The notes under the pieces: generated by a model
What the model was told of the DNA's origin: nothing
Database searches by the model: none
The model's input: only the letters and a program-made list of their open reading frames with translations
Shown: in pieces, positions 1 through 64,000 of the stretch
Layout of the letters: each line of letters starts with the position of its first letter
Position numbering within the stretch: position 1 is the first letter of the stretch
Translations under genes and position numbers: made by a program
Source: Klenkia soli
Lineage (GTDB): Bacteria; Actinomycetota; Actinomycetes; Mycobacteriales; Geodermatophilaceae
DNA length: 64,000 nt
NCBI RefSeq assembly: GCF_900103975.1
Contig: NZ_FNIR01000010.1
Coordinates: 1 to 64,000 of the forward strand
Reading direction: 5' to 3'

Positions 1-448
1 AGGCGAACCAGCCGAAGTCCGCGGCACCACCGGGGGTGAAGAACCCCGAGATCATGATCAGACCGCCGAACAGGAACAGCCAGAACGAGAACGCGTTCAA
101 CCGCGGGAACGCCACATCCGGCGCCCCGATCTGCAACGGCAGGATCAAGTTCGCGAACGCGAAGAACAACGGCGTCGCGAAGAACAACAACATCACCGTG
201 CCGTGCATGGTGAACAACTGGTTGTACTGCTCATTCGACAAGAACTGCAGACCCGGCCGCGCCAGCTCACCACGCATCAGCATGGCCATCAGCCCACCGA
301 CCATGAACCAGGAGAACGACACGGCCAGGTACATCAAGCCGATCGTCTTGTGATCAGTGGTCCGCAGCAGCATCGACAGCCGCGAACCCTTCTCGGCCAC
401 ATGAACCGGACTCGGACGGCTCACGATCGGAGCGGGGGCGATCGTCAC
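1..448 (-). CDS. ctaD: Cytochrome c oxidase subunit I (aa3 type), N-terminal part
   Basis: This is the membrane-embedded catalytic subunit of the terminal oxidase, which passes electrons to oxygen and pumps protons. The 149 residues visible are the amino end and the gene runs off the left edge. The chosen GTG start at 448 gives a basic cytoplasmic leader, then [12 protein letters not shown], the first membrane helix, [15 protein letters not shown] (the His of MHG is the usual low-spin heme ligand) and [15 protein letters not shown]. All of these are standard CtaD blocks in actinobacteria. The plus-strand DUF202 gene starts very close by, so the two share a short divergent region. Family assignment is secure; the exact start is less so. 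Confidence 0.95.
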
Positions 449-495
449 AGGGGCATCCTCGACTCGTGGAACAGCAGCCCCGCCAGACTAGGCCG

Positions 496-855
496 GTGGT
501 CCGACACGAGCCGGAGGTCCCCGGGGATGCCGAGCCCGACTACCGGTTCACGCTGGCCAACGAGCGCACCTACCTGGCCTGGCTGCGCACCGCGTTGTCG
601 TTGCTGGCCGCCGGGGTCGCGCTGGACCAGTTCGTGCCCGAGCTGGGGGCGCCGGGGTACCGCACGGCGGTCGGCGCGGGGCTGGGGGCGCTGAGCGTGC
701 TGGCCGCCGCCGGGGGGCTGCTGCGCTGGCGCCGCGTCCAGCGGGCCATGCGGGCCGGCGCCGCGTTGCCGACCGCGCGGGCCGGCGTCGTCCTGGGTGC
801 CGGGCTGGTCGTCGTCGGGTTGGTGGTCTCGGTCCTGCTGGTGGTCGGTGCATGA
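496..855 (+). CDS. DUF202 (YidH-like) membrane protein
   Basis: A small membrane protein of about 119 residues with no known biochemical role. The family hallmark is near the amino end: LANERTYLAWLRTALSLLAAG, leading into the first membrane segment. Two more hydrophobic segments follow, around residues 55-72 and 98-118. A GTG start at 466 is also open, but it lies only 17 bases from the divergent ctaD start, so GTG 496 is preferred; this choice is uncertain. The stop overlaps the next DUF202 gene by ATGA, so the two are probably translated together and may form one membrane unit. Confidence 0.8.
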   Translation: MVRHEPEVPGDAEPDYRFTLANERTYLAWLRTALSLLAAGVALDQFVPELGAPGYRTAVGAGLGALSVLAAAGGLLRWRRVQRAMRAGAALPTARAGVVLGAGLVVVGLVVSVLLVVGA

Positions 856-1157
856 GCGCGCCACCGGGGTTGGCGCCCGAGCGCACGGCGCTGGCCTGGA
901 CCCGCACCGGACTGGCCGCGGCGGCGAACGGCGCCCTCCTGCTGCTCCGGTCGGTGACCGGCGAGGCGTCGCCGGCCGGCCGGGTGCTGGTGGTGGCTGC
1001 GTTCGCGGTGGCCGGGGTCGCCGTCGTGCTCGGGCAGCTGCGCAGCCGGGCGCTGCTGGCCGGCCGCCGACCGGGGGAGGGGGCACCGGTGGTCCTCGGT
1101 GTCCTGGTCGCGGCGCTGTGCCTGGCCACGGTGGTCGTCGTCCCCGCCCTCGGCTGA
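852..1157 (+). CDS. DUF202 membrane protein, second copy
   Basis: A 101-residue protein overlapping the previous gene by four bases (ATGA). It carries a variant of the same motif, LAPERTALAWTRTGLAAAAN, then membrane segments near residues 20-34, 45-62 and 80-99. DUF202 proteins often occur as adjacent pairs like this. No catalytic residues are visible and the function is unknown. The downstream gene begins about 30 bases after the stop, so it could be in the same transcript. Confidence 0.8.
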   Translation: MSAPPGLAPERTALAWTRTGLAAAANGALLLLRSVTGEASPAGRVLVVAAFAVAGVAVVLGQLRSRALLAGRRPGEGAPVVLGVLVAALCLATVVVVPALG

Positions 1158-1188
1158 GGCGCCGCGCCCGGGGAGGTGCCAGGGTGCG

Positions 1189-2715
1189 GTGGTGAACGGT
1201 GCCCAGGCAGTCATCCGCACGCTCGTCGACGCCGGGGTCGACGTGTGCTTCGCCAACCCGGGCACGTCCGAGATGCACTTCGTGGCCGCGCTGGACGACG
1301 TCCCCGAGATGCGGGCGGTGCTGACGCTGTTCGAGGGCGTGGCCACCGGCGCCGCCGACGGGTTCGCCCGCATGGCGGGTCGGCCCGCGGCGACCCTGCT
1401 GCACCTGGGCCCGGGGTTCGGCAACGGGTGGGCGAACCTGCACAACGCCCGGCGCGGACGAGCGCCGGTGGTGGTCGTGGTGGGCGACCACGCGCTGGCG
1501 CACAAGCGCCTCGACGCCCCGCTGGAGTCCGACCTCGACGCGCTGGCCGGTGCCGTCGGCTGGGTGCGCCGCTCGCTGACCCCCGGCACCGTCGGGGACG
1601 ACGTCGCCGACGCGGTGGGTGCCGCGACGCGGGGGCAGGTCGCGACCCTGGTGCTGCCGGCCGACGTCTCCTGGTCCAGCGGCGCCTCGCCCGGGGTGGC
1701 GCCGCGGCCGCGGGCCCGCCCGCAGGTGCCCGACCCGACGGCGCTGGCCCACACGCTGGACGCCGGCACCGTGCTGTTCCTCGGCGGCGACGCGCTCACG
1801 GCCGATGCCCTGCTCGCCGCGGCCCGGGTCGCCGCCGGCACCGGCGCGCGGTTGATGGCCGAGACGTTCCCGGCGCGGATGGCCCGCGGCGCCGGCCTGC
1901 CCGACGTCCCCAAGCTGCCCTACCCGCCGGGCCCCGCGCTGGCCGCGCTCGAGGGGGTGCGGCAGCTGGTGCTGGTGGGCGCCCCGGCGCCGGTCGCCTT
2001 CTTCGCCTACCCCGACGTGCCCGGCAGCTTCGTGCCCGAGGGGTGCCGGGTCGACGTCCTCACCGAGCCCGGGGAGTCCGCCCTGGCCGCCCTCGCCGCG
2101 CTGGCCGAGGCGGTGGGCGCGGACCCGGTGCTCGCGGAGGCCGCGGTGCCGGCGGTCCCGGACGCGCCGCTGGACGCCCGGGTGCTCGCCGACGTGGTCG
2201 CCGCCGTGCTGCCGGAGCGGGCCGTGCTGGTCGACGAATCCCTGACCAGCGGGTTCGCCCTCTTCCCGGCGACGGCCGGGTCGCCGCGGCACGACGTGCT
2301 GTCGCTGACCGGCGGCGCGATCGGCGACGGGCTGCCCATGGCGGTCGGCGCGGCGGTGGCCTGCCCGGATCGCCCGGTGCTCGCCGTGCAGGCCGACGGT
2401 TCGGCGATGTACACGCTGCAGGCGCTGTGGACGATGGCCCGGGAGCAGCTGGACGTCACGGTGCTGGTCTGCGACAACGGTGCCTACGCCATCCTGGCCG
2501 GGGAGCTGGAGAACGTGGGTGCCGCGGCGGGCGGGGAGCGGGCCGGCCGGTTGCTGGACCTCGGCTCGCCGTCGTTGGACTTCGTCGCGCTCGCGGCCGG
2601 CATGGGCGTGCCCGGGGTGCGGGTGACCACCGGCCCCGAGCTGGCCGGTGCACTGCGCACCGCGTTCGCCGAACCCGGTCCGCACGTCGTGGACGCCGTC
2701 CTCCCGCGCCCCTAG
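1189..2715 (+). CDS. Thiamine-diphosphate enzyme, acetolactate synthase large-subunit-like
   Basis: A 508-residue ThDP-dependent enzyme of the acetolactate synthase/benzoylformate decarboxylase superfamily. The amino-terminal domain holds CFANPGTSEMHFVAAL and VLTLFEGVATGAADG, where the Glu is expected to activate the cofactor. The carboxy-terminal ThDP site is QADGSAMYTLQAL followed by VLVCDNGAYAIL, the usual GDG...N signature with A in place of the first G. GTG 1189 (or 1192) was chosen because family proteins begin at (V)NGAQAVIRTL and a GGGAGG lies just upstream; an upstream extension to 1099 lacks family similarity. The substrate is unknown. The P450 and acyl-CoA genes downstream suggest a 2-keto or 2-hydroxyacyl substrate. 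It ends in TAG with no following SECIS-like hairpin. Confidence 0.85.
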   Translation: MVNGAQAVIRTLVDAGVDVCFANPGTSEMHFVAALDDVPEMRAVLTLFEGVATGAADGFARMAGRPAATLLHLGPGFGNGWANLHNARRGRAPVVVVVGDHALAHKRLDAPLESDLDALAGAVGWVRRSLTPGTVGDDVADAVGAATRGQVATLVLPADVSWSSGASPGVAPRPRARPQVPDPTALAHTLDAGTVLFLGGDALTADALLAAARVAAGTGARLMAETFPARMARGAGLPDVPKLPYPPGPALAALEGVRQLVLVGAPAPVAFFAYPDVPGSFVPEGCRVDVLTEPGESALAALAALAEAVGADPVLAEAAVPAVPDAPLDARVLADVVAAVLPERAVLVDESLTSGFALFPATAGSPRHDVLSLTGGAIGDGLPMAVGAAVACPDRPVLAVQADGSAMYTLQALWTMAREQLDVTVLVCDNGAYAILAGELENVGAAAGGERAGRLLDLGSPSLDFVALAAGMGVPGVRVTTGPELAGALRTAFAEPGPHVVDAVLPRP

Positions 2716-2761
2716 GGTCGCGGGCAGGGCCGCAACGGCGCGGCCGGCTCGGAGGTGCTCC

Positions 2762-4075
2762 GTGGTGGATCCGCTCGCGCACGTGCCCGGTGACCGGGGG
2801 TGGCCGCTGGTCGGCCACACGCTGATGTTCGTCCGCGACGCCCGGGGCCTGACCGAGCGCAACCGGCAGCGGTACGGCGACGTCTACCGCATGCGGGTGC
2901 TGGGCCGGGAGGGCATCACCTTCCTCACCCCGCAGGCCACCCGCGAGGTGTTCCTCGACCCGGGCAAGGTGCTCTCCAGCGAGCAGGGCTGGTCGAACAC
3001 GATCGGCGACCTGTTCCGCAACGGGCTGATGCTGCGGGACTTCGACGACCACCACCGGCACCGCCGGGTGATGCAGCAGGCGTTCAGCCGGGCCGCGCTG
3101 GCCGGCTACGTCGACGCCATCCACGACGTCACCGATCGGCACCTGCGCGACCTGCCCGACGGCGACGTCGACGTCTACCTGCTGATGAAGCGGCTGACCC
3201 TCGACATCGCCGCCGAGGTGTTCGTGGGGGTCTCGCTCGGTGCGGAGTCCGAGCGGGTCAACCGGGCCTTCGCCGACGCCGTCGCCGCCTCGATCACCCC
3301 GCTGCGGGTGCCGCTGCCGGGCACGCCCTGGCGGCGCGGGCTGCGGGGCCGGGCCGAGCTGGTCCGGGTGTTCGGCGACCTGGTCGCCGCCCGCCGGCGG
3401 GAGGCCGAACCGCGCACCGACCTGCTGTCGCGCCTGGCGCACGCCACCACCGACGACGGCGAGCTGCTGCCGGTCGACGACGTGGTCGACCACATGGTCT
3501 TCCTCATGCTGGCCGCGCACGACACCACGACGTCGACGCTGGCGGTGCTGCTCTGGCAGCTCGCGCTGCACCCCGCCGAGCAGGACCGCGTGGCCGACGA
3601 GGTCCGTGCCCTGGACGGCGCGCCGGTGACCCCGGCCGACCACGGCGACCTGGTGCACACCACGCGGGCCATGCAGGAGGCGCTGCGGCTGAGCCCGCCG
3701 GTGCCCTTCTCGCCGCGCCGGGCGACCGCCGACCTCGAGATCACCGGGGTGCACGTGCCCGCCGGCACGGGGGTGAGCGTCTCGAGCCTGATGCTGCACC
3801 GGCACCCCGACTGGTGGACCCGGCCCGACGCCTTCGACCCCGACCGGTTCGCCCCCGGCCGCGAGGAGCACAAGCAGCACAGCCACCTGTTCGTGCCCTT
3901 CGGCGGCGGCGCGCACCTGTGCATCGGCAACCACGTGGCCGAGGTGATGGTGAAGGCGATCGTCGCCCGGTTGCTGGCCACCCGGCGGGTCACCGCCGAC
4001 CCGCGCGCCGGGGTCGTCATCTCCCCGATCCCCATCCCCAAGCCGAAGGGGCCGATGCTGCTGACGGTGCGCTGA
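2762..4075 (+). CDS. Cytochrome P450
   Basis: A 437-residue soluble heme monooxygenase. Visible signatures are the I-helix AAHDTTTSTL near residue 255, the K-helix ExxR at E306-R309 (EALR), and the heme loop FGGGAHLCIGNHVA with Cys387 as heme ligand. GTG 2762 is preceded by GGAGG six bases upstream and gives the usual P450 opening (DPLAHVPGDRGWPLVGHT). No ferredoxin or reductase partner is encoded next to it. Position between a ThDP enzyme and acyl-CoA dehydrogenases suggests a hydrophobic acyl, terpenoid or steroid-like substrate; that is inference. Confidence 0.95.
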   Translation: MVDPLAHVPGDRGWPLVGHTLMFVRDARGLTERNRQRYGDVYRMRVLGREGITFLTPQATREVFLDPGKVLSSEQGWSNTIGDLFRNGLMLRDFDDHHRHRRVMQQAFSRAALAGYVDAIHDVTDRHLRDLPDGDVDVYLLMKRLTLDIAAEVFVGVSLGAESERVNRAFADAVAASITPLRVPLPGTPWRRGLRGRAELVRVFGDLVAARRREAEPRTDLLSRLAHATTDDGELLPVDDVVDHMVFLMLAAHDTTTSTLAVLLWQLALHPAEQDRVADEVRALDGAPVTPADHGDLVHTTRAMQEALRLSPPVPFSPRRATADLEITGVHVPAGTGVSVSSLMLHRHPDWWTRPDAFDPDRFAPGREEHKQHSHLFVPFGGGAHLCIGNHVAEVMVKAIVARLLATRRVTADPRAGVVISPIPIPKPKGPMLLTVR

Positions 4076-4093
4076 GGTGCTTCCATCGCGGGC

Positions 4094-5245
4094 ATGCCGT
4101 CGACGCTGACGCTCGCCCCCGCCCCGCCCTCCGCGGCCGCCGAGCAGGTCCGCCTGGAGGTGCGCGAGTTCCTGGCGAAGGAGCTCGCCGCCGGCTCGTT
4201 CGAGACCCACGTGGACACCTGGCTGTCCGGGGTGGACCCGGCCTTCTCCCGCAAGCTGGGCGAGCAGGGCTGGCTGGGCATGACCTGGCCTGCGCGGTAC
4301 GGCGGCCACGAGCGCACCGCGATGGAGCGCTACGCGGTCACCGAGGAGCTGCTGGCCGCCGGCGCGCCGGTCGCTGCGCACTGGATCGCCGACCGGCAGT
4401 CCGGGCCCAACCTGCTGCGCTACGGCACCGAGGCCCAGCGCCGGGAGATCCTGCCGCGGATCGCCGCGGGGGAGTGCTTCTTCGTGATCGGCATGAGCGA
4501 GCCCGACAGCGGCTCCGACCTCGCCTCCATCCGCACGCGGGCCGTGCGCAACGGCGACGGCGACTGGGTGGTGAACGGCGCCAAGGTCTGGACGTCGAAC
4601 GCCCACCACAGCCACTACGCGATCACCCTGGTGCGCACCGCCCCGGTGGACACCGCGAACCGGCACGCCGGCATGACCCAGCTGCTGGTCGACCTGTCGC
4701 TGCCGGGCATCACGATCAACCCGATCCGGATCCTGGACGGCGGCCACCACTTCAACGAGGTGGTCTTCGAGGACGTCGTCGTCCCCGGCGACATGCAGCT
4801 GGGCGAGGAGGGCGCGGGCTGGCACCAGGTCACCGCCGAGCTGGCCTTCGAGCGCAGCGGGCCCGAGCGGTTCCTCTCGACGTTCCCGCTGGTGGCCGAG
4901 TTCGCCCGCCGGGCGTCGTCCCCGGCCGAGCTCGCGACGCTCGGGCGGCTGTCCGCCCGGCTGCTGTCCCTCCGCCAGCTCTCGCTGCGGATCGCCGCCG
5001 CGCTGGACCGCGGCGAGCTGCCCGACATCCCGGCCGCGCTGGTCAAGGACGTCGGGACGACGTTCGAGGCCGACGTCGTCGAGGCGATCCGGGAGGTGGT
5101 GGACGTGCCCGCGTCCCTGGACTCACCCGACCCGCTGGGCAGGGCGCTGGCCGAGGCGCAGCTGCACCAGCCGGGCTACACGCTGCGCGGGGGCACCAAC
5201 GAGATCCTCCGCGGGATCGTGGCGCGCGGGTTGGGTCTGCGATGA
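4094..5245 (+). CDS. Acyl-CoA dehydrogenase, subunit 1 of a likely pair
   Basis: A 383-residue flavoprotein for alpha,beta-dehydrogenation of an acyl-CoA. Family blocks are the amino-terminal helical domain (EQGWLGMTWPARYGG), the FAD/substrate segment VIGMSEPDSGSDLASIRTRA, NGAKVWTSNAHHSHYA in the beta domain, and the terminal YTLRGGTNEILRGIVARGLGL. It overlaps the next acyl-CoA dehydrogenase gene by ATGA. Overlapping fadE pairs in actinobacteria can encode alpha2beta2 enzymes acting on steroid or other bulky acyl-CoAs, so a heteromeric enzyme is likely here. Confidence 0.93.
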   Translation: MPSTLTLAPAPPSAAAEQVRLEVREFLAKELAAGSFETHVDTWLSGVDPAFSRKLGEQGWLGMTWPARYGGHERTAMERYAVTEELLAAGAPVAAHWIADRQSGPNLLRYGTEAQRREILPRIAAGECFFVIGMSEPDSGSDLASIRTRAVRNGDGDWVVNGAKVWTSNAHHSHYAITLVRTAPVDTANRHAGMTQLLVDLSLPGITINPIRILDGGHHFNEVVFEDVVVPGDMQLGEEGAGWHQVTAELAFERSGPERFLSTFPLVAEFARRASSPAELATLGRLSARLLSLRQLSLRIAAALDRGELPDIPAALVKDVGTTFEADVVEAIREVVDVPASLDSPDPLGRALAEAQLHQPGYTLRGGTNEILRGIVARGLGLR

Positions 5246-6258
5246 GCTCGGACCAGGACCTCGTCGTCCAGACCGTCCGGGAGATCCTCGCCGGGCACGA
5301 GCCGGCCCAGCTGACCCCCGACCGGCGCTGGGACGCCGCGCTGTGGACCGACCTGGCCGACGCCGGGCTGACCGGGGTGGGGCTGCCCGAGGAGGCCGGT
5401 GGCTCCGGCGGCGAGCTGGCCGACGCGGTGGCCGTGGTCGCCACGCTGGCCGCGGGTGCCGGGGCGGTGCCGGTGGCCGAGCAGTTGCTGGTCGCCGGTC
5501 CCGCCGTCCTCGCTGCGGGGCTCGACCTGCCCCCGGTGGACCAGCCGCTCTCGGTCGCCGTGGACGGGGCGGTGCGGTTCGCGGACGGCCGGGTGACCGG
5601 GACGACGACCGCGGTGGCCTGGGCCGGGGTCGTGCACCACCTGGCCGTGGTGGCGGCCGGCCCGGACGGCGACGTCCTGGCGCTGGTCGACGTCTCCGGT
5701 CTCGGGTCGACGGACGCGGCGAACCTGGCGGGGGAGCCGCGCGGGTCCTACGTGCTCGAGGGGTTGCCCGCGCAGGTCGGGCCGCTGCCGGCTGATCTCC
5801 GGGCTCGGTACGCGCTGGCCCGGGCGGTGCAGCTGTCCGCGGCCGCCGAGACGGTGCTCGCGTGGACCGTGCAGTACGCGGGGGAGCGGGTGCAGTTCGG
5901 GCGGCCGCTGGCGAAGTTCCAGGGCATCCAGATGCAGCTGGCCCAGATGGCCGGCGAGGTCACCGCGGTCAGCGCGCTGGTCGACGCCGCCGTGCAGCGC
6001 CTCGAGCGTGGTGAGCCGCTCGAGCTCGCGGCCGCCGCGGCCAAGGTCCGGGCCGGGGCGGCCGTCGACGTCGTGGCCCGACTGGCGCACCAGGTGCACG
6101 GCGCGATCGGCTTCACCCAGGAGCACCGGCTGCACCACCTGACGAAGCGCATGTGGTCCTGGCGCGACGAGGCCGGCAACGAGACCACGTGGGCGCGGGT
6201 GCTGGGCGCCGCCGTCGCCGGCGCCGACCCGTGGCCGGTGCTGACCGGACTGGTGTGA
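5242..6258 (+). CDS. Acyl-CoA dehydrogenase, subunit 2 of a likely pair
   Basis: A 338-residue, shorter acyl-CoA dehydrogenase. ATG 5242 overlaps the stop of the preceding gene. The amino half is variable (GLTGVGLPEEAGGSGGELA). The carboxy half has the conserved YAGERVQFGRPLAKFQGIQM and QVHGAIGFTQEHRLHHLTKR. The central beta domain is short compared with a classical 380-residue enzyme. This matches the partner subunit of heteromeric FadE complexes, in which one chain supplies most of the FAD site. Which chain holds the catalytic base cannot be settled by eye. Confidence 0.9.
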   Translation: MSSDQDLVVQTVREILAGHEPAQLTPDRRWDAALWTDLADAGLTGVGLPEEAGGSGGELADAVAVVATLAAGAGAVPVAEQLLVAGPAVLAAGLDLPPVDQPLSVAVDGAVRFADGRVTGTTTAVAWAGVVHHLAVVAAGPDGDVLALVDVSGLGSTDAANLAGEPRGSYVLEGLPAQVGPLPADLRARYALARAVQLSAAAETVLAWTVQYAGERVQFGRPLAKFQGIQMQLAQMAGEVTAVSALVDAAVQRLERGEPLELAAAAAKVRAGAAVDVVARLAHQVHGAIGFTQEHRLHHLTKRMWSWRDEAGNETTWARVLGAAVAGADPWPVLTGLV

Positions 6259-6260
6259 GC

Positions 6261-7505
6261 ATGCCGGACTGGGTGCAGGACGCGATCTGGTGGCAGGTCC
6301 ACCCGCTGGGGTTCGTCGGGGCCGAGCGGGACGCCGTGGACACGGTGACCCACCGGCTGCCGCGGATCGTCGGGTGGCTGGACCACCTGGTGGCGCTGGG
6401 CTGCAACGGGCTGGCGCTCGGGCCGGTGTTCGCGTCGAGCACGCACGGCTACGACACCGTCGACCACCTGCGCGTCGACCCCCGGCTCGGTGACGACGCG
6501 GACTTCGAGGCCCTGGTGGCCGCGGCCCACGACAAGGGCGTCCGGGTGCTGCTGGACGGCGTGTTCAACCACGTCGGCCGGGCCCACCCGGCATTCACCG
6601 ACCCGGCCCGCCGGCACTGGTTCCGGTGGGACGGCGACGAGCCGGCGGTGTTCGAGGGCCACGGCGCCCTGGTGGAGCTCGACCACACCCAGGACGACGT
6701 CGTGCAGCTGGTGGTCGACGTCATGTGCCACTGGCTCGAGCGCGGGGTCGACGGCTGGCGGCTGGACGCGGCCTACGCGGTGCCGCCGGAGTTCTGGGCG
6801 CGGGTGCTGCCCGTCGTCCGCGAACGGTTCCCCGAGGTGTACGTCGTCGGCGAGGTGATCCACGGCGACTACGCCGGCATCGTCGGGGAGTCGGGCATGG
6901 ACGCCGTCACCCAGTACGAGCTGTGGCAGGGCGTCTGGCACGGCCTGGCCGAGGGCAACCTGTTCGAGACCGCCCACGCACTCCAGCGGCACGACGGGTT
7001 CCTCGAGGCCTTCGTGCCGTGGACCTTCGTCGGCAACCACGACGTCACCCGCATCGTCGACCAGGTCGGCGAGCCCCTGCTGCCGCACGCCCTGGTGCTG
7101 CTGTGCACCGTCGGCGGCACCCCGGCGGTGTGGAGCGGCGACGAGTTCGGCTGGCACGGCATCAAGGAGCACCGGGCCGGCGGGGACGACGCAATCCGGC
7201 CCGAGTTCCCGGCCGACCCCCTCGCCGTCGAGGGCGGGGCGGTGTTCGCGCTGCACCAGGAGCTCGTCGGGCTGCGTCGCCGGCACCGCTGGCTGCACCG
7301 GGCCCGCACCGAGCAGCTGCACCTGACCAACGAGCAGCTGGTCTACCGCACGGCGGCCGACGGCGGGGCGCTCGTGGTGGCGCTGAACCTGGCCGACGAG
7401 CCCGCCGTCGTCCCGTCGTCCGGGGAGCTGGTGGCCGGCCGCGGCGAGGTGCGGGGCAGGGACCTGGAGCTGCCGGCCCACGGATGGGCCGTCCTCGCCG
7501 GCTAG
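6261..7505 (+). CDS. GH13 alpha-amylase-family glycosidase
   Basis: A 414-residue cytoplasmic (no signal peptide) GH13 enzyme. All four GH13 regions are visible: DGVFNHVG near residue 100, GVDGWRLDAAYA with the nucleophile Asp near 165, YVVGEVIHGD with the acid/base Glu near 198, and FVGNHDVTR near 260. The catalytic triad is therefore intact. A carboxy-terminal beta domain ends in LPAHGWAVLAG. It is shorter than most maltodextrin or trehalose enzymes. ATG 6261 follows the previous stop by two bases; GTG 6255 is an alternative. A sugar enzyme inside an acyl-CoA gene run is unexpected. It ends in TAG. Confidence 0.9.
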   Translation: MPDWVQDAIWWQVHPLGFVGAERDAVDTVTHRLPRIVGWLDHLVALGCNGLALGPVFASSTHGYDTVDHLRVDPRLGDDADFEALVAAAHDKGVRVLLDGVFNHVGRAHPAFTDPARRHWFRWDGDEPAVFEGHGALVELDHTQDDVVQLVVDVMCHWLERGVDGWRLDAAYAVPPEFWARVLPVVRERFPEVYVVGEVIHGDYAGIVGESGMDAVTQYELWQGVWHGLAEGNLFETAHALQRHDGFLEAFVPWTFVGNHDVTRIVDQVGEPLLPHALVLLCTVGGTPAVWSGDEFGWHGIKEHRAGGDDAIRPEFPADPLAVEGGAVFALHQELVGLRRRHRWLHRARTEQLHLTNEQLVYRTAADGGALVVALNLADEPAVVPSSGELVAGRGEVRGRDLELPAHGWAVLAG

Positions 7506-7520
7506 GTGCAGGATGCAACG

Positions 7521-9017
7521 GTGATCTTCGACAGCGCGGGTGTCCAGCGCGGCGCGGACGGCGTCGCCCGGTACGAGGGGCTGCAGCCCAACGTGGTGCG
7601 CGGGTTCGCCCGCACCGTCGCCGAGCACCACGACCGGACCGCCGTGGTCGAGCTCGGCGGCGCCGCGGTCACCTACCGCGAGCTGTGGGACCGGTCGCTG
7701 AGGGTCGCCGGTGGACTGCGCGCGGCGGGGGTGGGCGCCGGTGACCGGGTCGCCGTCGGGTTGCCGAACGGGCTGGCCTGGACGCTGGGCTTCTGGGGCG
7801 CCCAGCTGGCCGGCGCGGTGGTCGTCCCGCTGAACACGCGGTTGGCCCCGGCCGAGACGGCGTTCGTCCTGCAGGACTCCGGGGCAGCCGTCGTGGTCGA
7901 CTCGACCGACCTGCCGGACGGCGACCCGGTCGAGCCGGCCGATCCGGCGCCCGGCGACGTGGCTGCGCTGTTCTACACGTCCGGGACGACCGGCCGGCCC
8001 AAGGGCGCGATGCTCACCCAGGAGTGCCTGGTCAGCTCGGCGGAGAACGTGCAGCGGTGCCGTGAGCTGGACCCGGCGCAGAGCAACGTCTCGCTCATCT
8101 CGGTGCCGCTGTTCCACGTCACCGGCTGCTGCTCGCAGATGATTACCCAGGTGCTGATGGGCGGCACCACGGTGCTGATGCCGAAGTTCTCGGCGCCGGG
8201 GTTCCTCGCGGCGATCGCCGAGCACCGGGTCACCCTGCTGACCAGCGTGCCGACGATCTACGAGCTGGTCCTGCGGCACCCCGATCTCGCGACCACCGAC
8301 CTGTCGAGCGTGCGGGCGCTGTCCTACGGCGGCGCGCCCATGGCCCCCGAGCTGGTGCACCGGTTGCGGCAGGCGTTCCCCGGCGTGCGGCTGGGCAACG
8401 GGTTCGGGCTCTCGGAGACCAGCGCGCTGGCCACCTTCCTGCCCGACGCCTGGACCGACGAGCACGCCGACTCGGTGGGCTTCCCGGCGCCGGTCGTGGA
8501 CGTCGACCTGCACCGACCGGACCCCGACAGCGGGATCGGTGAGCTGCTGGTCCGCGGCCCCAACGTCGCCGTCGGCTACTGGGGCGACGCGGCCCGGACG
8601 GCCGAGACGTTCGTCGACGGCTGGCTGCACACCGGTGACCTGGCCACGATCGACGACGAGGGGCTGGTCCGGATCGTCGACCGGGCCAAGGACATGATCA
8701 ACCGCGGCGGCGAGAACGTGTACTCGGTCGAGGTGGAGAACGCCCTCGCCGAGCACCCCGACGTCCTCGAGGTGGCCGTGGTCGGGGTGCCCGACGACGT
8801 GATGGGGGAGAAGGTGGGCGCCGTCGTCCTCACCCGGCCGGGCGTCTCCCTGGCGGTGGGGGAGCTCGCGGCGTTCGCCCGCGAGCGGTTGGCTGACTTC
8901 AAGGTGCCGCAGTACGTGCGAGTGCTGGACGGTCCGCTGCCGCGCAACGCCGGGGGCAAGGTGCTCAAGGGCCCGCTGCGGACGGCGACCGACTGGACGC
9001 CGGTGCCGCGCCGCTGA
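7521..9017 (+). CDS. Acyl-CoA synthetase (AMP-forming, class I)
   Basis: A 498-residue adenylate-forming ligase that activates a carboxylic acid as acyl-AMP and then acyl-CoA. Motifs are FYTSGTTGRPKGAML near residue 150 (ATP phosphate loop), GNGFGLSETSALATF, HTGDLATIDDEG, the hinge IVDRAKDMINRGGENVYSVE, and the carboxy-terminal catalytic Lys in NAGGKVLKGPLR. GTG 7521 is chosen because AGGA sits seven bases upstream and the upstream GTG 7506 adds only five residues with no match to the family. It probably supplies acyl-CoA to the two dehydrogenases. The substrate is unknown. Confidence 0.92.
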   Translation: MIFDSAGVQRGADGVARYEGLQPNVVRGFARTVAEHHDRTAVVELGGAAVTYRELWDRSLRVAGGLRAAGVGAGDRVAVGLPNGLAWTLGFWGAQLAGAVVVPLNTRLAPAETAFVLQDSGAAVVVDSTDLPDGDPVEPADPAPGDVAALFYTSGTTGRPKGAMLTQECLVSSAENVQRCRELDPAQSNVSLISVPLFHVTGCCSQMITQVLMGGTTVLMPKFSAPGFLAAIAEHRVTLLTSVPTIYELVLRHPDLATTDLSSVRALSYGGAPMAPELVHRLRQAFPGVRLGNGFGLSETSALATFLPDAWTDEHADSVGFPAPVVDVDLHRPDPDSGIGELLVRGPNVAVGYWGDAARTAETFVDGWLHTGDLATIDDEGLVRIVDRAKDMINRGGENVYSVEVENALAEHPDVLEVAVVGVPDDVMGEKVGAVVLTRPGVSLAVGELAAFARERLADFKVPQYVRVLDGPLPRNAGGKVLKGPLRTATDWTPVPRR

Positions 9018-9066
9018 GTTCTGCGTTGCCCGGGAGTCCCTGGTGCACACCGACCGAGGAGTTCCC

Positions 9067-9453
9067 GTGCCGTTGCGCGACCTGCAGACCATCACCCTGT
9101 TCGTCGAGGACCTCGACGCCGCCCGCCGGTTCTACGCCGCCGTGTTCGACGGGCGGGAGCTCTTCTCGGACGACGTCTCGACCGCGCTGTCGATCGGCAA
9201 CGTGGTGGTGAACCTGCTGCAGGCCGACCGGGCGGACGAGCTCGTCGAGCCCGGTGCCGTGGGTGCTCCCGGTGCGCCCCGCTCCCTGCTGACCGTCGAG
9301 GTGGCCGACGTGGACGCGGTCTGCGCCGAGCTCGCCGGGCTGGGGGTGGTGCTGCGGAACGGTCCCCAGGACCGTCCCTGGGGCGTGCGGACGGCGACGT
9401 TCGCCGACCCGGCCGGCCACCTGTGGGAGGTGGCCGCACCGATCCGTGGGTGA
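9067..9453 (+). CDS. VOC-family (glyoxalase/bleomycin-resistance fold) protein
   Basis: A 128-residue single-domain vicinal oxygen chelate protein. It opens LRDLQTITLFVEDLDAARRFY, continues with a second beta-alpha unit (LLTVEVADVDAVCAELAGLG), and ends VRTATFADPAGHLWEVAAPI, where the Glu is a usual metal ligand. GTG 9067 follows GAGGAG at five bases. It is the last gene of the acyl-CoA run. Its substrate cannot be predicted; such proteins range from isomerases to resistance proteins. Confidence 0.85.
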   Translation: MPLRDLQTITLFVEDLDAARRFYAAVFDGRELFSDDVSTALSIGNVVVNLLQADRADELVEPGAVGAPGAPRSLLTVEVADVDAVCAELAGLGVVLRNGPQDRPWGVRTATFADPAGHLWEVAAPIRG

Positions 9454-9631
9454 CGGTTGCTGCCGCCCCCGGCTCGGTCGCGCTGTCCGGGCCTGCCAGG
9501 CGCCCCCCCGGCGAGTCGCGCGGAGCTCCGCGACGACCATGCCGCAGACCTCCGACATCTCGTCCTCCACCTGTGGACAGGCTCCTGAGCTGTGCATTCA
9601 CCTCGCCACGGGTCCCGGCATGCGGTATTCT

Positions 9632-9647
9632 TCGCACATACGTTCGA
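9632..9647 (+). promoter_or_regulatory. LexA-type SOS box
   Basis: The site reads TCGCACATACGTTCGA, one mismatch from the actinobacterial LexA consensus TCGAAC-N4-GTTCGA. It lies 22 bases before the chosen GTG of the DUF222-HNH gene. LexA sites upstream of 13E12-family genes are known from mycobacteria, so damage induction is the likely meaning. Confidence 0.6.
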
Positions 9648-9669
9648 TCTGGGCAAGGGGTGGTGTGCG

Positions 9670-11667
9670 GTGGGCCCGGTGGTGGTCGGTACCCGGTTCG
9701 GGTTGTCGTTGGGCATCGCGCAGGTGGAGGTGTTCGCCTCGGCTGCGGCGAAGGCTGCGGTGCTGGAGGCCGAGCGGGCTGCGCAGGTCGCGGCTGGTGT
9801 GCCGGTGGATCTGGTGCACCGGCCGATGCGGTTGTCCGAGCTGCTGGTCACCTCTGCCACGACCCGGGCGGGGGTGCAGGCGGTGTTGGCCGACGTGGCC
9901 GAGGCCCAGGCCGAGTTGCATGCCTTGCAGGCCGCGGCGATCTCTCGGCTGGCCGAGCTGCAGCCGGCGCAGACCGTGCTGCCCGGTGCCCGTCCCGACG
10001 ACGCGGCTGACCCGGACCGTCCCGATGACTGGGTGGCCGACGAGGTCGCGGTCGTGCTGGGCATCAGCGTGGGGTCGGCGTCGGCGTTGGTGGCCAAGCA
10101 GCGGGCACTGTTCGAGCAGCTGCCTGGGGTGTGGGTGGCGTTGGCCGACGGCCGGATCGACGTGCGCCGCGCCCAGGTGCTGGTGGATGGCCTGGCCGAC
10201 CGCAAGCAGTCCGCCGGCGGTGGTTTGCCCGATGACGTGGTGGACGCCATCGCCGCCCAGGGCCTGGGGTGGATCGGTGAGGGCGTCGGTCCCACGCCGC
10301 TGGCCGACCGGATCGCCGGTGCGGTGATCGCCGCCGACCCGGCCGAGGCCGACCGCCGGGCCGAGCGCCGCAAGCGACGCCAGAACGTCACCAGCCTGAG
10401 CCAGGGCGACGGGCTGGCCGGGTTGCGCACCGACCTGGCCGACGCCGCTGATGTCGCCGACGAGCTCGAGGTCATCGACGCCCTGGCCGCCGCGATGCGC
10501 AAGAACGGGGACAAACGGCCCATGGGCCAGCTCCGGGTCGCCGCCCACCACCAGTTGGTCACCCGCCCCTGGGAGCCCCTGCCCGCCGACGTCGCCGCCG
10601 TGCGCTGGCAGCTGCGCCTGCGCGTGGACCTGGCCGACCTGGACCACCTCGGCCCCGTGCTGAACCCACCCGAGCAACCGACCCCGCCCAATGAGGCAGA
10701 GGTGGAGGAGGACGCGGCTGTTGATGACGGCCCGGCAGTCGAGGAGGAGTCGCCCAAGGCCCCACTGCAGCCCACGCCGACGCCCGACGACGGCGCGGCC
10801 CTGCTCGACGACACCCGTCTGACCGGTGGGTCGGGGGTCGCGTCCATCGGGGGGCTGACGGTGTCCCCGGTGGCGGTCGCCGAGTTGCTGGCCCGCTATG
10901 AGGCGCTGCTGGTCACCGGTCCCCGCGGGTGGGTCGACGGCGGTGAGGTGTGGTTCGAGATCGTCGATGCCACCGGTCGGCTCCGGGCCCTCACCTCACC
11001 GACCCAGGCCCGCGCCGCCGATCACCGCGGCACCGGCCTCGCACCGCCACCGGCGGTCGACCGGTACAGCCCCAGCGCCGAGCAGGTCCGCTTCGTCAGA
11101 GCACGCGACCAGCACTGCCGGTTCCCCGGCTGCCACCGGCCCGCCGAGTACGTCGACCTCGATCACGTCACCGCCTACGACCACGACGACCCGGCGGCGG
11201 GCGGCCCGACCTGCGTGACGAACCTGGTGTGCCTGTGCCGAAGGCACCACCGGCTCAAGACCCACGCGCCGGGCTGGGTGTTCGCCATGGACCCCGACGG
11301 CACCCTGCACGTCACCCCACCCGGCGGATGCACCCGCACCACCCGACCCGACCGCATCGCCGAGGTCGACATGTCGACACCCAGCCACCTCCAGAGCCTC
11401 ACCGACCTCCTGGGCCCCACCCCGAAGCGGTACCGCTCACCCACCCCGGAGAAACGCGCCGCACGCCGCGCCACGGCCGCCGAACGTGCACGACTCGCCG
11501 CCGACATCGAGGCCGAGCTCACCGCTGCGGCCGCCCGACTCGCGGCCGAGCACGGTGCCGAGCAGGTCGACGACCGTCCCGAGCAGTCGATCGTGCAGGA
11601 CCGGGACCGGGACCCGGATCCAGACCCGTGCCAGGACCAGGCAGGGGATGATCCACCGCCGTTCTGA
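9670..11667 (+). CDS. DUF222 / 13E12-family HNH endonuclease
   Basis: A 665-residue protein of the REP13E12 type, multi-copy in many actinobacteria. The DUF222 region spans roughly residues 40-400. A low-complexity acidic stretch (EAEVEEDAAVDDGPAVEEE) interrupts it near residues 340-370. The HNH nuclease site is near residues 480-530: CRFPGCHRPAEYVDLDH, then CLCRRHHRLKTHAPGW, with paired Cys likely holding a structural zinc. A charged tail follows. GTG 9670 is chosen because AAGGGG lies nine bases upstream and the SOS box precedes it; an earlier GTG at 9592 would place the SOS box inside the gene. Role unproven; mobile-element or DNA-damage functions have been proposed for the family. Confidence 0.88.
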   Translation: MGPVVVGTRFGLSLGIAQVEVFASAAAKAAVLEAERAAQVAAGVPVDLVHRPMRLSELLVTSATTRAGVQAVLADVAEAQAELHALQAAAISRLAELQPAQTVLPGARPDDAADPDRPDDWVADEVAVVLGISVGSASALVAKQRALFEQLPGVWVALADGRIDVRRAQVLVDGLADRKQSAGGGLPDDVVDAIAAQGLGWIGEGVGPTPLADRIAGAVIAADPAEADRRAERRKRRQNVTSLSQGDGLAGLRTDLADAADVADELEVIDALAAAMRKNGDKRPMGQLRVAAHHQLVTRPWEPLPADVAAVRWQLRLRVDLADLDHLGPVLNPPEQPTPPNEAEVEEDAAVDDGPAVEEESPKAPLQPTPTPDDGAALLDDTRLTGGSGVASIGGLTVSPVAVAELLARYEALLVTGPRGWVDGGEVWFEIVDATGRLRALTSPTQARAADHRGTGLAPPPAVDRYSPSAEQVRFVRARDQHCRFPGCHRPAEYVDLDHVTAYDHDDPAAGGPTCVTNLVCLCRRHHRLKTHAPGWVFAMDPDGTLHVTPPGGCTRTTRPDRIAEVDMSTPSHLQSLTDLLGPTPKRYRSPTPEKRAARRATAAERARLAADIEAELTAAAARLAAEHGAEQVDDRPEQSIVQDRDRDPDPDPCQDQAGDDPPPF

Positions 11668-11739
11668 CCGACGGAGGTGCCGCGTCGGCCGCAGCTGCAG
11701 CGCTGAGTCGGCACCCTCGATGCGCCGACCGGCAGTCCA

Positions 11740-11767
11740 CGGCCGGGGGAGCACCCGACCCCGGCCG
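11740..11767. terminator. Hairpin between convergent genes
   Basis: A perfect 9-bp stem (CGGCCGGGG pairing with CCCCGGCCG) around a 10-base loop sits between the convergent HNH gene and the minus-strand membrane gene. There is no T tract, as is common in high-GC actinobacteria. It may act as a bidirectional terminator. Confidence 0.45.
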
Positions 11768-11793
11768 CGGCTGTGCTCGACCGAATGGGTGGA

Positions 11794-12228
11794 TCAGCGG
11801 GCGGGGACGTCACCGGGGATGCGAACCGCGTCGTCGGACTGCGGGGCGACGGCCAGCTGCAGGGCGGCCGACACCGTCGCGATCCCGCCGCTGACCGCGG
11901 CGACCTGGCGGTAGCTGGGCCAGATCAGCGCGGCCGGGACCATGCTCGCGGCGTGCAGCGCGTCGACCGCGGCACCCACCTGCAGCGCCTGGCGGGTAGG
12001 CGTGGCCAGCAGCACGGCGCTCTGCACCACGGTCCGCGCACCCAGCACCCGCACCAGCCAGCTCCGCGGCGCCCGCTGGCCGGGGGCGAGGTGCCGCACG
12101 GTCCACGCCGGCGCGACCAGCATGCCCAGACCCACGGCACCCACCACCGCGGACACCGCCCGGCTCCGCGCGTGGCGCTGGCTCCGGCTGGGGAGTTCGT
12201 CGTGCCGGTCCGGGCTGCTGGAGGTCAT
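11794..12228 (-). CDS. Small integral membrane protein
   Basis: A 144-residue protein with a charged amino end (PDRHDELPSRSQRHARSR) followed by about four hydrophobic segments, including AVSAVVGAVGLGMLVAPAW, VVQSAVLLATPT and VSGGIATVSAALQLAVA. It resembles the DUF4267-like small membrane proteins of actinobacteria, but I do not recognise it with certainty. The ATG at 12228 lies 38 bases after the stop of the thioesterase gene on the same strand, so it may be the last gene of that transcript. Confidence 0.6.
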   Translation of the reverse strand: MTSSSPDRHDELPSRSQRHARSRAVSAVVGAVGLGMLVAPAWTVRHLAPGQRAPRSWLVRVLGARTVVQSAVLLATPTRQALQVGAAVDALHAASMVPAALIWPSYRQVAAVSGGIATVSAALQLAVAPQSDDAVRIPGDVPAR

Positions 12229-12266
12229 GCCCTGCGGGCTACCCGGTGCCGCCCACCGGAACCGGA

Positions 12267-13040
12267 TCAGCGCGCCCGGACCAGCAGCGGCTGGCTCACC
12301 TCGCCGTACACACCCCCGGCGTCCGCGATCGTGCCCGTGCACAGCCCCAGCCCGTTCTCGCCGATCCGGGTCCGGCACGCCAGGTGCACCCACTCGCCCT
12401 GCGCCTCGCGGGTCAGGTGACAGGTCATCCCCGGCGGGATCGACAGCCACTCGGCGATCGGCAGCTCGACCGAGATCCCGTTGGCGGCGTCCGCGGCGAT
12501 CAGCGTGCGGTCGGTGCCGGTGAGCTCCTCGCCCGCGACCAGCGGTATCCGCACGCGGGTCCAGACGTCGGCAGCGCCGACCTGCTCGGGTGACCCGGCG
12601 GTGTACCGCCAGTCCAGCGCCTCCTGGTACCCGAAGTCCGGCAACCCGGGGAACACGACGGTGCCCTCGTCGGGCACCGGGGGCGGCGCCACGGCCGGGG
12701 TCACCACCGGCGGCGTCGGGCCCGGGGCCAGGGACCACACCCGCGCCACGGCCACCGTCCGCCCGTCCACCGTCATCACGGCCTCGGTCAGGTCGATCCG
12801 GCGCCCCGGTCGGACCGGCGACACCTCGACGGTCAGCTCCCGCCGCGGGATGGCCCCGAAGAAGTCGACGGACACCCGCGCCGGCTGCTGCCCACCGGCG
12901 GCCGCGGCCAGGTGCGCGAGCAGTGCGGACGGCGGACCGCCGTGCTGGGCGCCGACGTCCCACGGGCTCTCCGTCGCGCGGGTCGGGGTGAACCGGCCCT
13001 CGCCCAGCGGGAGGTAGAAGGCCTCGGCGATCTCGTCCAT
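12267..13040 (-). CDS. Thioesterase family protein (TesB-like double hot-dog)
   Basis: A 257-residue acyl-CoA thioesterase-like protein with two hot-dog repeats. The first contains GAQHGGPPSALLAHLAAAA and ARVSVDFFGAIPRRELTVEV; the second has VELPIAEWLSIPPGMTCHLT and ENGLGLCTGTIADAGGVYGE. This layout is typical of the actinobacterial acyl-CoA thioesterase domain proteins that act on medium or long acyl-CoAs. The ATG at 13040 is only ten bases from the stop of the next hot-dog gene, so they are probably co-transcribed. Confidence 0.85.
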   Translation of the reverse strand: MDEIAEAFYLPLGEGRFTPTRATESPWDVGAQHGGPPSALLAHLAAAAGGQQPARVSVDFFGAIPRRELTVEVSPVRPGRRIDLTEAVMTVDGRTVAVARVWSLAPGPTPPVVTPAVAPPPVPDEGTVVFPGLPDFGYQEALDWRYTAGSPEQVGAADVWTRVRIPLVAGEELTGTDRTLIAADAANGISVELPIAEWLSIPPGMTCHLTREAQGEWVHLACRTRIGENGLGLCTGTIADAGGVYGEVSQPLLVRAR

Positions 13041-13050
13041 GCGCCGGACG

Positions 13051-13542
13051 CTAGGGGATCGCCGTCCGGATCTCCTCGGTGCGGGCCTCGACCTCCCGCC
13101 GCAGGTCCCGGCGCAGCACCGCGGCCGCGTGCCGGCGGCGCTGGTCGTCGGTCGCCAGCTCAAGCGGCGGCACGGCGACCGGCCGGCGCTCGGCGTCCAG
13201 GGCGACCATCGTGAAGTAGCAGCTGTTGGTGTGCCGCACCTGGCCCGCCCGCAGGTCCTCGGTGGTCACCCGGATGCCGATCTCCATCGACGTCCGCCCC
13301 GTGTAGTTCACGCTGGCCTGGAAGGTGACCAGCTCACCGACCCGGATCGGCTCGCGGAAGACGACCTGGTCCACGCTGAGGGTCACCGCGTAGGTGCGGC
13401 TGTACCGGCTGGCACAGGTGTAGGCCACCTGGTCCAGCAGCTTGAGCAGCTGCCCGCCGTGCACGTTCCCGGAGAAGTTGCTCATGTCCGGGGTCATCAG
13501 CACGGTCATCGACAGCCGGTGCAGTTCGTCGTCCCCGGTCAT
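13051..13542 (-). CDS. Acyl-CoA thioesterase (YciA/BFIT-type hot-dog)
   Basis: A 163-residue single hot-dog protein. Diagnostic segments are SNFSGNVHGGQLLKLLDQVA (the G-GG-D turn and active-site helix), VDQVVFREPIRVGELVTFQA, and SYFTM-type HTNSCYFTMVALD. This is the cytosolic acyl-CoA hydrolase family usually acting as a hexamer. It precedes the double hot-dog gene on the same strand. The plus-strand secreted nuclease gene starts 75 bases away, so the region 13543-13617 should hold divergent promoters. Confidence 0.9.
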   Translation of the reverse strand: MTGDDELHRLSMTVLMTPDMSNFSGNVHGGQLLKLLDQVAYTCASRYSRTYAVTLSVDQVVFREPIRVGELVTFQASVNYTGRTSMEIGIRVTTEDLRAGQVRHTNSCYFTMVALDAERRPVAVPPLELATDDQRRRHAAAVLRRDLRREVEARTEEIRTAIP

Positions 13543-13617
13543 GCCGGCAGATCCTGGCAGAACCCGGCGCGTGTCGGACCGCGGCCCGCCCGGGCCCGCG
13601 CAGCACCCTGGACGGCG

Positions 13618-14526
13618 ATGAGCCGCGACCCGCTGAAGGTGACCTCCACCCGCCTGCCCGGCACGCGGTCGGGGCTGTCCCGCGGCGGCCGGCGCACCCT
13701 GCTGGCTGTCGTGGCCGCGATCGCCGTGCTGCTCGGGGTCGGCGTGGGCGCGCTCGGCCAGGACCCGACCACCAGCCCGACGGCGGCCACCACGCCAGCG
13801 CCGTCCACGCCAGCGCCGTCCACCCCTGAGCCGTCCACCTCAGCGCCCGCGACGAGCAGCCCCACGCCGGCGCCGGTCACGCTCGACCCCGACACCGGGC
13901 TGCTGGGCGAGGACGACGCGGCGGCCGCGGTCTCGGCCGCCCCGCCGGGCACCGCGCTGGCCGCCCTCGCGCAGCTGCCCGTGCAGGGCCGCGCGCCGCG
14001 GACCGGCTACGACCGCGACCAGTTCGGCAGCGGCTGGGTCGACACCGACCGCAACGGCTGCGACACCCGCAACGACGTGCTGGCCCGAGACCTGACCGCC
14101 GAGCAGTTCCGGCCGGGTACGAACGACTGCGTGGTCACCAGCGGCGTCCTGGCCGACCCGTACTCCGGCACGACGATCTCCTTCCTCCGCGGCCAGGGCA
14201 CCAGCGAGGAGGTGCAGATCGACCACGTCGTCGCGCTGTCCAACAGCTGGCAGACCGGCGCCCAGCAGTGGGACGAGCAGACCCGGGTCGCCTTCGCCAA
14301 CGACCCGCTCAACCTGCTGGCCGTCGACGGCCCGCTCAACCAGCAGAAGGGCGACGGCGACACCGCGACCTGGCTGCCGCCCAACCGGGCCTACCGCTGC
14401 GCCTACGTCGCCCGCCAGGTCGCCGTGAAGCTGACCTACGGCCTCTGGACCACGCCCGCGGAGCACACCGCGATGGCCACCGTGCTCACCAGCTGTCCCG
14501 AGGAGCCGCTGCCGGTCGCGGGATGA
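13618..14526 (+). CDS. Secreted HNH nuclease, DUF1524 type
   Basis: A 302-residue exported protein. A basic amino end precedes one hydrophobic segment (TLLAVVAAIAVLLGVGVGA, residues 29-47), giving a signal peptide or membrane anchor. A Pro/Ser/Thr linker follows that contains imperfect 15-bp tandem repeats coding APSTP. The carboxy domain has the DUF1524 nuclease core: EVQIDHVVALSNSWQTGA, NDPLNLLAV and NQQKGDGDTATWLPPN, which supply the His-Asn-His-type residues. Secreted DUF1524 proteins are common in actinobacteria and probably degrade extracellular DNA. ATG 13618 was chosen as the first Met before the signal. Confidence 0.88.
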   Translation: MSRDPLKVTSTRLPGTRSGLSRGGRRTLLAVVAAIAVLLGVGVGALGQDPTTSPTAATTPAPSTPAPSTPEPSTSAPATSSPTPAPVTLDPDTGLLGEDDAAAAVSAAPPGTALAALAQLPVQGRAPRTGYDRDQFGSGWVDTDRNGCDTRNDVLARDLTAEQFRPGTNDCVVTSGVLADPYSGTTISFLRGQGTSEEVQIDHVVALSNSWQTGAQQWDEQTRVAFANDPLNLLAVDGPLNQQKGDGDTATWLPPNRAYRCAYVARQVAVKLTYGLWTTPAEHTAMATVLTSCPEEPLPVAG

Positions 14527-14615
14527 CGCCCGTCCGGGTGATCGCCCGACCCCGACCTGGTGACGCTGCGTGAGCAGCAGGGGCGCCGGGCCGACGGGTG
14601 CCCTAGACCTGGGGT

Positions 14616-15308
14616 GTGCCTGCCTCCTCGCCGCCGCGCCGGCGGTCCCGCGTCCGGGTCGCCGCCCTGCTGCTGGTCGTGGTCGAGGTCCCGCTGCTCC
14701 TGGCGATGCTGGTCGCCCAGCTCGCCGACCCGACGCCGGCCCGCGCCGCCGGTGAGCACGCCTTCCTGCAGCGCGCCGCCGACGGCACACCGGTGACCTG
14801 GGACCCGTGCAGCCCGATCGGCTACGTCGTCAACTGGGACCACGCCCCGGACGGCGCGGTGCAGCTGGTGGCCGAGGCGGTCGACACGGTCGAGGCGGCC
14901 ACCGGGCTGACCTTCACCGCGCTGGGGTCGACCCGGCTCACCCCGGCCACCACCCGGGCGACCGACGCGTTGCCGGCCGGCGCCGAGGTGCTGGTGGCCT
15001 GGGCCCCCGCGGCCGACGACCCGCTGTTCCGCACCGGTGACGTCGTGGGCTGGGCCCGCCCGGTGCCGGTCGGTCCCGTCTACGGCCGGGGCCAGGTCGC
15101 CCTCGACGCCGACTGGTACGCCGACGCCACGCCCGAGCAGGCCCGGGCGGTGCTGCTGCACGAGCTGGGGCACCTCGTGGGGTTGGACCACGTCGAGGAC
15201 ACCAGCCAGCTGATGAGCGACCGCAACGTCGGCACGGAGGAGTACCAGCAGGGCGACCTGGAGGGGCTGGCCCGGCTCGGCCCACTCGCCGGACCCCGCT
15301 GCGCCTGA
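14616..15308 (+). CDS. Secreted matrixin-like zinc metalloprotease
   Basis: A 230-residue exported protein. The amino end (PASSPPRRRSRVR) and a hydrophobic segment at residues 14-35, ending near ARAAG, form a signal peptide. The catalytic zinc motif is HELGHLVGLDH near residue 186, the metzincin HExGHxxGxxH form, followed by LMSDRN in the Met-turn position. A companion block, WDPCSPIGYVVNWDH, is shared with the second metalloprotease at 15922-16815. GTG 14616 is the likely start. The physiological substrate is unknown. Confidence 0.85.
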   Translation: MPASSPPRRRSRVRVAALLLVVVEVPLLLAMLVAQLADPTPARAAGEHAFLQRAADGTPVTWDPCSPIGYVVNWDHAPDGAVQLVAEAVDTVEAATGLTFTALGSTRLTPATTRATDALPAGAEVLVAWAPAADDPLFRTGDVVGWARPVPVGPVYGRGQVALDADWYADATPEQARAVLLHELGHLVGLDHVEDTSQLMSDRNVGTEEYQQGDLEGLARLGPLAGPRCA

Positions 15309-15337
15309 ACCGGGGTGCGGTCGGATAGACAGTGCAC

Positions 15338-15871
15338 ATGACCGAGGCGACCACGATGTCCGACTCCGGCTGGCTCTCCCGCGAGGAGATGGATGCCGCC
15401 CGCGAGCGGCTGCCGATCCTCTACGTGGACGCCGTCCCGGTGCGGGTGGACGACCACGGCGCGGTGACCAAGGTCGGGCTGCTGCTGCGGGTGGGCAGCG
15501 ACGGGCAGATCAAGCGGGCGCTGGTCTCCGGCCGGGTGCTCTACCACGAGCGGGTGCGCGCGGCGCTGCTCCGGCACCTGGAGAAGGACCTCGGCCCGCT
15601 GGCCCTGCCGCGGGTGCCCCCGGCCCCGCAGCCCTTCACCATCGCCGAGTACTTCCCGACACCGGGGGTGACCCCGTTCCACGACCCCCGCCAGCACGCG
15701 GTGAGCCTGGCCTACGTCGTCCCGGTCGAGGGCGACTGCGAGCCCCAGCAGGACGCCCTGGAGCTGACCTGGTTCAGCCCCGACGAGGCCCGCGAGCCCG
15801 GTGTGCTGGCCGAGCTGGCCAACGGGCAGAGCGCCCTGGTGGTGCAGGCCCTCGCCCATCTGGGGGTCTGA
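15338..15871 (+). CDS. NUDIX-like protein (DUF4916 type)
   Basis: A 177-residue cytoplasmic protein resembling the actinobacterial DUF4916 group, which has a NUDIX fold. It opens SGWLSREEMDAARERLPILY and has KVGLLLRVGSDGQIKRALVSGRVLYHE. The classical NUDIX box Gx5Ex7REUxEExGU is not intact; the segment RVRAALLRHLEKDLGP occupies that place. Hydrolase activity is therefore uncertain. It ends with an acidic ELTWFSPDEA block. It lies between two metalloprotease genes on the same strand. Confidence 0.7.
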   Translation: MTEATTMSDSGWLSREEMDAARERLPILYVDAVPVRVDDHGAVTKVGLLLRVGSDGQIKRALVSGRVLYHERVRAALLRHLEKDLGPLALPRVPPAPQPFTIAEYFPTPGVTPFHDPRQHAVSLAYVVPVEGDCEPQQDALELTWFSPDEAREPGVLAELANGQSALVVQALAHLGV

Positions 15872-15921
15872 CCCGGCGCGGTGCGTGACGCCGCCGGTGG
15901 CGCACCGGACACTGGACGGCG

Positions 15922-16815
15922 ATGAGCCAGCCCTGGGACGACCAGCCGACGCAGCGGTACCTGATCCCGCTGTGGGACCCGCCGGCGCCACCGCCGCCCC
16001 CGCGCCGCCGGCGCGTGTGGCCGACCCTGCTGGCGCTGGTCGTCGTCCTCGCCGTGGCCGCCGGCGGGTGGTACCTGGGCACCGGCCGGACGCCGTCCCT
16101 GCCGCTGGTCACCCAGCCCTCGGTGGCGCCGGTCGAGGCGACGCGCACGGTCCCGACCCCCGGCCACGAGGAGTCCGACGAGCCGCTGGGCACCCCGCCC
16201 GCGGCGCCGGACAGCGACGTCTACGGCTTCATCGCGACCCAGGACGACGGCGTGACCCCGGTGGCCTACGACCCCTGCCGGCCGGTGGAGGTCGTGCTGA
16301 GCACCGACGGCGCCCCGGTGGACGCCGAGGCGATGGTGGTCGACGCGCTGGCCCGGATGACCGAGGTCACCGGCCTGCAGTTCCGCTACGAGGGCACCAC
16401 CGACGAGCTGCCCGGCAGCGACCGCGCGGCCTACCAGCCCGACCGGTACGGCGACCGCTGGGCGCCGGTGCTGGTCGGCTGGCGCACCCCCGAGCAGGAG
16501 CCCGCGCTGGCCGGCGACGTCGCCGGGCTGGGCGGCAGCGCCTCGGCCGGGCCCGAGGGCGGCCCGGTCGCCTACGTCACCGGCAGCGTCACCCTGGACG
16601 GCCCCGAGTACCAGACCCTGCTCGCCGACGGCGACGAGGCGCTGGGCCGGGCGATCCTGCTGCACGAGCTGGGCCACGTCGTCGGCCTGGCCCACGTGTG
16701 GGACGAGGACCAGCTGATGGCGGCGACCACCAGCGGCGACGTCCTGGACTTCGCCGACGGCGACCTGGCCGGCCTGGCCCGCCTGGGCGCGGGGGCGTGC
16801 GTCCCCCAGCTGTGA
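15922..16815 (+). CDS. Membrane-anchored matrixin-like metalloprotease
   Basis: A 297-residue paralogue of the protease at 14616-15308. The cytoplasmic amino end is proline-rich (DPPAPPPPPRRRRVW), followed by one membrane segment (residues 34-53) and no obvious cleavage site, suggesting a type II anchor. The outer domain has VAYDPCRPVEVVLS, then the zinc motif HELGHVVGLAH near residue 250 with LMAATTSGDV as Met-turn region. The stop is one base away from the end of the convergent JetC-like gene. Substrate unknown. Confidence 0.85.
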   Translation: MSQPWDDQPTQRYLIPLWDPPAPPPPPRRRRVWPTLLALVVVLAVAAGGWYLGTGRTPSLPLVTQPSVAPVEATRTVPTPGHEESDEPLGTPPAAPDSDVYGFIATQDDGVTPVAYDPCRPVEVVLSTDGAPVDAEAMVVDALARMTEVTGLQFRYEGTTDELPGSDRAAYQPDRYGDRWAPVLVGWRTPEQEPALAGDVAGLGGSASAGPEGGPVAYVTGSVTLDGPEYQTLLADGDEALGRAILLHELGHVVGLAHVWDEDQLMAATTSGDVLDFADGDLAGLARLGAGACVPQL

Positions 16816-16816
16816 G

Positions 16817-19800
16817 TCAGGCGGTGACCGACCGGGCCAGTGCCCGGCGGGTGCGGTAGTCCTCGACGGTGAGGCACTGCAACCGGGAGTCGTCGCCCTG
16901 CTGGTTGTCCACGTAGCCCAGCGAGGCCACGTAGGGCTCGATGACGTGGATCTTCTGCAGCGGGGTGACCACGAGCAGCTGCAGGCCCAGCCGGCCGAAG
17001 AGGTCCAGGGCGAACCGGGTGGAGTCGTCCGAGCCGCGGCCGAACGCCTCGTCGATGACCACGAACCGGAAGTCGCGGGCCATCGTCGCGGCCGGGTCGA
17101 TGCCGAACTGGTAGGCCAGCGAGGCGGCCAGCACGGTGTAGGCCAGCTTCTCCTTCTGGCCGCCGGACTTGCCGCCGGCGTCGGTGTGCGTCTCGTGCTC
17201 GGCGTCGTCGTGCCGCCAGCGCTCGATCGCCGAGAACACGAACCAGGTGCGGACGTCGGTGACCGTGCGCGCCCAGCGACGGTCCTCGGCGGCGTGCCCC
17301 ACCCGGCCGCGCAGCCGGTGCACGATCCGGGCGATCCGGGCGAAGCGCTCCTCGGGGTCGGCCGTGCCGTCGTCGGTGCAGGCCCGCAGGTCGGCCCGGA
17401 AGTCCTCGATCTCCGGGGCGCCGCTGCGCCGGGCCTCCAGGGCCAGGTAGCGGCCCGGGTGGTAGTCGATGTCGTGCAGCGAGCCGTTGATGAGTGCGAC
17501 CCGCTCGGTGACCTGCGCGGCCCGTCGCTCGAGCTCGGCCAGGAACCCGGCGACGTCGCGTGCGGTGTCCTGCTCCAGGTTCGCGGTGAACGTGGCCCCG
17601 GCGCGGGGCAGCTCGTCGGTGCGCAGCCGCTCGTGCAGCTCGCGGAAGGCGTCGGCGGCGTCGCGGGAGGCGTCCAGCCCGGCCGCGGCGTCGGGGTGCT
17701 CGGCGCGGAAGGCGGCCATCGCCCGCACCATCCGGGCCTCCACCTCGGCCCGCACCGAGGTCTGCGTGGTGCGCTCGCGCTCCAGGGCGGCGCGCAGGGT
17801 GCGCTCGCGCTCGTCGACGTCGTCCAGGTCGGTGGGCGGGGTCGAGGCGATCCAGCCCCGCCGGTCCAGCCGCTGGGGCGCGGAGAGGGCGCGGTCGATG
17901 CGCAGGGCCCGGGCCACCGCGCTCCCGTCGTCCACGGCCTCGCGGGCCGGCACGGCGTCCGCGGGGTCGTCGAGCTGGTCCGGGCCCAGCCGGCGGCGCA
18001 CGCCCTCCAGCACCCGGAACGTCTCGCCCAGGGCGTGCGCGGCGGCGCCGCGGCGCTGCTGCAGCGTGGCCTGCTTGGTGGCCAGGCCGACGATGTCGCG
18101 CCGCAGGTCGTCCATGGCGCCGTCCAGCCCGAACAGGACGCCGGAGGCCGCCACCAGCAGGTCGCGCTCGCGGCCCAGCTCGGCGATCTGCCGGATCGCG
18201 CCCTGCCAGTCCAGCGCCTTCCAGTTGTCGTGGGCCGACAGCTGGGCCAGGTCGCGGCCGCGGGCCACGGTGCGGGCCCGCTGGGCGCGGACGGCGTCGC
18301 GCGCGGCACCGAGCTCGGTCAGCTGGGGCAGCAGGGCGTTCTCCGCGGCGGTCAGCGCGCGCACCTTGCCGGCGTTGTCCCAGCCCAGCACCTGGTGCAG
18401 CGGGTCGCCGCCGGGGTGCCGGTCGTCGAGGGAGTGCCGGCCGGTGCGGTCCTTGACCTGCCCGGTGCGGGTGACCGCGACGGGGGTGCGGCGGAACTCC
18501 TCGACGTCGTCGACCCGCAGGTGCGGCGCGCGGAGCGCCACCTGGGTCTCGACCCAGCCGGCCAGCGGTGAGGACCGCACCTCGAGGGTGGCGGCCAGCG
18601 ACTGCGGTGCCGGCATGGGGGAGGTGGTGGGCAGCTGCGCCGGGAGCGGCAGGTAGCCCAGCTCGGCGCCGAGGTCCTGCTCCTCGACCCAGGCGGTGAC
18701 GGCGGCGTAGTGCTGGTGGGGCACGAGCACGGTCAGCGCGAAGTCGCGCAGCACCCGCTCGGCGGCGGCGGCCCACTCGGCGTGCACGGGGGAGACCCGC
18801 ACCAGCTCGCCGGCGAACGGCAGCTCGGCGGGGTCCACGGGCAGCGCGGCGGCCAGCCGGTCGCGCAACCGCTGCGACGACCGGGGGACGACGCCGGTGC
18901 GCCCGCGCAGGCCGGTGAGCTCGTGGCCGATCTCGGCCGCCCGGGAGCGGAGCCCGGCGAGGGCGACCTCGACCTCGGCCAGCTGCTCCTCGACCTCGGC
19001 CTCGCCCTCGACCGCCCGGGCCAGGGCCTCGGCGATCTCGGTCCGCCGGACGACGAAGGCCTCGCCGTCGGCGACCGGGTCCAGGCCGGTGGCCTCGAGC
19101 AGGGCGGCGAACCGGCCGGCCCTGGTGCGCCGCTCGCGGCGGGCGACCTCCAGCTCGAGCAGCTGCTCGTCGATGTAGCGCAGCCGCTCGCCGCCGTTGC
19201 CGGTGCGCTGCATGGTCAGCGACAGCTCGCGGGCACGGGCCAGGTCCAGGTCGGTGATGCCCTGGCTCAGCGCGCGGTCGGCCGCGGCGACCTCGGCCCG
19301 CTGGGTGGTCGCCTGCGCGGCCAGCAGCTTCTCGCGCAGCCGGTCGGCCCAGGCGGGGAGGGCCGCGAGGTCGGCGTCCACCGTGACGATCTGCTCCGTG
19401 AGCACGGCGTGCCGGTCGGCGTCGGCCAGCACGGGGGCCAGCTGGGCGAGCTGGCGGCGGCCGGTGACGACGGCGTCGTGCGAGCGGGTGAGCTGGTCGA
19501 CGTGGCCCAGCAGCCGGTCCACCCAGCCCGCCGAGTCGCCGGGCTCGAGCAGCAGGTCGCGGACGAAGCCGTTGAGGTCGCCGACGGCCTTCATCGACAC
19601 CGTCTGGTGGAACAGGTCCATCGCCTGCTCCGAACCGATCCCCAGCCGATTGCGGAAGACCCGGCCGTACTCGGTGAAGGTGCCGAACACCTCGACGTCG
19701 ACCCGCGCCGAGAGCCGGCGGCGCAGGGCGGCGGGGTCGCTGCCGAACTCGGCGAGGTCCCCGGCGATCGACAGGTCGCGGTCGGCGACCAGGTGGAACC

Positions 19801-20272
19801 GGTCGGGCTGGCCGACCTCGCCCGAGCGCAGCCAGAACACCTGGCCCAGGGTCACCGTCTCGTCCAGGGCCTCGTTGCGGAACACGGCCAGCAGCGCGGT
19901 CCAGGTGCTGCCCGGGCGCAGGCCCACAGTGCGGGGCGCGCCGGTGGCGTCGCTGCGCTCGGCCCGCCAGTGCCCCTGCACGTAGGAGCGGAGGTCGCGC
20001 TCGCGGGTGGGGGCACCGGCCGCCTTGTTGTAGGACACGCCGGCCGCGGGCAGCAGCAGGGTGGTCAGCGCGTCGACGATGGTCGACTTGCCCGACCCGA
20101 TGTCCCCGGTCAGCAGGGTGTTCTGGCCGTCGGCGCGCAGCGTCCAGACCCGGCGGTCGAAGGTGCCCCAGTTGAGCATCTCGAGCCGGTCCAGGCGGAA
20201 GCCCGCCGCGGTGGAGGGGGCGTCGTCCTCGGTGGTCAGCAGCAGGTGCGGCACCGGCGGGAAGGTGGTCAC
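16817..20272 (-). CDS. jetC: JetC/MksB-like SMC ATPase of a Wadjet-type condensin
   Basis: A 1,151-residue MukB-like SMC protein. The Walker A motif GDIGSGKST is at residues 56-64, right after the family block MLNWGTFDRRVW. The long middle is charged coiled coil. The ABC signature SGGQKEK is at 1036-1042 and Walker B VVIDEAF at 1071-1077. In Wadjet, JetC and the JetA/JetB subunits extrude plasmid DNA and JetD cuts it; MksBEF complexes are the related chromosome or plasmid maintenance form. GTG 20272 overlaps the JetB-like stop by four bases. No JetD nuclease gene is seen on either side. Confidence 0.9.
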   Translation of the reverse strand: MTTFPPVPHLLLTTEDDAPSTAAGFRLDRLEMLNWGTFDRRVWTLRADGQNTLLTGDIGSGKSTIVDALTTLLLPAAGVSYNKAAGAPTRERDLRSYVQGHWRAERSDATGAPRTVGLRPGSTWTALLAVFRNEALDETVTLGQVFWLRSGEVGQPDRFHLVADRDLSIAGDLAEFGSDPAALRRRLSARVDVEVFGTFTEYGRVFRNRLGIGSEQAMDLFHQTVSMKAVGDLNGFVRDLLLEPGDSAGWVDRLLGHVDQLTRSHDAVVTGRRQLAQLAPVLADADRHAVLTEQIVTVDADLAALPAWADRLREKLLAAQATTQRAEVAAADRALSQGITDLDLARARELSLTMQRTGNGGERLRYIDEQLLELEVARRERRTRAGRFAALLEATGLDPVADGEAFVVRRTEIAEALARAVEGEAEVEEQLAEVEVALAGLRSRAAEIGHELTGLRGRTGVVPRSSQRLRDRLAAALPVDPAELPFAGELVRVSPVHAEWAAAAERVLRDFALTVLVPHQHYAAVTAWVEEQDLGAELGYLPLPAQLPTTSPMPAPQSLAATLEVRSSPLAGWVETQVALRAPHLRVDDVEEFRRTPVAVTRTGQVKDRTGRHSLDDRHPGGDPLHQVLGWDNAGKVRALTAAENALLPQLTELGAARDAVRAQRARTVARGRDLAQLSAHDNWKALDWQGAIRQIAELGRERDLLVAASGVLFGLDGAMDDLRRDIVGLATKQATLQQRRGAAAHALGETFRVLEGVRRRLGPDQLDDPADAVPAREAVDDGSAVARALRIDRALSAPQRLDRRGWIASTPPTDLDDVDERERTLRAALERERTTQTSVRAEVEARMVRAMAAFRAEHPDAAAGLDASRDAADAFRELHERLRTDELPRAGATFTANLEQDTARDVAGFLAELERRAAQVTERVALINGSLHDIDYHPGRYLALEARRSGAPEIEDFRADLRACTDDGTADPEERFARIARIVHRLRGRVGHAAEDRRWARTVTDVRTWFVFSAIERWRHDDAEHETHTDAGGKSGGQKEKLAYTVLAASLAYQFGIDPAATMARDFRFVVIDEAFGRGSDDSTRFALDLFGRLGLQLLVVTPLQKIHVIEPYVASLGYVDNQQGDDSRLQCLTVEDYRTRRALARSVTA

Positions 20273-20913
20273 AGGAGGTCCTCCTCGAGGCCCGTGGAGG
20301 TGGTGGGCGCAGGCTGCTGGGCGGCGTACTCGGCGAGCTTCGCGTCGAGCTCGCCCAGCCACTGGGCGTCGACGAAGGCCTTGAGCACCCGGCGCACCTC
20401 GAAGCCGCCGTCCGGGCCGGGCATGCGGCGCAGGAAGCCCAGCTCGACGACCTTGGCGATGTGCCCGTCGACCTGCTCGACCAGCCGGTTGCGGCGGCCG
20501 GGGTCGGGGAGGAAGTCGGCCAGCAGGTCGACCAGGTCGGCGCGGGTCAGCACGAGCCGGCCGCCCTCGCCGGCGTCGGCGACGACCAGCCGGCGGCGCA
20601 GCAGGGCCAGCAGCAGGCTCACCGGGAACGACAGCGACCGGCGGGCCACCAGCCGGGGGAGCGGCCGCTCGGCGTCGGGGTCCTCGGGCCGCTGCCGCAG
20701 GAAGGCGTACCCCTCGCGCTCGTCGACCACCGGCACCAGCCCGAGGACGGCGACGTGGTCGCGCAGGTCGGGCTGCAGGGCCAGCAGGTGCCGCCAGACC
20801 TCGGGTGCGGTCTCCCGGTACACGACACCGCGCATCAGCGAGGTCACCACCAGCGGCAGGTCGAGCTCGGCGCGGGCGGGGGCCCCGTCCAGCTCGGGGA
20901 GCAGTGCGGTCAT
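20269..20913 (-). CDS. jetB: JetB/MksE-like condensin subunit (DUF4194)
   Basis: A 214-residue protein at the position and size of the MukE-like JetB subunit. It has winged-helix-like segments: VVTSLMRGVVYRETAPEVWR at the front, FLRQRPEDPDAERPLPRLVA in the middle, and VVELGFLRRMPGPDGGFEVR near the end, which matches the DUF4194 pattern. The ATG at 20913 overlaps the JetA-like stop (ATGA) and its stop overlaps the JetC-like GTG start. Such tight coupling is expected for a stoichiometric complex. Confidence 0.85.
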   Translation of the reverse strand: MTALLPELDGAPARAELDLPLVVTSLMRGVVYRETAPEVWRHLLALQPDLRDHVAVLGLVPVVDEREGYAFLRQRPEDPDAERPLPRLVARRSLSFPVSLLLALLRRRLVVADAGEGGRLVLTRADLVDLLADFLPDPGRRNRLVEQVDGHIAKVVELGFLRRMPGPDGGFEVRRVLKAFVDAQWLGELDAKLAEYAAQQPAPTTSTGLEEDLL

Positions 20914-22352
20914 CGGGCGTCCTTCACGGGTGACAGCCGCGCACGGCGGCCGGCGGGGTGGGTGCTGCCGGCGCGGGGACCGGCGTCCCGGCGGGCGTAG
21001 ACGACGCGGGGCAGGGTGGCGGCGCGGGGGCGGCCGTCGGGGTCGGTCCAGGAGACGGTGTCGTCGTCCTGCCGGTCGTCGGCGGGGTCGTCGTCGGCGG
21101 GCAGCGGGAACAGCACGTCGAAGGCGTCGTCGCGCAGCGAGAGGTAGGCCATCAGCTCGGCCAGGCCGTGCTGCAGCGGGTGCTGCTCCAGCACCGTGGC
21201 GAGCTCGACGCGTGGCCGCTGCAGCAGCGCGCGGCGCACGTGGGCGGCCAGCGGCACCGGGTCGACCTGGACCTGGCCGAACAGCGCGGCCGCGGCGAAG
21301 TCCTCGTCGCCGGCCTCGGGACGGGCGCTGTCGACGGCGGCCCGGCGCGGCGGGGCGTACAGGTGCCGCTCGACCGGGAGGACGACGGTGGGGGCCAGGT
21401 CGTCCAGCTCGACCGCGAACCCGTCCAGGGCGGTCAACCCGGCCGACAGCCGGCGGGCGCGGTCCTCGATGCCGGTCAGCAGCTCGAGCACCCGGCGGTT
21501 CTCCCGCCACACCCGGTCGTCCAGGCCCGTGCGCAGGCCCTCGGCCAACCCGCGCAGCACCATCCGGGTGTGCTCGGCCGCGATGACGAGGTCGTGCTGC
21601 ACCCGGCGCATCCGGGGGTCGGTGCAGGTGCGCAGGGCGGGCAGCTCGTGCACGCGGGCCAGGAGGTCGGCGAGCTCCTCCTGCAGCCGCGGGGAGAGCA
21701 GCCGGTCGTAGCAGGCGTGGAAGCTGCGGCCCTGGTCGCCGTCGGCGATGCCGCGGCGGCCGGCGGCGACGTCCAGGGCCAGGGCGCCGTCCCCGCCGGC
21801 TATCCGGTCGCGCAGCTCGCGGTCCCGCTCGCGGAAGGCCGCCTCGACCGCGCGGAGGTCGCCCAGCAGGCCGCGGGCGGTGCGGGTCAGGTGCAGGTAG
21901 CGGTCCCGCTGGGTGGTGGGGTCGGCGGCGCCCACGGCGAGGGAGCGCAGCAGGTCCACCACGGAGTCCAGCCGGGCCGCGGTGTCCACGAAGGGCCGGG
22001 GGGTCAGGCCCGCGACCCAGGCGATGGCCAGCTCGGCCGCCGGGGTGGCGTCCATGAGCGGCTCGTCGGACCCGGGCGGGTACCAGGCGCGCAGCCAGCC
22101 GCCGTCCGGACCGGCCCAGCCGTCGAGGTAGCCGCGGGCGTCGACCTGGGCACGCGGGGTGCCGTCGAGCTCGGCCAGCAGGTCGCCGAGCCGGTCGGCC
22201 AGCTCGCCGGCCGGCAGCCCGTGCGCGCCGCCGGTGACGAACACGCGGGACAGGAACGCGATGACCAGGGGTGCGTCGTCGGCGCGGAGCAGGCGCCAGG
22301 CGGCGTGCTGCTGCAGCGCGGCGACCGCGTCGACGCTGTCGTCGACCTGCAT
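20910..22352 (-). CDS. jetA: JetA/MksF-like kleisin subunit (DUF3375)
   Basis: A 480-residue DUF3375 protein, the MukF-like kleisin bridging the SMC heads. Helical amino-terminal half (HAAWRLLRADDAPLVIAFLS), then a family-typical charged stretch (SFHACYDRLLSPRLQEELAD) and a carboxy winged-helix part (ELATVLEQHPLQHGLAELMA). The last 50 residues are acidic then basic and probably disordered. ATG 22352 is preceded by a strong GGAGGAGG. It is the first gene of the three-gene minus-strand operon. Only the gene order A-B-C is present; the fourth gene of canonical Wadjet is missing here. Confidence 0.87.
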   Translation of the reverse strand: MQVDDSVDAVAALQQHAAWRLLRADDAPLVIAFLSRVFVTGGAHGLPAGELADRLGDLLAELDGTPRAQVDARGYLDGWAGPDGGWLRAWYPPGSDEPLMDATPAAELAIAWVAGLTPRPFVDTAARLDSVVDLLRSLAVGAADPTTQRDRYLHLTRTARGLLGDLRAVEAAFRERDRELRDRIAGGDGALALDVAAGRRGIADGDQGRSFHACYDRLLSPRLQEELADLLARVHELPALRTCTDPRMRRVQHDLVIAAEHTRMVLRGLAEGLRTGLDDRVWRENRRVLELLTGIEDRARRLSAGLTALDGFAVELDDLAPTVVLPVERHLYAPPRRAAVDSARPEAGDEDFAAAALFGQVQVDPVPLAAHVRRALLQRPRVELATVLEQHPLQHGLAELMAYLSLRDDAFDVLFPLPADDDPADDRQDDDTVSWTDPDGRPRAATLPRVVYARRDAGPRAGSTHPAGRRARLSPVKDAR

Positions 22353-22445
22353 GCCTGCCCCCTCCTCCGGTGCGCGTGATCGCGTGGAGGTTAGGTCGGC
22401 GGAGGGTCCGATCCCGGTGCACCGCTCCGGGGTGTGACAGCTGAG

Positions 22446-24629
22446 CTACGTGGGGTTGCCGACACGCATCAGGCGGTCGGCCGGGACCGGACGGCCGAAC
22501 AGCCAGCCCTGGCCGGTGTCGATGCCCAGCCGGGCCAGCCGGGTGCACTGCTCGTCGGTCTCGACGCCCTCGGCCAGGACCGTGATGCCCAGCGCCCCGG
22601 CCAGCCCGACCAGCCCGCTGAGCAGCGCCCCGGCGGCGTCCGGGCCGGTGATCGAGCGGTCGAGCTTGAGCACGGAGACCGGGTAGCGCTGGAGGTAGGC
22701 CACCGAGGTGTAGCCGGCGCCGAAGTCGTCCAGGCTCACGCCCACCCCGGCGGCGGCCAGCTCGCGCAGCGGCCGGACGCCGGCTCCGACGGGGAGCTGG
22801 TCGTGCTCGGTGATCTCCAGGTGCAGCCGGTGCGGGTCCAGCCCCGTGTCGGCCAGCACCCCGCGCACCAGCTCGGCGAGCCCCGGGTCGACCATCGCGG
22901 AGCGGCCCAGGTTCACGCTCACCGTCCAGAGCGGGTCCGGCCAGCCCGCCGCGGTGGCGCAGGCCTCCCGCAGCACCCAGGCGTCCACCGCGGCACCCTG
23001 GCCCTGGGACTCCGCGATCGGCAGGAAGGTGTCGGGACCCAGCAGCCCCCGGGTGGGGTGCCGCCAGCGGACCAGCGCCTCGCAGCCCTGCACCGCCCGC
23101 GTGCGCAGGGAGACCAGCGGCTGGAACAGCAGGAGCAGCTCGCCCACCCCGGGCTCGCCGGCGACCAGCCGCCGCAGGTCGGACCCCAGCGCGAGCCGGC
23201 CGAGCACCTCCTCGCGCTGGGTGGTGGCGAACCGGGTCGCCGTGCCGCGGGCGGCGGCCTTGCTGACGTACAGCGCGACGTCGGCGTCGGCGAGGGCCAG
23301 GGGGAGCTCGCTGGCCCCGGTCAGCTCGGTCCACCCGGCGCTGCAGCGCACCGGGAAGGTGCGGTCGGCCGCGCCGACCCCGAGCACCACCGGAGCGCGG
23401 AGTGCCGAGGCCAGCAGGTCGGGCACCGCCGGACCGTCGGGGGGCAGCAGCAGGACGAACTCGTCCCCGCCGGAGCGGGCCACGGTGCCCCGCTCGCCGA
23501 CGGCGGCGGCCAGCCGCAGCGCGACCGAGACCAGCAGGTGGTCCCCGGTCTCGTGGCCGAAGGTGTCGTTGACGTGCTTGAAGTCGTCGAGGTCCAGCAA
23601 CGCCAGCCGACCCACCGGGACGTCGTCCGGGGAGCCGTCGGCGACCAGGTCGTCGAACGCGACCCGCAGCCCCCGCCGGTTGGCCAGCCCGGTGAGCGGG
23701 TCCTGCCGCGCCTGCTGCTCGCTGCCCCGGATGGTCTGCGAGCCGCGGACGATCGCCAGGGCGCCGACCAGCGCCGCGGTGCCCAGGTAGGCGGTGGTGG
23801 GCAGCCGGCCGCCCTCGTCCAGCAGCCACAGCGCGACCGGCACCAGCACCAGCGGGGTCATGCCGAGCAGCCGGGCGGACTCCGAGCGCAGCCGGCCCAG
23901 CCGGGCCCCGGTGAAGGCGGTGCGCATGTCCGGGTGCAGCGACCCGGCGACGAACAGGCAGGCGGCCACGGTCCAGAGCACGCCCGCGCCGGTCTGCGGA
24001 CCCGGCAACCGGACGCCGCCGTCGGCGGCCAGGCAGTCGTAGGTCGCCGCGGCGACCCCGCCGGCTACCAGCAGACCCATGCTGGCGCCCAGGTCGGCCC
24101 GGGTGGCGGCGAAGCGCAGCAGCAGGCAGACCAGCACCAGGTCGAACGGGGCCACCGAGACCGCCCACGGCACCCCGGGCGCGAGCGCGGCGGCGGCCGA
24201 CTGGGCGATGGCCAGCGCCACGACGGCGGCGACGACGAGCTGGTCGGTGCGGCGTCCCCAGGTCTCCCGGCGGGTGCGCCGGCGCTCGGCCGGTCCGCGC
24301 CGGAGGTGCCGGCCGAACAGGACGCCGAACAACCCGAGGGCGACGGCGACGCCGAGGGTCTGGACGACGACACCGGCGGTGGGCGCCGTCCGGGCGAGCG
24401 CGAGGGCGACCAGCCAGCAGGCCAGCATCGCCGACACGGCCAGCCACGGCCACGGTCGCGCAGGCTGGTGCCACCGCACCCCGACGAGCGGGGCCAGCAC
24501 GGACACCGCGGTCGCGGTGAGGACGGCGGGCACCCGGGTGACCGGCCAGGCGGCCAGCGGCACCAGGACGACGGCCACCGCGGCGGAGACCAGCGCCGCC
24601 GTCCGGGTGCGTCGCCCGGCGGTGGTCAC
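22446..24629 (-). CDS. Membrane GGDEF-EAL cyclic-di-GMP protein, copy 1
   Basis: A 727-residue protein with a multi-pass amino-terminal sensor region (about eight hydrophobic segments over residues 1-300), a GGDEF domain and an EAL domain. The GGDEF core ARSGGDEFVLLLP near residue 388 is intact, and the EAL domain keeps EALVRWRHP near 517, ITEHDQ, and SLDDFGAGYTS. It could both make and break cyclic-di-GMP; which dominates is unknown. GTG 24629 is preferred because AGGA lies ten bases upstream and the amino end then matches its paralogue; GTG 24665 is also open. The gene directly upstream is a close paralogue. Confidence 0.92.
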   Translation of the reverse strand: MTTAGRRTRTAALVSAAVAVVLVPLAAWPVTRVPAVLTATAVSVLAPLVGVRWHQPARPWPWLAVSAMLACWLVALALARTAPTAGVVVQTLGVAVALGLFGVLFGRHLRRGPAERRRTRRETWGRRTDQLVVAAVVALAIAQSAAAALAPGVPWAVSVAPFDLVLVCLLLRFAATRADLGASMGLLVAGGVAAATYDCLAADGGVRLPGPQTGAGVLWTVAACLFVAGSLHPDMRTAFTGARLGRLRSESARLLGMTPLVLVPVALWLLDEGGRLPTTAYLGTAALVGALAIVRGSQTIRGSEQQARQDPLTGLANRRGLRVAFDDLVADGSPDDVPVGRLALLDLDDFKHVNDTFGHETGDHLLVSVALRLAAAVGERGTVARSGGDEFVLLLPPDGPAVPDLLASALRAPVVLGVGAADRTFPVRCSAGWTELTGASELPLALADADVALYVSKAAARGTATRFATTQREEVLGRLALGSDLRRLVAGEPGVGELLLLFQPLVSLRTRAVQGCEALVRWRHPTRGLLGPDTFLPIAESQGQGAAVDAWVLREACATAAGWPDPLWTVSVNLGRSAMVDPGLAELVRGVLADTGLDPHRLHLEITEHDQLPVGAGVRPLRELAAAGVGVSLDDFGAGYTSVAYLQRYPVSVLKLDRSITGPDAAGALLSGLVGLAGALGITVLAEGVETDEQCTRLARLGIDTGQGWLFGRPVPADRLMRVGNPT

Positions 24630-24666
24630 CCCGGCATGGTCCTGCACCGGGCCCCCCGGTGGCACC

Positions 24667-26859
24667 TCAGGAGGCCAGCGGGACGGCGGGCCGGGCGTCG
24701 AGCTGCTCGGCGGGGACGGGTCGGCCGTACAGCCACCCCTGGCCGGAGTCGATGCCGAAGCCGGCCAACCGGGCGTGCTGCTCCTCGGTCTCGATGCCCT
24801 CGGCGAGCACGGCCATGCCGAGGATGCCGGCCAGGCTGGTGATGCCGGCGATCAGGTCGTCACCGGCGTCGGCGCCGGTGATGGAGCGGTCGAGCTTGAG
24901 CAGGCTGATCGGGTAGCGCTGCAGGTAGGCCAGCGAGGTGTAGCCGGTGCCGAAGTCGTCCAGGCTGATCGCGACGCCGAGGTCGGCAAGCTCGCGCAGC
25001 GCCTGCACCCCGGCGTCGACCGGCAGCTGGTCGTGCTCGGTGATCTCCAGGTGCAGCAGACGCGGGGCCAGGCCCGTCGTCGCCAGGGCGTCGCGCACCC
25101 GGTCGGCGAGGTCGGGGTCGACCATCGACGAGCGGCCCAGGTTGACGCTCACCGTGCGGTCCAGGCCGCGGGCGGCCCAGCCGGCGGCGACCGCGCAGGC
25201 CTGCCGGAGCACCAGGGTGTCGACCGCGGCGCCGTGGCCCTGCGCCTCGGCGACCGGCAGGAACGTGTCGGGGAGCAGCAGCCCGCGGGTCGGGTGCTGC
25301 CACCGCACCAGCGCCTCGACGCCGAGCACGGCCCGGCTGCGCAGGTCGACCAGCGGCTGGACGACCAGGGTGAGCTCGCCGACGTCGTCGTGCCCGGCGA
25401 CCAGGCGCCCCAGGTCCTCGCTGAGCCCGATCTGGGCGAGCACGTCGGCCCGCTGCACCGGGGCGAACTCGGTCGCGGCGCCGCGGTGGGTGCCCTTGCT
25501 GACGTAGAGGGCGATGTCGGCGTCGGCCAGGGCGAGGGAGAGCTGGCTGGCGGCGGTCAGCGGGACCCAGCCGGCGCTGCACCGCACGAGCGAGGTGCGC
25601 CGGAGCGGGCCGTGCACCGCGAGCGGGGCGCCGAACGCGGTCGCGACGACGTCGGCCACCGACGGCGCGTCGGGGTGCAGGACGAGGACGAACTCGTCGC
25701 CGCCCGAGCGGGCCACGGTGCCCGCGGTGCCGACGGCGGCCGAGAGCCGCTCGCCGACCGCGCACAGCAGGTGGTCGCCGGCCTCGTGGCCGTGGGTGTC
25801 GTTGACGTCCTTGAAGTCGTCGAGGTCCAGCAGCGCGAGGCGGCCGACGGGCTCGGTGCCCGGACGGGCGGTGAGCAGCAGCTCGTCGAAGGCGATCTGG
25901 AGCCCGCGCCGGTTGGCCAGCCCGGTCAGCGGGTCACGTCCGGCGTGGCCCTCGCTGGACCGCAGCGCCTGCGATCCGCGGACGATGGCCAGGACGGCGA
26001 CCACGCAGGCGGTGCCGAGGTAGACCGGCCACGGCAACCGGCCGCTGGGGTGCAGCGCGGCCAGGGCCAGCGGCACCGGGGCGAGGGCCACCAGGCCCAG
26101 CACCCGGCCGGACTCCGGGCGGAGCCGGCGCAGCTCGGAGCTGCGGAAGGCGGTGGCCATGCTGGGGTGCAGGGCGGCGGCCACGAACAGCGCCATCGAC
26201 ACCGCCCAGATCACCGACAGCCAGCTCTCCAGCGGCTGCAGCCGGATCCCGCTGGTGGCGGCCGCGGCGTCGTAGCCGGCGGCGGTGACCCCGCCGGCGA
26301 TGACCAGCCGGATGCTCGGGGTGAGCCGGGCGCGGGAGAACGCGAACCGCAGCAGGACGGCGGCCAGCACGACGTCCACCGGTGCCCACCAGGCGCTCGG
26401 CGGTGCGCTGTCGGCGTGCGCGGTGGTGATCACCTGCGCGGCGGCCGAGCCGACGAGGAGGAGGAGGGCCAGCTGGTCGGCGCGCCGGCCCCAGGCGGCG
26501 CGCTCCCGCGTGCGGCGGTCGGCGGGCTGCGTGCGCACGTGCTGGGCGAACATGTGCAGCAGCAGGCCCAGCCCGATGACGGTGCCGGCGTCCTGCGCCG
26601 CCTCGCCGGGCACCGGCCACCGGCCGCCGAAGGCGATCGACAGCGCCCACCCGGTGAGCATGCCGGCGGCAGCGAGCCACGGGAGCGACCTGCCCGGTCG
26701 GTGCAGGGCGATGCCCAGGAGCGGGGCGAGCACGGCCAGCACGCTGATCGAGACGACCGCGGCGGGGCGGGTGGCCGGCAGCAGCGAGAGCAGCAGGGCG
26801 ACCACGGAACCCGCGCCCAGGGCAGCGGGTGCCCAGAGCCTGGTGCGAGAGGTGATCAC
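24667..26859 (-). CDS. Membrane GGDEF-EAL cyclic-di-GMP protein, copy 2
   Basis: A 730-residue paralogue of the adjacent gene with the same architecture. Eight or so membrane segments are followed by GGDEF (ARSGGDEFVLVLHP near residue 386) and EAL (EALVRWQHP near 514, with ITEHDQ and SLDDFGTGYTS). Long stretches match copy 1 (for example QDPLTGLANRRGL versus RDPLTGLANRRGL), so the pair arose by tandem duplication. Both catalytic motifs are intact in each copy. The sensor regions differ more than the catalytic domains, suggesting different inputs. Confidence 0.92.
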   Translation of the reverse strand: MITSRTRLWAPAALGAGSVVALLLSLLPATRPAAVVSISVLAVLAPLLGIALHRPGRSLPWLAAAGMLTGWALSIAFGGRWPVPGEAAQDAGTVIGLGLLLHMFAQHVRTQPADRRTRERAAWGRRADQLALLLLVGSAAAQVITTAHADSAPPSAWWAPVDVVLAAVLLRFAFSRARLTPSIRLVIAGGVTAAGYDAAAATSGIRLQPLESWLSVIWAVSMALFVAAALHPSMATAFRSSELRRLRPESGRVLGLVALAPVPLALAALHPSGRLPWPVYLGTACVVAVLAIVRGSQALRSSEGHAGRDPLTGLANRRGLQIAFDELLLTARPGTEPVGRLALLDLDDFKDVNDTHGHEAGDHLLCAVGERLSAAVGTAGTVARSGGDEFVLVLHPDAPSVADVVATAFGAPLAVHGPLRRTSLVRCSAGWVPLTAASQLSLALADADIALYVSKGTHRGAATEFAPVQRADVLAQIGLSEDLGRLVAGHDDVGELTLVVQPLVDLRSRAVLGVEALVRWQHPTRGLLLPDTFLPVAEAQGHGAAVDTLVLRQACAVAAGWAARGLDRTVSVNLGRSSMVDPDLADRVRDALATTGLAPRLLHLEITEHDQLPVDAGVQALRELADLGVAISLDDFGTGYTSLAYLQRYPISLLKLDRSITGADAGDDLIAGITSLAGILGMAVLAEGIETEEQHARLAGFGIDSGQGWLYGRPVPAEQLDARPAVPLAS

Positions 26860-26925
26860 GGTCCGGTTCTCGGCCGTCGGGGCCGCGGCCTTGATCCGCC
26901 GCGGGGCCGATCACCCCTCCGGGTG

Positions 26926-27753
26926 CTACCCCGCCAGGTCGGCGCAGCCGGTCTCGTCGGGCAGCAGCGGGCGGAAGGTCACCGCCCAGGTGCTCCCGCC
27001 GTCGGTCCAGGGGGTGAGGGCGTCGGCGTCCTGCGCGGCGGCGGTGACGGCGGTGGCTTCGTCGCCGGTGCTCACCGTGCACCCCAGGCCGGGGGCCGCG
27101 GACTCCCCGGGCAGGGCAGCTCCGGGCCAGCTCACCGGGTCGCGCTCGAGCCCGTCCTCGGCGGTGTAGCTGCCGGCCAGGGCGGCCACGGCGGTGGGCT
27201 GGTAGGCCTCGGTCTCCTGCTCGGCGGCGGGGGCGGTGAGCCGGTCGACCAGGTCGGCCAGCGCGGTGCGGGCGGCGGCCTGCTCGGTGGTCAGCGCCGG
27301 GTCGCCCTGCCCCTCGCGGAGCCCGTAGACCTCGCGCGTGCTGGTGCCGTCGGCGGTGATCAGCGTAATGGTCGTGGTGGTCGCGTCGGCGATGCCGGGG
27401 CTGCCCAGGTCACCGGTGGCGGTCACCCCGGCGTCCAGCGCGGCGTCGACCAGGTCGGTCACGGCGTCGGCGTCGATCCGGGCGACCTGCACGTTCGGCC
27501 AGGCCGGGCCCGGGTAGATCGCCGCCACCGGTCCCTCGGTGATCACCCGGCCGTCGCGGTAGACGCTGACCAGCGGCAACCGGCCCAGGTCGGCCCCGGG
27601 TGCGGTGTAGCCCCCGCCCTGGGTCACCCGCAGCACCAGCGCGTCGGGGTCGGCAGGAGTCGCCGCGGGCGCGCCGCTCCCCTGCGCACACGCGGCCAAC
27701 GCGGCCGAGGACCCGAGGACGGCGAGGGCGCAGGCGAGGGCGCGGCGGATCAT
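26926..27753 (-). CDS. Exported lipoprotein of unknown function
   Basis: A 275-residue predicted lipoprotein. The signal (MIRRALACALAVLGSSAALAAC) ends in the lipobox LAAC, so the Cys near residue 22 should carry the lipid. The mature part is a single acidic domain: LVSVYRDGRVITEGPVAAIY and VARIDADAVTDLVDAALDAG, with Cys in GLGCTVS and ETGCADLAG that could form a disulfide. I do not recognise the family. ATG 27753 was chosen since it starts the signal directly; an in-frame start 18 bases upstream only adds MGDAGR. It lies just downstream of the sortase gene. Confidence 0.75.
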   Translation of the reverse strand: MIRRALACALAVLGSSAALAACAQGSGAPAATPADPDALVLRVTQGGGYTAPGADLGRLPLVSVYRDGRVITEGPVAAIYPGPAWPNVQVARIDADAVTDLVDAALDAGVTATGDLGSPGIADATTTTITLITADGTSTREVYGLREGQGDPALTTEQAAARTALADLVDRLTAPAAEQETEAYQPTAVAALAGSYTAEDGLERDPVSWPGAALPGESAAPGLGCTVSTGDEATAVTAAAQDADALTPWTDGGSTWAVTFRPLLPDETGCADLAG

Positions 27754-27771
27754 CCGCCCAGCGTCCCCCAT

Positions 27772-27791
27772 CGGATGATCATCGTCATCCG
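27772..27791. repeat. Inverted repeat before the lipoprotein gene
   Basis: A 7-bp perfect inverted repeat (CGGATGA - 6 bases - TCATCCG) lies 19 bases before the lipoprotein start. It could be an operator or a short hairpin after the sortase gene. No T tract follows. Confidence 0.35.
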
Positions 27792-27831
27792 GTCGGCACC
27801 CGCGGCGTGTCGACCGGCCGCTCGCCGATGA

Positions 27832-28575
27832 TCACCGCGCACCGGCGAGCGAGGCGAAGACCACCACGTTGTCCCGGTAGTCGCCGGTGTCCTCGTCGAA
27901 GCTGCCGCCGCAGGTGATCAGCCGCAGTTGGGCGGTGGGGGTGTCGCCGTAGACCTCGTCGGTGGGGAAGGCGTCCTTGGCGTGCTCCTCGACCCGGTCG
28001 ACGGTGAACACCGCCGTCGTGCCGTCGGCCCTCAGCACCTCGACCTCGTCGCCGGGCAGCAACTCGCGCAGGCCGACGAAGGTGCCCGGTTCGCCGTCCC
28101 AGTCGACGTGCCCGGCCAGCACCGCCGGGCCCAGGGCCCCCGGGGTGGGCGACCCGGTGTACCAGCCGACGGGCTCGGCGCCGTTCGGGGTCTCCATCGA
28201 CCCGTCGCGCCGCAGCCCCAGTTCGACGACGTCCGCGTCGGCGCGGAGCACGGGGATCCGCATCGCGACCGGCGCGCTGGCCGCGAGCACCGGCGGGGCC
28301 GGGACCGCTGGTGCGGCTGCGGTCACGGCTGCGGTCACGGCGGGGGCCGCCGAGGGGACGACGTCGACCTGCCCGGTGGGCGCGGTGGCCGCGGCAACCT
28401 CTTGCCGCACGGGCGCGGAGGAGCTGGTGGGCGCCAGCAGGAGGACGGCGACCCCGGCGGTGGCCAACGACGCCGACACCGTCGTCCAGGCGCGGGTGGT
28501 GGTGCGGCGGGACCGACGCCGGTCGTACCGGGTGACGTGCACGGCGGGCACCGACCTGGGGAGCACCGGGCACAT
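27832..28575 (-). CDS. Class F (actinobacterial) sortase
   Basis: A 247-residue transpeptidase that would attach surface proteins to the cell wall. A basic stretch (RYDRRRSRRTTTR) and one membrane segment form a type II anchor, followed by a Pro/Ala linker. Catalytic residues are His156 in LAGHVDWDG, Cys222 in LRLITCGG, and the Arg in DYRDNVVVF. The class F pattern (TCGG and a trailing Arg) fits. ATG 28575 is preferred because an earlier start at 28668 would read through a long hairpin; this is uncertain. The adjacent Excalibur protein is a plausible substrate. Confidence 0.85.
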   Translation of the reverse strand: MCPVLPRSVPAVHVTRYDRRRSRRTTTRAWTTVSASLATAGVAVLLLAPTSSSAPVRQEVAAATAPTGQVDVVPSAAPAVTAAVTAAAPAVPAPPVLAASAPVAMRIPVLRADADVVELGLRRDGSMETPNGAEPVGWYTGSPTPGALGPAVLAGHVDWDGEPGTFVGLRELLPGDEVEVLRADGTTAVFTVDRVEEHAKDAFPTDEVYGDTPTAQLRLITCGGSFDEDTGDYRDNVVVFASLAGAR

Positions 28576-28613
28576 CACCGGCGGCGGGTATGCGCCGAGG
28601 ATGCGTACGGCGT

Positions 28614-28645
28614 CGACCTCCCCGAGCAGCTGCTCGGGGAGGTCG
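28614..28645. repeat. 32-bp perfect palindrome upstream of the sortase
   Basis: The half-site CGACCTCCCCGAGCAG is followed at once by its exact reverse complement. It lies between the end of the Excalibur gene and the sortase start, both on the minus strand. As RNA it would form a very stable stem, so it may attenuate read-through, act as a terminator, or bind a dimeric regulator. Confidence 0.6.
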
Positions 28646-28680
28646 GACTCGGGTGCGCGGTGCCGCACGGGGCAGCGGGG

Positions 28681-29070
28681 TCAGGCGCGGGCGCTGCGCC
28701 GGGCGGCGACCGCAGCACCGGCGGCGCCGACCAGGGCCAGGCCGCCGACGGCGTAGGGCAGCACACCCGGGCCTTGGGTCGAGCTGCCGTCACCGGCGGC
28801 CACCGCGCCCTGGGGCCGGTCGGCCACCTGCGCGGTGAGCGCGGTGCCGTCCTCGGCTCCGCCGGTCGGCAGGGACTCGCAGGCGACCCCGTCGCCGTCC
28901 CGGTCCAGGCCGTTGGGGTCGCTGCGGTCGGCGTCGAGCACCGCCTGCGCCTGGTCGCGGGTGGCGAAGTCGCTGCAGTTCAGGTCGGCGGCGGAGGCGG
29001 TGCCGGTGAGGGCGAGGGTCAGGCCCGCGGTGGCGAGGGCGGTGGCAGCAGCGGTGGTGCGCAGTCGCAC
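28681..29070 (-). CDS. Excalibur calcium-binding domain surface protein
   Basis: A 129-residue exported protein. A signal peptide ending near TASAAD is followed by the Excalibur domain: NCSDFATRDQAQAVLDAD and the calcium loop LDRDGDGVACESL (DxDxDGxxCE), with two Cys likely bonded. A short linker leads to a carboxy-terminal hydrophobic segment and a basic tail (ARRSARA) preceded by GVLPYAVGG. That arrangement looks like a cell-wall sorting signal, with LPYAV in place of a canonical LPxTG. The sortase gene lies directly downstream. GTG 29070 follows GGGGAGA. Confidence 0.85.
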   Translation of the reverse strand: MRLRTTAAATALATAGLTLALTGTASAADLNCSDFATRDQAQAVLDADRSDPNGLDRDGDGVACESLPTGGAEDGTALTAQVADRPQGAVAAGDGSSTQGPGVLPYAVGGLALVGAAGAAVAARRSARA

Positions 29071-29202
29071 GGTGGTCTCCCCGAGGTCGTCGATGTGACC
29101 TGAGACTCACCTGTGCGCCGAGCGAGGCGGAACCACCCGGTTCTGCTGGTTCTCGTCGCCGCCGGACGTCAGGGGTTGCCCGACGCCGACCGGCGTGTCC
29201 GG

Positions 29203-30387
29203 CTACGGCCAGTCGGGCAGCTCGTAGCGGTCGGCCGGGGGAGTGGTGAACCGGCCGAGGACCCCGCCCAGGCTGGTGGCGAGCGGGCTGGCCGCCACCT
29301 TCAGCACCGAGGTGAAGGCCCTGCGGCCCAGCTCGGTGCGCGGGTTGGCGATCCGCGGGGTGCCCGGCGGCAGCGACTGGCCCTTCTCCACGAACGGCCG
29401 CATGCGGCGCTCGTACTCGGCGAAGGCCGCGCGGTGGTCGGTGTCAGCCGCCAGGGAGGCGGCCAGGGTGTAGGCGCCGCTCAGTGCCAGCGTGGTGCCG
29501 ATGCCGCTGACCGGCGTGGCGCACCAGGCGGCGTCGCCGACAAGCGCGATGCGGCCCTGCGACCAGCGGGGCAGGGTCACCTGGGAGAGGTCCTCGACGT
29601 ACATCGGGGCGTCGTCCATGGCGTCGAGCACCCGGTCGGTCTGCCAGCCGGCGCCCGCGAAGGTGCGGCGGAAGAGGGTGGTCTGGGCCTCGCGCGGGAG
29701 GTCGTCGATGCCCCGGGTGTCGGTCATCATGTTGATCGCGGCACGGATGGTGCCGACGTCGTCCGGGCGCAGGTTGACGCCCCGGCCGCGGCCGGCGACG
29801 TACCAGCGCCACCAGTCGGTGTCGTCGTCCTGCCGCGGGATGGTCAGGTAGGCGATGACCATGCCCAGGTAGCGGCGCTGCGCCTGCGCGAAGACCAGGT
29901 CGCGGCTGCGGGAGTTGACGCCCTCGGCCAGCACGACGAGGTCGAAGCGCTGCTCCTTCCCCGAGGCGAAGGTGACGTCGACGCCGCCCGCGTCCTGGTC
30001 GAGGCCGGTGATCTGGTCGCCGAAGAGGTAGGCGACGTCGTCCGCGCCGTGGTCGTGCAGCAGCTGGCCGAGCCGGCCGCGGAGGATCTCCATCTCGGCG
30101 GTGGCGCCCGAGGTGTCGTCGGTGCTGGCCGGGAAGCGGGCGACCTCGCGGCCGCCGGCGCCGAGGAAGACGGTGCCCTGCTCGCCGGTGCCGGCGGCGA
30201 GGGCCGCCTCCTCCAGGCCCATGCGGCGGATCACCTCGCGGGCGGCCCCGCGGACGTCGATGTTCTGGCCGTCGTCCCGCAGGGCGTCGAAGCGCTCGAC
30301 GACGGTGACGTCGAACCCGGCGCGGGCCAACCAGGAGGCGGTGGTGGGTCCGGCGATGCTGGCGCCGGAGACGAGCACGGTGGGCAT
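29203..30387 (-). CDS. FAD-dependent monooxygenase (PHBH/TetX-like)
   Basis: A 394-residue flavoprotein hydroxylase. It has the Rossmann start TVLVSGASIAGPTTASWLAR (GxGxxG-like GASIAG), the DG motif around LVVLAEGVNSRSRDLVF, and the second FAD motif GRIALVGDAAWCATPVSGIG. It resembles TetX/aromatic hydroxylases, so it may oxidise or inactivate an aromatic compound or antibiotic. ATG 30387 follows AAAGGAGC. A divergent MarR gene begins 40 bases away with a palindrome between them, so the pair probably forms a ligand-induced switch. Confidence 0.9.
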   Translation of the reverse strand: MPTVLVSGASIAGPTTASWLARAGFDVTVVERFDALRDDGQNIDVRGAAREVIRRMGLEEAALAAGTGEQGTVFLGAGGREVARFPASTDDTSGATAEMEILRGRLGQLLHDHGADDVAYLFGDQITGLDQDAGGVDVTFASGKEQRFDLVVLAEGVNSRSRDLVFAQAQRRYLGMVIAYLTIPRQDDDTDWWRWYVAGRGRGVNLRPDDVGTIRAAINMMTDTRGIDDLPREAQTTLFRRTFAGAGWQTDRVLDAMDDAPMYVEDLSQVTLPRWSQGRIALVGDAAWCATPVSGIGTTLALSGAYTLAASLAADTDHRAAFAEYERRMRPFVEKGQSLPPGTPRIANPRTELGRRAFTSVLKVAASPLATSLGGVLGRFTTPPADRYELPDWP

Positions 30388-30400
30388 GGTGCTCCTTTGG

Positions 30401-30426
30401 TTAGACGATCTAGGTAGATTGTCGAA
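30401..30426. promoter_or_regulatory. Palindromic MarR operator
   Basis: The core is GACGATCTA-GG-TAGATTGTC (30404-30423), with one mismatch between arms and two further paired bases outside. It fills the gap between the divergent monooxygenase and MarR starts. TAGATT at 30415-30420 also fits a -10 element about eight bases before the MarR ATG, which suggests a leaderless marR transcript that the repressor would cover. Confidence 0.65.
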
Positions 30427-30427
30427 C

Positions 30428-30874
30428 ATGGACGACGACGGCGCCATGCCGGGGCTCACCGAGGTCACCATCGCCCTGCGCGACCTGATGCAGGCCTCGC
30501 GGGACCTGACCGGTCGGCTGGCCCGCGACCTGGGCATGCCGGTGACCGACGTGACCGCCGTCGGGATGCTCGACGCCATCGGCCCGCTGACGGTGAGCGC
30601 CCTGGCCGCCGGGCTGGACATCCGCACGCCGTCGGCCACCGCCCTGGTCGACCGGTTGGTCGCCGCCGGCCGCGCCGAGCGCCGTCCGCACCCGGAGGAC
30701 GGGCGCAGCACGGTGGTGCACCTGACCGGCCCGGGCCGGGAGGAGAGCTGGACGGCGTGGGAGCCGGTGATCCGGGCGATGGACGCCGCCGCCCAGGGGT
30801 TGCCGGCCGACCAGCAAGCGGTGGTCGGCCGCTACCTGCGCGACGTCGCCGCCGCGATGCACCGCCACCCCTGA
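30428..30874 (+). CDS. MarR-family transcriptional regulator
   Basis: A 148-residue winged-helix repressor. The recognition region runs through GPLTVSALAAGLDIRTPSATALVDRLVAAG, seen here in part, and the beta wing is RRPHPEDGRSTVVHLTGPG. Amino and carboxy helices would form the dimer. ATG 30428 leaves no room for a ribosome site because the operator abuts it, consistent with leaderless translation. It likely controls itself and the divergent flavin monooxygenase. Its 3' end is seven bases from the end of the convergent selenoprotein candidate. Confidence 0.9.
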   Translation: MDDDGAMPGLTEVTIALRDLMQASRDLTGRLARDLGMPVTDVTAVGMLDAIGPLTVSALAAGLDIRTPSATALVDRLVAAGRAERRPHPEDGRSTVVHLTGPGREESWTAWEPVIRAMDAAAQGLPADQQAVVGRYLRDVAAAMHRHP

Positions 30875-30881
30875 TCGCCGG

Positions 30882-31976
30882 TCAGAGCGTGCGCGGGTAG
30901 TACTCGCCCTCGCCCAGCTGGGCCAGGTCGGAGGCGAAGTCGCTCTCGAAGGGCCAGTCCGCCTCCTGCCCGGCCAGCGGTCCCTGCGCGAAGCGGCCCA
31001 GCGGACCGCCGTCCCGCTCCTGGGCGACCAGGGACCAGGCCTGCCGGCGGTAGGTCCAGTTGTCCGGTTGCAGCAGGTGCGAGGCGTTGAAGTGCGGGAT
31101 CGCCAGGTCGCGGCGGCCGGCCTGCCACAGGTGCTGGGCCAGCTCGAAGTGCGCGGCGGCCCACGAGGCCTCCGGCGGGGCCGGGCGGGAGCGGGCGACC
31201 ACCTCGTCGGGGGAGAGCGCGTACCGGCTGGCCGCGCCGTGCTCGACCCAGTCGCGCAGCGCGGCGGCGTACCCGGCGCGGTCCTGCCCGGAGTTCAGCA
31301 GTGCGCGCTGGTCGACCTCCGGGGTCTCCTTCGTCTTCCCCATGGCGGGCAGCACGCCGAAGCCCTCGGGCAGGGTGCGCGGGAAGCCGGGCCAGCCGGG
31401 CTCAGGCGGCCGGACGACGGTGCCCTCCTCGTCCACCCAGACGACGCTCGGCACGTTGACCACGCCGAACAGGGCGTCCATCCGGTGGCCGGGGTCGACC
31501 AGCGACGGGTGGTCGGGGGCCGTGGCCTCGATGTGCGGGCGCGCGGCGTCGGCGTCGTCGAGGCAGACGGTGACCACCTCGAGGCCGCGGGGGTGCAGCT
31601 CGGTGCGCAGGGCCTGCCACCCGGGCAGGTCGAAGGCGCAGCCCTACCAGGGCGCCCAGGAGACGATCGCGACCTTCTGCCCGCGCAGCTCGGCGAGCCG
31701 GAACGGGGTGCCGTCGAGCCGGGCCAGCTCGAGGTCGGGGGCCGTCGCGGTGGTCAGCGCCCGGTCGCCCAGGGTGTCGGGGCCGATGGCCCACAGGCCC
31801 GCCGCGGGCTCGTGCACGACGGCCATCCGCAGCCGCTCGGCCGTCGTCCGCGCGTCGAACGGCCCGCCGCCGAGTGGCACGCAGGCGTCGCCGCGGCAGG
31901 CGCCCTGCGGCTTGATCGCCCACCCGGTGCCGGCGGCGAAGGCCTCGGGGGTGAGGTCGAGGGTGTCCGCGATCAC
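30882..31976 (-). CDS. Thioredoxin-like selenoprotein candidate with in-frame UAG (Sec111)
   Basis: Read through one TAG (31646-31644), this is a 364-residue redoxin. GTG 31976 starts a front domain with C27 and C32 (GACRGDACVPL). The thioredoxin fold begins LARLDGTPFRLAELRGQKVAIVS in two pieces around residue 85 and reaches WAPW-[TAG]-GCAFDLPGW, so the stop sits exactly at residue 111 of the redox motif, next to Cys113. After it the frame stays open for 253 codons, with family-like VVNVPSVVWVDEEG and a TPR-like helical tail (HFELAQHLWQAGRRDLAIPH). A hairpin resembling a bacterial SECIS follows the TAG. UAG-coded selenocysteine has been reported in Geodermatophilus and Blastococcus (Mukai et al. 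2016, Facile Recoding of Selenocysteine in Nature). Alternative: a nonsense-mutated pseudogene. Confidence 0.8.
31605..31639 (-). promoter_or_regulatory. Putative SECIS element after the UAG codon
   Basis: In the mRNA, bases 15-31 after UAG form CCUGCC-CGGGU-GGCAGG: a perfect 6-bp stem with a five-base loop containing GGGU. A lower GCGC/GCGC stem (bases 5-8 with 36-39) closes an internal loop. Bacterial SECIS elements are hairpins just after the Sec codon with an apical G-G(-U) bound by SelB; spacing and loop agree. It overlaps coding sequence, as expected in bacteria. Confidence 0.7.
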
Positions 31977-32042
31977 GGCGCAGAGGCTACCCACGTGTGG
32001 CCCGGGACCGCTCGGGTCCCGGGCCACCACGGTGCGGCGGGG

Positions 32043-33245
32043 TCAGGCGGCGGTGGCCTCCTCGGCCGGTGCGAGCGCGGCCTCGGCGACCTCGGCCGGG
32101 GTGGGCGGCAGGCCGATGCTGGGGGCGTGGCCGCGGAAGTTCTCCAGCCACCAGCGCCAGTCCGCCGGCACCAGGTCGAACGGTGCCGGGTGGCCGAGCT
32201 CGCGGGCGGCCCAGACCGGCCAGTGCGGGTTCGAGAGCGCCGGGCGGCCGATCATCGCGATGTCGATGAGCTCCTCGCGGATGACGGCGTCGGCGGTCTG
32301 CGGGACGCCCAGGTTCCAGCTGGTGGCCACCGGGATGCCCACCTCGCGGCGCACCCGGGTGGCGCGCGGGACGAACCCTGCGGGCTCGTCGAAGAAGTGC
32401 GGGTCGCGCATGTCGTCGGTGTTGCCGCCCATCGACAGGTCGGCCAGGTCCAGCCCGTGCTCCTTCATCCACCCGATGGCCTCGATCGAGTCCTCGAACT
32501 GGGTGCCGTCGGGGTGGAAGTCGTCCGAGCCCAGCCGCATGGTCAGCGGCAGGTGCTCGGGCCAGACCTCGCGGACGGCGTCCAGCGCCTCGAGCAGGAA
32601 GCGGGCCCGGTTGCGGTTGGAGCCGCCGTACTCGTCGGTGCGCTGGTTGGCCAGCGGCGAGAAGAAGCTGGCGGCCAGGTAGCCGTGGGCGAAGTGCATC
32701 TCCAGCCACTCGTAGCCGGCGTCGGCGGCGCGGCGGGCGGCGTCGGCGTAGCTGCGGTGCAGGGCCTTGATCTCGTCGACGGTCAGGGCGTGCACCGGGT
32801 AGGAGTGGTCGCCGCCGGCCGGGATGTTCGACGGGCCGACGGTGAGCCAGCCGTCGGGGTGCTCCGGGGGCAGGGCCTTCCAGCCACCCTGGGCGTTGGT
32901 CTCCTTGTGCGGCGGGACCTCGCTGCCCTTGCGACCGGTGTGGCCCAGCTGGATCCCGGCGACGCCGCCGAACATCTTGATGATGTTCGTGACGCGGCGG
33001 TGGCCCTCGACCTGGTCGTCGGACCAGATGCCGGCGCAGGAGGTCGTCGTCCGGCCGTCCGGGGTGATGGCGATCTGCTCGGGGAAGACCAGGCCGAAGC
33101 CGCCGGCGGCGCGCGCCCCGAGGTACATGACGTGGTAGTCGTCCATCTGGCCGTCGACCGAGCCGTACATGGTCATCGGCGACATCGCGATGCGGTTCCG
33201 CAGCGAGACGCCCTTGAGCGTGAAGGGGGACAAGAGGTCGGGCAC
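32043..33245 (-). CDS. Old-yellow-enzyme family NADH:flavin oxidoreductase
   Basis: A 400-residue FMN-dependent ene-reductase-type TIM barrel. It begins LLSPFTLKGVSLRNRIAMSP, has QLGHTGRKGS (barrel strand with the substrate-binding His region), EWLEMHFAHGYLAASFFSPL, NQRTDEYGGSNRNRARFLLE and IDIAMIGRPALSNPHWPVWA, all standard OYE/YqjM-like blocks. It would reduce activated C=C bonds with NAD(P)H. GTG 33245 follows GGAGG-like sequence. It lies upstream of the selenoprotein candidate on the same strand with a 66-base gap; a functional link is not shown. Confidence 0.92.
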   Translation of the reverse strand: MPDLLSPFTLKGVSLRNRIAMSPMTMYGSVDGQMDDYHVMYLGARAAGGFGLVFPEQIAITPDGRTTTSCAGIWSDDQVEGHRRVTNIIKMFGGVAGIQLGHTGRKGSEVPPHKETNAQGGWKALPPEHPDGWLTVGPSNIPAGGDHSYPVHALTVDEIKALHRSYADAARRAADAGYEWLEMHFAHGYLAASFFSPLANQRTDEYGGSNRNRARFLLEALDAVREVWPEHLPLTMRLGSDDFHPDGTQFEDSIEAIGWMKEHGLDLADLSMGGNTDDMRDPHFFDEPAGFVPRATRVRREVGIPVATSWNLGVPQTADAVIREELIDIAMIGRPALSNPHWPVWAARELGHPAPFDLVPADWRWWLENFRGHAPSIGLPPTPAEVAEAALAPAEEATAA

Positions 33246-33401
33246 GGGAGGTCCTCTCGGTGGGAGGTCCCCAGCTCACCGCCGAGGCGCTGCCGGCCCG
33301 TTCCGACCGCGATGAGTTGTGGTCAACCTTTCCGCACGGGTGGTCCACCCTCGGCGTGCGGTCGGTGTCGGCGGCATTGCCGACGAGTTCCGGCGGCGGG
33401 A

Positions 33402-33430
33402 TGTCGAGAACCGTCGGCCGGTTCCGTCCC
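33402..33430 (+). promoter_or_regulatory. Possible ECF42-type promoter
   Basis: TGTCGA (33402-33407), a 17-base spacer and CGTCCC (33425-33430) lie upstream of the DGPF gene. TGTCGA is, from memory, the -35 core described for ECF42 sigma factors, and the sigma gene is the second gene here, so autoregulation is plausible. The assignment rests on a short motif. Confidence 0.35.
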
Positions 33431-33477
33431 CTGTGCGGAAGCGGCCAGGATGGGCCGCACCGACGGAGGAGAACGAC

Positions 33478-33885
33478 ATGGCCAAGTACTTGATGCTCAA
33501 GCACTACCGCGGCGCTCCGGCGGCGACCGTCGACGTCCCGTTCGATCGGTGGACCCCGGCCGAGTTCGGCGCGCACGTGCAGTACATGCGGGACTTCGCC
33601 GACAGGCTGCGCGACAGCGGCGAGTTCGTCGCCGAGGCCGCGCTGGCGCCGGAGGGCACCTGGGTGCGGTTCGACGGCGAGGGTCGGCCGCCGGTCACCG
33701 ATGGGCCGTTCGCCGAGACCAAGGACCTCATCGCCGGTTGGATGATCATCGACGTCGACAGCTACGACCGGGCGCTGGAGCTGGCCGGCGAGCTGTCCGC
33801 CGCGCCGGGTGAGGGCGGCAAGCCGATCGGTGAGTGGCTCGAGCTGCGGCCGCTGATGAGCGAGCCGCCGACGATCACCGAGTGA
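33478..33885 (+). CDS. YciI-like DGPF-domain protein
   Basis: A 135-residue cytoplasmic protein named for the motif seen here as VTDGPFAETKDLIAGWMIID. It opens KYLMLKHYRG and ends PIGEWLELRPLM, typical of the YCII/DGPF family. GGAGGAGAACGAC precedes ATG 33478, a strong start. The gene overlaps the ECF42 sigma gene (GTGA). DGPF proteins and ECF42 sigma factors are a known, conserved pair and the DGPF gene is usually the sigma factor's target. Biochemical role unknown. Confidence 0.9.
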   Translation: MAKYLMLKHYRGAPAATVDVPFDRWTPAEFGAHVQYMRDFADRLRDSGEFVAEAALAPEGTWVRFDGEGRPPVTDGPFAETKDLIAGWMIIDVDSYDRALELAGELSAAPGEGGKPIGEWLELRPLMSEPPTITE

Positions 33886-35030
33886 CCGACGCCGACCTGC
33901 GGGCCGCCGTCCCGCAGGTGCTGTCGGCGCTGGTCCGGCGGGGCGCGGAGTTCGCCGCCGCGGAGGACGCCGTCCAGGAGGCGCTGGTCGAGGGCCTGCG
34001 CACCTGGGCGGCGGACCCGCCCCGCGACGTCCGCGCCTGGCTGGTGACCGTCGCGTGGCGGCGGTACCTGGACGCCGTCCGCTCGGACGTCGCCCGACAG
34101 CGCCGGGAGGACATTCCGCCGCCGGAACCCGTCGAGGTGCCGGGCCGGGACGACTCGCTGCAGCTGTACTTCCTCTGCGCGCACCCGTCGCTGACCCCGT
34201 CGTCGGCGGTCGCGCTGACGCTGCGGGCGGTCGGCGGGCTGACCACTAGGCAGATCGCCGAGGCCTACCTGGTGCCCGAGGCGACGATGGCGCAGCGGAT
34301 CAGCCGGGCGAAGAGGACGATCTCCGGCGAGCGCCTGGACGCGCCGGGGGACGTCGGGACCGTCCTGCGCACGCTGTACCTGGTGTTCAACGAGGGCTAC
34401 GGCGGGGACGTCGACCTGGTGGCCGAGGCGGTCCGGCTCACCCGCCAGCTGCACCAGGCGTACGACCACCCCGAGGTCGCCGGTCTGATGGCGCTGATGC
34501 TGCTGCACGCGGCCCGCCGTCCGGCCCGGTTCTCGTCCTCCGGTGCGCTGGTGCCGCTCGCGTCGCAGGACCGGTCCCGGTGGGACACCCGGCTGATCGC
34601 GGAGGGGGTGTCGGTGCTGCAGGCGGCGCTCGCCGCCGATCGGCTGGGGGAGTACCAGGCGCAGGCGGCGATCGCGGCGTTGCACTGCGACGCGGCCTCG
34701 GCCGCCGAGACCGACTGGGTGCAGGTCGTGGAGTGGTACGACGAGCTGGTCGCGCTGACCGGGTCGCCGGTGGCGCGGCTGAACCGGGCGGTGGCGGTGG
34801 GGGAGGCCGACGGCCCGCTGGCCGGTCTCACCGCGCTCGCCGACCTCGATCCCGGTCTGCCGCGGTGGGCGGCGGTGGCGGCCTACCTGCACGCCGCGGC
34901 CGGGGACACGGCGACGGCGGCGGACCTCTACACGCAGGCGGCCCGGGCGGCGACCAACACCGCCGAGCGCGACCACCTGCAGCGCGAGGCCGCCCGGCTG
35001 CGGGGCGCGACGCCCCCGGGCGGCGGCTGA
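33882..35030 (+). CDS. ECF42-type RNA polymerase sigma factor (DUF6596 extension)
   Basis: A 382-residue extracytoplasmic-function sigma factor with a long carboxy extension. Sigma region 2 lies at about residues 5-75 (AAAEDAVQEALVEGLRTW, RAWLVTVAWRRYLDAVR). Region 4 covers GLTTRQIAEAYLVPEATMAQ with an HTH. The extension after about residue 160 starts LYLVFNEGYGG and contains TPR-like helices (LNRAVAVGEADGPLAGLTAL), the ECF42 signature. GTG 33882 overlaps the DGPF stop. Such sigma factors have no classical anti-sigma; the extension is thought to control activity. Confidence 0.92.
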   Translation: MTDADLRAAVPQVLSALVRRGAEFAAAEDAVQEALVEGLRTWAADPPRDVRAWLVTVAWRRYLDAVRSDVARQRREDIPPPEPVEVPGRDDSLQLYFLCAHPSLTPSSAVALTLRAVGGLTTRQIAEAYLVPEATMAQRISRAKRTISGERLDAPGDVGTVLRTLYLVFNEGYGGDVDLVAEAVRLTRQLHQAYDHPEVAGLMALMLLHAARRPARFSSSGALVPLASQDRSRWDTRLIAEGVSVLQAALAADRLGEYQAQAAIAALHCDAASAAETDWVQVVEWYDELVALTGSPVARLNRAVAVGEADGPLAGLTALADLDPGLPRWAAVAAYLHAAAGDTATAADLYTQAARAATNTAERDHLQREAARLRGATPPGGG

Positions 35031-35064
35031 GGGCTGCCGGCTCGTCCTGACTCCGGCCCCGTGG

Positions 35065-35343
35065 TCACGGCTCCGGTGTGGTCCCGTCCCCATGCGGACG
35101 GCGCCGTTGGTCGAGCCGGTCGGCCCACGCGAACAGCAGCACCCCGACCACCATCGCCAGCAGCGTCGACCCGAAGACGTAGAACACCAGCCCACCGTTC
35201 AGCCGGTCCCGGGCGACCAGCCACAGCGCCGCGAGCACGACCACCCAGATCAGCGGGCTGGCCATGCCGACGACGCCCACGGCGCCGAGCACCCGGGCGG
35301 GGGCAGAGCGGCTCTCGGGTCCGGCGGGGGTCGGGTTGGGCAC
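35065..35343 (-). CDS. Small two-helix membrane protein
   Basis: A 92-residue protein with two membrane segments (GVVGMASPLIWVVVLAALWL and YVFGSTLLAMVVGVLLFAWA) and a charged, Pro-rich tail. No family is recognised. It is convergent with the ECF42 gene and divergent from the GIY-YIG gene; its GTG 35343 is about 25 bases from that gene's start. Confidence 0.6.
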   Translation of the reverse strand: MPNPTPAGPESRSAPARVLGAVGVVGMASPLIWVVVLAALWLVARDRLNGGLVFYVFGSTLLAMVVGVLLFAWADRLDQRRRPHGDGTTPEP

Positions 35344-35367
35344 GGGAGGAGCCTAGGTGGGCTCGAC

Positions 35368-35937
35368 GTGGTGACGTTGACTGTGCACGTGGACGCCGTG
35401 GTCGCTGCCCTGCACTCCCCGCCCGTACCGGTGCCCGACGCCGCGGAGGCCGTGCCGGCGGTGGCCGGTCTCTACGCCTGGTGGGGCCGGTTCGGTGCGC
35501 TGCCCGGCATCTCCGGCCCGCGGCACCCGACCGCTCCGGTCCAGCTGCTGTACGTCGGCATCGCGCCGAACGGGTCGACATCGCGGTCGACGTTGCGGTC
35601 CAGGGTGGTGGGCGACCACATCCGCGGCACCACCGGCTCGTCGACGCTGCGGCGCTCGCTGGCCGCGCTGCTGGTCGAGCAGCAGGCCTGGAGGAGCCGG
35701 TGGACGACGCGGCCGGTGCTGGTGAACAAGGACGAGCTGGCGCTCTCGGACTGGATGGCGCAGACGCTGCACGTCAGCTGGGCCGAGCACCCGGAGCCAT
35801 GGACCGTCGAGTCCGCGGTCATCGCCGAGCTGGAGCCCCCGCTGAACCAGGCCGAGAACCGCGGCCACCCGATGCACGAGTTCGTCGCGGCCGCCCGCCG
35901 CCGGTGGCGCGAGGAGGCCAAGGCCGCCGGCCGCTGA
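35368..35937 (+). CDS. GIY-YIG-like nuclease domain protein
   Basis: A 189-residue protein with a degenerate GIY-YIG core: AGLYAWWGRFG for the GIY strand and VQLLYVGIAPNG for the YIG strand, then an Arg-bearing helix (TLRSRVVGDHIRG) and VESAVIAELEPPLNQAENRG, which supplies the usual Glu and Asn. Residues for catalysis therefore seem present. The start is one of several GTGs (35368, 35371, 35383); 35368 is seven bases after AGGTGGG. It lies tail-to-tail with the AbiE toxin gene and may belong to the same defence-type patch. Confidence 0.7.
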   Translation: MVTLTVHVDAVVAALHSPPVPVPDAAEAVPAVAGLYAWWGRFGALPGISGPRHPTAPVQLLYVGIAPNGSTSRSTLRSRVVGDHIRGTTGSSTLRRSLAALLVEQQAWRSRWTTRPVLVNKDELALSDWMAQTLHVSWAEHPEPWTVESAVIAELEPPLNQAENRGHPMHEFVAAARRRWREEAKAAGR

Positions 35938-35949
35938 CGAGCAGCCGGA

Positions 35950-36741
35950 TCAGTCCGACGTCCCCACGGCGTCCGCCCACCGCCGACGGACCTCGTCGCG
36001 TGCGGCGAGGGGGCCCACCTCGATCCGGCCCTGGTGGGCCAGCGCCGTCGCCCACTGCGCATCGGTCGGCACGTGGTCGAACATCCAGGGCTGCACGTCG
36101 CCGCCGGTGGGGCCGTGGCTGCGGAACAGGCGTGCTGCCTCGGCGTCGACGAGGCCGGCCCGACCCAGACCCCAGAGGTCGTACAGATCGCGTGGAGCCT
36201 CCCGGTCGAACCAGGTGGCCGCCTTCCAGCCGGCGAAGGCCGCCGCCGTGGGGGTGGTCAACGACGCCGGCGGCGCATCGGAGTACCGCTGCTCGAGCGG
36301 CCGACGTTCCACGGGCCACCGGCTGTACCCCGTCGCACCGAGCAGCTGAACGCGGATGGTGATCGTGTCGGCGACGACGAGCACGCTGGACTGCGCGCCC
36401 CGGGTCTCTGCGAGGGGCGGGAGCCAGGCGACGGTGCCGTGGCTGCGCTGGAGACCCCGGGCCACGGCCTCCTCGATCGCCGGCCCGACGACGCCGCGGT
36501 CCTCCAGCGCGAGGAGGTCGATGTCCTCGCTGAGCCGCAGGTCGGGCAGGTGGGTGCGGGACAGGGCGGTGCCGCCGATGAAGACCAGCGCGTCCGCCAG
36601 GCCGGCCGCGGAGAGCGCAGCCAGCACGTGGCTGATCGCGTGGTCGCGGAGCACCTGGGAGTCGGCCACCCCGAACGTGTCGCGCACGGCTGCGGCTTCG
36701 GCGGGGTCGAGGCCGCGGTGGGGACGCCGGCCGGCGGTCAC
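35950..36741 (-). CDS. abiEii: AbiEii-type nucleotidyltransferase toxin
   Basis: A 263-residue toxin of the type IV AbiE system. The nucleotidyltransferase site is clear: FIGGTALSRTHL, then RLSEDIDLLALEDRG with the paired Asp. A later block, AFAGWKAATWFDREAPRDLYDLWGL, is typical of AbiEii. Family toxins transfer nucleotides to RNA or block growth during phage infection, and the antitoxin counteracts this without direct binding. GTG 36741 overlaps the antitoxin stop (GTGA), as in known abiE operons. Confidence 0.9.
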   Translation of the reverse strand: MTAGRRPHRGLDPAEAAAVRDTFGVADSQVLRDHAISHVLAALSAAGLADALVFIGGTALSRTHLPDLRLSEDIDLLALEDRGVVGPAIEEAVARGLQRSHGTVAWLPPLAETRGAQSSVLVVADTITIRVQLLGATGYSRWPVERRPLEQRYSDAPPASLTTPTAAAFAGWKAATWFDREAPRDLYDLWGLGRAGLVDAEAARLFRSHGPTGGDVQPWMFDHVPTDAQWATALAHQGRIEVGPLAARDEVRRRWADAVGTSD

Positions 36742-37361
36742 GGGTGCTCGGCGCGGACGCGGTTGAGGGTGCGTGCCATCCGCTGGGCGCCGGCCAGCTG
36801 GTCGAGTCGATCGGGTGCGCACCGGGGGAGGAGTGCACGGACCGCCTCCCGGACCTCGTCGGGCAGGTCGCCCAGCTGCGGTCGTCGGGCGAGGTCGAGA
36901 ACGGTCTGCTCCGGGGTGGTGACCAGGACGCGGCCGAGATCCGTCGGCATCAGGACGGCGTCCAGACCATCGACGTCGCGTGTCACGAAGGTGAGGACGG
37001 CGTCCGGCCGGTCGAGCAGGCGCAGTGGTCGTCGTCGGGTGGGCACGGCGACGACGGCCAGGCCGACGGCGCGGGGGAGGGCGCCGTGCAGCCGGGCGGC
37101 GGTCAGGTGCATGAGGACCGGGACCTGGTCGCCGTACAGCGCAGTCGCGGCACCGGCTGCGACCGCTTCCAGCGTGGGAAGCCAGGTGGTGTCGCGGTCG
37201 TCGGGCAGGGCGTAGTAGAGGCCCGGAGCGGCCTTGCGCACACGCCCGCCGCGGGTCAGCCGGGTCAGCTGCACGTTGGGCTGGGTGTAGACGGTGGCCA
37301 GGTCCTGCGGGCGGATCGTGCGAAACGGCGCCTGGGTGATCGCCGTCGGAACGCTTGTCAC
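36738..37361 (-). CDS. abiEi: AbiEi antitoxin / autorepressor
   Basis: A 207-residue antitoxin. The amino-terminal winged helix (IRPQDLATVYTQPNVQLTRL, GRVRKAAPGLYYALP) is the DNA-binding part; the carboxy domain has the AbiEi pattern LMHLTAARLHGALPR and TTPEQTVLDLARRP. GTG 37361 follows GGGAGGATCTC. AbiEi proteins repress their own operon by binding inverted repeats; one lies at 37387-37405, just upstream. Confidence 0.9.
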   Translation of the reverse strand: MTSVPTAITQAPFRTIRPQDLATVYTQPNVQLTRLTRGGRVRKAAPGLYYALPDDRDTTWLPTLEAVAAGAATALYGDQVPVLMHLTAARLHGALPRAVGLAVVAVPTRRRPLRLLDRPDAVLTFVTRDVDGLDAVLMPTDLGRVLVTTPEQTVLDLARRPQLGDLPDEVREAVRALLPRCAPDRLDQLAGAQRMARTLNRVRAEHP

Positions 37362-37386
37362 GAGATCCTCCCTCCACCGTGCACAG

Positions 37387-37405
37387 ACTTATCTGTCGGA
37401 TAAGT
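37387..37405. promoter_or_regulatory. AbiE operator inverted repeat
   Basis: A perfect ACTTATC-TGTCG-GATAAGT inverted repeat lies 26 bases before the abiEi GTG. Its A/T-rich arms stand out from the GC-rich surroundings. Known AbiEi proteins bind paired inverted repeats over their promoter, so this is a good autoregulatory site; only one repeat is evident. Confidence 0.6.
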
Positions 37406-37450
37406 ATTCGACCAGTGGAGGGTACCGCTTGATCGGTGTTCGGCTCGTCG

Positions 37451-38305
37451 TCAGCCGAAGGTCGAGGTGACCGGGATGCCGGCCAGGGCCTGCAGGGTGA
37501 GCAGGACGACGAGGACGGCGTAGCCCACCGACGCGACGGCCACGATCCGGAACCGGGTGCCCGCGTTCTGCAGGGCCGGCACCCGGGCGCGCAGCGCCTC
37601 GAGGCCGAAGGCGAGCAGCGGCAGGACCTGCAGGGCGTGCATGCCGACGAAGTGCGGCACCCGCAGGTCCCCGCCCACGGTCGACCAGCCCAGCAGCGGG
37701 ATGCCGGCCCCGCCGTCGGGGACGCCGACGGCGTGCGCCCCGGCGATGCCGGAGAAGCTGTCGAGCTGGTCGGGCGTCGGCGAGGTCATGAGGAAGGCGA
37801 CCGCCATGCCGGCCAGCCCGACGAGCAGCCCGGCCCGGATCGCCAGCCGGCGGGCGGCGTCGTCCGACGCCCGCCACAGCAGCACGGCCAGCACCAGGGT
37901 GACCAGCCAGACGGCGGCGATCGCCGTCCCCATGGAGGCCCAGACGGCGCTGTGCAGCGGGGTGGAGACGTTGAAGTGGCTGGTGGTGCCCAGGGCGACG
38001 GCGCCGACGATGGCCACCATCTCGACCACCATGCCGGCGACGACCACCCAGGCCAGGCCACGCCCGAGCCGCTGGCGGCGGGCCGGCAGCAGGGTGAGCA
38101 ACCAGGCGATGGTGACCGCGTAGATGCCGATGGAGATGGAGAACTTCAGCGGCTTGAGCCACCCGTCGGTGCCGGTGATCTGCACCGGGTCGACGACGGC
38201 CAGGACGAGCGTGACCACCGCGGTGACGGCCATGACGGCGGCGAGGACGAGCAGCGGCCGGTTGAGGCCGTGCTGGCGGACGGGACGGTCGAGGACGGCG
38301 GTCAT
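37451..38305 (-). CDS. Multi-pass membrane protein of unknown function
   Basis: A 284-residue protein with about seven membrane segments, beginning LLVLAAVMAVTAVVTLVLAV and DGWLKPLKFSISIGIYAVTI. His residues occur in or near membrane segments (GAHAVGVPDGG, RVPHFVGMHALQVLP), which could bind heme or metal, but I do not recognise the family. ATG 38305 overlaps the stop of the MerR gene, so the two form one transcript and the membrane protein is probably controlled by that regulator. Confidence 0.7.
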   Translation of the reverse strand: MTAVLDRPVRQHGLNRPLLVLAAVMAVTAVVTLVLAVVDPVQITGTDGWLKPLKFSISIGIYAVTIAWLLTLLPARRQRLGRGLAWVVVAGMVVEMVAIVGAVALGTTSHFNVSTPLHSAVWASMGTAIAAVWLVTLVLAVLLWRASDDAARRLAIRAGLLVGLAGMAVAFLMTSPTPDQLDSFSGIAGAHAVGVPDGGAGIPLLGWSTVGGDLRVPHFVGMHALQVLPLLAFGLEALRARVPALQNAGTRFRIVAVASVGYAVLVVLLTLQALAGIPVTSTFG

Positions 38306-38934
38306 GCGGGGCTCCCGGAGTCGAAACGGCGGACGGACTCGCTGGTCTGGGCCATGCGGCGGAGACCGGCGAACAGGGCGTCCCCGAGGACGGTGCCGAC
38401 GACGACGGTCTGCGCCGCTGCTGCCGGTCCGGCGTCGAGGTTCTTGCTGATGCAGTCGACGTCGGCGTCGGCGACGACCTCGGCGGCCCGGAGGTAGGCG
38501 GGCAGTGTGGTGGCCAGGTCGCCCCGGCCGAGGGCGTCGTAGCGGTCCAGCACGCCGGCGGCGGCGAGCAGGCCCGGGTGGTCCTCCCAGACGGTCCAGC
38601 CCTGGCGACGGGCGGCGGCGGCGACGCGGGCGACGGAGGCGGCCGACGGCGGTGCGGTGCGGGTGGGCAGCGAGGCCTGGGCGACCCCGAGGGTGTTGCC
38701 GAACGGGTGGTCGGGGTCGTCGGCAGCGACGAGGACGTCCTTGGCGGCGGCGACGCTGAGGCCGCCGACCTCGACCAGGGAGCGGATCAGCCGCAGGCGG
38801 GCGAGGTGGTCGTCGCCGTACTCGGTCTGGTTGTAGCCGGTGCGCTCGCCGGCGGGGAGCAGGCCCTCGCTGACGTACCACTTGATCGAGGTGGCGCTCA
38901 CCCCGCTCGCACTGGCGAGCTCTGCGATCCGCAT
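38302..38934 (-). CDS. MerR-family transcriptional regulator
   Basis: A 210-residue regulator. The amino-terminal winged helix reads MRIAELASASGVSATSIKWY followed by VSEGLLPAGERTGYNQTEYG, the standard MerR DNA-binding block. The effector part is unlike metal-type MerRs: no Cys cluster, and an alpha-helical region (ARRQGWTVWEDHPGLLAAAG). ATG 38934 is chosen since it starts the motif directly. It overlaps the downstream membrane gene and faces an aldo/keto reductase across a 30-bp palindrome. Confidence 0.9.
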   Translation of the reverse strand: MRIAELASASGVSATSIKWYVSEGLLPAGERTGYNQTEYGDDHLARLRLIRSLVEVGGLSVAAAKDVLVAADDPDHPFGNTLGVAQASLPTRTAPPSAASVARVAAAARRQGWTVWEDHPGLLAAAGVLDRYDALGRGDLATTLPAYLRAAEVVADADVDCISKNLDAGPAAAAQTVVVGTVLGDALFAGLRRMAQTSESVRRFDSGSPA

Positions 38935-38938
38935 GGTC

Positions 38939-38968
38939 GACAGCATCACTATCGATAGTGATGCTGTC
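38939..38968. promoter_or_regulatory. 30-bp perfect palindromic operator
   Basis: GACAGCATCACTATC is followed directly by its reverse complement. It abuts the MerR start (four bases) and lies about 35 bases before the aldo/keto reductase. A minus-strand TTGACA (38970-38965) overlaps its end and could be the merR -35. The site most likely binds the MerR dimer and controls both directions. Confidence 0.7.
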
Positions 38969-39002
38969 AACCTGTGCCCGAGATCGGGAGTAGGAAGGGG
39001 AC

Positions 39003-40040
39003 ATGGAGATGCGCACGCTCGGACGCACCGGTGTGAAGGTCAGCCCGCTCTGCCTGGGGGCGATGATGTTCGGCGCCTGGGGCAACCCCGACCACGACGA
39101 GTCGGTCAAGATCATCCACGCCGCCCTCGACGCGGGGATCAACTTCGTGGACACCGCGGACGTGTACTCGGCGGGTGAGAGCGAGGAGATCGTCGGCAAG
39201 GCGCTGGCCGGCGGACGGCGGGACGACGTCGTGCTGGCGACCAAGGCGCACGGCGCGATGGGGGAGGACCCCAACCAGCAGGGCAACAGCCGCCGGTGGC
39301 TGGTGACCGAGGTGGAGAACAGCCTGCGCCGGCTGCAGACCGACCACATCGACCTCTACCAGATCCACCGTCCGTCGGAGGACACGGAGATCGAGGAGAC
39401 CCTCGACGCGCTGACCGACCTGCAGCGGGCGGGCAAGATCCGCTACTTCGGCAGCTCGACGTTCCTGCCCTCGCAGGTGGTGCAGGCGCAGTGGGCGGCA
39501 TCGGTGCGGCACAGCGGGCGGTTCGTCAGCGAGCAGCCGCCCTACTCGATGCTGGTGCGCGGCATCGAGCGCGAGCTGCTGCCGGTGACCCAGGAGTACG
39601 GCATGGGCACCCTGGTGTGGAGCCCGCTGGCCGGTGGCTGGCTGTCGGGCAAGTGGCGCAAGGGTGCCGATGCCCCGGAGACGCACCGCGCCTCGGCGAT
39701 GGGCGGCCGGATGGCATCGCGGTACGACCTCTCGGACCCGATCAACCAGCGCAAGCTGGACGCCGCCGACGCGTTGGCCGGGGTGGCCGAGCAGGCCGGG
39801 GTGAGCCTGCCGCAGCTGGCGATCGCGTTCACGATCCGGCACCCGGGGGTGACGTCGTCGATCATCGGCCCCCGGACGATGGAGCAGCTGACCAGTCAGC
39901 TGCCGGCGGTGGACGTCGAGCTGTCGGACGACGTCCTGGACGCCATCGACGCGATCGTGCCGCCGGGGACCAACATCCGCGCCGACGACGCCGGCTACGC
40001 CCCGCCCGCGCTCACCGACGCCTTGCTGCGCCGGCGCTGA
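39003..40040 (+). CDS. Aldo/keto reductase
   Basis: A 345-residue NADPH-dependent carbonyl reductase of the large AKR superfamily. Catalytic tetrad positions are visible: Asp in FVDTADVYSAGESE, Tyr four residues on, Lys in LATKAHGAMG, and His in LYQIHRPSED. RYFGSSTFLPSQV and AFTIRHPGVTSSIIGPRTME form the cofactor site. AGGAAGGGG precedes ATG 39003. The divergent MerR gene and shared palindrome suggest induction by a small electrophile or drug. It is the last gene before the low-GC island. Confidence 0.93.
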   Translation: MEMRTLGRTGVKVSPLCLGAMMFGAWGNPDHDESVKIIHAALDAGINFVDTADVYSAGESEEIVGKALAGGRRDDVVLATKAHGAMGEDPNQQGNSRRWLVTEVENSLRRLQTDHIDLYQIHRPSEDTEIEETLDALTDLQRAGKIRYFGSSTFLPSQVVQAQWAASVRHSGRFVSEQPPYSMLVRGIERELLPVTQEYGMGTLVWSPLAGGWLSGKWRKGADAPETHRASAMGGRMASRYDLSDPINQRKLDAADALAGVAEQAGVSLPQLAIAFTIRHPGVTSSIIGPRTMEQLTSQLPAVDVELSDDVLDAIDAIVPPGTNIRADDAGYAPPALTDALLRRR

Positions 40041-40046
40041 CAAGGG

Positions 40047-40072
40047 CGTTCTGAGCGTCGAAGGCCAGAACG
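40047..40072 (+). terminator. Weak hairpin after the aldo/keto reductase
   Basis: CGTTCTG and CAGAACG pair across a 12-base gap, six bases after the reductase stop. There is no T tract. From here to about 40344 I see no gene; this is the left junction of the island. Confidence 0.3.
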
Positions 40073-40344
40073 GAGGAAGTTGCGGGCCCTGGGGGCTCGC
40101 ACCTCGCCCTCGGGCGGCGCGTCCCTGGCCGTGTGGCAACCTGCCGCCGGGAACGTCGGCAACCCTGGGCTCGTAAAGCCAGGCTGGCTCTCGCCGTATC
40201 GCAACGTGGCAACATGTGCATCGAAGGAGCCGGGCCAATTCCGACGCAACCCCGTTGCCGCCGGTAGTCCCAGTGCACCGACCCCGCCCCGACGGATGTG
40301 AGCACGAGCTCGGCTCCGGGCGCGAACCAGAAGGACGGGGACAG

Positions 40345-40665
40345 ATTGCGCTACACGACGCGATCGTGATGGGCCTGGGCGTCATGGGCACCGCGGCCGC
40401 CGCGCACCTCGCCGCCCGAAGGCAACGGGTGCTCGGCCTGGAGCGACTCGGCCCGGCTCACTACCGGGGCTCCAATAAGGGCGGCGCCTGGATCACCCGG
40501 CAGGCCTACTGTCAGGACCCGGCTTCCGAGCCGCTGCTGCGGGCCTACGAGCTGTGGGACCGATCGGCCGACGACTTCGGCGCCGACGGGGCCTCGCTAA
40601 CTGGGGTGTTCCTAGACCGCCCGGACAGTCCGACGGTTGCCGGCAGCCTGCTCGCGGACCGATAG
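40345..40665 (+). pseudogene. Truncated sarcosine/N-methyltryptophan oxidase-like remnant
   Basis: About 105 codons match the amino end of the FAD amine-oxidase family: HDAIVMGLGVMGTAAAAHLA (Rossmann FAD motif), VLGLERLGPAHYRGS, then WITRQAYCQDPASEPLLRAY and LTGVFLDRPDSPTVAGSLLA. A complete enzyme has about 380 residues, so the FAD-binding start survives while the substrate and catalytic parts are gone. A TAG ends it and no continuation is seen. It looks like a gene cut by insertion of the island. Its start codon is unclear. Confidence 0.6.
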
Positions 40666-41210
40666 GGGGCTGCCGCGAGAGCTGCTGGACGCAGTAAAGG
40701 TGCGTGATGGCATCCTGCTCCAGGCGCAACCCTTGTCGCGACTGCCCGACGTTCGCTAGCGACAGCGTCAGCGGAGGGGCGGCCAGCGATACGCTCATAG
40801 GCCTCTTCTGTCCGCGCGAACCCGAAGGTTCACCATCCCAGCGCAGGCGCGTCTGAGTCCCGTTGCTTGCGCTTGGGCCCATGGACCACATCGGGCCATC
40901 GTGCATCGTGGTTCATCGAATCTTTCCGTCCCCGTATGTAATGTCCGGCCTGGGAGGTGCCAGTCCGAATGTCGACTTTGATCGTCAACGCCTCACGAGC
41001 AGCCGAGCTGATAGGTCTCGCTGACCCCGTGATGGGCGACCCGGCGATGCCAATCGTCCGGGGATGCGGGCTCCTGGGCGCCGCAGCATCGCTAACCCCT
41101 ACCGGCGGGCCTGGCCACTGGACAAGTGCAAGGGCGAACAAGGTGCGTCTGAGTCCTTGCCGGGGACAGGCGAACGTTGACCAATCTTCGCGAGTTTCAC
41201 GGGGTGGCGC
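40666..41210. other. Gene-free stretch at the island edge
   Basis: No reading frame here shows family features, and base composition is mixed and lower in GC than the left part of the window. The end of the stretch should hold the promoter for the five-gene defence operon. I could not define it; GGGGTGGCGC just before ATG 41211 is a weak ribosome site. Confidence 0.5.
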
Positions 41211-44200
41211 ATGAAGATCATCGACAACGTCAACGAGTTGCTCGGCGACGATTTCAAAGAACAAATCGCGCCGGGATCCAAGGTGCGCATTGCCGCCTCG
41301 ACCTTCTCAATCTTCGCGTTCGAGGCTCTCCGGAAGGAGCTGGAGCAGGTCGGCGAGCTGGAGTTCATCTTCACCTCACCCTCCTTCGTGACCAGCAAGG
41401 CGACGGACAAGCTCCGCAAGGAACGCCGTGAGTTCTTCATCCCACAGGTCGGTAGTGGCGAGTCCAGCCTTTACGGCTCTGATTTCGAGATCCGCCTGCG
41501 CAACAAGTTGACCCAACGCGCGATCGCACGGGAGTGCGCGGACTGGGTGCGCCGCAAGGTCACGTTCCGGTCGAACTCCACGGGCAATCCGATGCAGCAG
41601 TTCGCCGTTGTCGATGACGAGGCGGCCTACATGCCGCTTCAGGGGTTCACGACCGCAGACCTTGGCTACGAGCCTGGGAACGCCGTATCGAACATGGTCC
41701 ACCGCATCGACGATGCGCCGATGACGGCGCAGTACGTCCGCTTGTTCGATCAGATCTGGCACAACTCCGACCAGCTTGATGATGTCACGGACGCGGTCTA
41801 CGACCACATCGCAAGCGTCTACGCAGAGAACTCGCCCGCGCGAGTCTACTTCATGATCCTCTACAACCTGTTCGCGGAGTTCCTCGAGGACATCAGCGAA
41901 GACGTGCTTCCCAACGATCGCACGGGTTATCAGGACACCCAGGTCTGGCAGTCGCTCTACAACTTTCAGCGGGACGCTGCCACCGGCATCATCAACAAGC
42001 TCGAGACCTACAACGGCTGCATCCTCGCGGACAGCGTGGGCCTCGGAAAGACCTTCACCGCACTCGCGGTGATCAAGTACTACGAGCTGCGGAACAAGTC
42101 GGTCCTGGTGCTCGCGCCGAAGAAGCTCGCGGAGAACTGGACGAACTACAACGCGAACTTGACGACGAACATTTTCGCCAAGGACCGCTTCAACTACGAC
42201 GTCCTCGCTCACACCGACTTGTCCCGCACCAAGGGTGAGTCAGGGGGACTTCGGCTTGACCGAGTGAACTGGGGCAATTACGACCTCGTCGTCATCGACG
42301 AGTCCCATAACTTCCGCAACGCCGACTATGCGGAGGAGAAGGAATCTCGCTATCAGCGGCTGATGCGCCAGGTGATCCGCGAGGGCGTGAAGTCCAAGGT
42401 GCTCATGCTGTCGGCGACGCCGGTCAACAACCGGTTCAACGACCTCAAGAACCAGCTCCAGCTCGCCTATGAGGGTGAGTCGGAGAACCTGGCGAAGCAT
42501 CTCAGCCTGTCCACGACCGTGGAGAGGGTCTTCAGTGATGCCCAACGGGCGTTCAACGAGTGGTCGAAGTTACCGCCGGAGTCTCGCACCCCCGCCGCGA
42601 TCTCGAAGATGCTCGACTTCGATTTCTTCGAGTTGCTCGACTCGGTCACCATCGCACGGTCACGCAAGCACATCCAGGCGTTCTACGACACCACCGAGAT
42701 CGGCGCCTTTCCCGAGCGTATGCCGCCAGCCTCTATCCGTGAGCCGCTTAGTGATCTTCAGGATGTCCCGACGTTCAAGGACATTTTTGAGCAACTGCAG
42801 GAGCTAACGCTCGCGGTGTACACGCCGTTGAAGTACGTGCTCGATAGCCGTGTGCGAAAGTACGAAGACCTGTACAACGTCGAGGGTGGAACGGCACGGT
42901 CAAACCTCGGGCAGCGGGGCCGTGAGCAAGGGCTGAAGAAGTTGATGACCGTCAACTTGCTGAAGCGGTTGGAGAGCTCGGTCGAGGCCTTTCGGCTCAC
43001 CCTCGCGAAGATCGAGGCGGCGGTCGACCACACGATGGGCCGGCTCGACTCTCACGAGAGCGCGATCGCCGACATGAACATCGACTTCGCTGGCCTAGAC
43101 GTCGATGACGAGGACACAGTCGGCGCCAACGCTCTCTTGTTCGGCCAGAACATCAAGATCGATCTCGATGACGTCGACGTTGAGTCGTGGCGACGCGACC
43201 TGAGGAACGACCGTGAGACGCTCCGCGAATTGCTCGACGAGATGCGGAGGGTGACCCCCGAGCACGACCGCAAGCTCGGGGCCCTCACGGACCTGATCGC
43301 CGGGAAGGTCGCTCAGCCGATCAACGAGGGCAACCGCAAGGTGCTCATCTTCTCGGCCTTCGCCGACACGGCCGAGTACCTCTACCGGGAACTCGCTCCG
43401 CGCCTGAGTAAGGCTGGCCTCGAGTGCGCCCTAGTGACCGGCGGCGGTCACGCCGCGAAGACCACGCTCGGTTCCGGCTATGACTTCCAACAGGTGCTCA
43501 CGCTCTTCTCGCCGAAGTCAAAGCAGCGACACCTGACCATGCCCAAGGCGACCGGCGAGCTCGACGTGCTGATCGCCACCGACGTGATCAGCGAGGGCCA
43601 GAACCTTCAGGATTGCGACTACCTCGTCAACTACGACATCCACTGGAATCCGGTCCGGATCATCCAGCGCTTCGGTCGCGTCGACCGCATCGGTTCCACA
43701 AACACGTACATCCGGCTGGTGAACTTCTGGCCCGACATCTCTCTAGACGAGTACATCAACCTGAAGGAACGGGTCGAGAACCGCATGGTGATCGCTGACC
43801 TAGCGGGAACCGCCGACGACAACGTTCTGACCTTGGAGGACGGCGACGCAGCCTTCCGCAAGGAACAGCTCCGCAAGCTGCAGAACGAGGTCATCGAGCT
43901 CGAAGACGTCCGCACCGGCGTCTCGATCACCGACCTGGGCCTCAACGACTTCCGCATGGATCTCCTGGGCTACATCAAGGAGTACGGCGACCTCGCCGGC
44001 GCGCCCAAGGGGCTCCATGCCGTCGTGCCGGCCCAAGCGGACAATGGACTCAAGCCAGGAGCGCTCTTCGTCCTTCGTGATGTGAACGCCGACAAGAACA
44101 TCAACCGCGGCAACCGACTCCACCCGCACTACCTCGTCTATCTAGACGGCGACGGCAACGTCATTGCCGACCACACGGAGGTCAAGCACCTCCTCGACCT

Positions 44201-44474
44201 CATCCGTGCCGGATGCCGCCCGTACGACGAGCCGGTCGGTGCGGTCACGCGCGTCTTCAACTCGGCCACCAACGAGGGCGCTGAGATGGGGCACTACTCG
44301 GAGCTGCTCACCGCGGCGATCAGCTCGATGGTCGACGTGACGGCCGAACGCGACCTGGACAGCCTCTTCTCCGACGGAGCTACGACCGCGCTCACCCAGA
44401 CCATCGGCGGACTGGACGATTTCGAGCTCATCGCCTTCATCGCCATCGTCGACCCAGCGCAGGGCACCGCATGA
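41211..44474 (+). CDS. SNF2-type helicase with PLD-like amino end (defence operon gene 1)
   Basis: A 1,087-residue superfamily 2 translocase. Residues 1-180 resemble the phospholipase-D-like front domain of related defence helicases (IAASTFSIFAFEALRKELEQ), but an HKD motif is not evident. Walker A is DSVGLGKTFTAL near residue 273, the DExx box is DLVVIDESHNFRNA near 360, motif III MLSATPVNNRF follows, and motif VI is IIQRFGRVDRIGS near 818. Its ATGA overlap with the DUF4391 gene and close spacing to mod and res place it in one operon. It probably moves along DNA for a restriction-type complex. GC content is visibly lower than outside the island. Confidence 0.9.
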   Translation: MKIIDNVNELLGDDFKEQIAPGSKVRIAASTFSIFAFEALRKELEQVGELEFIFTSPSFVTSKATDKLRKERREFFIPQVGSGESSLYGSDFEIRLRNKLTQRAIARECADWVRRKVTFRSNSTGNPMQQFAVVDDEAAYMPLQGFTTADLGYEPGNAVSNMVHRIDDAPMTAQYVRLFDQIWHNSDQLDDVTDAVYDHIASVYAENSPARVYFMILYNLFAEFLEDISEDVLPNDRTGYQDTQVWQSLYNFQRDAATGIINKLETYNGCILADSVGLGKTFTALAVIKYYELRNKSVLVLAPKKLAENWTNYNANLTTNIFAKDRFNYDVLAHTDLSRTKGESGGLRLDRVNWGNYDLVVIDESHNFRNADYAEEKESRYQRLMRQVIREGVKSKVLMLSATPVNNRFNDLKNQLQLAYEGESENLAKHLSLSTTVERVFSDAQRAFNEWSKLPPESRTPAAISKMLDFDFFELLDSVTIARSRKHIQAFYDTTEIGAFPERMPPASIREPLSDLQDVPTFKDIFEQLQELTLAVYTPLKYVLDSRVRKYEDLYNVEGGTARSNLGQRGREQGLKKLMTVNLLKRLESSVEAFRLTLAKIEAAVDHTMGRLDSHESAIADMNIDFAGLDVDDEDTVGANALLFGQNIKIDLDDVDVESWRRDLRNDRETLRELLDEMRRVTPEHDRKLGALTDLIAGKVAQPINEGNRKVLIFSAFADTAEYLYRELAPRLSKAGLECALVTGGGHAAKTTLGSGYDFQQVLTLFSPKSKQRHLTMPKATGELDVLIATDVISEGQNLQDCDYLVNYDIHWNPVRIIQRFGRVDRIGSTNTYIRLVNFWPDISLDEYINLKERVENRMVIADLAGTADDNVLTLEDGDAAFRKEQLRKLQNEVIELEDVRTGVSITDLGLNDFRMDLLGYIKEYGDLAGAPKGLHAVVPAQADNGLKPGALFVLRDVNADKNINRGNRLHPHYLVYLDGDGNVIADHTEVKHLLDLIRAGCRPYDEPVGAVTRVFNSATNEGAEMGHYSELLTAAISSMVDVTAERDLDSLFSDGATTALTQTIGGLDDFELIAFIAIVDPAQGTA

Positions 44475-45172
44475 GGGATCCGCTCTATCGCTGGCCGTCC
44501 GCAGCCCGGTTCGGCCGCACGGTTCCCAAGACCAAGTTCTACGAGCACGCGAGCATCGGATCAACGATCAAGGACCGCTTCGTCTCCGACGTACGACGGA
44601 TCACATGGGCCTACAAGCTCGCCGAGTCGACGATCAACCTTCCGGGCAGCGTTGAGGTCCCAGAGATCCAGGTCTTCGAGATCGGAGCAAAGGAAGAGGA
44701 CGTCGCGGACGGCGTTCTCGCTGCGATCGACAAGGCGGTCCGAACTCCGATCATTTTCGAGATCAGCCGGGGGGAGGGGAGTAACGGAACCATCCGGATG
44801 GTCGCTGCTCACAAGCAGCTCGGCACCGGTGCCCCGAAATTGGGCCCCTACTTGAGCACCTCCTGGCAACCCGCACCCGGCGACCGAACCCCGCTCCCGG
44901 CGGCCATCGACTTGACGACCATGTACACGGCGCTCCTGCAACCGTTGACGCCGGTCGCACCGCGGGCTGGCGAGAGTGTGTCGAAAATCGTCAGCAGACT
45001 TACGACCGTTCAGTCGCTCGAGCGCGAGATCACCGCCTTGGAGCGGAAGCTCCGGAACGAACCGCAGCTCAATCGGAAGGTCGAGCTGCGTCGGATCTTG
45101 AAGACCAAGCAGGCAATGCTCGTGGACCTCACGAGCCCGACCCCTAGCCCGGCCACGGGCAACACGAACTGA
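44471..45172 (+). CDS. DUF4391 protein (defence operon gene 2)
   Basis: A 233-residue cytoplasmic protein with the DUF4391 layout: LYRWPSAARFGRTVPKTKFY at the front, VRRITWAYKLAESTINLPGS, IQVFEIGAKEEDVADGVLAA, and a carboxy coiled coil (LEREITALERKLRNEPQLNR). The family is found next to defence helicases and methyltransferases, and its biochemical role is unknown. It overlaps the helicase gene by four bases, and the mod gene starts eight bases after its stop. The coiled coil suggests it bridges subunits. Confidence 0.85.
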   Translation: MRDPLYRWPSAARFGRTVPKTKFYEHASIGSTIKDRFVSDVRRITWAYKLAESTINLPGSVEVPEIQVFEIGAKEEDVADGVLAAIDKAVRTPIIFEISRGEGSNGTIRMVAAHKQLGTGAPKLGPYLSTSWQPAPGDRTPLPAAIDLTTMYTALLQPLTPVAPRAGESVSKIVSRLTTVQSLEREITALERKLRNEPQLNRKVELRRILKTKQAMLVDLTSPTPSPATGNTN

Positions 45173-45180
45173 GGACCACC

Positions 45181-47049
45181 GTGGAGAAGCTTCGAATGAC
45201 GTCACCCGATCTCGCGGCGGCCAATATCGACAAAATCGCTACGATGTTCCCGGGCGTCACTACTGAGGCCATCGACGCAGAAGGGAACCAGGCTCGCGTA
45301 GTCGACTTCGACTTGCTCCGCCAAGAGCTCTCCGGTCGCGTGGTGGAAGGGCCCCAGGAGCGCTATCAGCTTGACTGGCCGGGCAAGCGGGTCGCGGCGT
45401 TCTCCGCGAACGCGCCCATCGCGAAAACGCTTCGACCGATGCGTGAAGAGTCGGTTGATTTCGATAGCAGCAAGAATCTGTTCATCGAGGGGGACAATCT
45501 TGACGCCCTCAAGCTTCTTCAGGAGTCCTACCTCGGAAAGATCCGGGTCATCTACATCGACCCTCCCTACAACACCGGCAGCGACCGGTTCGTCTATCCG
45601 GATAGCTACGCAACTGATACTGGGACTTACCTCGCTCAATCTGGCCAAGTGAACGACGAGGGAGTCCGGTTGAAGACGAGCGTGGAGTCAGACGGCAGGT
45701 ATCACTCGGACTGGCTCAGCATGATGTACCCGCGCCTCAAGTTGGCCCGGAATCTCTTGACCGACGATGGACTGCTCTTCGTCAGCATCGACTCCCATGA
45801 GGTGCATAATCTCCGAAAGATCTGCGACGAGATTTTCGGCGCAGGAAGTCACAAGAACACCATCGCGGTCCGTCGGGGTATCAAGAACGTCCAGGCGCAA
45901 TTCGAGGACCTCAGTGCGCTCTCTCAGGGGCACGAGTACATATTGCTCTACGCCAGAAGTTCCGAGGTTCGGCTGCCCAAACTTTCCTTGGTCCATGAGG
46001 ACCGAAAGCCGGGCAAGTGGGACACATATTGGCGGGGGACTGACCGCCCGACGATGCGATATGAGTTGCTGGGCGTTACACCTGAATCGGGCCAGTGGCG
46101 TTGGGAGCGTGGTCGCTCACTCGAAGCTGTGGCGAACTACGAGCGTTTCCTGGCGCAGGTCGAAGGCGGGCTCAGCCTCGATGATTACTATCTCGATCAC
46201 CTAACGGCGACCAACGTAAAGTTGAATTTTGTCCGCAGAAGCGATGATGGCACGGTTCAGTATTACGTCCCGCCCAGCGAAGGAAAGTTGCTGAGCGATA
46301 ACTGGATGGATATTACTCTCAGTGGTAACGAGACGGAGGAGTTTGACACTGAGAAGAGCACTGCGCTCCTCCAGCGAATCGTTCGTTGGGCGTGCGGTCC
46401 AGACGAGATCGTTCTCGACTTCTTCGCCGGCTCGGCGACGACGGGGCACGCTGTTATGAACGTCAATGCCGCCGACGGCGGTAGTCGGCGCTATGTCCTT
46501 GTGCAGTTGGGCGAGAAGCCGAACGAGAAATCGGCAGCAGCTAAGGCCGGGGCTGGCACTATAGCATCGGTGTCCAGAAACCGACTCCGTAAAGCAGGCT
46601 CAGCGATCCGAGAGGGAGCGGGCTCGGGCGGGGACCTCTGCGACGTAGGATTCCGTGCCCTAAAGGTCGACACGACCAACATGACTGATGTGCTCCGCAC
46701 ACCGGATGAAACCGATCAGACGTCACTGTCCGGGCTTGAGGACAGCGTCAAGCCTGGCCGAACCGGGGAAGACCTGCTGTTTCAGGTACTGCTGGACTGG
46801 GGGCTCGACGTCGGTGTCTCCATCGCTGTCGAGCAGGTGGAGGGCCACGAAGTCTTCGTGGTCGAGGACGGCGCACTCGTCGCTTGTTTCGAAAGCTCAG
46901 TGACCACCGAACTGGTGCGCATCCTGGCGACGCGCGAGCCGCTGCGTGCCGTGTTCCGTGACTCAGGGTTTGCCTCAGACGATGCACGGATCAATGCGCA
47001 GCAGATCTTCAAGGAGCTTTCGCCTTCCACCGACGTGAAGGCCATCTGA
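45181..47049 (+). CDS. mod: Type III restriction-modification DNA methyltransferase (Mod)
   Basis: A 622-residue beta-class amino methyltransferase. Motif IV DPPYNTGS is at residues 127-134, preceded by the Mod-typical EGDNLDALKLLQESYLGKIR. Motif I, LDFFAGSATTGHAVM, comes after it near residue 412, so the domain order is that of the beta class. The middle (residues 220-390) is the target-recognition region. It should make N6-methyladenine and direct the Res subunit. GTG 45181 follows GAGGACCACC; ATG 45196 is an alternative. Res starts four bases after its stop. Confidence 0.93.
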   Translation: MEKLRMTSPDLAAANIDKIATMFPGVTTEAIDAEGNQARVVDFDLLRQELSGRVVEGPQERYQLDWPGKRVAAFSANAPIAKTLRPMREESVDFDSSKNLFIEGDNLDALKLLQESYLGKIRVIYIDPPYNTGSDRFVYPDSYATDTGTYLAQSGQVNDEGVRLKTSVESDGRYHSDWLSMMYPRLKLARNLLTDDGLLFVSIDSHEVHNLRKICDEIFGAGSHKNTIAVRRGIKNVQAQFEDLSALSQGHEYILLYARSSEVRLPKLSLVHEDRKPGKWDTYWRGTDRPTMRYELLGVTPESGQWRWERGRSLEAVANYERFLAQVEGGLSLDDYYLDHLTATNVKLNFVRRSDDGTVQYYVPPSEGKLLSDNWMDITLSGNETEEFDTEKSTALLQRIVRWACGPDEIVLDFFAGSATTGHAVMNVNAADGGSRRYVLVQLGEKPNEKSAAAKAGAGTIASVSRNRLRKAGSAIREGAGSGGDLCDVGFRALKVDTTNMTDVLRTPDETDQTSLSGLEDSVKPGRTGEDLLFQVLLDWGLDVGVSIAVEQVEGHEVFVVEDGALVACFESSVTTELVRILATREPLRAVFRDSGFASDDARINAQQIFKELSPSTDVKAI

Positions 47050-47053
47050 GCGA

Positions 47054-50000
47054 ATGAAACTTCAGTTCAAGATCCAGCCGTATCAGACCGATGCAGTCGA
47101 CTCGGTTGTTCAGGTGTTTGCGGGCCAGCCTCGACGTACAGGCATCGCGTACAGGATTGATCCTGGCACGGTGATGCGGAGTGCCGCCCCAGCCCTGTTC
47201 GAGACAGGCACGGCTGCCGACTCAGGTCTGCGCAATGCCGCGATTGAGCTCTCCGCTGCTCAGTTGCTCGCTAACATTCACCAAGTGCAAAAAGCGCGGA
47301 ACTTGCCGCCGGTGCCGAAGATCATCGACAGCAAGGCCGCGCCTGGTGCCCCCAACCTCGACATCGAGATGGAGACCGGCACCGGCAAGACCTACGTCTA
47401 CATCAAGACGATTATGGAGCTGAACAAGCGCTACGGCTGGTCCAAGTTCATCGTCGTGGTTCCGTCCGTAGCGATCCGCGAGGGCGTCAAGAAGTCGTTC
47501 GACGTAACGGCTGAGCATTTCCTGCAGGCCTACGGCACGAAGCCGCGCTCGTTCATCTACGACTCCTCTCAGTTGCATGATCTTGAGCGTTTCAGCTCCG
47601 ATGCGGGCGTGCAGGTAATGATCATCAACATCCAGGCCTTCAACGCAACGGGGAAGGACAACCGCCGCATCTACGATGTGCTGGACGACTTCCAGTCCCG
47701 CAAGCCGATCGACGTGATCAGCGCCAACCGGCCGATCGTCATCATCGACGAGCCACAAAAGATCGGCGCTCCGAAGTCGCTTGAGGCTCTATCCCGCTTC
47801 AACGCGCTGATGGTGCTGCGCTACTCGGCCACTCATAAGGTGGAGCACACCAAAGTCCACCGACTCGACGCCCTGGATGCCTACAACCAGAGGCTCGTCA
47901 AGAAAATCGCTGTCCGCGGCATCACGGTCAGGGGCCTTGCCGGCTCCACTGCTTACCTCTACCTCGACGCGGTCGAGGTCAAGAAGGGCCGGCCACCCAC
48001 GGCCCGCGTGGAACTGGAAGTTCAGACCAAGGGCGGCCCGATCAAGCGGCAGCTCAAGCGGGTCACGAAGGGCTCCCGACTTCATGACCTCGCGAACGGT
48101 ATCGAGGTCTACAAGGAGCTTGTGGTCACCGACGTCAGCGCGATCGACGACACCATCACGCTCAGCAACGGGGACGTCGTCGTCGCGGGCCAGCTCGCGG
48201 ATCGTGACGTAACAGAGGAAACCAAGCGGCGAATCCAGATCCGCGAGGTCATCCGCGCGCACATCGACAAGGAGCGCGAGCTCTTCAGCCAGGGCGTCAA
48301 GGTCCTCTCACTCTTCTTCATCGATGAGGTCGCCAAGTACCGCGACTACTCCCGCGAGGACACCCTGGGCGACTACGCCCGAGTGTTCGAGGATGAATTC
48401 GCCGCCGTTGTAGAGGAGGTCCTCGGGGAGCTGGAGCTCGATGACGCAACAGCGACTTACAAGAAGTACCTCAGCCGTGACGAGGCCCGGGATGTGCACC
48501 AGGGCTACTTCTCGATTGACAAGAAGAGTAAGCGGCTCGTCGACGGCGACGTGCACAGGACCGGCGATGAGAAGGGTCAGTCTAAGGACGTTGCCGCCTA
48601 CGACTTGATCCTCAAGGACAAGGAACGCCTGCTGTCCTTGAAGGAGCCTGTGCGGTTCCTGTTCTCGCACTCGGCCCTTCGCGAAGGATGGGACAACCCC
48701 AACGTGTTCGTCATGGGCATGCTCAAAAAGAGCGACAACACCATCTCGCGGCGGCAGGAGATTGGGCGTGGGCTGCGGCTTGCGGTGGACCAGAACGGCG
48801 ACCGCATGGACAACCCGGTCACCGTGCATGCCATCAACCAGCTGACCGTCGTGACCGACGAGTCCTACACCGACTTCGTGGGCGGGCTGCAGAAGGAGAT
48901 TGCAGAGTCGCTGGCGGCGCGCCCACGGAAGGCCAGCGTCAAGTTCTTCACTGGCAAGACGATCCACACCGAGTCCGGCGAGAGCGCCGTCGACGAGAAG
49001 CTCGCGACCGCTCTGTACAACTACCTTGTGCGCAACGACTACGTCGACGACGACGGGCTCGTGACGCAGAAGTACAAGGAGGACAAGCACGCCAGGTCGC
49101 TGGCCGAGCCGTTGTCCGAAGTGCTCAAGCCGGTCATCGATTTCGTGTGGCCATTGATCGACGCCCTGTACATCGACATCCCCGCGCCGACCAACGACCG
49201 CAAGCCTAAGAAGATCCCGCTCAACGAGGCGAACTTCAAGAAGAAGGAGTTCCAAGAGCTCTGGAGTCGGATCAACCACAAGGCTGTCTATCAGGTCGAG
49301 TTCGACTCAGCCGAGTTGGTGGGCAAGTGCGTCGCATCACTCGACACCCACTTGAACGTCGCAGCCATGCAGTACGTCGTCCAAGCCGGCAAGCAGCGGG
49401 AGTCGCTCGACGCTGATGACCTGGCCAGTGGCACCGGATTCGACGTCACCACGACTTCCACCCAGACCGCGTCGGTGTCTGCTGGGTCCCAGGTGAAGTA
49501 CGACCTGCTGGGGGAGGTGACCGAGAAGACCCAGCTCACTCGGCGCACTGCCGCTGCGATCCTTGGCCGAATCAATCCGAACACGTTCGGCAAGTTCCGT
49601 CTCAATCCGGAGCAATTCATCACCGAAGCCGCGCGACTCATCAACGAGCAGAAGGCCACGGTCATTGTGGAGCATCTGGCCTACGAAGCGCTAGAGGACC
49701 GCTTCGACATGGCCATCTTCACGGAGAATCAGAGTGCCCAGGACTTCTCTAAGGCCGGGGAGAAGCTCAAGAAGCACGTATACGACTACGTCGTGACGGA
49801 CTCGACGGTTGAGCGCGACTTCGTCACGGACTTGGACACCAGCTCCGAGGTAGAGGTGTACGTCAAGTTGCCGCGCGGCTTCTTCATCCCGACTCCGGTC
49901 GGTGACTACAACCCCGACTGGGCAATCGCGTTCACAGAGGGTTCGGTCAAGCACGTGTACTTCGTTGCCGAGACGAAAGGCTCCCTGTCCACCCTTCAGC

Positions 50001-50134
50001 TGAAGGGTGTCGAGAACGCCAAGATCGCGTGCGCCCGGAAATTTTTCGACGACGTCAACAAGAAGTTCGAGGGCCGGGTGAAGTACGAAGTCGCCGACGG
50101 CTACTCCAAGCTGATGGAACTCGTAACGGGATAG
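47054..50134 (+). CDS. res: Type III restriction endonuclease subunit (Res)
   Basis: A 1,026-residue helicase-nuclease. Walker A is IEMETGTGKTYVYIKTIMEL near residues 103-122, the DExx box is IVIIDEPQKIG near 230, and later helicase motifs include FLFSHSALREGWDNPNVFV and ISRRQEIGRGLRLAVDQNGD. The carboxy-terminal PD-(D/E)xK nuclease is seen as YNPDWAIAF and YFVAETKGS near residues 950-976. With Mod it forms a type III system that cuts after ATP-driven movement from unmethylated sites. All catalytic motifs are intact. It ends in TAG, and the GmrSD-like gene starts five bases later. Confidence 0.95.
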   Translation: MKLQFKIQPYQTDAVDSVVQVFAGQPRRTGIAYRIDPGTVMRSAAPALFETGTAADSGLRNAAIELSAAQLLANIHQVQKARNLPPVPKIIDSKAAPGAPNLDIEMETGTGKTYVYIKTIMELNKRYGWSKFIVVVPSVAIREGVKKSFDVTAEHFLQAYGTKPRSFIYDSSQLHDLERFSSDAGVQVMIINIQAFNATGKDNRRIYDVLDDFQSRKPIDVISANRPIVIIDEPQKIGAPKSLEALSRFNALMVLRYSATHKVEHTKVHRLDALDAYNQRLVKKIAVRGITVRGLAGSTAYLYLDAVEVKKGRPPTARVELEVQTKGGPIKRQLKRVTKGSRLHDLANGIEVYKELVVTDVSAIDDTITLSNGDVVVAGQLADRDVTEETKRRIQIREVIRAHIDKERELFSQGVKVLSLFFIDEVAKYRDYSREDTLGDYARVFEDEFAAVVEEVLGELELDDATATYKKYLSRDEARDVHQGYFSIDKKSKRLVDGDVHRTGDEKGQSKDVAAYDLILKDKERLLSLKEPVRFLFSHSALREGWDNPNVFVMGMLKKSDNTISRRQEIGRGLRLAVDQNGDRMDNPVTVHAINQLTVVTDESYTDFVGGLQKEIAESLAARPRKASVKFFTGKTIHTESGESAVDEKLATALYNYLVRNDYVDDDGLVTQKYKEDKHARSLAEPLSEVLKPVIDFVWPLIDALYIDIPAPTNDRKPKKIPLNEANFKKKEFQELWSRINHKAVYQVEFDSAELVGKCVASLDTHLNVAAMQYVVQAGKQRESLDADDLASGTGFDVTTTSTQTASVSAGSQVKYDLLGEVTEKTQLTRRTAAAILGRINPNTFGKFRLNPEQFITEAARLINEQKATVIVEHLAYEALEDRFDMAIFTENQSAQDFSKAGEKLKKHVYDYVVTDSTVERDFVTDLDTSSEVEVYVKLPRGFFIPTPVGDYNPDWAIAFTEGSVKHVYFVAETKGSLSTLQLKGVENAKIACARKFFDDVNKKFEGRVKYEVADGYSKLMELVTG

Positions 50135-50139
50135 GGGCG

Positions 50140-52005
50140 ATGACTGTGACCGATATCGACCGGACGATCGACGGGGTTGCCAAGACCATCGCCGAAGTCC
50201 TGGAGAAAAAGAAGTACTCAATCGACTACTACCAACGCGAGTACAAGTGGGAGTCGAAGCAGATCGCTGAGCTCGTCGCCGATCTGACTGCCAAGTTCCT
50301 CGACCTCTATGAGGCTGACCACGCCCGCAAGGACGTCGCCAAGTACCCCGGCTACTACCTCGGTTCCATCATTATCTCACAGAAGGGCAGCCAGCCTTTC
50401 GTCGTTGATGGCCAGCAGCGGCTGACCAGCCTCACGCTGTTGCTCACGTACCTGCGGCGTCTCCAGCAGGGACGGGAGGATGTCGTCAACATCGACGAGC
50501 TCATCTACTCCGAAAGATTCGGCGAGAAATCGTTCAACCTCGACGTTCCCGATCGCAACGACTGCATGGAGGCCTTGTTCGAGTTCGGTGAATACGAGCC
50601 GCCGTCGGACTCAGCGGAGTCGGTGCACACGCTCGTCGCTAGGTACGCGGAACTTGACGGGCTCTTCCCCGACGAGCTGAAGGACGCCGCGCTCCCGTTC
50701 TTCATCGATTGGCTCAAGGACCGGGTGCAGCTCGTCCAGATCACCGCGTATAGCGACGACGACGCGTACGCCATCTTTGAAACGATGAACGATCGCGGCC
50801 TCAAGCTCACTCCGGCAGACATGCTCAAGGGGTACCTGCTCGCCAACATGGAAGACGGGAAGCCTCGCACCAAGGCCAACGAGCTGTGGCGCAAGCGGCT
50901 GCGCAGCCTCGACGAGCAGGCGGAGGACGCCAGCTCCGACTTCCTCAAGACGTGGCTGCGAAGCCAGTACTCGACCAAGATCCGTGAGCGCAAGAAGGGA
51001 GCGCGTCCCGAGGACTGGGACCGGATCGGCACCGAGTTCCACCGCTGGGTCCGCGGCGCCAACGATAGCGTTGGCCTGAAGGTGCGCGACGACTTCTACA
51101 ACTTCGTGTTCCGTGACCTCGAGTTCTACAGCCACCACTATGCGCGCATCCTCGACGCATCGACCGGATCTTTCCAGCCGGACAGCCCTCTGCGCTTCAT
51201 CCGGTTCAACGCCGACCTCGGCTTCACACTCCAGAATCAGCTGCTCCTGGCGCCGCTCCGAGTCGATGACAACACAGCCGCCATCGACAGGAAGTTGGAG
51301 CTGGTCGGCCGGTTCACCGACATCCTCCTCGCCCGCCGTATCTGGAACTTCCGGGCGACGGCCTACTCAACGATGCAATACGCCATGTTCACCGTCATGC
51401 GCGACATCCGTGGCCTTAGCGAGCCTGACCTGGCCAAGGTGCTCCGTGACTACCTGCTCAAGGTCGACGAGTCCTTCGACTACGACGGCTTGTACGTCCA
51501 CCAGCAAAACCGGAGCCAACTCCACAAGATCCTTGCTCGGATCACCGACCACATCACCGTGAAGTCCGGCCAAGCCTCGAACTACATCGAGCTCACGAAC
51601 GGTGCGAAGGTGAAGTACGAGGTTGAGCACATCTGGGCCGACCATCCCGAGCGGCACGCCGACGACTTCAGCCACGAGGCGGATTTCGCTCGCCATCGAA
51701 ACCGGATCGGTGACCTGTTGCTGCTGCCCAAGCAGTTTAACGCGAGCTACAACGACGAGACCTACGCGCAGAAGCGTCCGCGGTACTTCAGTCAGAACTT
51801 GCTTGCCGCCAGCCTGGATCCCCAGGCTTACGAGAAGAACCCCGGCTTCGTGGCCTTCGTCAAGGACGCGGGTCTGCCGTTCCGCGCCCACGAGGAGTTC
51901 AAAGCGGCTGACATCGTCGAGCGTGGCCACCTGTACCGCGATATCGCCAAGCAACTCTGGAACCCCGACGACCTGACCGCTGTCACGGCAAACGAGTTGC
52001 CATGA
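50140..52005 (+). CDS. GmrSD-like DUF262/DUF1524 protein (defence operon gene 5)
   Basis: A 621-residue fusion like the GmrSD type IV restriction enzyme. The DUF262 half has YYQREYKWESKQIAELVADL near residue 29, FVVDGQQRLTSLTLLLTYLR near 88, and FETMNDRGLKLTPADMLKGY near 210, a ParB/Srx-like nucleotide-binding fold. The DUF1524 half has the HNH core YEVEHIWADHP near 494 and HRNRIGDLLLLPKQFNASYN near 517. GmrSD acts on modified (for example glucosylated hydroxymethyl) phage DNA. Linked to a type III system, it would cover phages that evade cutting by base modification. ATG 50140 is the first start after the Res stop. Confidence 0.92.
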   Translation: MTVTDIDRTIDGVAKTIAEVLEKKKYSIDYYQREYKWESKQIAELVADLTAKFLDLYEADHARKDVAKYPGYYLGSIIISQKGSQPFVVDGQQRLTSLTLLLTYLRRLQQGREDVVNIDELIYSERFGEKSFNLDVPDRNDCMEALFEFGEYEPPSDSAESVHTLVARYAELDGLFPDELKDAALPFFIDWLKDRVQLVQITAYSDDDAYAIFETMNDRGLKLTPADMLKGYLLANMEDGKPRTKANELWRKRLRSLDEQAEDASSDFLKTWLRSQYSTKIRERKKGARPEDWDRIGTEFHRWVRGANDSVGLKVRDDFYNFVFRDLEFYSHHYARILDASTGSFQPDSPLRFIRFNADLGFTLQNQLLLAPLRVDDNTAAIDRKLELVGRFTDILLARRIWNFRATAYSTMQYAMFTVMRDIRGLSEPDLAKVLRDYLLKVDESFDYDGLYVHQQNRSQLHKILARITDHITVKSGQASNYIELTNGAKVKYEVEHIWADHPERHADDFSHEADFARHRNRIGDLLLLPKQFNASYNDETYAQKRPRYFSQNLLAASLDPQAYEKNPGFVAFVKDAGLPFRAHEEFKAADIVERGHLYRDIAKQLWNPDDLTAVTANELP

Positions 52006-52027
52006 CAGAGCGAGCTAACGGCCAACC

Positions 52028-52153
52028 ATGACGGTCAGCCAGCTTTGGATCCGCCAACACGGAGGCTCGCGACAGAACGCGCGCGAAGCGCGCGCGTATC
52101 GGTTGCGGGCTGCCGTCGGCCCTAGACTCGTTGAAGCGTTACGGGTTTGGGGC
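52028..52153 (+). pseudogene. Possible truncated sixth gene of the operon
   Basis: An open frame begins ATG 52028, 22 bases after the GmrSD-like stop, and codes about 42 residues (SQLWIRQHGGSRQNAREARA and on) before the IS left end. It may be a gene cut by the IS. No family is recognised, and it could be chance. Confidence 0.25.
52078..52094 (+). terminator. Hairpin after the defence operon
   Basis: CGCGCGC-GAA-GCGCGCG forms a 7-bp stem with a three-base loop, about 70 bases after the GmrSD-like stop. It could end the operon transcript. There is no T tract. Confidence 0.35.
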
Positions 52154-52195
52154 GGGACTGCCCAGACTTCAGTTGACCCCGGTCCGGTAGGTGGG

Positions 52196-53059
52196 TCAGG
52201 CCGCGTGAGCAGCGTGGGTGAGTGTCTCGAACTCGATAGGTGTTAGTCGACCGAGGGCGTCCTGGCGCCTGCGGCGGTGATAGGTGGTCTCGATCCAGGT
52301 GACGATCGCCAGCCGCAGCTCGGCCCGGGTGGTCCAGCGCCGGCGGTTGAGGACGTTCTCCTGCAGCAACGCGAAAAAGGACTCCATCGCGGCGTTGTCC
52401 GCGCACGTGCCGACTCGTCCCATCGACCCCAGTAGCTGGGCGTCGCGGAGGGCCGCGACGTAGGCGTGGGAACGAAATTGCGACCCCCTATCGGAGTGCA
52501 CGATGCCCCCGGTCCCACCGCGGAGCGCGAGGGCGTTGGTCAGGGCGTCCACGGCCAGCTGAGAGGTCATCCGGGCGTCGATGGAGTAGCCGACGATCCG
52601 CTTGGTGCAGGCGTCCTTGATCGCGCAGAGGTAGAGCTTGCCCTCGGCGGTGGGGTGCTCGGTGATGTCGGTGAGCCACAGGTTGTTCGGGGCCTCAGCG
52701 GTGAACTCCCGGCGCACCAAGTCGTCGTGCACGGGCGGTCCGGGCCGGCGCCCAGTGCCACGCTTGCGGGAGTGGACCGACCAGATCCGCTGCTGGGTGC
52801 ACAGTCGGTTCACCCGGTTGCGGGAGGCCTTCACCCCGGCGGCGGCAAGCTCGTCGGTGATGAACCGGTAGCCGAACTCGGGGTCGTCGTGGTGGATGTC
52901 CAGGGCGGTGTTGATCAGGTGCGCGTCGTCCCAGTCCCGCTGGGTCACCGGGTTGGCCTGCCACTTGTAGAACGCCTGCTTGGAGAACCCGAGCACCCGG
53001 CAGGTCACCGCGACGGGGATGTTGTCAGCGGCAAGGTCTTGGACCAGCGGGTACATCAT
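52196..53059 (-). CDS. IS3-family transposase OrfB (DDE integrase domain)
   Basis: A 287-residue catalytic transposase. The HTH_21-like front reads KWQANPVTQRDWDDAHLINT. The DDE residues are in NNLWLTDITEHPTAEGKLYL (first Asp), GGIVHSDRGSQFRSHAY (second Asp) and AAMESFFALLQENVLNRRRW (Glu). The frame is intact, so the element may still be active. Its ATG 53059 overlaps the OrfA stop within CCAAAATGATG, where translational coupling or a -1 frameshift could produce the OrfAB fusion. Confidence 0.93.
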   Translation of the reverse strand: MMYPLVQDLAADNIPVAVTCRVLGFSKQAFYKWQANPVTQRDWDDAHLINTALDIHHDDPEFGYRFITDELAAAGVKASRNRVNRLCTQQRIWSVHSRKRGTGRRPGPPVHDDLVRREFTAEAPNNLWLTDITEHPTAEGKLYLCAIKDACTKRIVGYSIDARMTSQLAVDALTNALALRGGTGGIVHSDRGSQFRSHAYVAALRDAQLLGSMGRVGTCADNAAMESFFALLQENVLNRRRWTTRAELRLAIVTWIETTYHRRRRQDALGRLTPIEFETLTHAAHAA

Positions 53060-53367
53060 TTTGGGAGGATGTCGCGGGCGAAGTAGGCCGTCGCGCGGCG
53101 CAAGATCTCGTTCTCCTGTTCCAATTGCTTGGCCCGCCGGCGCAGCTCCCGGTTCTCCGCCTCCAGATCACCCCCGGCGCCGGCGGTGCTGGTCGGCGGG
53201 GAGCTGCGGCCGGTCAGGCCGTCCTCCCGGTCGGCGATCTTCAGCCAGCGGGACAGGCAGGACTCCGAGACGCCGAAGCTCTTGGCGACCTGGGCAATGG
53301 ACTGCTCACCCTGACGGGCAACGGCGATCACGTCGCGCCGGAACTCCAGCGGGAACGGCTTGGGCAC
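53056..53367 (-). CDS. IS3-family transposase OrfA
   Basis: A 103-residue DNA-binding protein. The HTH is EQSIAQVAKSFGVSESCLSR, followed by a leucine-zipper-like helix (DLEAENRELRRRAKQLEQEN) used for dimerisation, ending EILRRATAYFARDILPK as in many IS3-group OrfA proteins. It overlaps OrfB by four bases. Confidence 0.93.
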   Translation of the reverse strand: MPKPFPLEFRRDVIAVARQGEQSIAQVAKSFGVSESCLSRWLKIADREDGLTGRSSPPTSTAGAGGDLEAENRELRRRAKQLEQENEILRRATAYFARDILPK

Positions 53368-53435
53368 GATGACGATCCTTCCAGCGAGCCCACAAGGCTC
53401 ACAGGTGAGGAGTCAACCGAACCCTGGGCAGTCCC

Positions 53436-53965
53436 AAAGTCCCGCTGAGGTCCCGTAGGCCGGAGGCGGCGAGCGCCTCGTCACGGCTGTAGTGCGCGTG
53501 TAGGTGGAGCGGCCACGGCTCCGTCGGTTCGAGGGTGGGCGCGGCATGCCGGATGCCCTCACGGAGCACGCTGCTGAGCTCGGTTAGCTCCTCCGCCCGG
53601 CCCGGGTTGGCCAGGAGCAGCTCGAGCTAGTCCTCCATGCTGCTGAAGGGCACCCGCCATCCCCCCACCGAGAAGTGGAGCAACGCCGCCAGCCGCTGCA
53701 CCGCTCGCTCACGCCCAGATCGCGGCGTCGGCTCACCACGCTGGCGAAGGGTTCGATGGATTGCCCCGGGACGGAGGTGAGCGCGTTGTCGACCGCGGTG
53801 AGCGGGTCGTTGCCGCTCAGGTCGACGCGGACGAGCTCGTGGAAGACCGCGCAGCCCTCGCCGGCAGACGGGTCGCCGTGGGTCAGCGTCGGATGCGGCG
53901 CCCGATGTCGATCGTCGCGGTCCGGCTGGACCAGGCGAAGTGCGCAACCGCTGGCTCGGCCTTAG
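53436..53965 (-). pseudogene. Decayed helicase fragment (DUF3427-like carboxy end)
   Basis: Read on the minus strand, pieces in two frames match the tail of large SF2 helicases with DUF3427: FHELVRVDLSGNDPLTAVDN in one frame, then RLAALLHFSVGGWRVPFSSM and, after an in-frame TAG at 53629-53627, LELLLANPGRAEELTELSSV and HAHYSRDEALAASGL. The frame change, the stop and the cut at the IS right end show it is broken. The following 53966-54098 is AT-richer and holds no gene that I can see. Confidence 0.55.
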
Positions 53966-54098
53966 GGCGGGCCGATCCGGGAATGACGCAAATCTTGATT
54001 CCGATGTCCGGAGTGCTGATTCATCACGTTATCCCGGTGGTGTTGCGTCGAAAGAGCATTGCGGTTGCGGCGATGAATTTGCCGCATTGGCCGGGAAT

Positions 54099-57065
54099 TT
54101 ACCTCGATAGCTTCAAGGATGAAAGTCCGCGATCCTGGACACGTAGCTCTCTAGCGCCAGGGGATGACGCCAGGTCAGATTGATTATCGAAGATTGGCCG
54201 AGAGTTTGCGCTTGCGGCGATGGGTTCCCGCCACGAACCGTCCCCCTCCAGCTTCTGCTGCAATCGGGCCAGGGCCTTGCTCTCGATCTGTCGAATCCTT
54301 TCCCGGGTGACGCCGTACACCTGGCCGATCTCGTCCAACGTCTGGGGCTCTCCTCCGCCCAGGCCGTGGCGGAGGCTGAGAATCTTCGCCTCGCGCTGAT
54401 GGACGAACCCGAGGACGTCTCGGCCCCACTGGATCCAGCCCGCGTGCTCGGACCCCGGATCGCTAGTGGCGTCCACCAAGACTGGGAGCTCCAGGTCGAG
54501 TTCGAGAAGCTCGTCGAGGCTCCACGGAGCACGTGCGTAAGCCTTGATCTCCAGAACAGCAGCCGGAGTCAGGTCCATCTCGACGGCTAGTTCCTCGGCT
54601 GTGGGCTCACGTCCGTGCTCCTGGAGCAGCTCACGCCGGATACGACCGAGCTTGTTGATGACCTCGACCATGTGCACCGGGATGCGGATGGTGCGCGCCT
54701 GGTCGGCCATCGCCCGGGTGATCGCCTGGCGGATCCACCACGTGGCGTAGGTGGAGAACTTGACGCCCTTGGTGTAGTCGAACTTCTCCACCGCGCGGAT
54801 TAGACCGAGGTTGCCCTCCTGGATCAGGTCCAGGAACGCCATGCCGCGGCCGGTGTAGCGCTTGGCCAGCGACACCACCAGGCGGAGGTTGGCCTCCAGC
54901 AGGTGGGTCTTGGCCCGCTCGCCGTCGCGCACGACCCAGTTGAGGTCGCGGCGCATGGTGGGGGTGAACTTGGCGTCGGTGTCGGCGAGCTTGTGCGCGG
55001 CGTAGAGCCCGGCCTCGACGCGGCGGGCGAGATCGACCTCCTGCTCGGCGGTCAGCAGCGCGACCCGACCGATCAGCTTGAGGTAGGCGCGGACGGCGTC
55101 GGTCGAGGTGGCCAGCTCGGCGTCCTTGCGAGCCTTCTGCAGGGCGAGCGACTCCTCCTCGTCCCACTCGAAGGAACCGGAGGCGGCGGCCGGGACGGCG
55201 GGCTCGTCGGCGAGGTCGGCCTCGTCCTCCTCGAGCTCCACCTCCTCCGCGTCGGCGTCCGGCGCAGGCGCGATCTGCACGGACTCCGCGTCGGCCGAGC
55301 GGGCCTTACGGGCGCCAGCAGCGGCCTTCTTCCGGGGTGTTCTCACCTCCCGCGGTGCGTGATTTGGCTCCAGCTCGGGAGGCTGCTCTGCAGCGAGTGG
55401 GCAGCTGCTGGTCGGCTCGACGACCAGTGAGGGGTCGGCTCGGTTCCCTGAGGCTGCGCCGAGGAAGTCCAGCAGGGTTCGGGTGTCCTGGGGAACAGTG
55501 AAGTCGCCGCGCCGCCGTCCATGCGGCAGAACGCTCATGAGCGGACTGTCCGGGAACAACGTGGGGTCCTCGACGGTGCCCGACGCGAACAGGAGCACCA
55601 GCCTGGCGTGGCGGCCATCCGTCTTGGGACGTAGTACCCGACCCAGTCGCTGCACCAGTTGGCGCCGGCTCCGGCTACCAGCAACGATCACCGCGAGGTC
55701 AGCCTCGGGGACGTCGACGCCCTCGTCCAGAACCCTGGGCGCAGCCAGCAGCTGCGATGTCCGCTCGCGGAAGGCATCCATCCGCCCGCGGCGCTCGTCG
55801 CGGTCAAGGCCCGAGTAGAGCGCCGCCGCAGGGATCCCGGCGTCCTCGAACACAGTCGCGGCTGACTCCGCGCTCTCCTTGGTCTGGGTGAAGACGAGGG
55901 CGCCCTGCGCCGTCCGCACGACGGGCTCCAGAGCGGCGAGCACATCGATCTTGTTGCGGGATGCGGCCAGCAGCCGGCGACGCTCAGACATCGGTGCCAG
56001 GTATGCCCGGGCAGCTCTGGAGGCCGGATCCGCGGGCGACTGCGCCAACCGGTTCAGCGTCTTGAGGAACTGGCCGTGTGGCTCGCGAGGGATGCCGTGC
56101 ACGTGCTGCAGGGACCGACCGACCTGCTCCATCCGGTCGGCGGCGTTGTCGTAGGCCTGCTGCTCCAGGCCGGTGAGCCGGACCCCGACCAGTGCGATGT
56201 CGAACGGTGCGATGACGCCGTCGGCGAGGGCGCGGTCGTACCACAGATGGAAGACCACCGGGCCGAAGTAGGGCACGAGCAGCTGCTCGACCCCGTCGTC
56301 CTCCCGTTCGAAGGTGGCCGTCAAGCCCAGCCGCCGTCCGAACCCAGGCTCCAACGCATCGGCGTAGACGGGTGTCCCGTAGCGGTGGCACTCGTCGGCG
56401 ACGACGAGATCCGTGGCCTGGCTGCGGAGGGTCCGCCGGCTCGCGGACTGGACCAGCGCGACGAGCACGTGGCAGTCCGTCAGCTCGTCGCTCCGCCCAC
56501 CGCCGAGACGTCCGACGTCCGCATCGGGGAACGTCTCCACCAGCGTGCGGAACCATTGCTCCTGCAGCTCCGTGGTGGGCACCAGCACCACCACCCGGCC
56601 CCCGTCGCCGAGCGTCTCCCGGGCAGCCTCGAGCCCGACGAATGTCTTGCCGGCCCCGGTCACCGCCTCGACGACTCCGCGGTGGCCCGCATCCCGCCAG
56701 GCAGCAAGCGCATCTCGCTGCCAAGAGCGAAGGCGGTGGGCCAGGTCAGGCAAGGCCGGGATGCGTGGCGCAGACAGGCTGGGCTGGTACGTCAACTGCG
56801 TCGGGGCCTGAGCTGCGGCGGGCCTTGCGGGCGCCCGGTGGCGGCCCCGATCGTCCTGGCCGGCGGGGCGGAGTGCGGGCGGGGGGGATGGCGGAGAGAC
56901 CGCTGGAGCCGCCAACCGCTCCATTACGGCGATCCGTTCAGCGAGCGCGTCCCTGTCTCGCGTGAGCTCGTCCCGCTCAGCCTTGAGGGAGTGGTTCTCC
57001 GCCATCAACCGGCGCAGCACGACCCAGGGGTCTACGACGTCCTCGTCGTGAACCACGGCCTCCAT
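54099..57065 (-). CDS. SF2 helicase fused to a primary-type sigma-70 factor
   Basis: One uninterrupted 988-residue frame joins two proteins. Residues 1-60 include a coiled coil ([20 protein letters not shown]). Residues 105-500 are an XPB/RapA-like SF2 helicase: Walker A VTGAGKT near 135-141, DECH at 224-227, LGLTAT, and motif [12 protein letters not shown] at 471-480. A basic then acidic linker (about 520-625) leads to a SigA-like part: [12 protein letters not shown], region 1.2 near 655, region 2 near 720-790 ([36 protein letters not shown]), region 3 near 795-850, and region 4 at 905-935 ([20 protein letters not shown]). Region 3.2, the sigma finger, is altered. ATG 57065 follows GGAG. It is divergent from a large nuclease-helicase gene. 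Confidence 0.88.
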
Positions 57066-57308
57066 GCCAACTCCGTTCGCCCCGTTACCCAGCGCTCGCT
57101 GCTGGTGGACGGACGTTAACCGGCGGCCCCGACATTTCCGATACCCGACCGTCAGGTGTGCCCAGAAGGAGGCGCATGTGGTCGGTGGTGTTCCTGGGCT
57201 ACAACTGCCGCGCTCACCCCGGCGGGGTCTGGAGACTTGTCGGATACGGAACGTAGGTTGCTCGAAGGGGCCGAGCTGCGTCGGCCCGCACCTGCCTCGG
57301 GGGAGAGC

Positions 57309-60300
57309 TTGACGTCTACGCCTGCTGCTGTGCGCGCCTCGGATCCTCAGCTGAAGGACAAGGTCGGGAGGCTCGTGCAGTTCCTCAAGGACTTGGTGAC
57401 CGCGAAAGCCGTTCCCGTTCGTCAGGTGAGCGCCCACCTGGACCACCTGTGGCTCGAGGACCTCCGGGACCTGGCCGCGTTGGACCTCGACGCCGCGACC
57501 GGCGACGTCGTCGTCCGCGTGCCACGTGTGGTGTCCGATCCGGCGCCGGCGCTGCCCGACGCTCTGCATGGGCTCGTGTCCGTTGTCGACCGCGACAACA
57601 GCACCCTCGAGCGGCCACCGCTGCGGGACGTCGAGATCGACGACGACGTCCGCGACGCCTACGACAGCTGGCTCGAGGAGTGGCAGGCGTGGGCTGCCCA
57701 GGACCGCCCACGCCGTCGGCTGCAGCGCACCTACGAGCAGCTCCGATCGATGCGGCTCAAGTCGACCGAGAATCCCGAAAGCGTCGAGATCGTCCTCGCC
57801 GGCGGGCTGCTCACCCTGCCCGACTCCGCCATCCGGACCCACCTCCTCAGCCACCGGGTGGTCGTGGACGTCGAGGTCGAGACGGGTGACGTCGTGGTCT
57901 CCCTGGACCCGTCGGGTACGACTTCGTTGGAGGACGGGCGTGTGCTCGCCGGTCTTGCCGAGTTCGACGACGGCGGGACGTCCTTCCTGCGCGGCCGCAT
58001 CACCGAGCTCGACGTCCGCCCCTCCGGCGCAGAGTCGGTCGTGTTCCTCAAGGAGTGGGCCGATCGCGCGCTGCTGGCCCAAGTCCAGGTGGTGGAGGAC
58101 TGGTCGGCACCCCCGACGGGCCGAGCCACCCTCGCCCCCGCGCCGGCCATCGTCCTCCGCAGCCGTGGCGCCTACGCCCTCCAGGAGTACTACGGCGACA
58201 TCGAGCGCACCCTGAGCGCCGAAGGAAGCCTGGTGCCCCTCGGCCTGGCCCAGCTCGTCGAGTCCATCGAGAAGGACGAACGCCTCGCCTGGCTGGAGGC
58301 AACTGGTTCGACAGCAGCTGCCGAGGTGACGGCCGATCCTCTGTTCCCGCTGCCGGCCAACGAGGAGCAGGCGCAGATCATCGGCCGGCTGCGCGACGAC
58401 ACAGGGGTGGTCGTCGAAGGACCGCCGGGAACGGGCAAGACGCACACCATCGCGAACCTGGTGTCCGCGCTCCTGGCTCGTGGGCAGCGCGTGCTCGTGA
58501 CCAGCGAGAAGGCGCAGGCCCTGTCCGTCCTCCGCGAGAAGCTGCCGGAAGAGATGCAGGAGCTGTGCGTCTCGCTGACCGACGTCCAGCGTGGTGGGTC
58601 GGTCGAGCTCGCCAAGAGCGTCGGCCAATTGGCTTCTGAGCACTCCTCGTACAACCCGCAGCGCACCGAACGGGAGGTCCGCGACCTGCAGGGCAAGCTC
58701 GACCAAGCTCGCCGCCACCGCTCGAGCCTGCTCGAGTCGATCCGTCGGCTGCGCGAGTCGGAGACGGCGCAGCACCCCGAGATCGCGCCGGGCTTCGGCG
58801 GGACCCTCGCCCGCATGGCCGAGAAGGTGGCCAGCGGAACGGCGGCCTTCGCCTGGATGCCAGTCCCTGCTGTCGGCGACTTCCCCCTCGACGTTCCCGA
58901 GCTCATGGAGCTGCGGCAGGCGTTGCCGGCCGACACCGAGGCCCGCAGGGAGCGACGCGGGCAGTCGTTCCCGTCGAACGACGTCGTCCCGTCCCCCGAC
59001 GTCGTGGACCGACTGGCCCAGGCAGTCGCACGCGGGGCAGAGGCACGAGCACGAGAAGAAGGACCCCTAGCTGATGCTCTTGGGACCCTCGACGCAGGGA
59101 CCTTGGCGGAGCTGACCCGACGGTGCAGGGATCTGGCGGAGCAGCTCGCGCAGATCCGGGAAACAACGGACGCCGACTGGGCGCTACCCCTGCTCGAGGT
59201 CGTCCTGCGAGGGGACGACCCCGTGCTGTGGCAGCACATCGGTGGTGCTCGGGGCCTGCGAGACCAGGTCGTAGCGCTGAACCAGCAGATCGGCTTCGCC
59301 GACGTCAGGTGGAGCGGCCAGATGCTGCCGGGGGCAGCGGCGGTCCGTTTCGGGGGGTTCGCCAGGTACCTAGGGGCCGGTGGTTCGCTGAAGAAGGTCT
59401 TCAAGAGCGACGAGCAGAAGGCCGTTGAGCCCTTACTCGACGCCGCGACGGTCGACGGTCAGCCTGTCGTCACCGCCGGCCAGGCCCACCTCGTCAGCCT
59501 GCACCTCGACTGCCTGGCGCGTCTGCAGACCTTCGCGCAGACGATGGGGCTGGTGCGCGTCCCCGTGGACCTCAGCCTGCCGCGCCCTCAGCAGGTCTCC
59601 CGTGCGAGCCGCGTGTGGGAACTGGTCGAGGCCATCGACCGCGTCCGGGCCGCACGCGACGAGTTGGTCACCCAGATCCGCAGGGTCCCCACCATCCCTC
59701 GCGTCGACCTGCGGACGACAGAAGCGCTCACCCGTTTCGTGTCGATCGCGACCGTCTTCGCGGATGTCGAGACCGCTCGCCGCAGCAGCGACGAGTTGCG
59801 GCGCCTGGCCGACCTGGTGTCAGCCACCGTCGCGTGGGATAAGCAACCTCCGGAGCTGCGCTTCGTCATCGACGCGTTGGTCGCCGCCGACGCGGTGGGG
59901 TACCGGGATGGCCTGGCTGATCTGACGTCGGCCAGGCGGGAGAAGGAACAGCAGGCCAGGTGCGACGAGCTCGTCACGCGGCTGACCGCCGTCAGCCCTC
60001 GCTTGGTGGAGATGTTGCGGGAGACCGCGACCGAACCGATGTGGGACACCCGGATCGAGCAGGTGGAGGGTGCGTGGGCGTGGGCCAGGGCGGCGACCTA
60101 CGTCCGGCAGGAGTCAGCGCCCGGACGAGAGGCCCAGCTCGACCGTGAGCTCGCCGCTGTCGAGAAGGACACAGCATCGCTGACCGCTCAGCTGGCTGCG
60201 GCGCAGGCGTGGCAGTCGTGCCTGACCCGGATGACCGCTAGCCAGGTCACGGCTCTGCAGGCCTACCGCGACAGCATGGCCAACGTCGGCAAGGGGTCGG

Positions 60301-62516
60301 GCAAGTACGCCCAGCGCTACCGTCAGGCTGCCCGGGAGGCGATGACCGCCGCGCAGTCGGCAGTTCCGGCCTGGGTCATGCCCCTGCAGGAGGTGCTCGC
60401 CTCGATCCCCCCGCAGCAGGGCGCATTCGACGTCGTCATCGTCGACGAGGCCAGCCAGGTAGGGATCGAGAACCTCTTCCTGCTGTGGCTCGCCCCCCGG
60501 GTCATCGTGGTGGGCGACGACAAGCAGTGCACGCCGTCCGAGGTGAAGCACGGCGCACTGGACAAGGTGTTCAGTCGGCTGGATGTCCTGCTGCCCGACG
60601 TCCCGAACTACCTCCGCTCGACCCTGACGCCGCGATCCTCGGTCTTCTCCACCCTGCGCACCCGCTTCGGCCAGGTCGTGCGGCTCCGGGAGCACTTCCG
60701 GTGCATGCCGGAGATCATCATGTGGTCGTCCCAGATGTTCTACCGGGACGCGCCCCTGATCCCGGTGCGGCAGCACGGCGCTGACCGGCTGACCCCGCTC
60801 CGGACCTCGTTCGTACCGAGCGCCTACACCCAAGGCGCCAACAACACCTTATGCAATGTCGTCGAGGCCGAGGCCGTCGTCGACGCTTTGGTCGGTTGCC
60901 TGGATGACAGCCGGTACGACGGCAAGACCTTCGGGGTCGTCGTCCTGCAGGGCCAGACGCAGGTCAAGATCATCAACGACGCCCTGATGCGGCGTGTGGA
61001 CCAGGAGGAGTGGGAACGTCGCAGGATCCGGGTCGGGACGGCGCCGGACTTCCAAGGCGACGAGCGTGACGTCGTCCTCCTCTCGATGGTGACGGCGCCC
61101 GACCACAAACGTGCGTCCCAGACTGGGATGAATGCTCAGCGGTCGTACAACGTCGCCGCTTCCCGCGCCCGGGACCAGCTCTGGCTCTTCCACTCGGTCA
61201 CGACCGACCAGTTGCGCCCGGACGACCTCCGCAGCCAGCTGCTGACCTACCTGAGCGCGGCCCCGGTCGCCGCCGCGGCCGCCATGCCGCAGGGGGTGAC
61301 CGACGACGAACGGTGCGAGCCGTTCGACAGCCTGTTCGAGCAGCGGGTCTTCCGCCGCATCCAGCAGCGCGGCTACCACGTGACTCCGCAGGTCGAGGTC
61401 AACGGCCGGCGGATCGATCTCGTCGTCACCGGCAGCCAGGGGAAGCTGGCCGTCGAGTGCGACGGGGACGCATGGCACAGCTCGCCGGAGCAGCTCGCCA
61501 ACGACCTCGCACGTGAGCTGGAGCTGAAGCGGTGCGGGTGGGCCTTCTGGCGGATCCGTGAGTCCCGCTACTACCTGGACCCAGACGAAGCCCTCACCGA
61601 CCTGTGGCACACCCTGGACAAGCGGGGCATCGGGCCGGTCGTCATCGAAGGCGCCGGGCGCGGTGGCGACTGGGTGCCTGGTGAACTCTCCGAGGAGGAG
61701 GGTCCGGACGCACTGGAGCCGGAGGACGGGCACTCGTCGACGGAATCAGTCGCCGCCGTGCCACAGCAGCTCCGTCCCACCCCGAGTGTCCAGACACCGG
61801 CGGAGAGCACGGCCGGGCAACAGCTCGAGGTCCCCTTCGCGCAGCCGACGGCGCGTCCTGCGGCGGCTCGCCCCGTCCTCCCGCCTGTCCCACCACCGAT
61901 GTCACGCTCGACATCGCGATCCCGGGCCCAGGGTCCGAGGATCACGACTGCCTCGGGTGCCTCGTCGCCGACCGACGCGTTGCTCCTGGACCTGGCCAAG
62001 GACGGGGCCCTGACCAACGAGATCGTGCGGAGCTTTCTCGACCTGTCGCCGGAAGGAGCGCGGAAGGCCCTGATGGGCCTGGTCGAGCGGGGGCTGCTCG
62101 AGCAGCGCGGCGCCAAGCGCGGAACGCACTACGTGCTGCCGGGTGCAGCGAGCGCCGCACCGGCTGACGCTGAGCAGCCGGAGGTCAGGGGCGCCGAGGG
62201 ACCGGAGCTGGAAGCACGTCTCGAACGACGGTTGCGCGATGACGCGGCTGCCGTGACCAAGAAGTCTGGTTACCGGCCGAGCTACTACCTGCACATGATC
62301 AACCAGGAGGGCGCCCTCGGTGCCGCGAAGCGGTTGCTGGCTGACCCGCGACCGCAGCACGGGATCGAGGTGCTGTGGGAGCACGGCTTGCTGGGCCACA
62401 GCCTTGAGGCAGCGGTGTGCGCTCCGGAGTTCCGCGACCTCTTCACCGGCAACGAGCTGCAGCGTGCACGGCAACGGCTGAAGGACCTGGGCCACGACCT
62501 GAAGGCTGGGAGCTGA
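57309..62516 (+). CDS. Large SF1 helicase with Vsr-like nuclease and winged-helix domains
   Basis: A protein of about 1,735 residues. An amino-terminal region (1-340) has no recognised fold. The UPF1/DNA2-like helicase follows: Walker [19 protein letters not shown] near 366, a long helical insertion, Walker [14 protein letters not shown] near 1039, [22 protein letters not shown] near 1128, and [14 protein letters not shown] near 1276. A Vsr/DUF559-like nuclease lies near 1338-1430 ([34 protein letters not shown]). A winged helix near 1555-1620 and a carboxy domain ([20 protein letters not shown]) complete it. TTG 57309 after GGGGGAGAG is a guess; GTG 57330 and upstream starts are possible. 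DUF6308-like gene follows by one base. Confidence 0.85.
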
Positions 62517-62517
62517 C

Positions 62518-63243
62518 ATGACGAAGGTGTCGCAGCGTTGGGCAACGCTCCGGGATAGGTACTTCGATGGTCCGGAGCCGGTCGAACTCGTCCGGAAGTA
62601 CATGTCGAGCGACCGCACCGGGCCAGCCTTCACCGGGTCGTTGTTCAACACGTGGGCCGGCGGCGGCATGGTGCACCCGGACGTCGTGACGGCCGACGAC
62701 CTGATCGCGGTGCAGATGATGAGCATGCGGCCGTACAGCAAGACGATCTGGCGCCTCCTAGAAGGTCAGCGGCACGCGATCACCGCCGCCCTCTCGCAGG
62801 TGCCGTTGTCTGCAACGCTCTGGGACGAGGACGACGTGGTTCGTGATCACCTGGCGGCTGCGACCGTCGCGTGGCAGACCATCCGCGACGTCCCCGGCGC
62901 GGGATGGGTGACCGCTGGCAAGGTCATGGCGCGAAAACGACCGGACCTGATCCCCGTCTACGACACCGTGGTGCGCAAAGTGATCGGAGGCGGAGCCTTC
63001 TGGGGTCCGCTGCACGAATGGCTGCGTGCTCCGGCACCGGCGGGCGCCGTCAACAACCGAGCCCTGTTGCAGGACATCCGAGCCCGCGCTGGAGCGGCTC
63101 CGCATCAGCTTCCTGACCTGCGGGTCTTCGACGTCGTGCTGTGGATGCACGGACGGGGCGCCGGCCAGGTTGATGAGACAGGTGAGAAGGACCCTCTCGA
63201 GAACGACGAGGCGAACGGCCTGGTCGGGGGCGGACCGGCGTGA
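62518..63243 (+). CDS. DUF6308-like protein next to the SF1 helicase
   Basis: A 241-residue cytoplasmic protein. The central block TIRDVPGAGWVTAGKVMARK then RPDLIPVYDTVVRKVIGGG looks like a helix-hairpin-helix DNA-binding element followed by a conserved Asp/Tyr patch, matching what I recall of DUF6308. The amino part has YFDGPEPVELVRKYMSSDRT. No catalytic residue can be assigned. ATG 62518 begins one base after the helicase stop, and the EVE-HNH gene follows by ten bases, so all three should be one operon. Confidence 0.7.
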   Translation: MTKVSQRWATLRDRYFDGPEPVELVRKYMSSDRTGPAFTGSLFNTWAGGGMVHPDVVTADDLIAVQMMSMRPYSKTIWRLLEGQRHAITAALSQVPLSATLWDEDDVVRDHLAAATVAWQTIRDVPGAGWVTAGKVMARKRPDLIPVYDTVVRKVIGGGAFWGPLHEWLRAPAPAGAVNNRALLQDIRARAGAAPHQLPDLRVFDVVLWMHGRGAGQVDETGEKDPLENDEANGLVGGGPA

Positions 63244-63253
63244 GGAGACCAGA

Positions 63254-64000
63254 ATGAGGGCGGTCCATCTCGTCAACTACAACCCCGCCAATTGGGAATG
63301 GCCGAACTACGACCAGCTCGTCGCACGCACGCAAGCTGGGGGCATTGTCGAGGAACCTTGGAGCGTCGGGCAACGGCGGAACGGCATCTCACCCGGCGAT
63401 GACGTCTTCCTGCTCCGACAGGGTCGAGGCCCTCGTGGCCTACTGGGCCGCGGGACCGTGAGAAGCAGCCCTTCGCGCGATCGGCACTGGGATGGCTCCG
63501 ATGCGACCGCGATGTTCATCGACATCACCTGGTCCGAGCTGCTCCCCCAAGACGAGCCCATCGAGGTGGACGAGCTCGAGGCGGCCGTCCCGGGTTTCCG
63601 GTGGCGTCAGGTGTACAGCTCGGGCCGAACTGTCAAGCCACCGTCGGACCTGGCTCTGCTGGCGCTCTGGGAGGCACGGGGGACAAGCGCGTTCACGTCC
63701 TCGGCCACGTACATGGAGGGCTTGCCGGTCTCGTCGACGACGATGCGCTACGAGCGCAGCCGTGCTGCTCGAGACCGCTGCATCGCACTTCACGGTCACA
63801 CCTGCTCCATCTGTGCCTTCGAATTCGCCACGACCTACGGCGCGCTCGGTGAGGGCTACGTGCACGTCCATCACGTGGTCCCCCTGTCCGCACGAGGGCA
63901 GCAGGACACCGTCGACCCGGCGAACGACCTGGTACCCGTGTGCGCCAACTGCCACGTCATGCTCCATCGCTCACGGTCAGCAACTGACCCAAGCCGCATC
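63254..64000 (+). CDS. EVE-HNH modification-dependent endonuclease, carboxy end cut by window
   Basis: The first 249 residues are visible. Residues 1-130 resemble an EVE/PUA-like domain: HLVNYNPANWEWPNYDQLVA, EEPWSVGQRRNGISPGDDVF and LLGRGTVRSSPSRD. The HNH nuclease follows at about 185-245: CIALHGHTCSICAFEF, VHVHHVVPLSARGQQDTVDP and NDLVPVCANCHVMLHR, with four Cys for zinc. EVE domains read modified cytosines, and EVE-HNH proteins are type IV-like restriction enzymes that cut modified phage DNA. GAGGAGACCAGA precedes ATG 63254. The end of the gene is outside the window. Confidence 0.85.
   Translation, partial: MRAVHLVNYNPANWEWPNYDQLVARTQAGGIVEEPWSVGQRRNGISPGDDVFLLRQGRGPRGLLGRGTVRSSPSRDRHWDGSDATAMFIDITWSELLPQDEPIEVDELEAAVPGFRWRQVYSSGRTVKPPSDLALLALWEARGTSAFTSSATYMEGLPVSSTTMRYERSRAARDRCIALHGHTCSICAFEFATTYGALGEGYVHVHHVVPLSARGQQDTVDPANDLVPVCANCHVMLHRSRSATDPSRI

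Follow-up and report, generated by a model that had tools for sequence, protein, structure and literature searches.

The window, the whole 64-kb stretch of DNA that was analyzed, harbors a gene that runs on the minus strand from a GTG start to a TGA stop and is interrupted by a single in-frame TAG, which stands within the string SWAPW*GCAFDLP (Table 1). The initial annotation placed this codon at 31646-31644 with 253 open codons beyond it, and these coordinates are exact. Standard reading of the gene yields two fragments, as had been predicted. The proposal that the true product is one protein of 364 residues is borne out by homology: both halves align jointly to the NF041054 model (442 bits), with read-through residues 1-362 aligning as one protein to model positions 1-351 of 354. 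The joined protein matches AhpC-TSA (Pfam PF00578) over residues 78-188 with 49 bits, above the cut-off of 26. The part after the TAG scores 21.6 bits by itself, below that cut-off, and the part before it matched no Pfam family at E 0.001. GC content by codon position is 0.75/0.60/0.99 before the TAG and 0.78/0.52/0.98 after it, a coding pattern on both sides. At 76% GC stops are scarce in all frames, with just 0 to 5 per approximately 364 codons in the five other frames of the stretch 30882-31976, so an open frame proves little by itself; it is the homology read through the TAG that raises the gene above chance.

Table 1. Features of the WAxxUGC_long gene and its product
Feature	Position in window	Strand	Evidence
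WAxxUGC_long (ResA-like, thioredoxin-fold) selenoprotein gene, 364 residues, complete (predicted)	30882..31976	minus	NF041054.1 1.3e-132, 442.4 bits, cut-off 300; translation
TAG, codon 111, predicted to be read as selenocysteine	31644..31646	minus	TAG/TGA/TGC/TGT column in 46 homologous rows; CUA tRNA-Sec in genome
Redox motif Sec111-Gly112-Cys113 (predicted)	31638..31646	minus	U/C111, G112 and C113 invariant in alignment A1 (33 rows)
Second invariant cysteine pair, Cys27 and Cys32 (C-x4-C)	31881..31898	minus	invariant in A1 (33 rows) and alignment A2 (20 rows)
Thioredoxin / AhpC-TSA domain, residues 77-189	31410..31748	minus	PF00578 49 bits; best PDB folds ResA
C-terminal helical domain, residues 233-330	30987..31280	minus	AlphaFold2 model; weak TPR_2 match below cut-off
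Putative bacterial SECIS hairpin CCTGCC-CGGGT-GGCAGG	31613..31629	minus	six pairs; 15-31 nt past the codon; 5-nt loop carrying G within the first two positions

A flavin oxidoreductase gene (32043-33245, PF00724) lies upstream of the WAxxUGC_long gene, and genes for a MarR-type protein and a FAD-binding protein lie downstream. None of the three was found beside the other TAG-containing copies in the stretches compared, so no functional inference is drawn from them. The FAD-binding protein gene (29203-30711) ends in plain TAG, as does selD elsewhere in the genome, in line with the earlier claim that other genes here use TAG as their stop. The number given, at least three, is harder to fix: a rough selection of ORFs in the window gave 37, eight of them ending in TAG, and the eight include the upstream part of the gene itself and several doubtful ORFs. 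Elsewhere in the window, positions 41211-52005 are low in GC (0.61-0.63 per 4 kb versus about 0.75) and hold defense-type genes, encoding a SNF2-type helicase, a type III methyltransferase and restriction enzyme, and a GmrSD-type protein. An integrase-core ORF follows at 52196-53059.

Selenocysteine typically shows itself as a mixture of TAG, TGA and cysteine codons in a column at a redox site. In a local alignment of homologs, codon 111 is TAG in 4 rows, TGA in 27, TGC in 13 and TGT in 2, for a total of 46. These rows derive from 46 locus ids; L164, which is frameshifted at the motif, was omitted from the column and from the hairpin counts, L165 and L168 fall short of the column, and L189, L191 and L194 contribute two rows each. 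The TAG rows are those of the window and of genomes G041, G043 and G114, all from the window's family and spread over three genera. Cysteine codons (15/46 rows) occur in Frankia, a Verrucomicrobiaceae bacterium and others. The initial annotation had placed the TAG at the redox position of WAPW-X-GC, and relatives indeed carry TGA or a cysteine codon there. Matches to NF041054 above the cut-off were obtained in 4 of 112 genomes of the family, each with exactly one TAG, and in 13 of 396 genomes sampled across the phylum. The latter comprise the window's genome with its TAG, 11 genomes with one TGA inside the match, and G383, whose over-cut-off copy is frameshifted and has the TGA at the motif located in another piece. 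Three matches outside the family (G383, G092 and G357) contain TAG codons, none of them at codon 111: the weak match in G092 has TAG at 74 and Cys at 111, and the distant, weak match in G357 has its stops away from 111. The second WAxxUGC copy of G383 (L284, C1 422000-425000) is diverged and below the cut-off, with TGA at 111 and an extra TAG at residue 19; this copy may be decaying.

If the gene were a pseudogene, the TAG would be a true stop and the downstream frame would be decaying. Such a state would agree with the two fragments obtained under standard reading and with the rarity of the gene in the family (4/112 genomes). It is nevertheless very improbable. The same TAG codon is present in four genomes of three genera, in an aligned frame with no other stop, and the random stops and frameshifts expected of decay are absent from the three sister copies, each of which is an unbroken frame with a single TAG, at the corresponding codon. 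Pairwise comparison of the four TAG genes (6 pairs, Nei-Gojobori) gives dN/dS values of 0.22-0.49 for the part before the TAG and 0.17-0.47 for the part after it, with synonymous divergence reaching 0.66; constraint is similar on the two sides. Decay also fails to explain the presence of TGA or cysteine codons in the same column in other lineages.

The genome encodes the machinery needed for the selenocysteine reading. A search for a CUA selC together with selA, selB and selD recovered all four, grouped as selD, selC, selA and selB within 4.2 kb (L006 13873-18023), with selC between selD, on the minus strand, and selA-selB. SelA (406.7 bits), SelB (273.1 bits) and SelD (385 bits) are all above their NCBIfam cut-offs, SelB matching its model across residues 3-338 only. 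The genome has one strong tRNA-Sec gene (C6 184895-184986, 67.3 bits, cut-off 47), with anticodon CUA, and the second-best match, at 47.2 bits, is a tRNA-Ser. A genome with only a UCA tRNA-Sec, which would have spoken against the reading, is thus not what was found.

The anticodon differs among genera of the family. Of 57 family genomes, 48 gave a CUA tRNA-Sec, accompanied by a UCA one in G021; seven gave UCA only, and two, G037 (best match a tRNA-Ser) and G029 (weak match), gave no recognizable tRNA-Sec. All 27 tRNA-Sec loci read in a sample of 40 genomes from other families of the order carry UCA. Given this distribution, UCA is likely ancestral, with CUA having arisen within the family. The UCA-only genomes (G012, G015, G017, G022, G024, G031 and G035) belong to genera g5, g8 and g10, which bracket the anticodon switch inside the family. 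G021 has two tRNA-Sec genes, at L120:1169-1263 (C17) and L100 (C11), and may read both UAG and UGA as selenocysteine. As judged by eye, its CUA gene adjoins selA-, selB- and selD-like genes and its UCA gene (81.8 bits) lies on a 69-kb contig with transposase-like genes. A rough scan of that contig gave no TGA-split gene and two TAG candidates.

Formate dehydrogenase provides a second gene in which to follow the codon. The window's genome contains a UAG-split formate dehydrogenase gene, with the TAG at ENQARI*HSA. TIGR01553 was searched in 60 genomes (36 from the family and 24 from the outgroup, matches at E 1e-60). It matched in 28 of 36 family genomes, 27 of which have one in-frame TAG, and in 15 of 24 outgroup genomes, 13 with one TGA and two without a stop. 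For 10 of the 40 stop-bearing rows the codon itself was inspected, the remaining rows giving the type of stop inside the match. Eight genomes of the window's genus, including the window's own, have TAG in ENQARI*HSATV, and that string holds TGA in G074 and G078. The formate dehydrogenase gene of G004 (L278, C12 810500-817500) is without its 5' part and Sec codon region and begins at TGA; it was counted as missed. G004 keeps a CUA tRNA-Sec and has a second partial formate dehydrogenase copy at a contig end (C4). Matches to TIGR01591 carry TGA in two UCA genomes (G015 and G031) as well as in G037, and in the window's genome this model finds only a stop-free formate dehydrogenase. In the family listing for UGSC proteins (NF041046), every stop-holding entry has TAG; the nine genomes of the window's genus, its own genome included, yielded no UGSC protein. 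These results show the Sec codon tracking the anticodon of the tRNA: CUA genomes have TAG, and the UCA outgroups have TGA.

Hairpin geometry like that of SECIS elements serves as a criterion for bacterial selenoproteins. A putative hairpin of this kind follows the TAG, with 20 nt separating the codon from the 5-nt loop, and appears in the RNAfold structure of the window row. All six pairs form in 4 of 4 TAG rows and 26 of 27 TGA rows (30/31 Sec rows), and in none of the 15 Cys rows (Fisher p 3e-11). Under synonymous recoding the full stem is expected in approximately 11.7 of the 31 Sec rows (Poisson-binomial p 2e-15); the rows are related to one another, so both p values overstate the case. 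Changes on both sides of the stem are seen in L169 (GGTCCC/GGGACC) and L155 (TCTGCC/GGCAGA). The conserved peptide DLPxWQ (Leu, Pro, Trp, Gln) dictates part of the stem, and the protein sequence of 13 of the 15 Cys rows rules out the full stem under the null, so the Sec/Cys contrast and the hairpin are partly confounded. The free energy of the 48 nt past the codon is unremarkable relative to synonymous recodings (all groups have a mean z of about 0; p<0.05 in 0/46 rows), and the position-specific stem alone was therefore used as the SECIS test. In formate dehydrogenase, a similar stem of seven pairs with loop GGTCT at +19 to +23 was noted by eye; it is not the minimum-energy fold there.

Suppression by an ordinary tRNA, or low-level read-through, would produce a truncated protein along with some full-length protein containing Gln, Tyr or a similar residue. 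Partial termination at Sec codons is usual, which speaks for this reading. However, read-through leaves unexplained why the column is limited to TAG, TGA, TGC and TGT, as well as the hairpin stem and the CUA tRNA-Sec, and is highly improbable. A reading of UAG as pyrrolysine, suggested by the label 'tRNA-Pyl' that ARAGORN gives to the CUA tRNA gene, is more remote still, as that gene fits the Rfam tRNA-Sec model with 67.3 bits, PylS reaches at best 24.3 bits in the genome against a cut-off of 178.15, and all 46 rows have either a Sec stop or Cys at the position.

Taken together, the integrity of the gene, the codon column, the machinery, the hairpin stem and the matching formate dehydrogenase make the selenocysteine reading well supported by sequence. 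The gene is almost certainly an intact selenoprotein gene with UAG as its selenocysteine codon, and insertion at residue 111, as proposed in the initial annotation, is predicted from the codon column, the CUA tRNA-Sec and selA, selB and selD. We infer the actual insertion of selenocysteine, the competition with release factor 1 and the redox role of the product. Selenocysteine would be made on the CUA tRNA-Sec by SelA, with selenophosphate supplied by SelD, and SelB would bring the charged tRNA to those UAG codons that have a hairpin loop about 20 nt on. At such codons SelB would outcompete release factor 1, and plain UAG elsewhere would still stop translation.

The product would be a ResA-like oxidoreductase with a thioredoxin fold, in which U-G-C takes the place of C-x-x-C. 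An AlphaFold2 model of the 364-residue protein, built from 20 input rows (alignment A2, the window plus 19 rows from related loci), has a mean pLDDT of 83.6 and a pTM of 0.81. Among solved structures, ResA and a DsbE-like protein come closest in fold, the best PDB match being 3c73 (TM 0.75 by target length). Residue 111 adjoins the start of helix 112-130 of the thioredoxin fold in the model, and the start of that helix is the usual place of the nucleophilic cysteine. The protein is probably a selenol-thiol oxidoreductase with Sec111 as the nucleophile and Cys113 as the likely resolving residue, and a relay may possibly run through Cys27/Cys32. Two other identities were considered and rejected. 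The peroxiredoxin active-site motif is P-x3-T/S-x2-C, and the string IVSWAPWU, by eye, is without Pro at -7 and without Thr/Ser at -3, which sets the protein apart from peroxiredoxin/AhpC although PF00578 matches. ResA proper was discarded on a score of 42.5 bits against an NCBIfam cut-off of 170 and on U-G-C instead of C-x-x-C.

The scattered occurrence of the gene bears on its descent. A tree was built from alignment A1, with 33 rows (4 TAG, 19 TGA and 10 Cys); L193, whose aligned range passes a stop near its end, was omitted, as were partial and distant rows. The TAG genes fall in a group of six, starred in the tree, together with two TGA genes (G260 and G303) from another family of the phylum, and this group nests among TGA genes. 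TAG needs two changes on the tree, one being possible. No shared neighbors were detected between 13 ORFs of the window and the 7.6-12 kb around the three other TAG genes and two TGA genes; a lone synteny match, 35% identity to an ORF labeled EAL by eye, was taken as chance. The gene would have descended from UGA-coded relatives, its codon turning to UAG and so matching the tRNA of the family. One plausible but tentative course is that the lineage had already switched to CUA when it acquired a UGA-coded gene, whose Sec codon subsequently became UAG rather than Cys. Such a crossing of the code barrier fits the scatter over 4 of 112 genomes and three genera, the lack of shared neighbors and the placement of the TAG copies within a distant family's TGA genes, and would imply strong selection for selenocysteine at position 111. 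Alternatively, the scatter may reflect loss from an ancestral copy that switched codon along with the tRNA.

UAG-coded selenoproteins of Geodermatophilaceae, with labeling evidence, were reportedly described by Mukai in 2016. The principle of UAG for selenocysteine in this family is already in print. A CUA tRNA-Sec is reported in three Geodermatophilaceae genomes (PMC5330540), and the use of UAG for selenocysteine in Blastococcus is stated in PMC5133445. In PMC5330540, formate dehydrogenases and UGSC proteins with UAG-coded selenocysteine are given after earlier work, and an AhpC of Blastococcus saxobsidens DD2 with a Sec-TAG and a hairpin is described. The CUA tRNA-Sec pattern of the window's family fits the Geodermatophilaceae of that report. 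Since some genera of the family still have UCA and one genome has both tRNAs, the switch of a codon for an amino acid is testable within this group. Standard annotation likely splits genes of this kind or labels them pseudogenes.

The present gene shares with the UAG-coded selenoproteins described in PMC5330540 the CUA tRNA-Sec, the in-frame UAG at the Sec site and the hairpin behind it. It differs from the set named there (formate dehydrogenase, UGSC and AhpC) in encoding a member of the WAxxUGC_long family. The AhpC of B. saxobsidens DD2 belongs to the same broad superfamily and may be a member of the WAxxUGC_long family itself; no published description of that family (NF041054) in UAG form was otherwise found in the literature searched. 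With NF041054 the protein shares a full-length match over the cut-off and the WAPWUGC motif, but the relatives read outside the window's family have TGA or Cys codons at the position where TAG is found here. With the ResA/TlpA thiol-disulfide oxidoreductases it shares the thioredoxin fold, and differs from them in its extra N-terminal segment with C-x4-C, its C-terminal helical domain and its U-G-C motif. The WAxxUGC_long protein enlarges the UAG-coded set by one more selenoprotein family.
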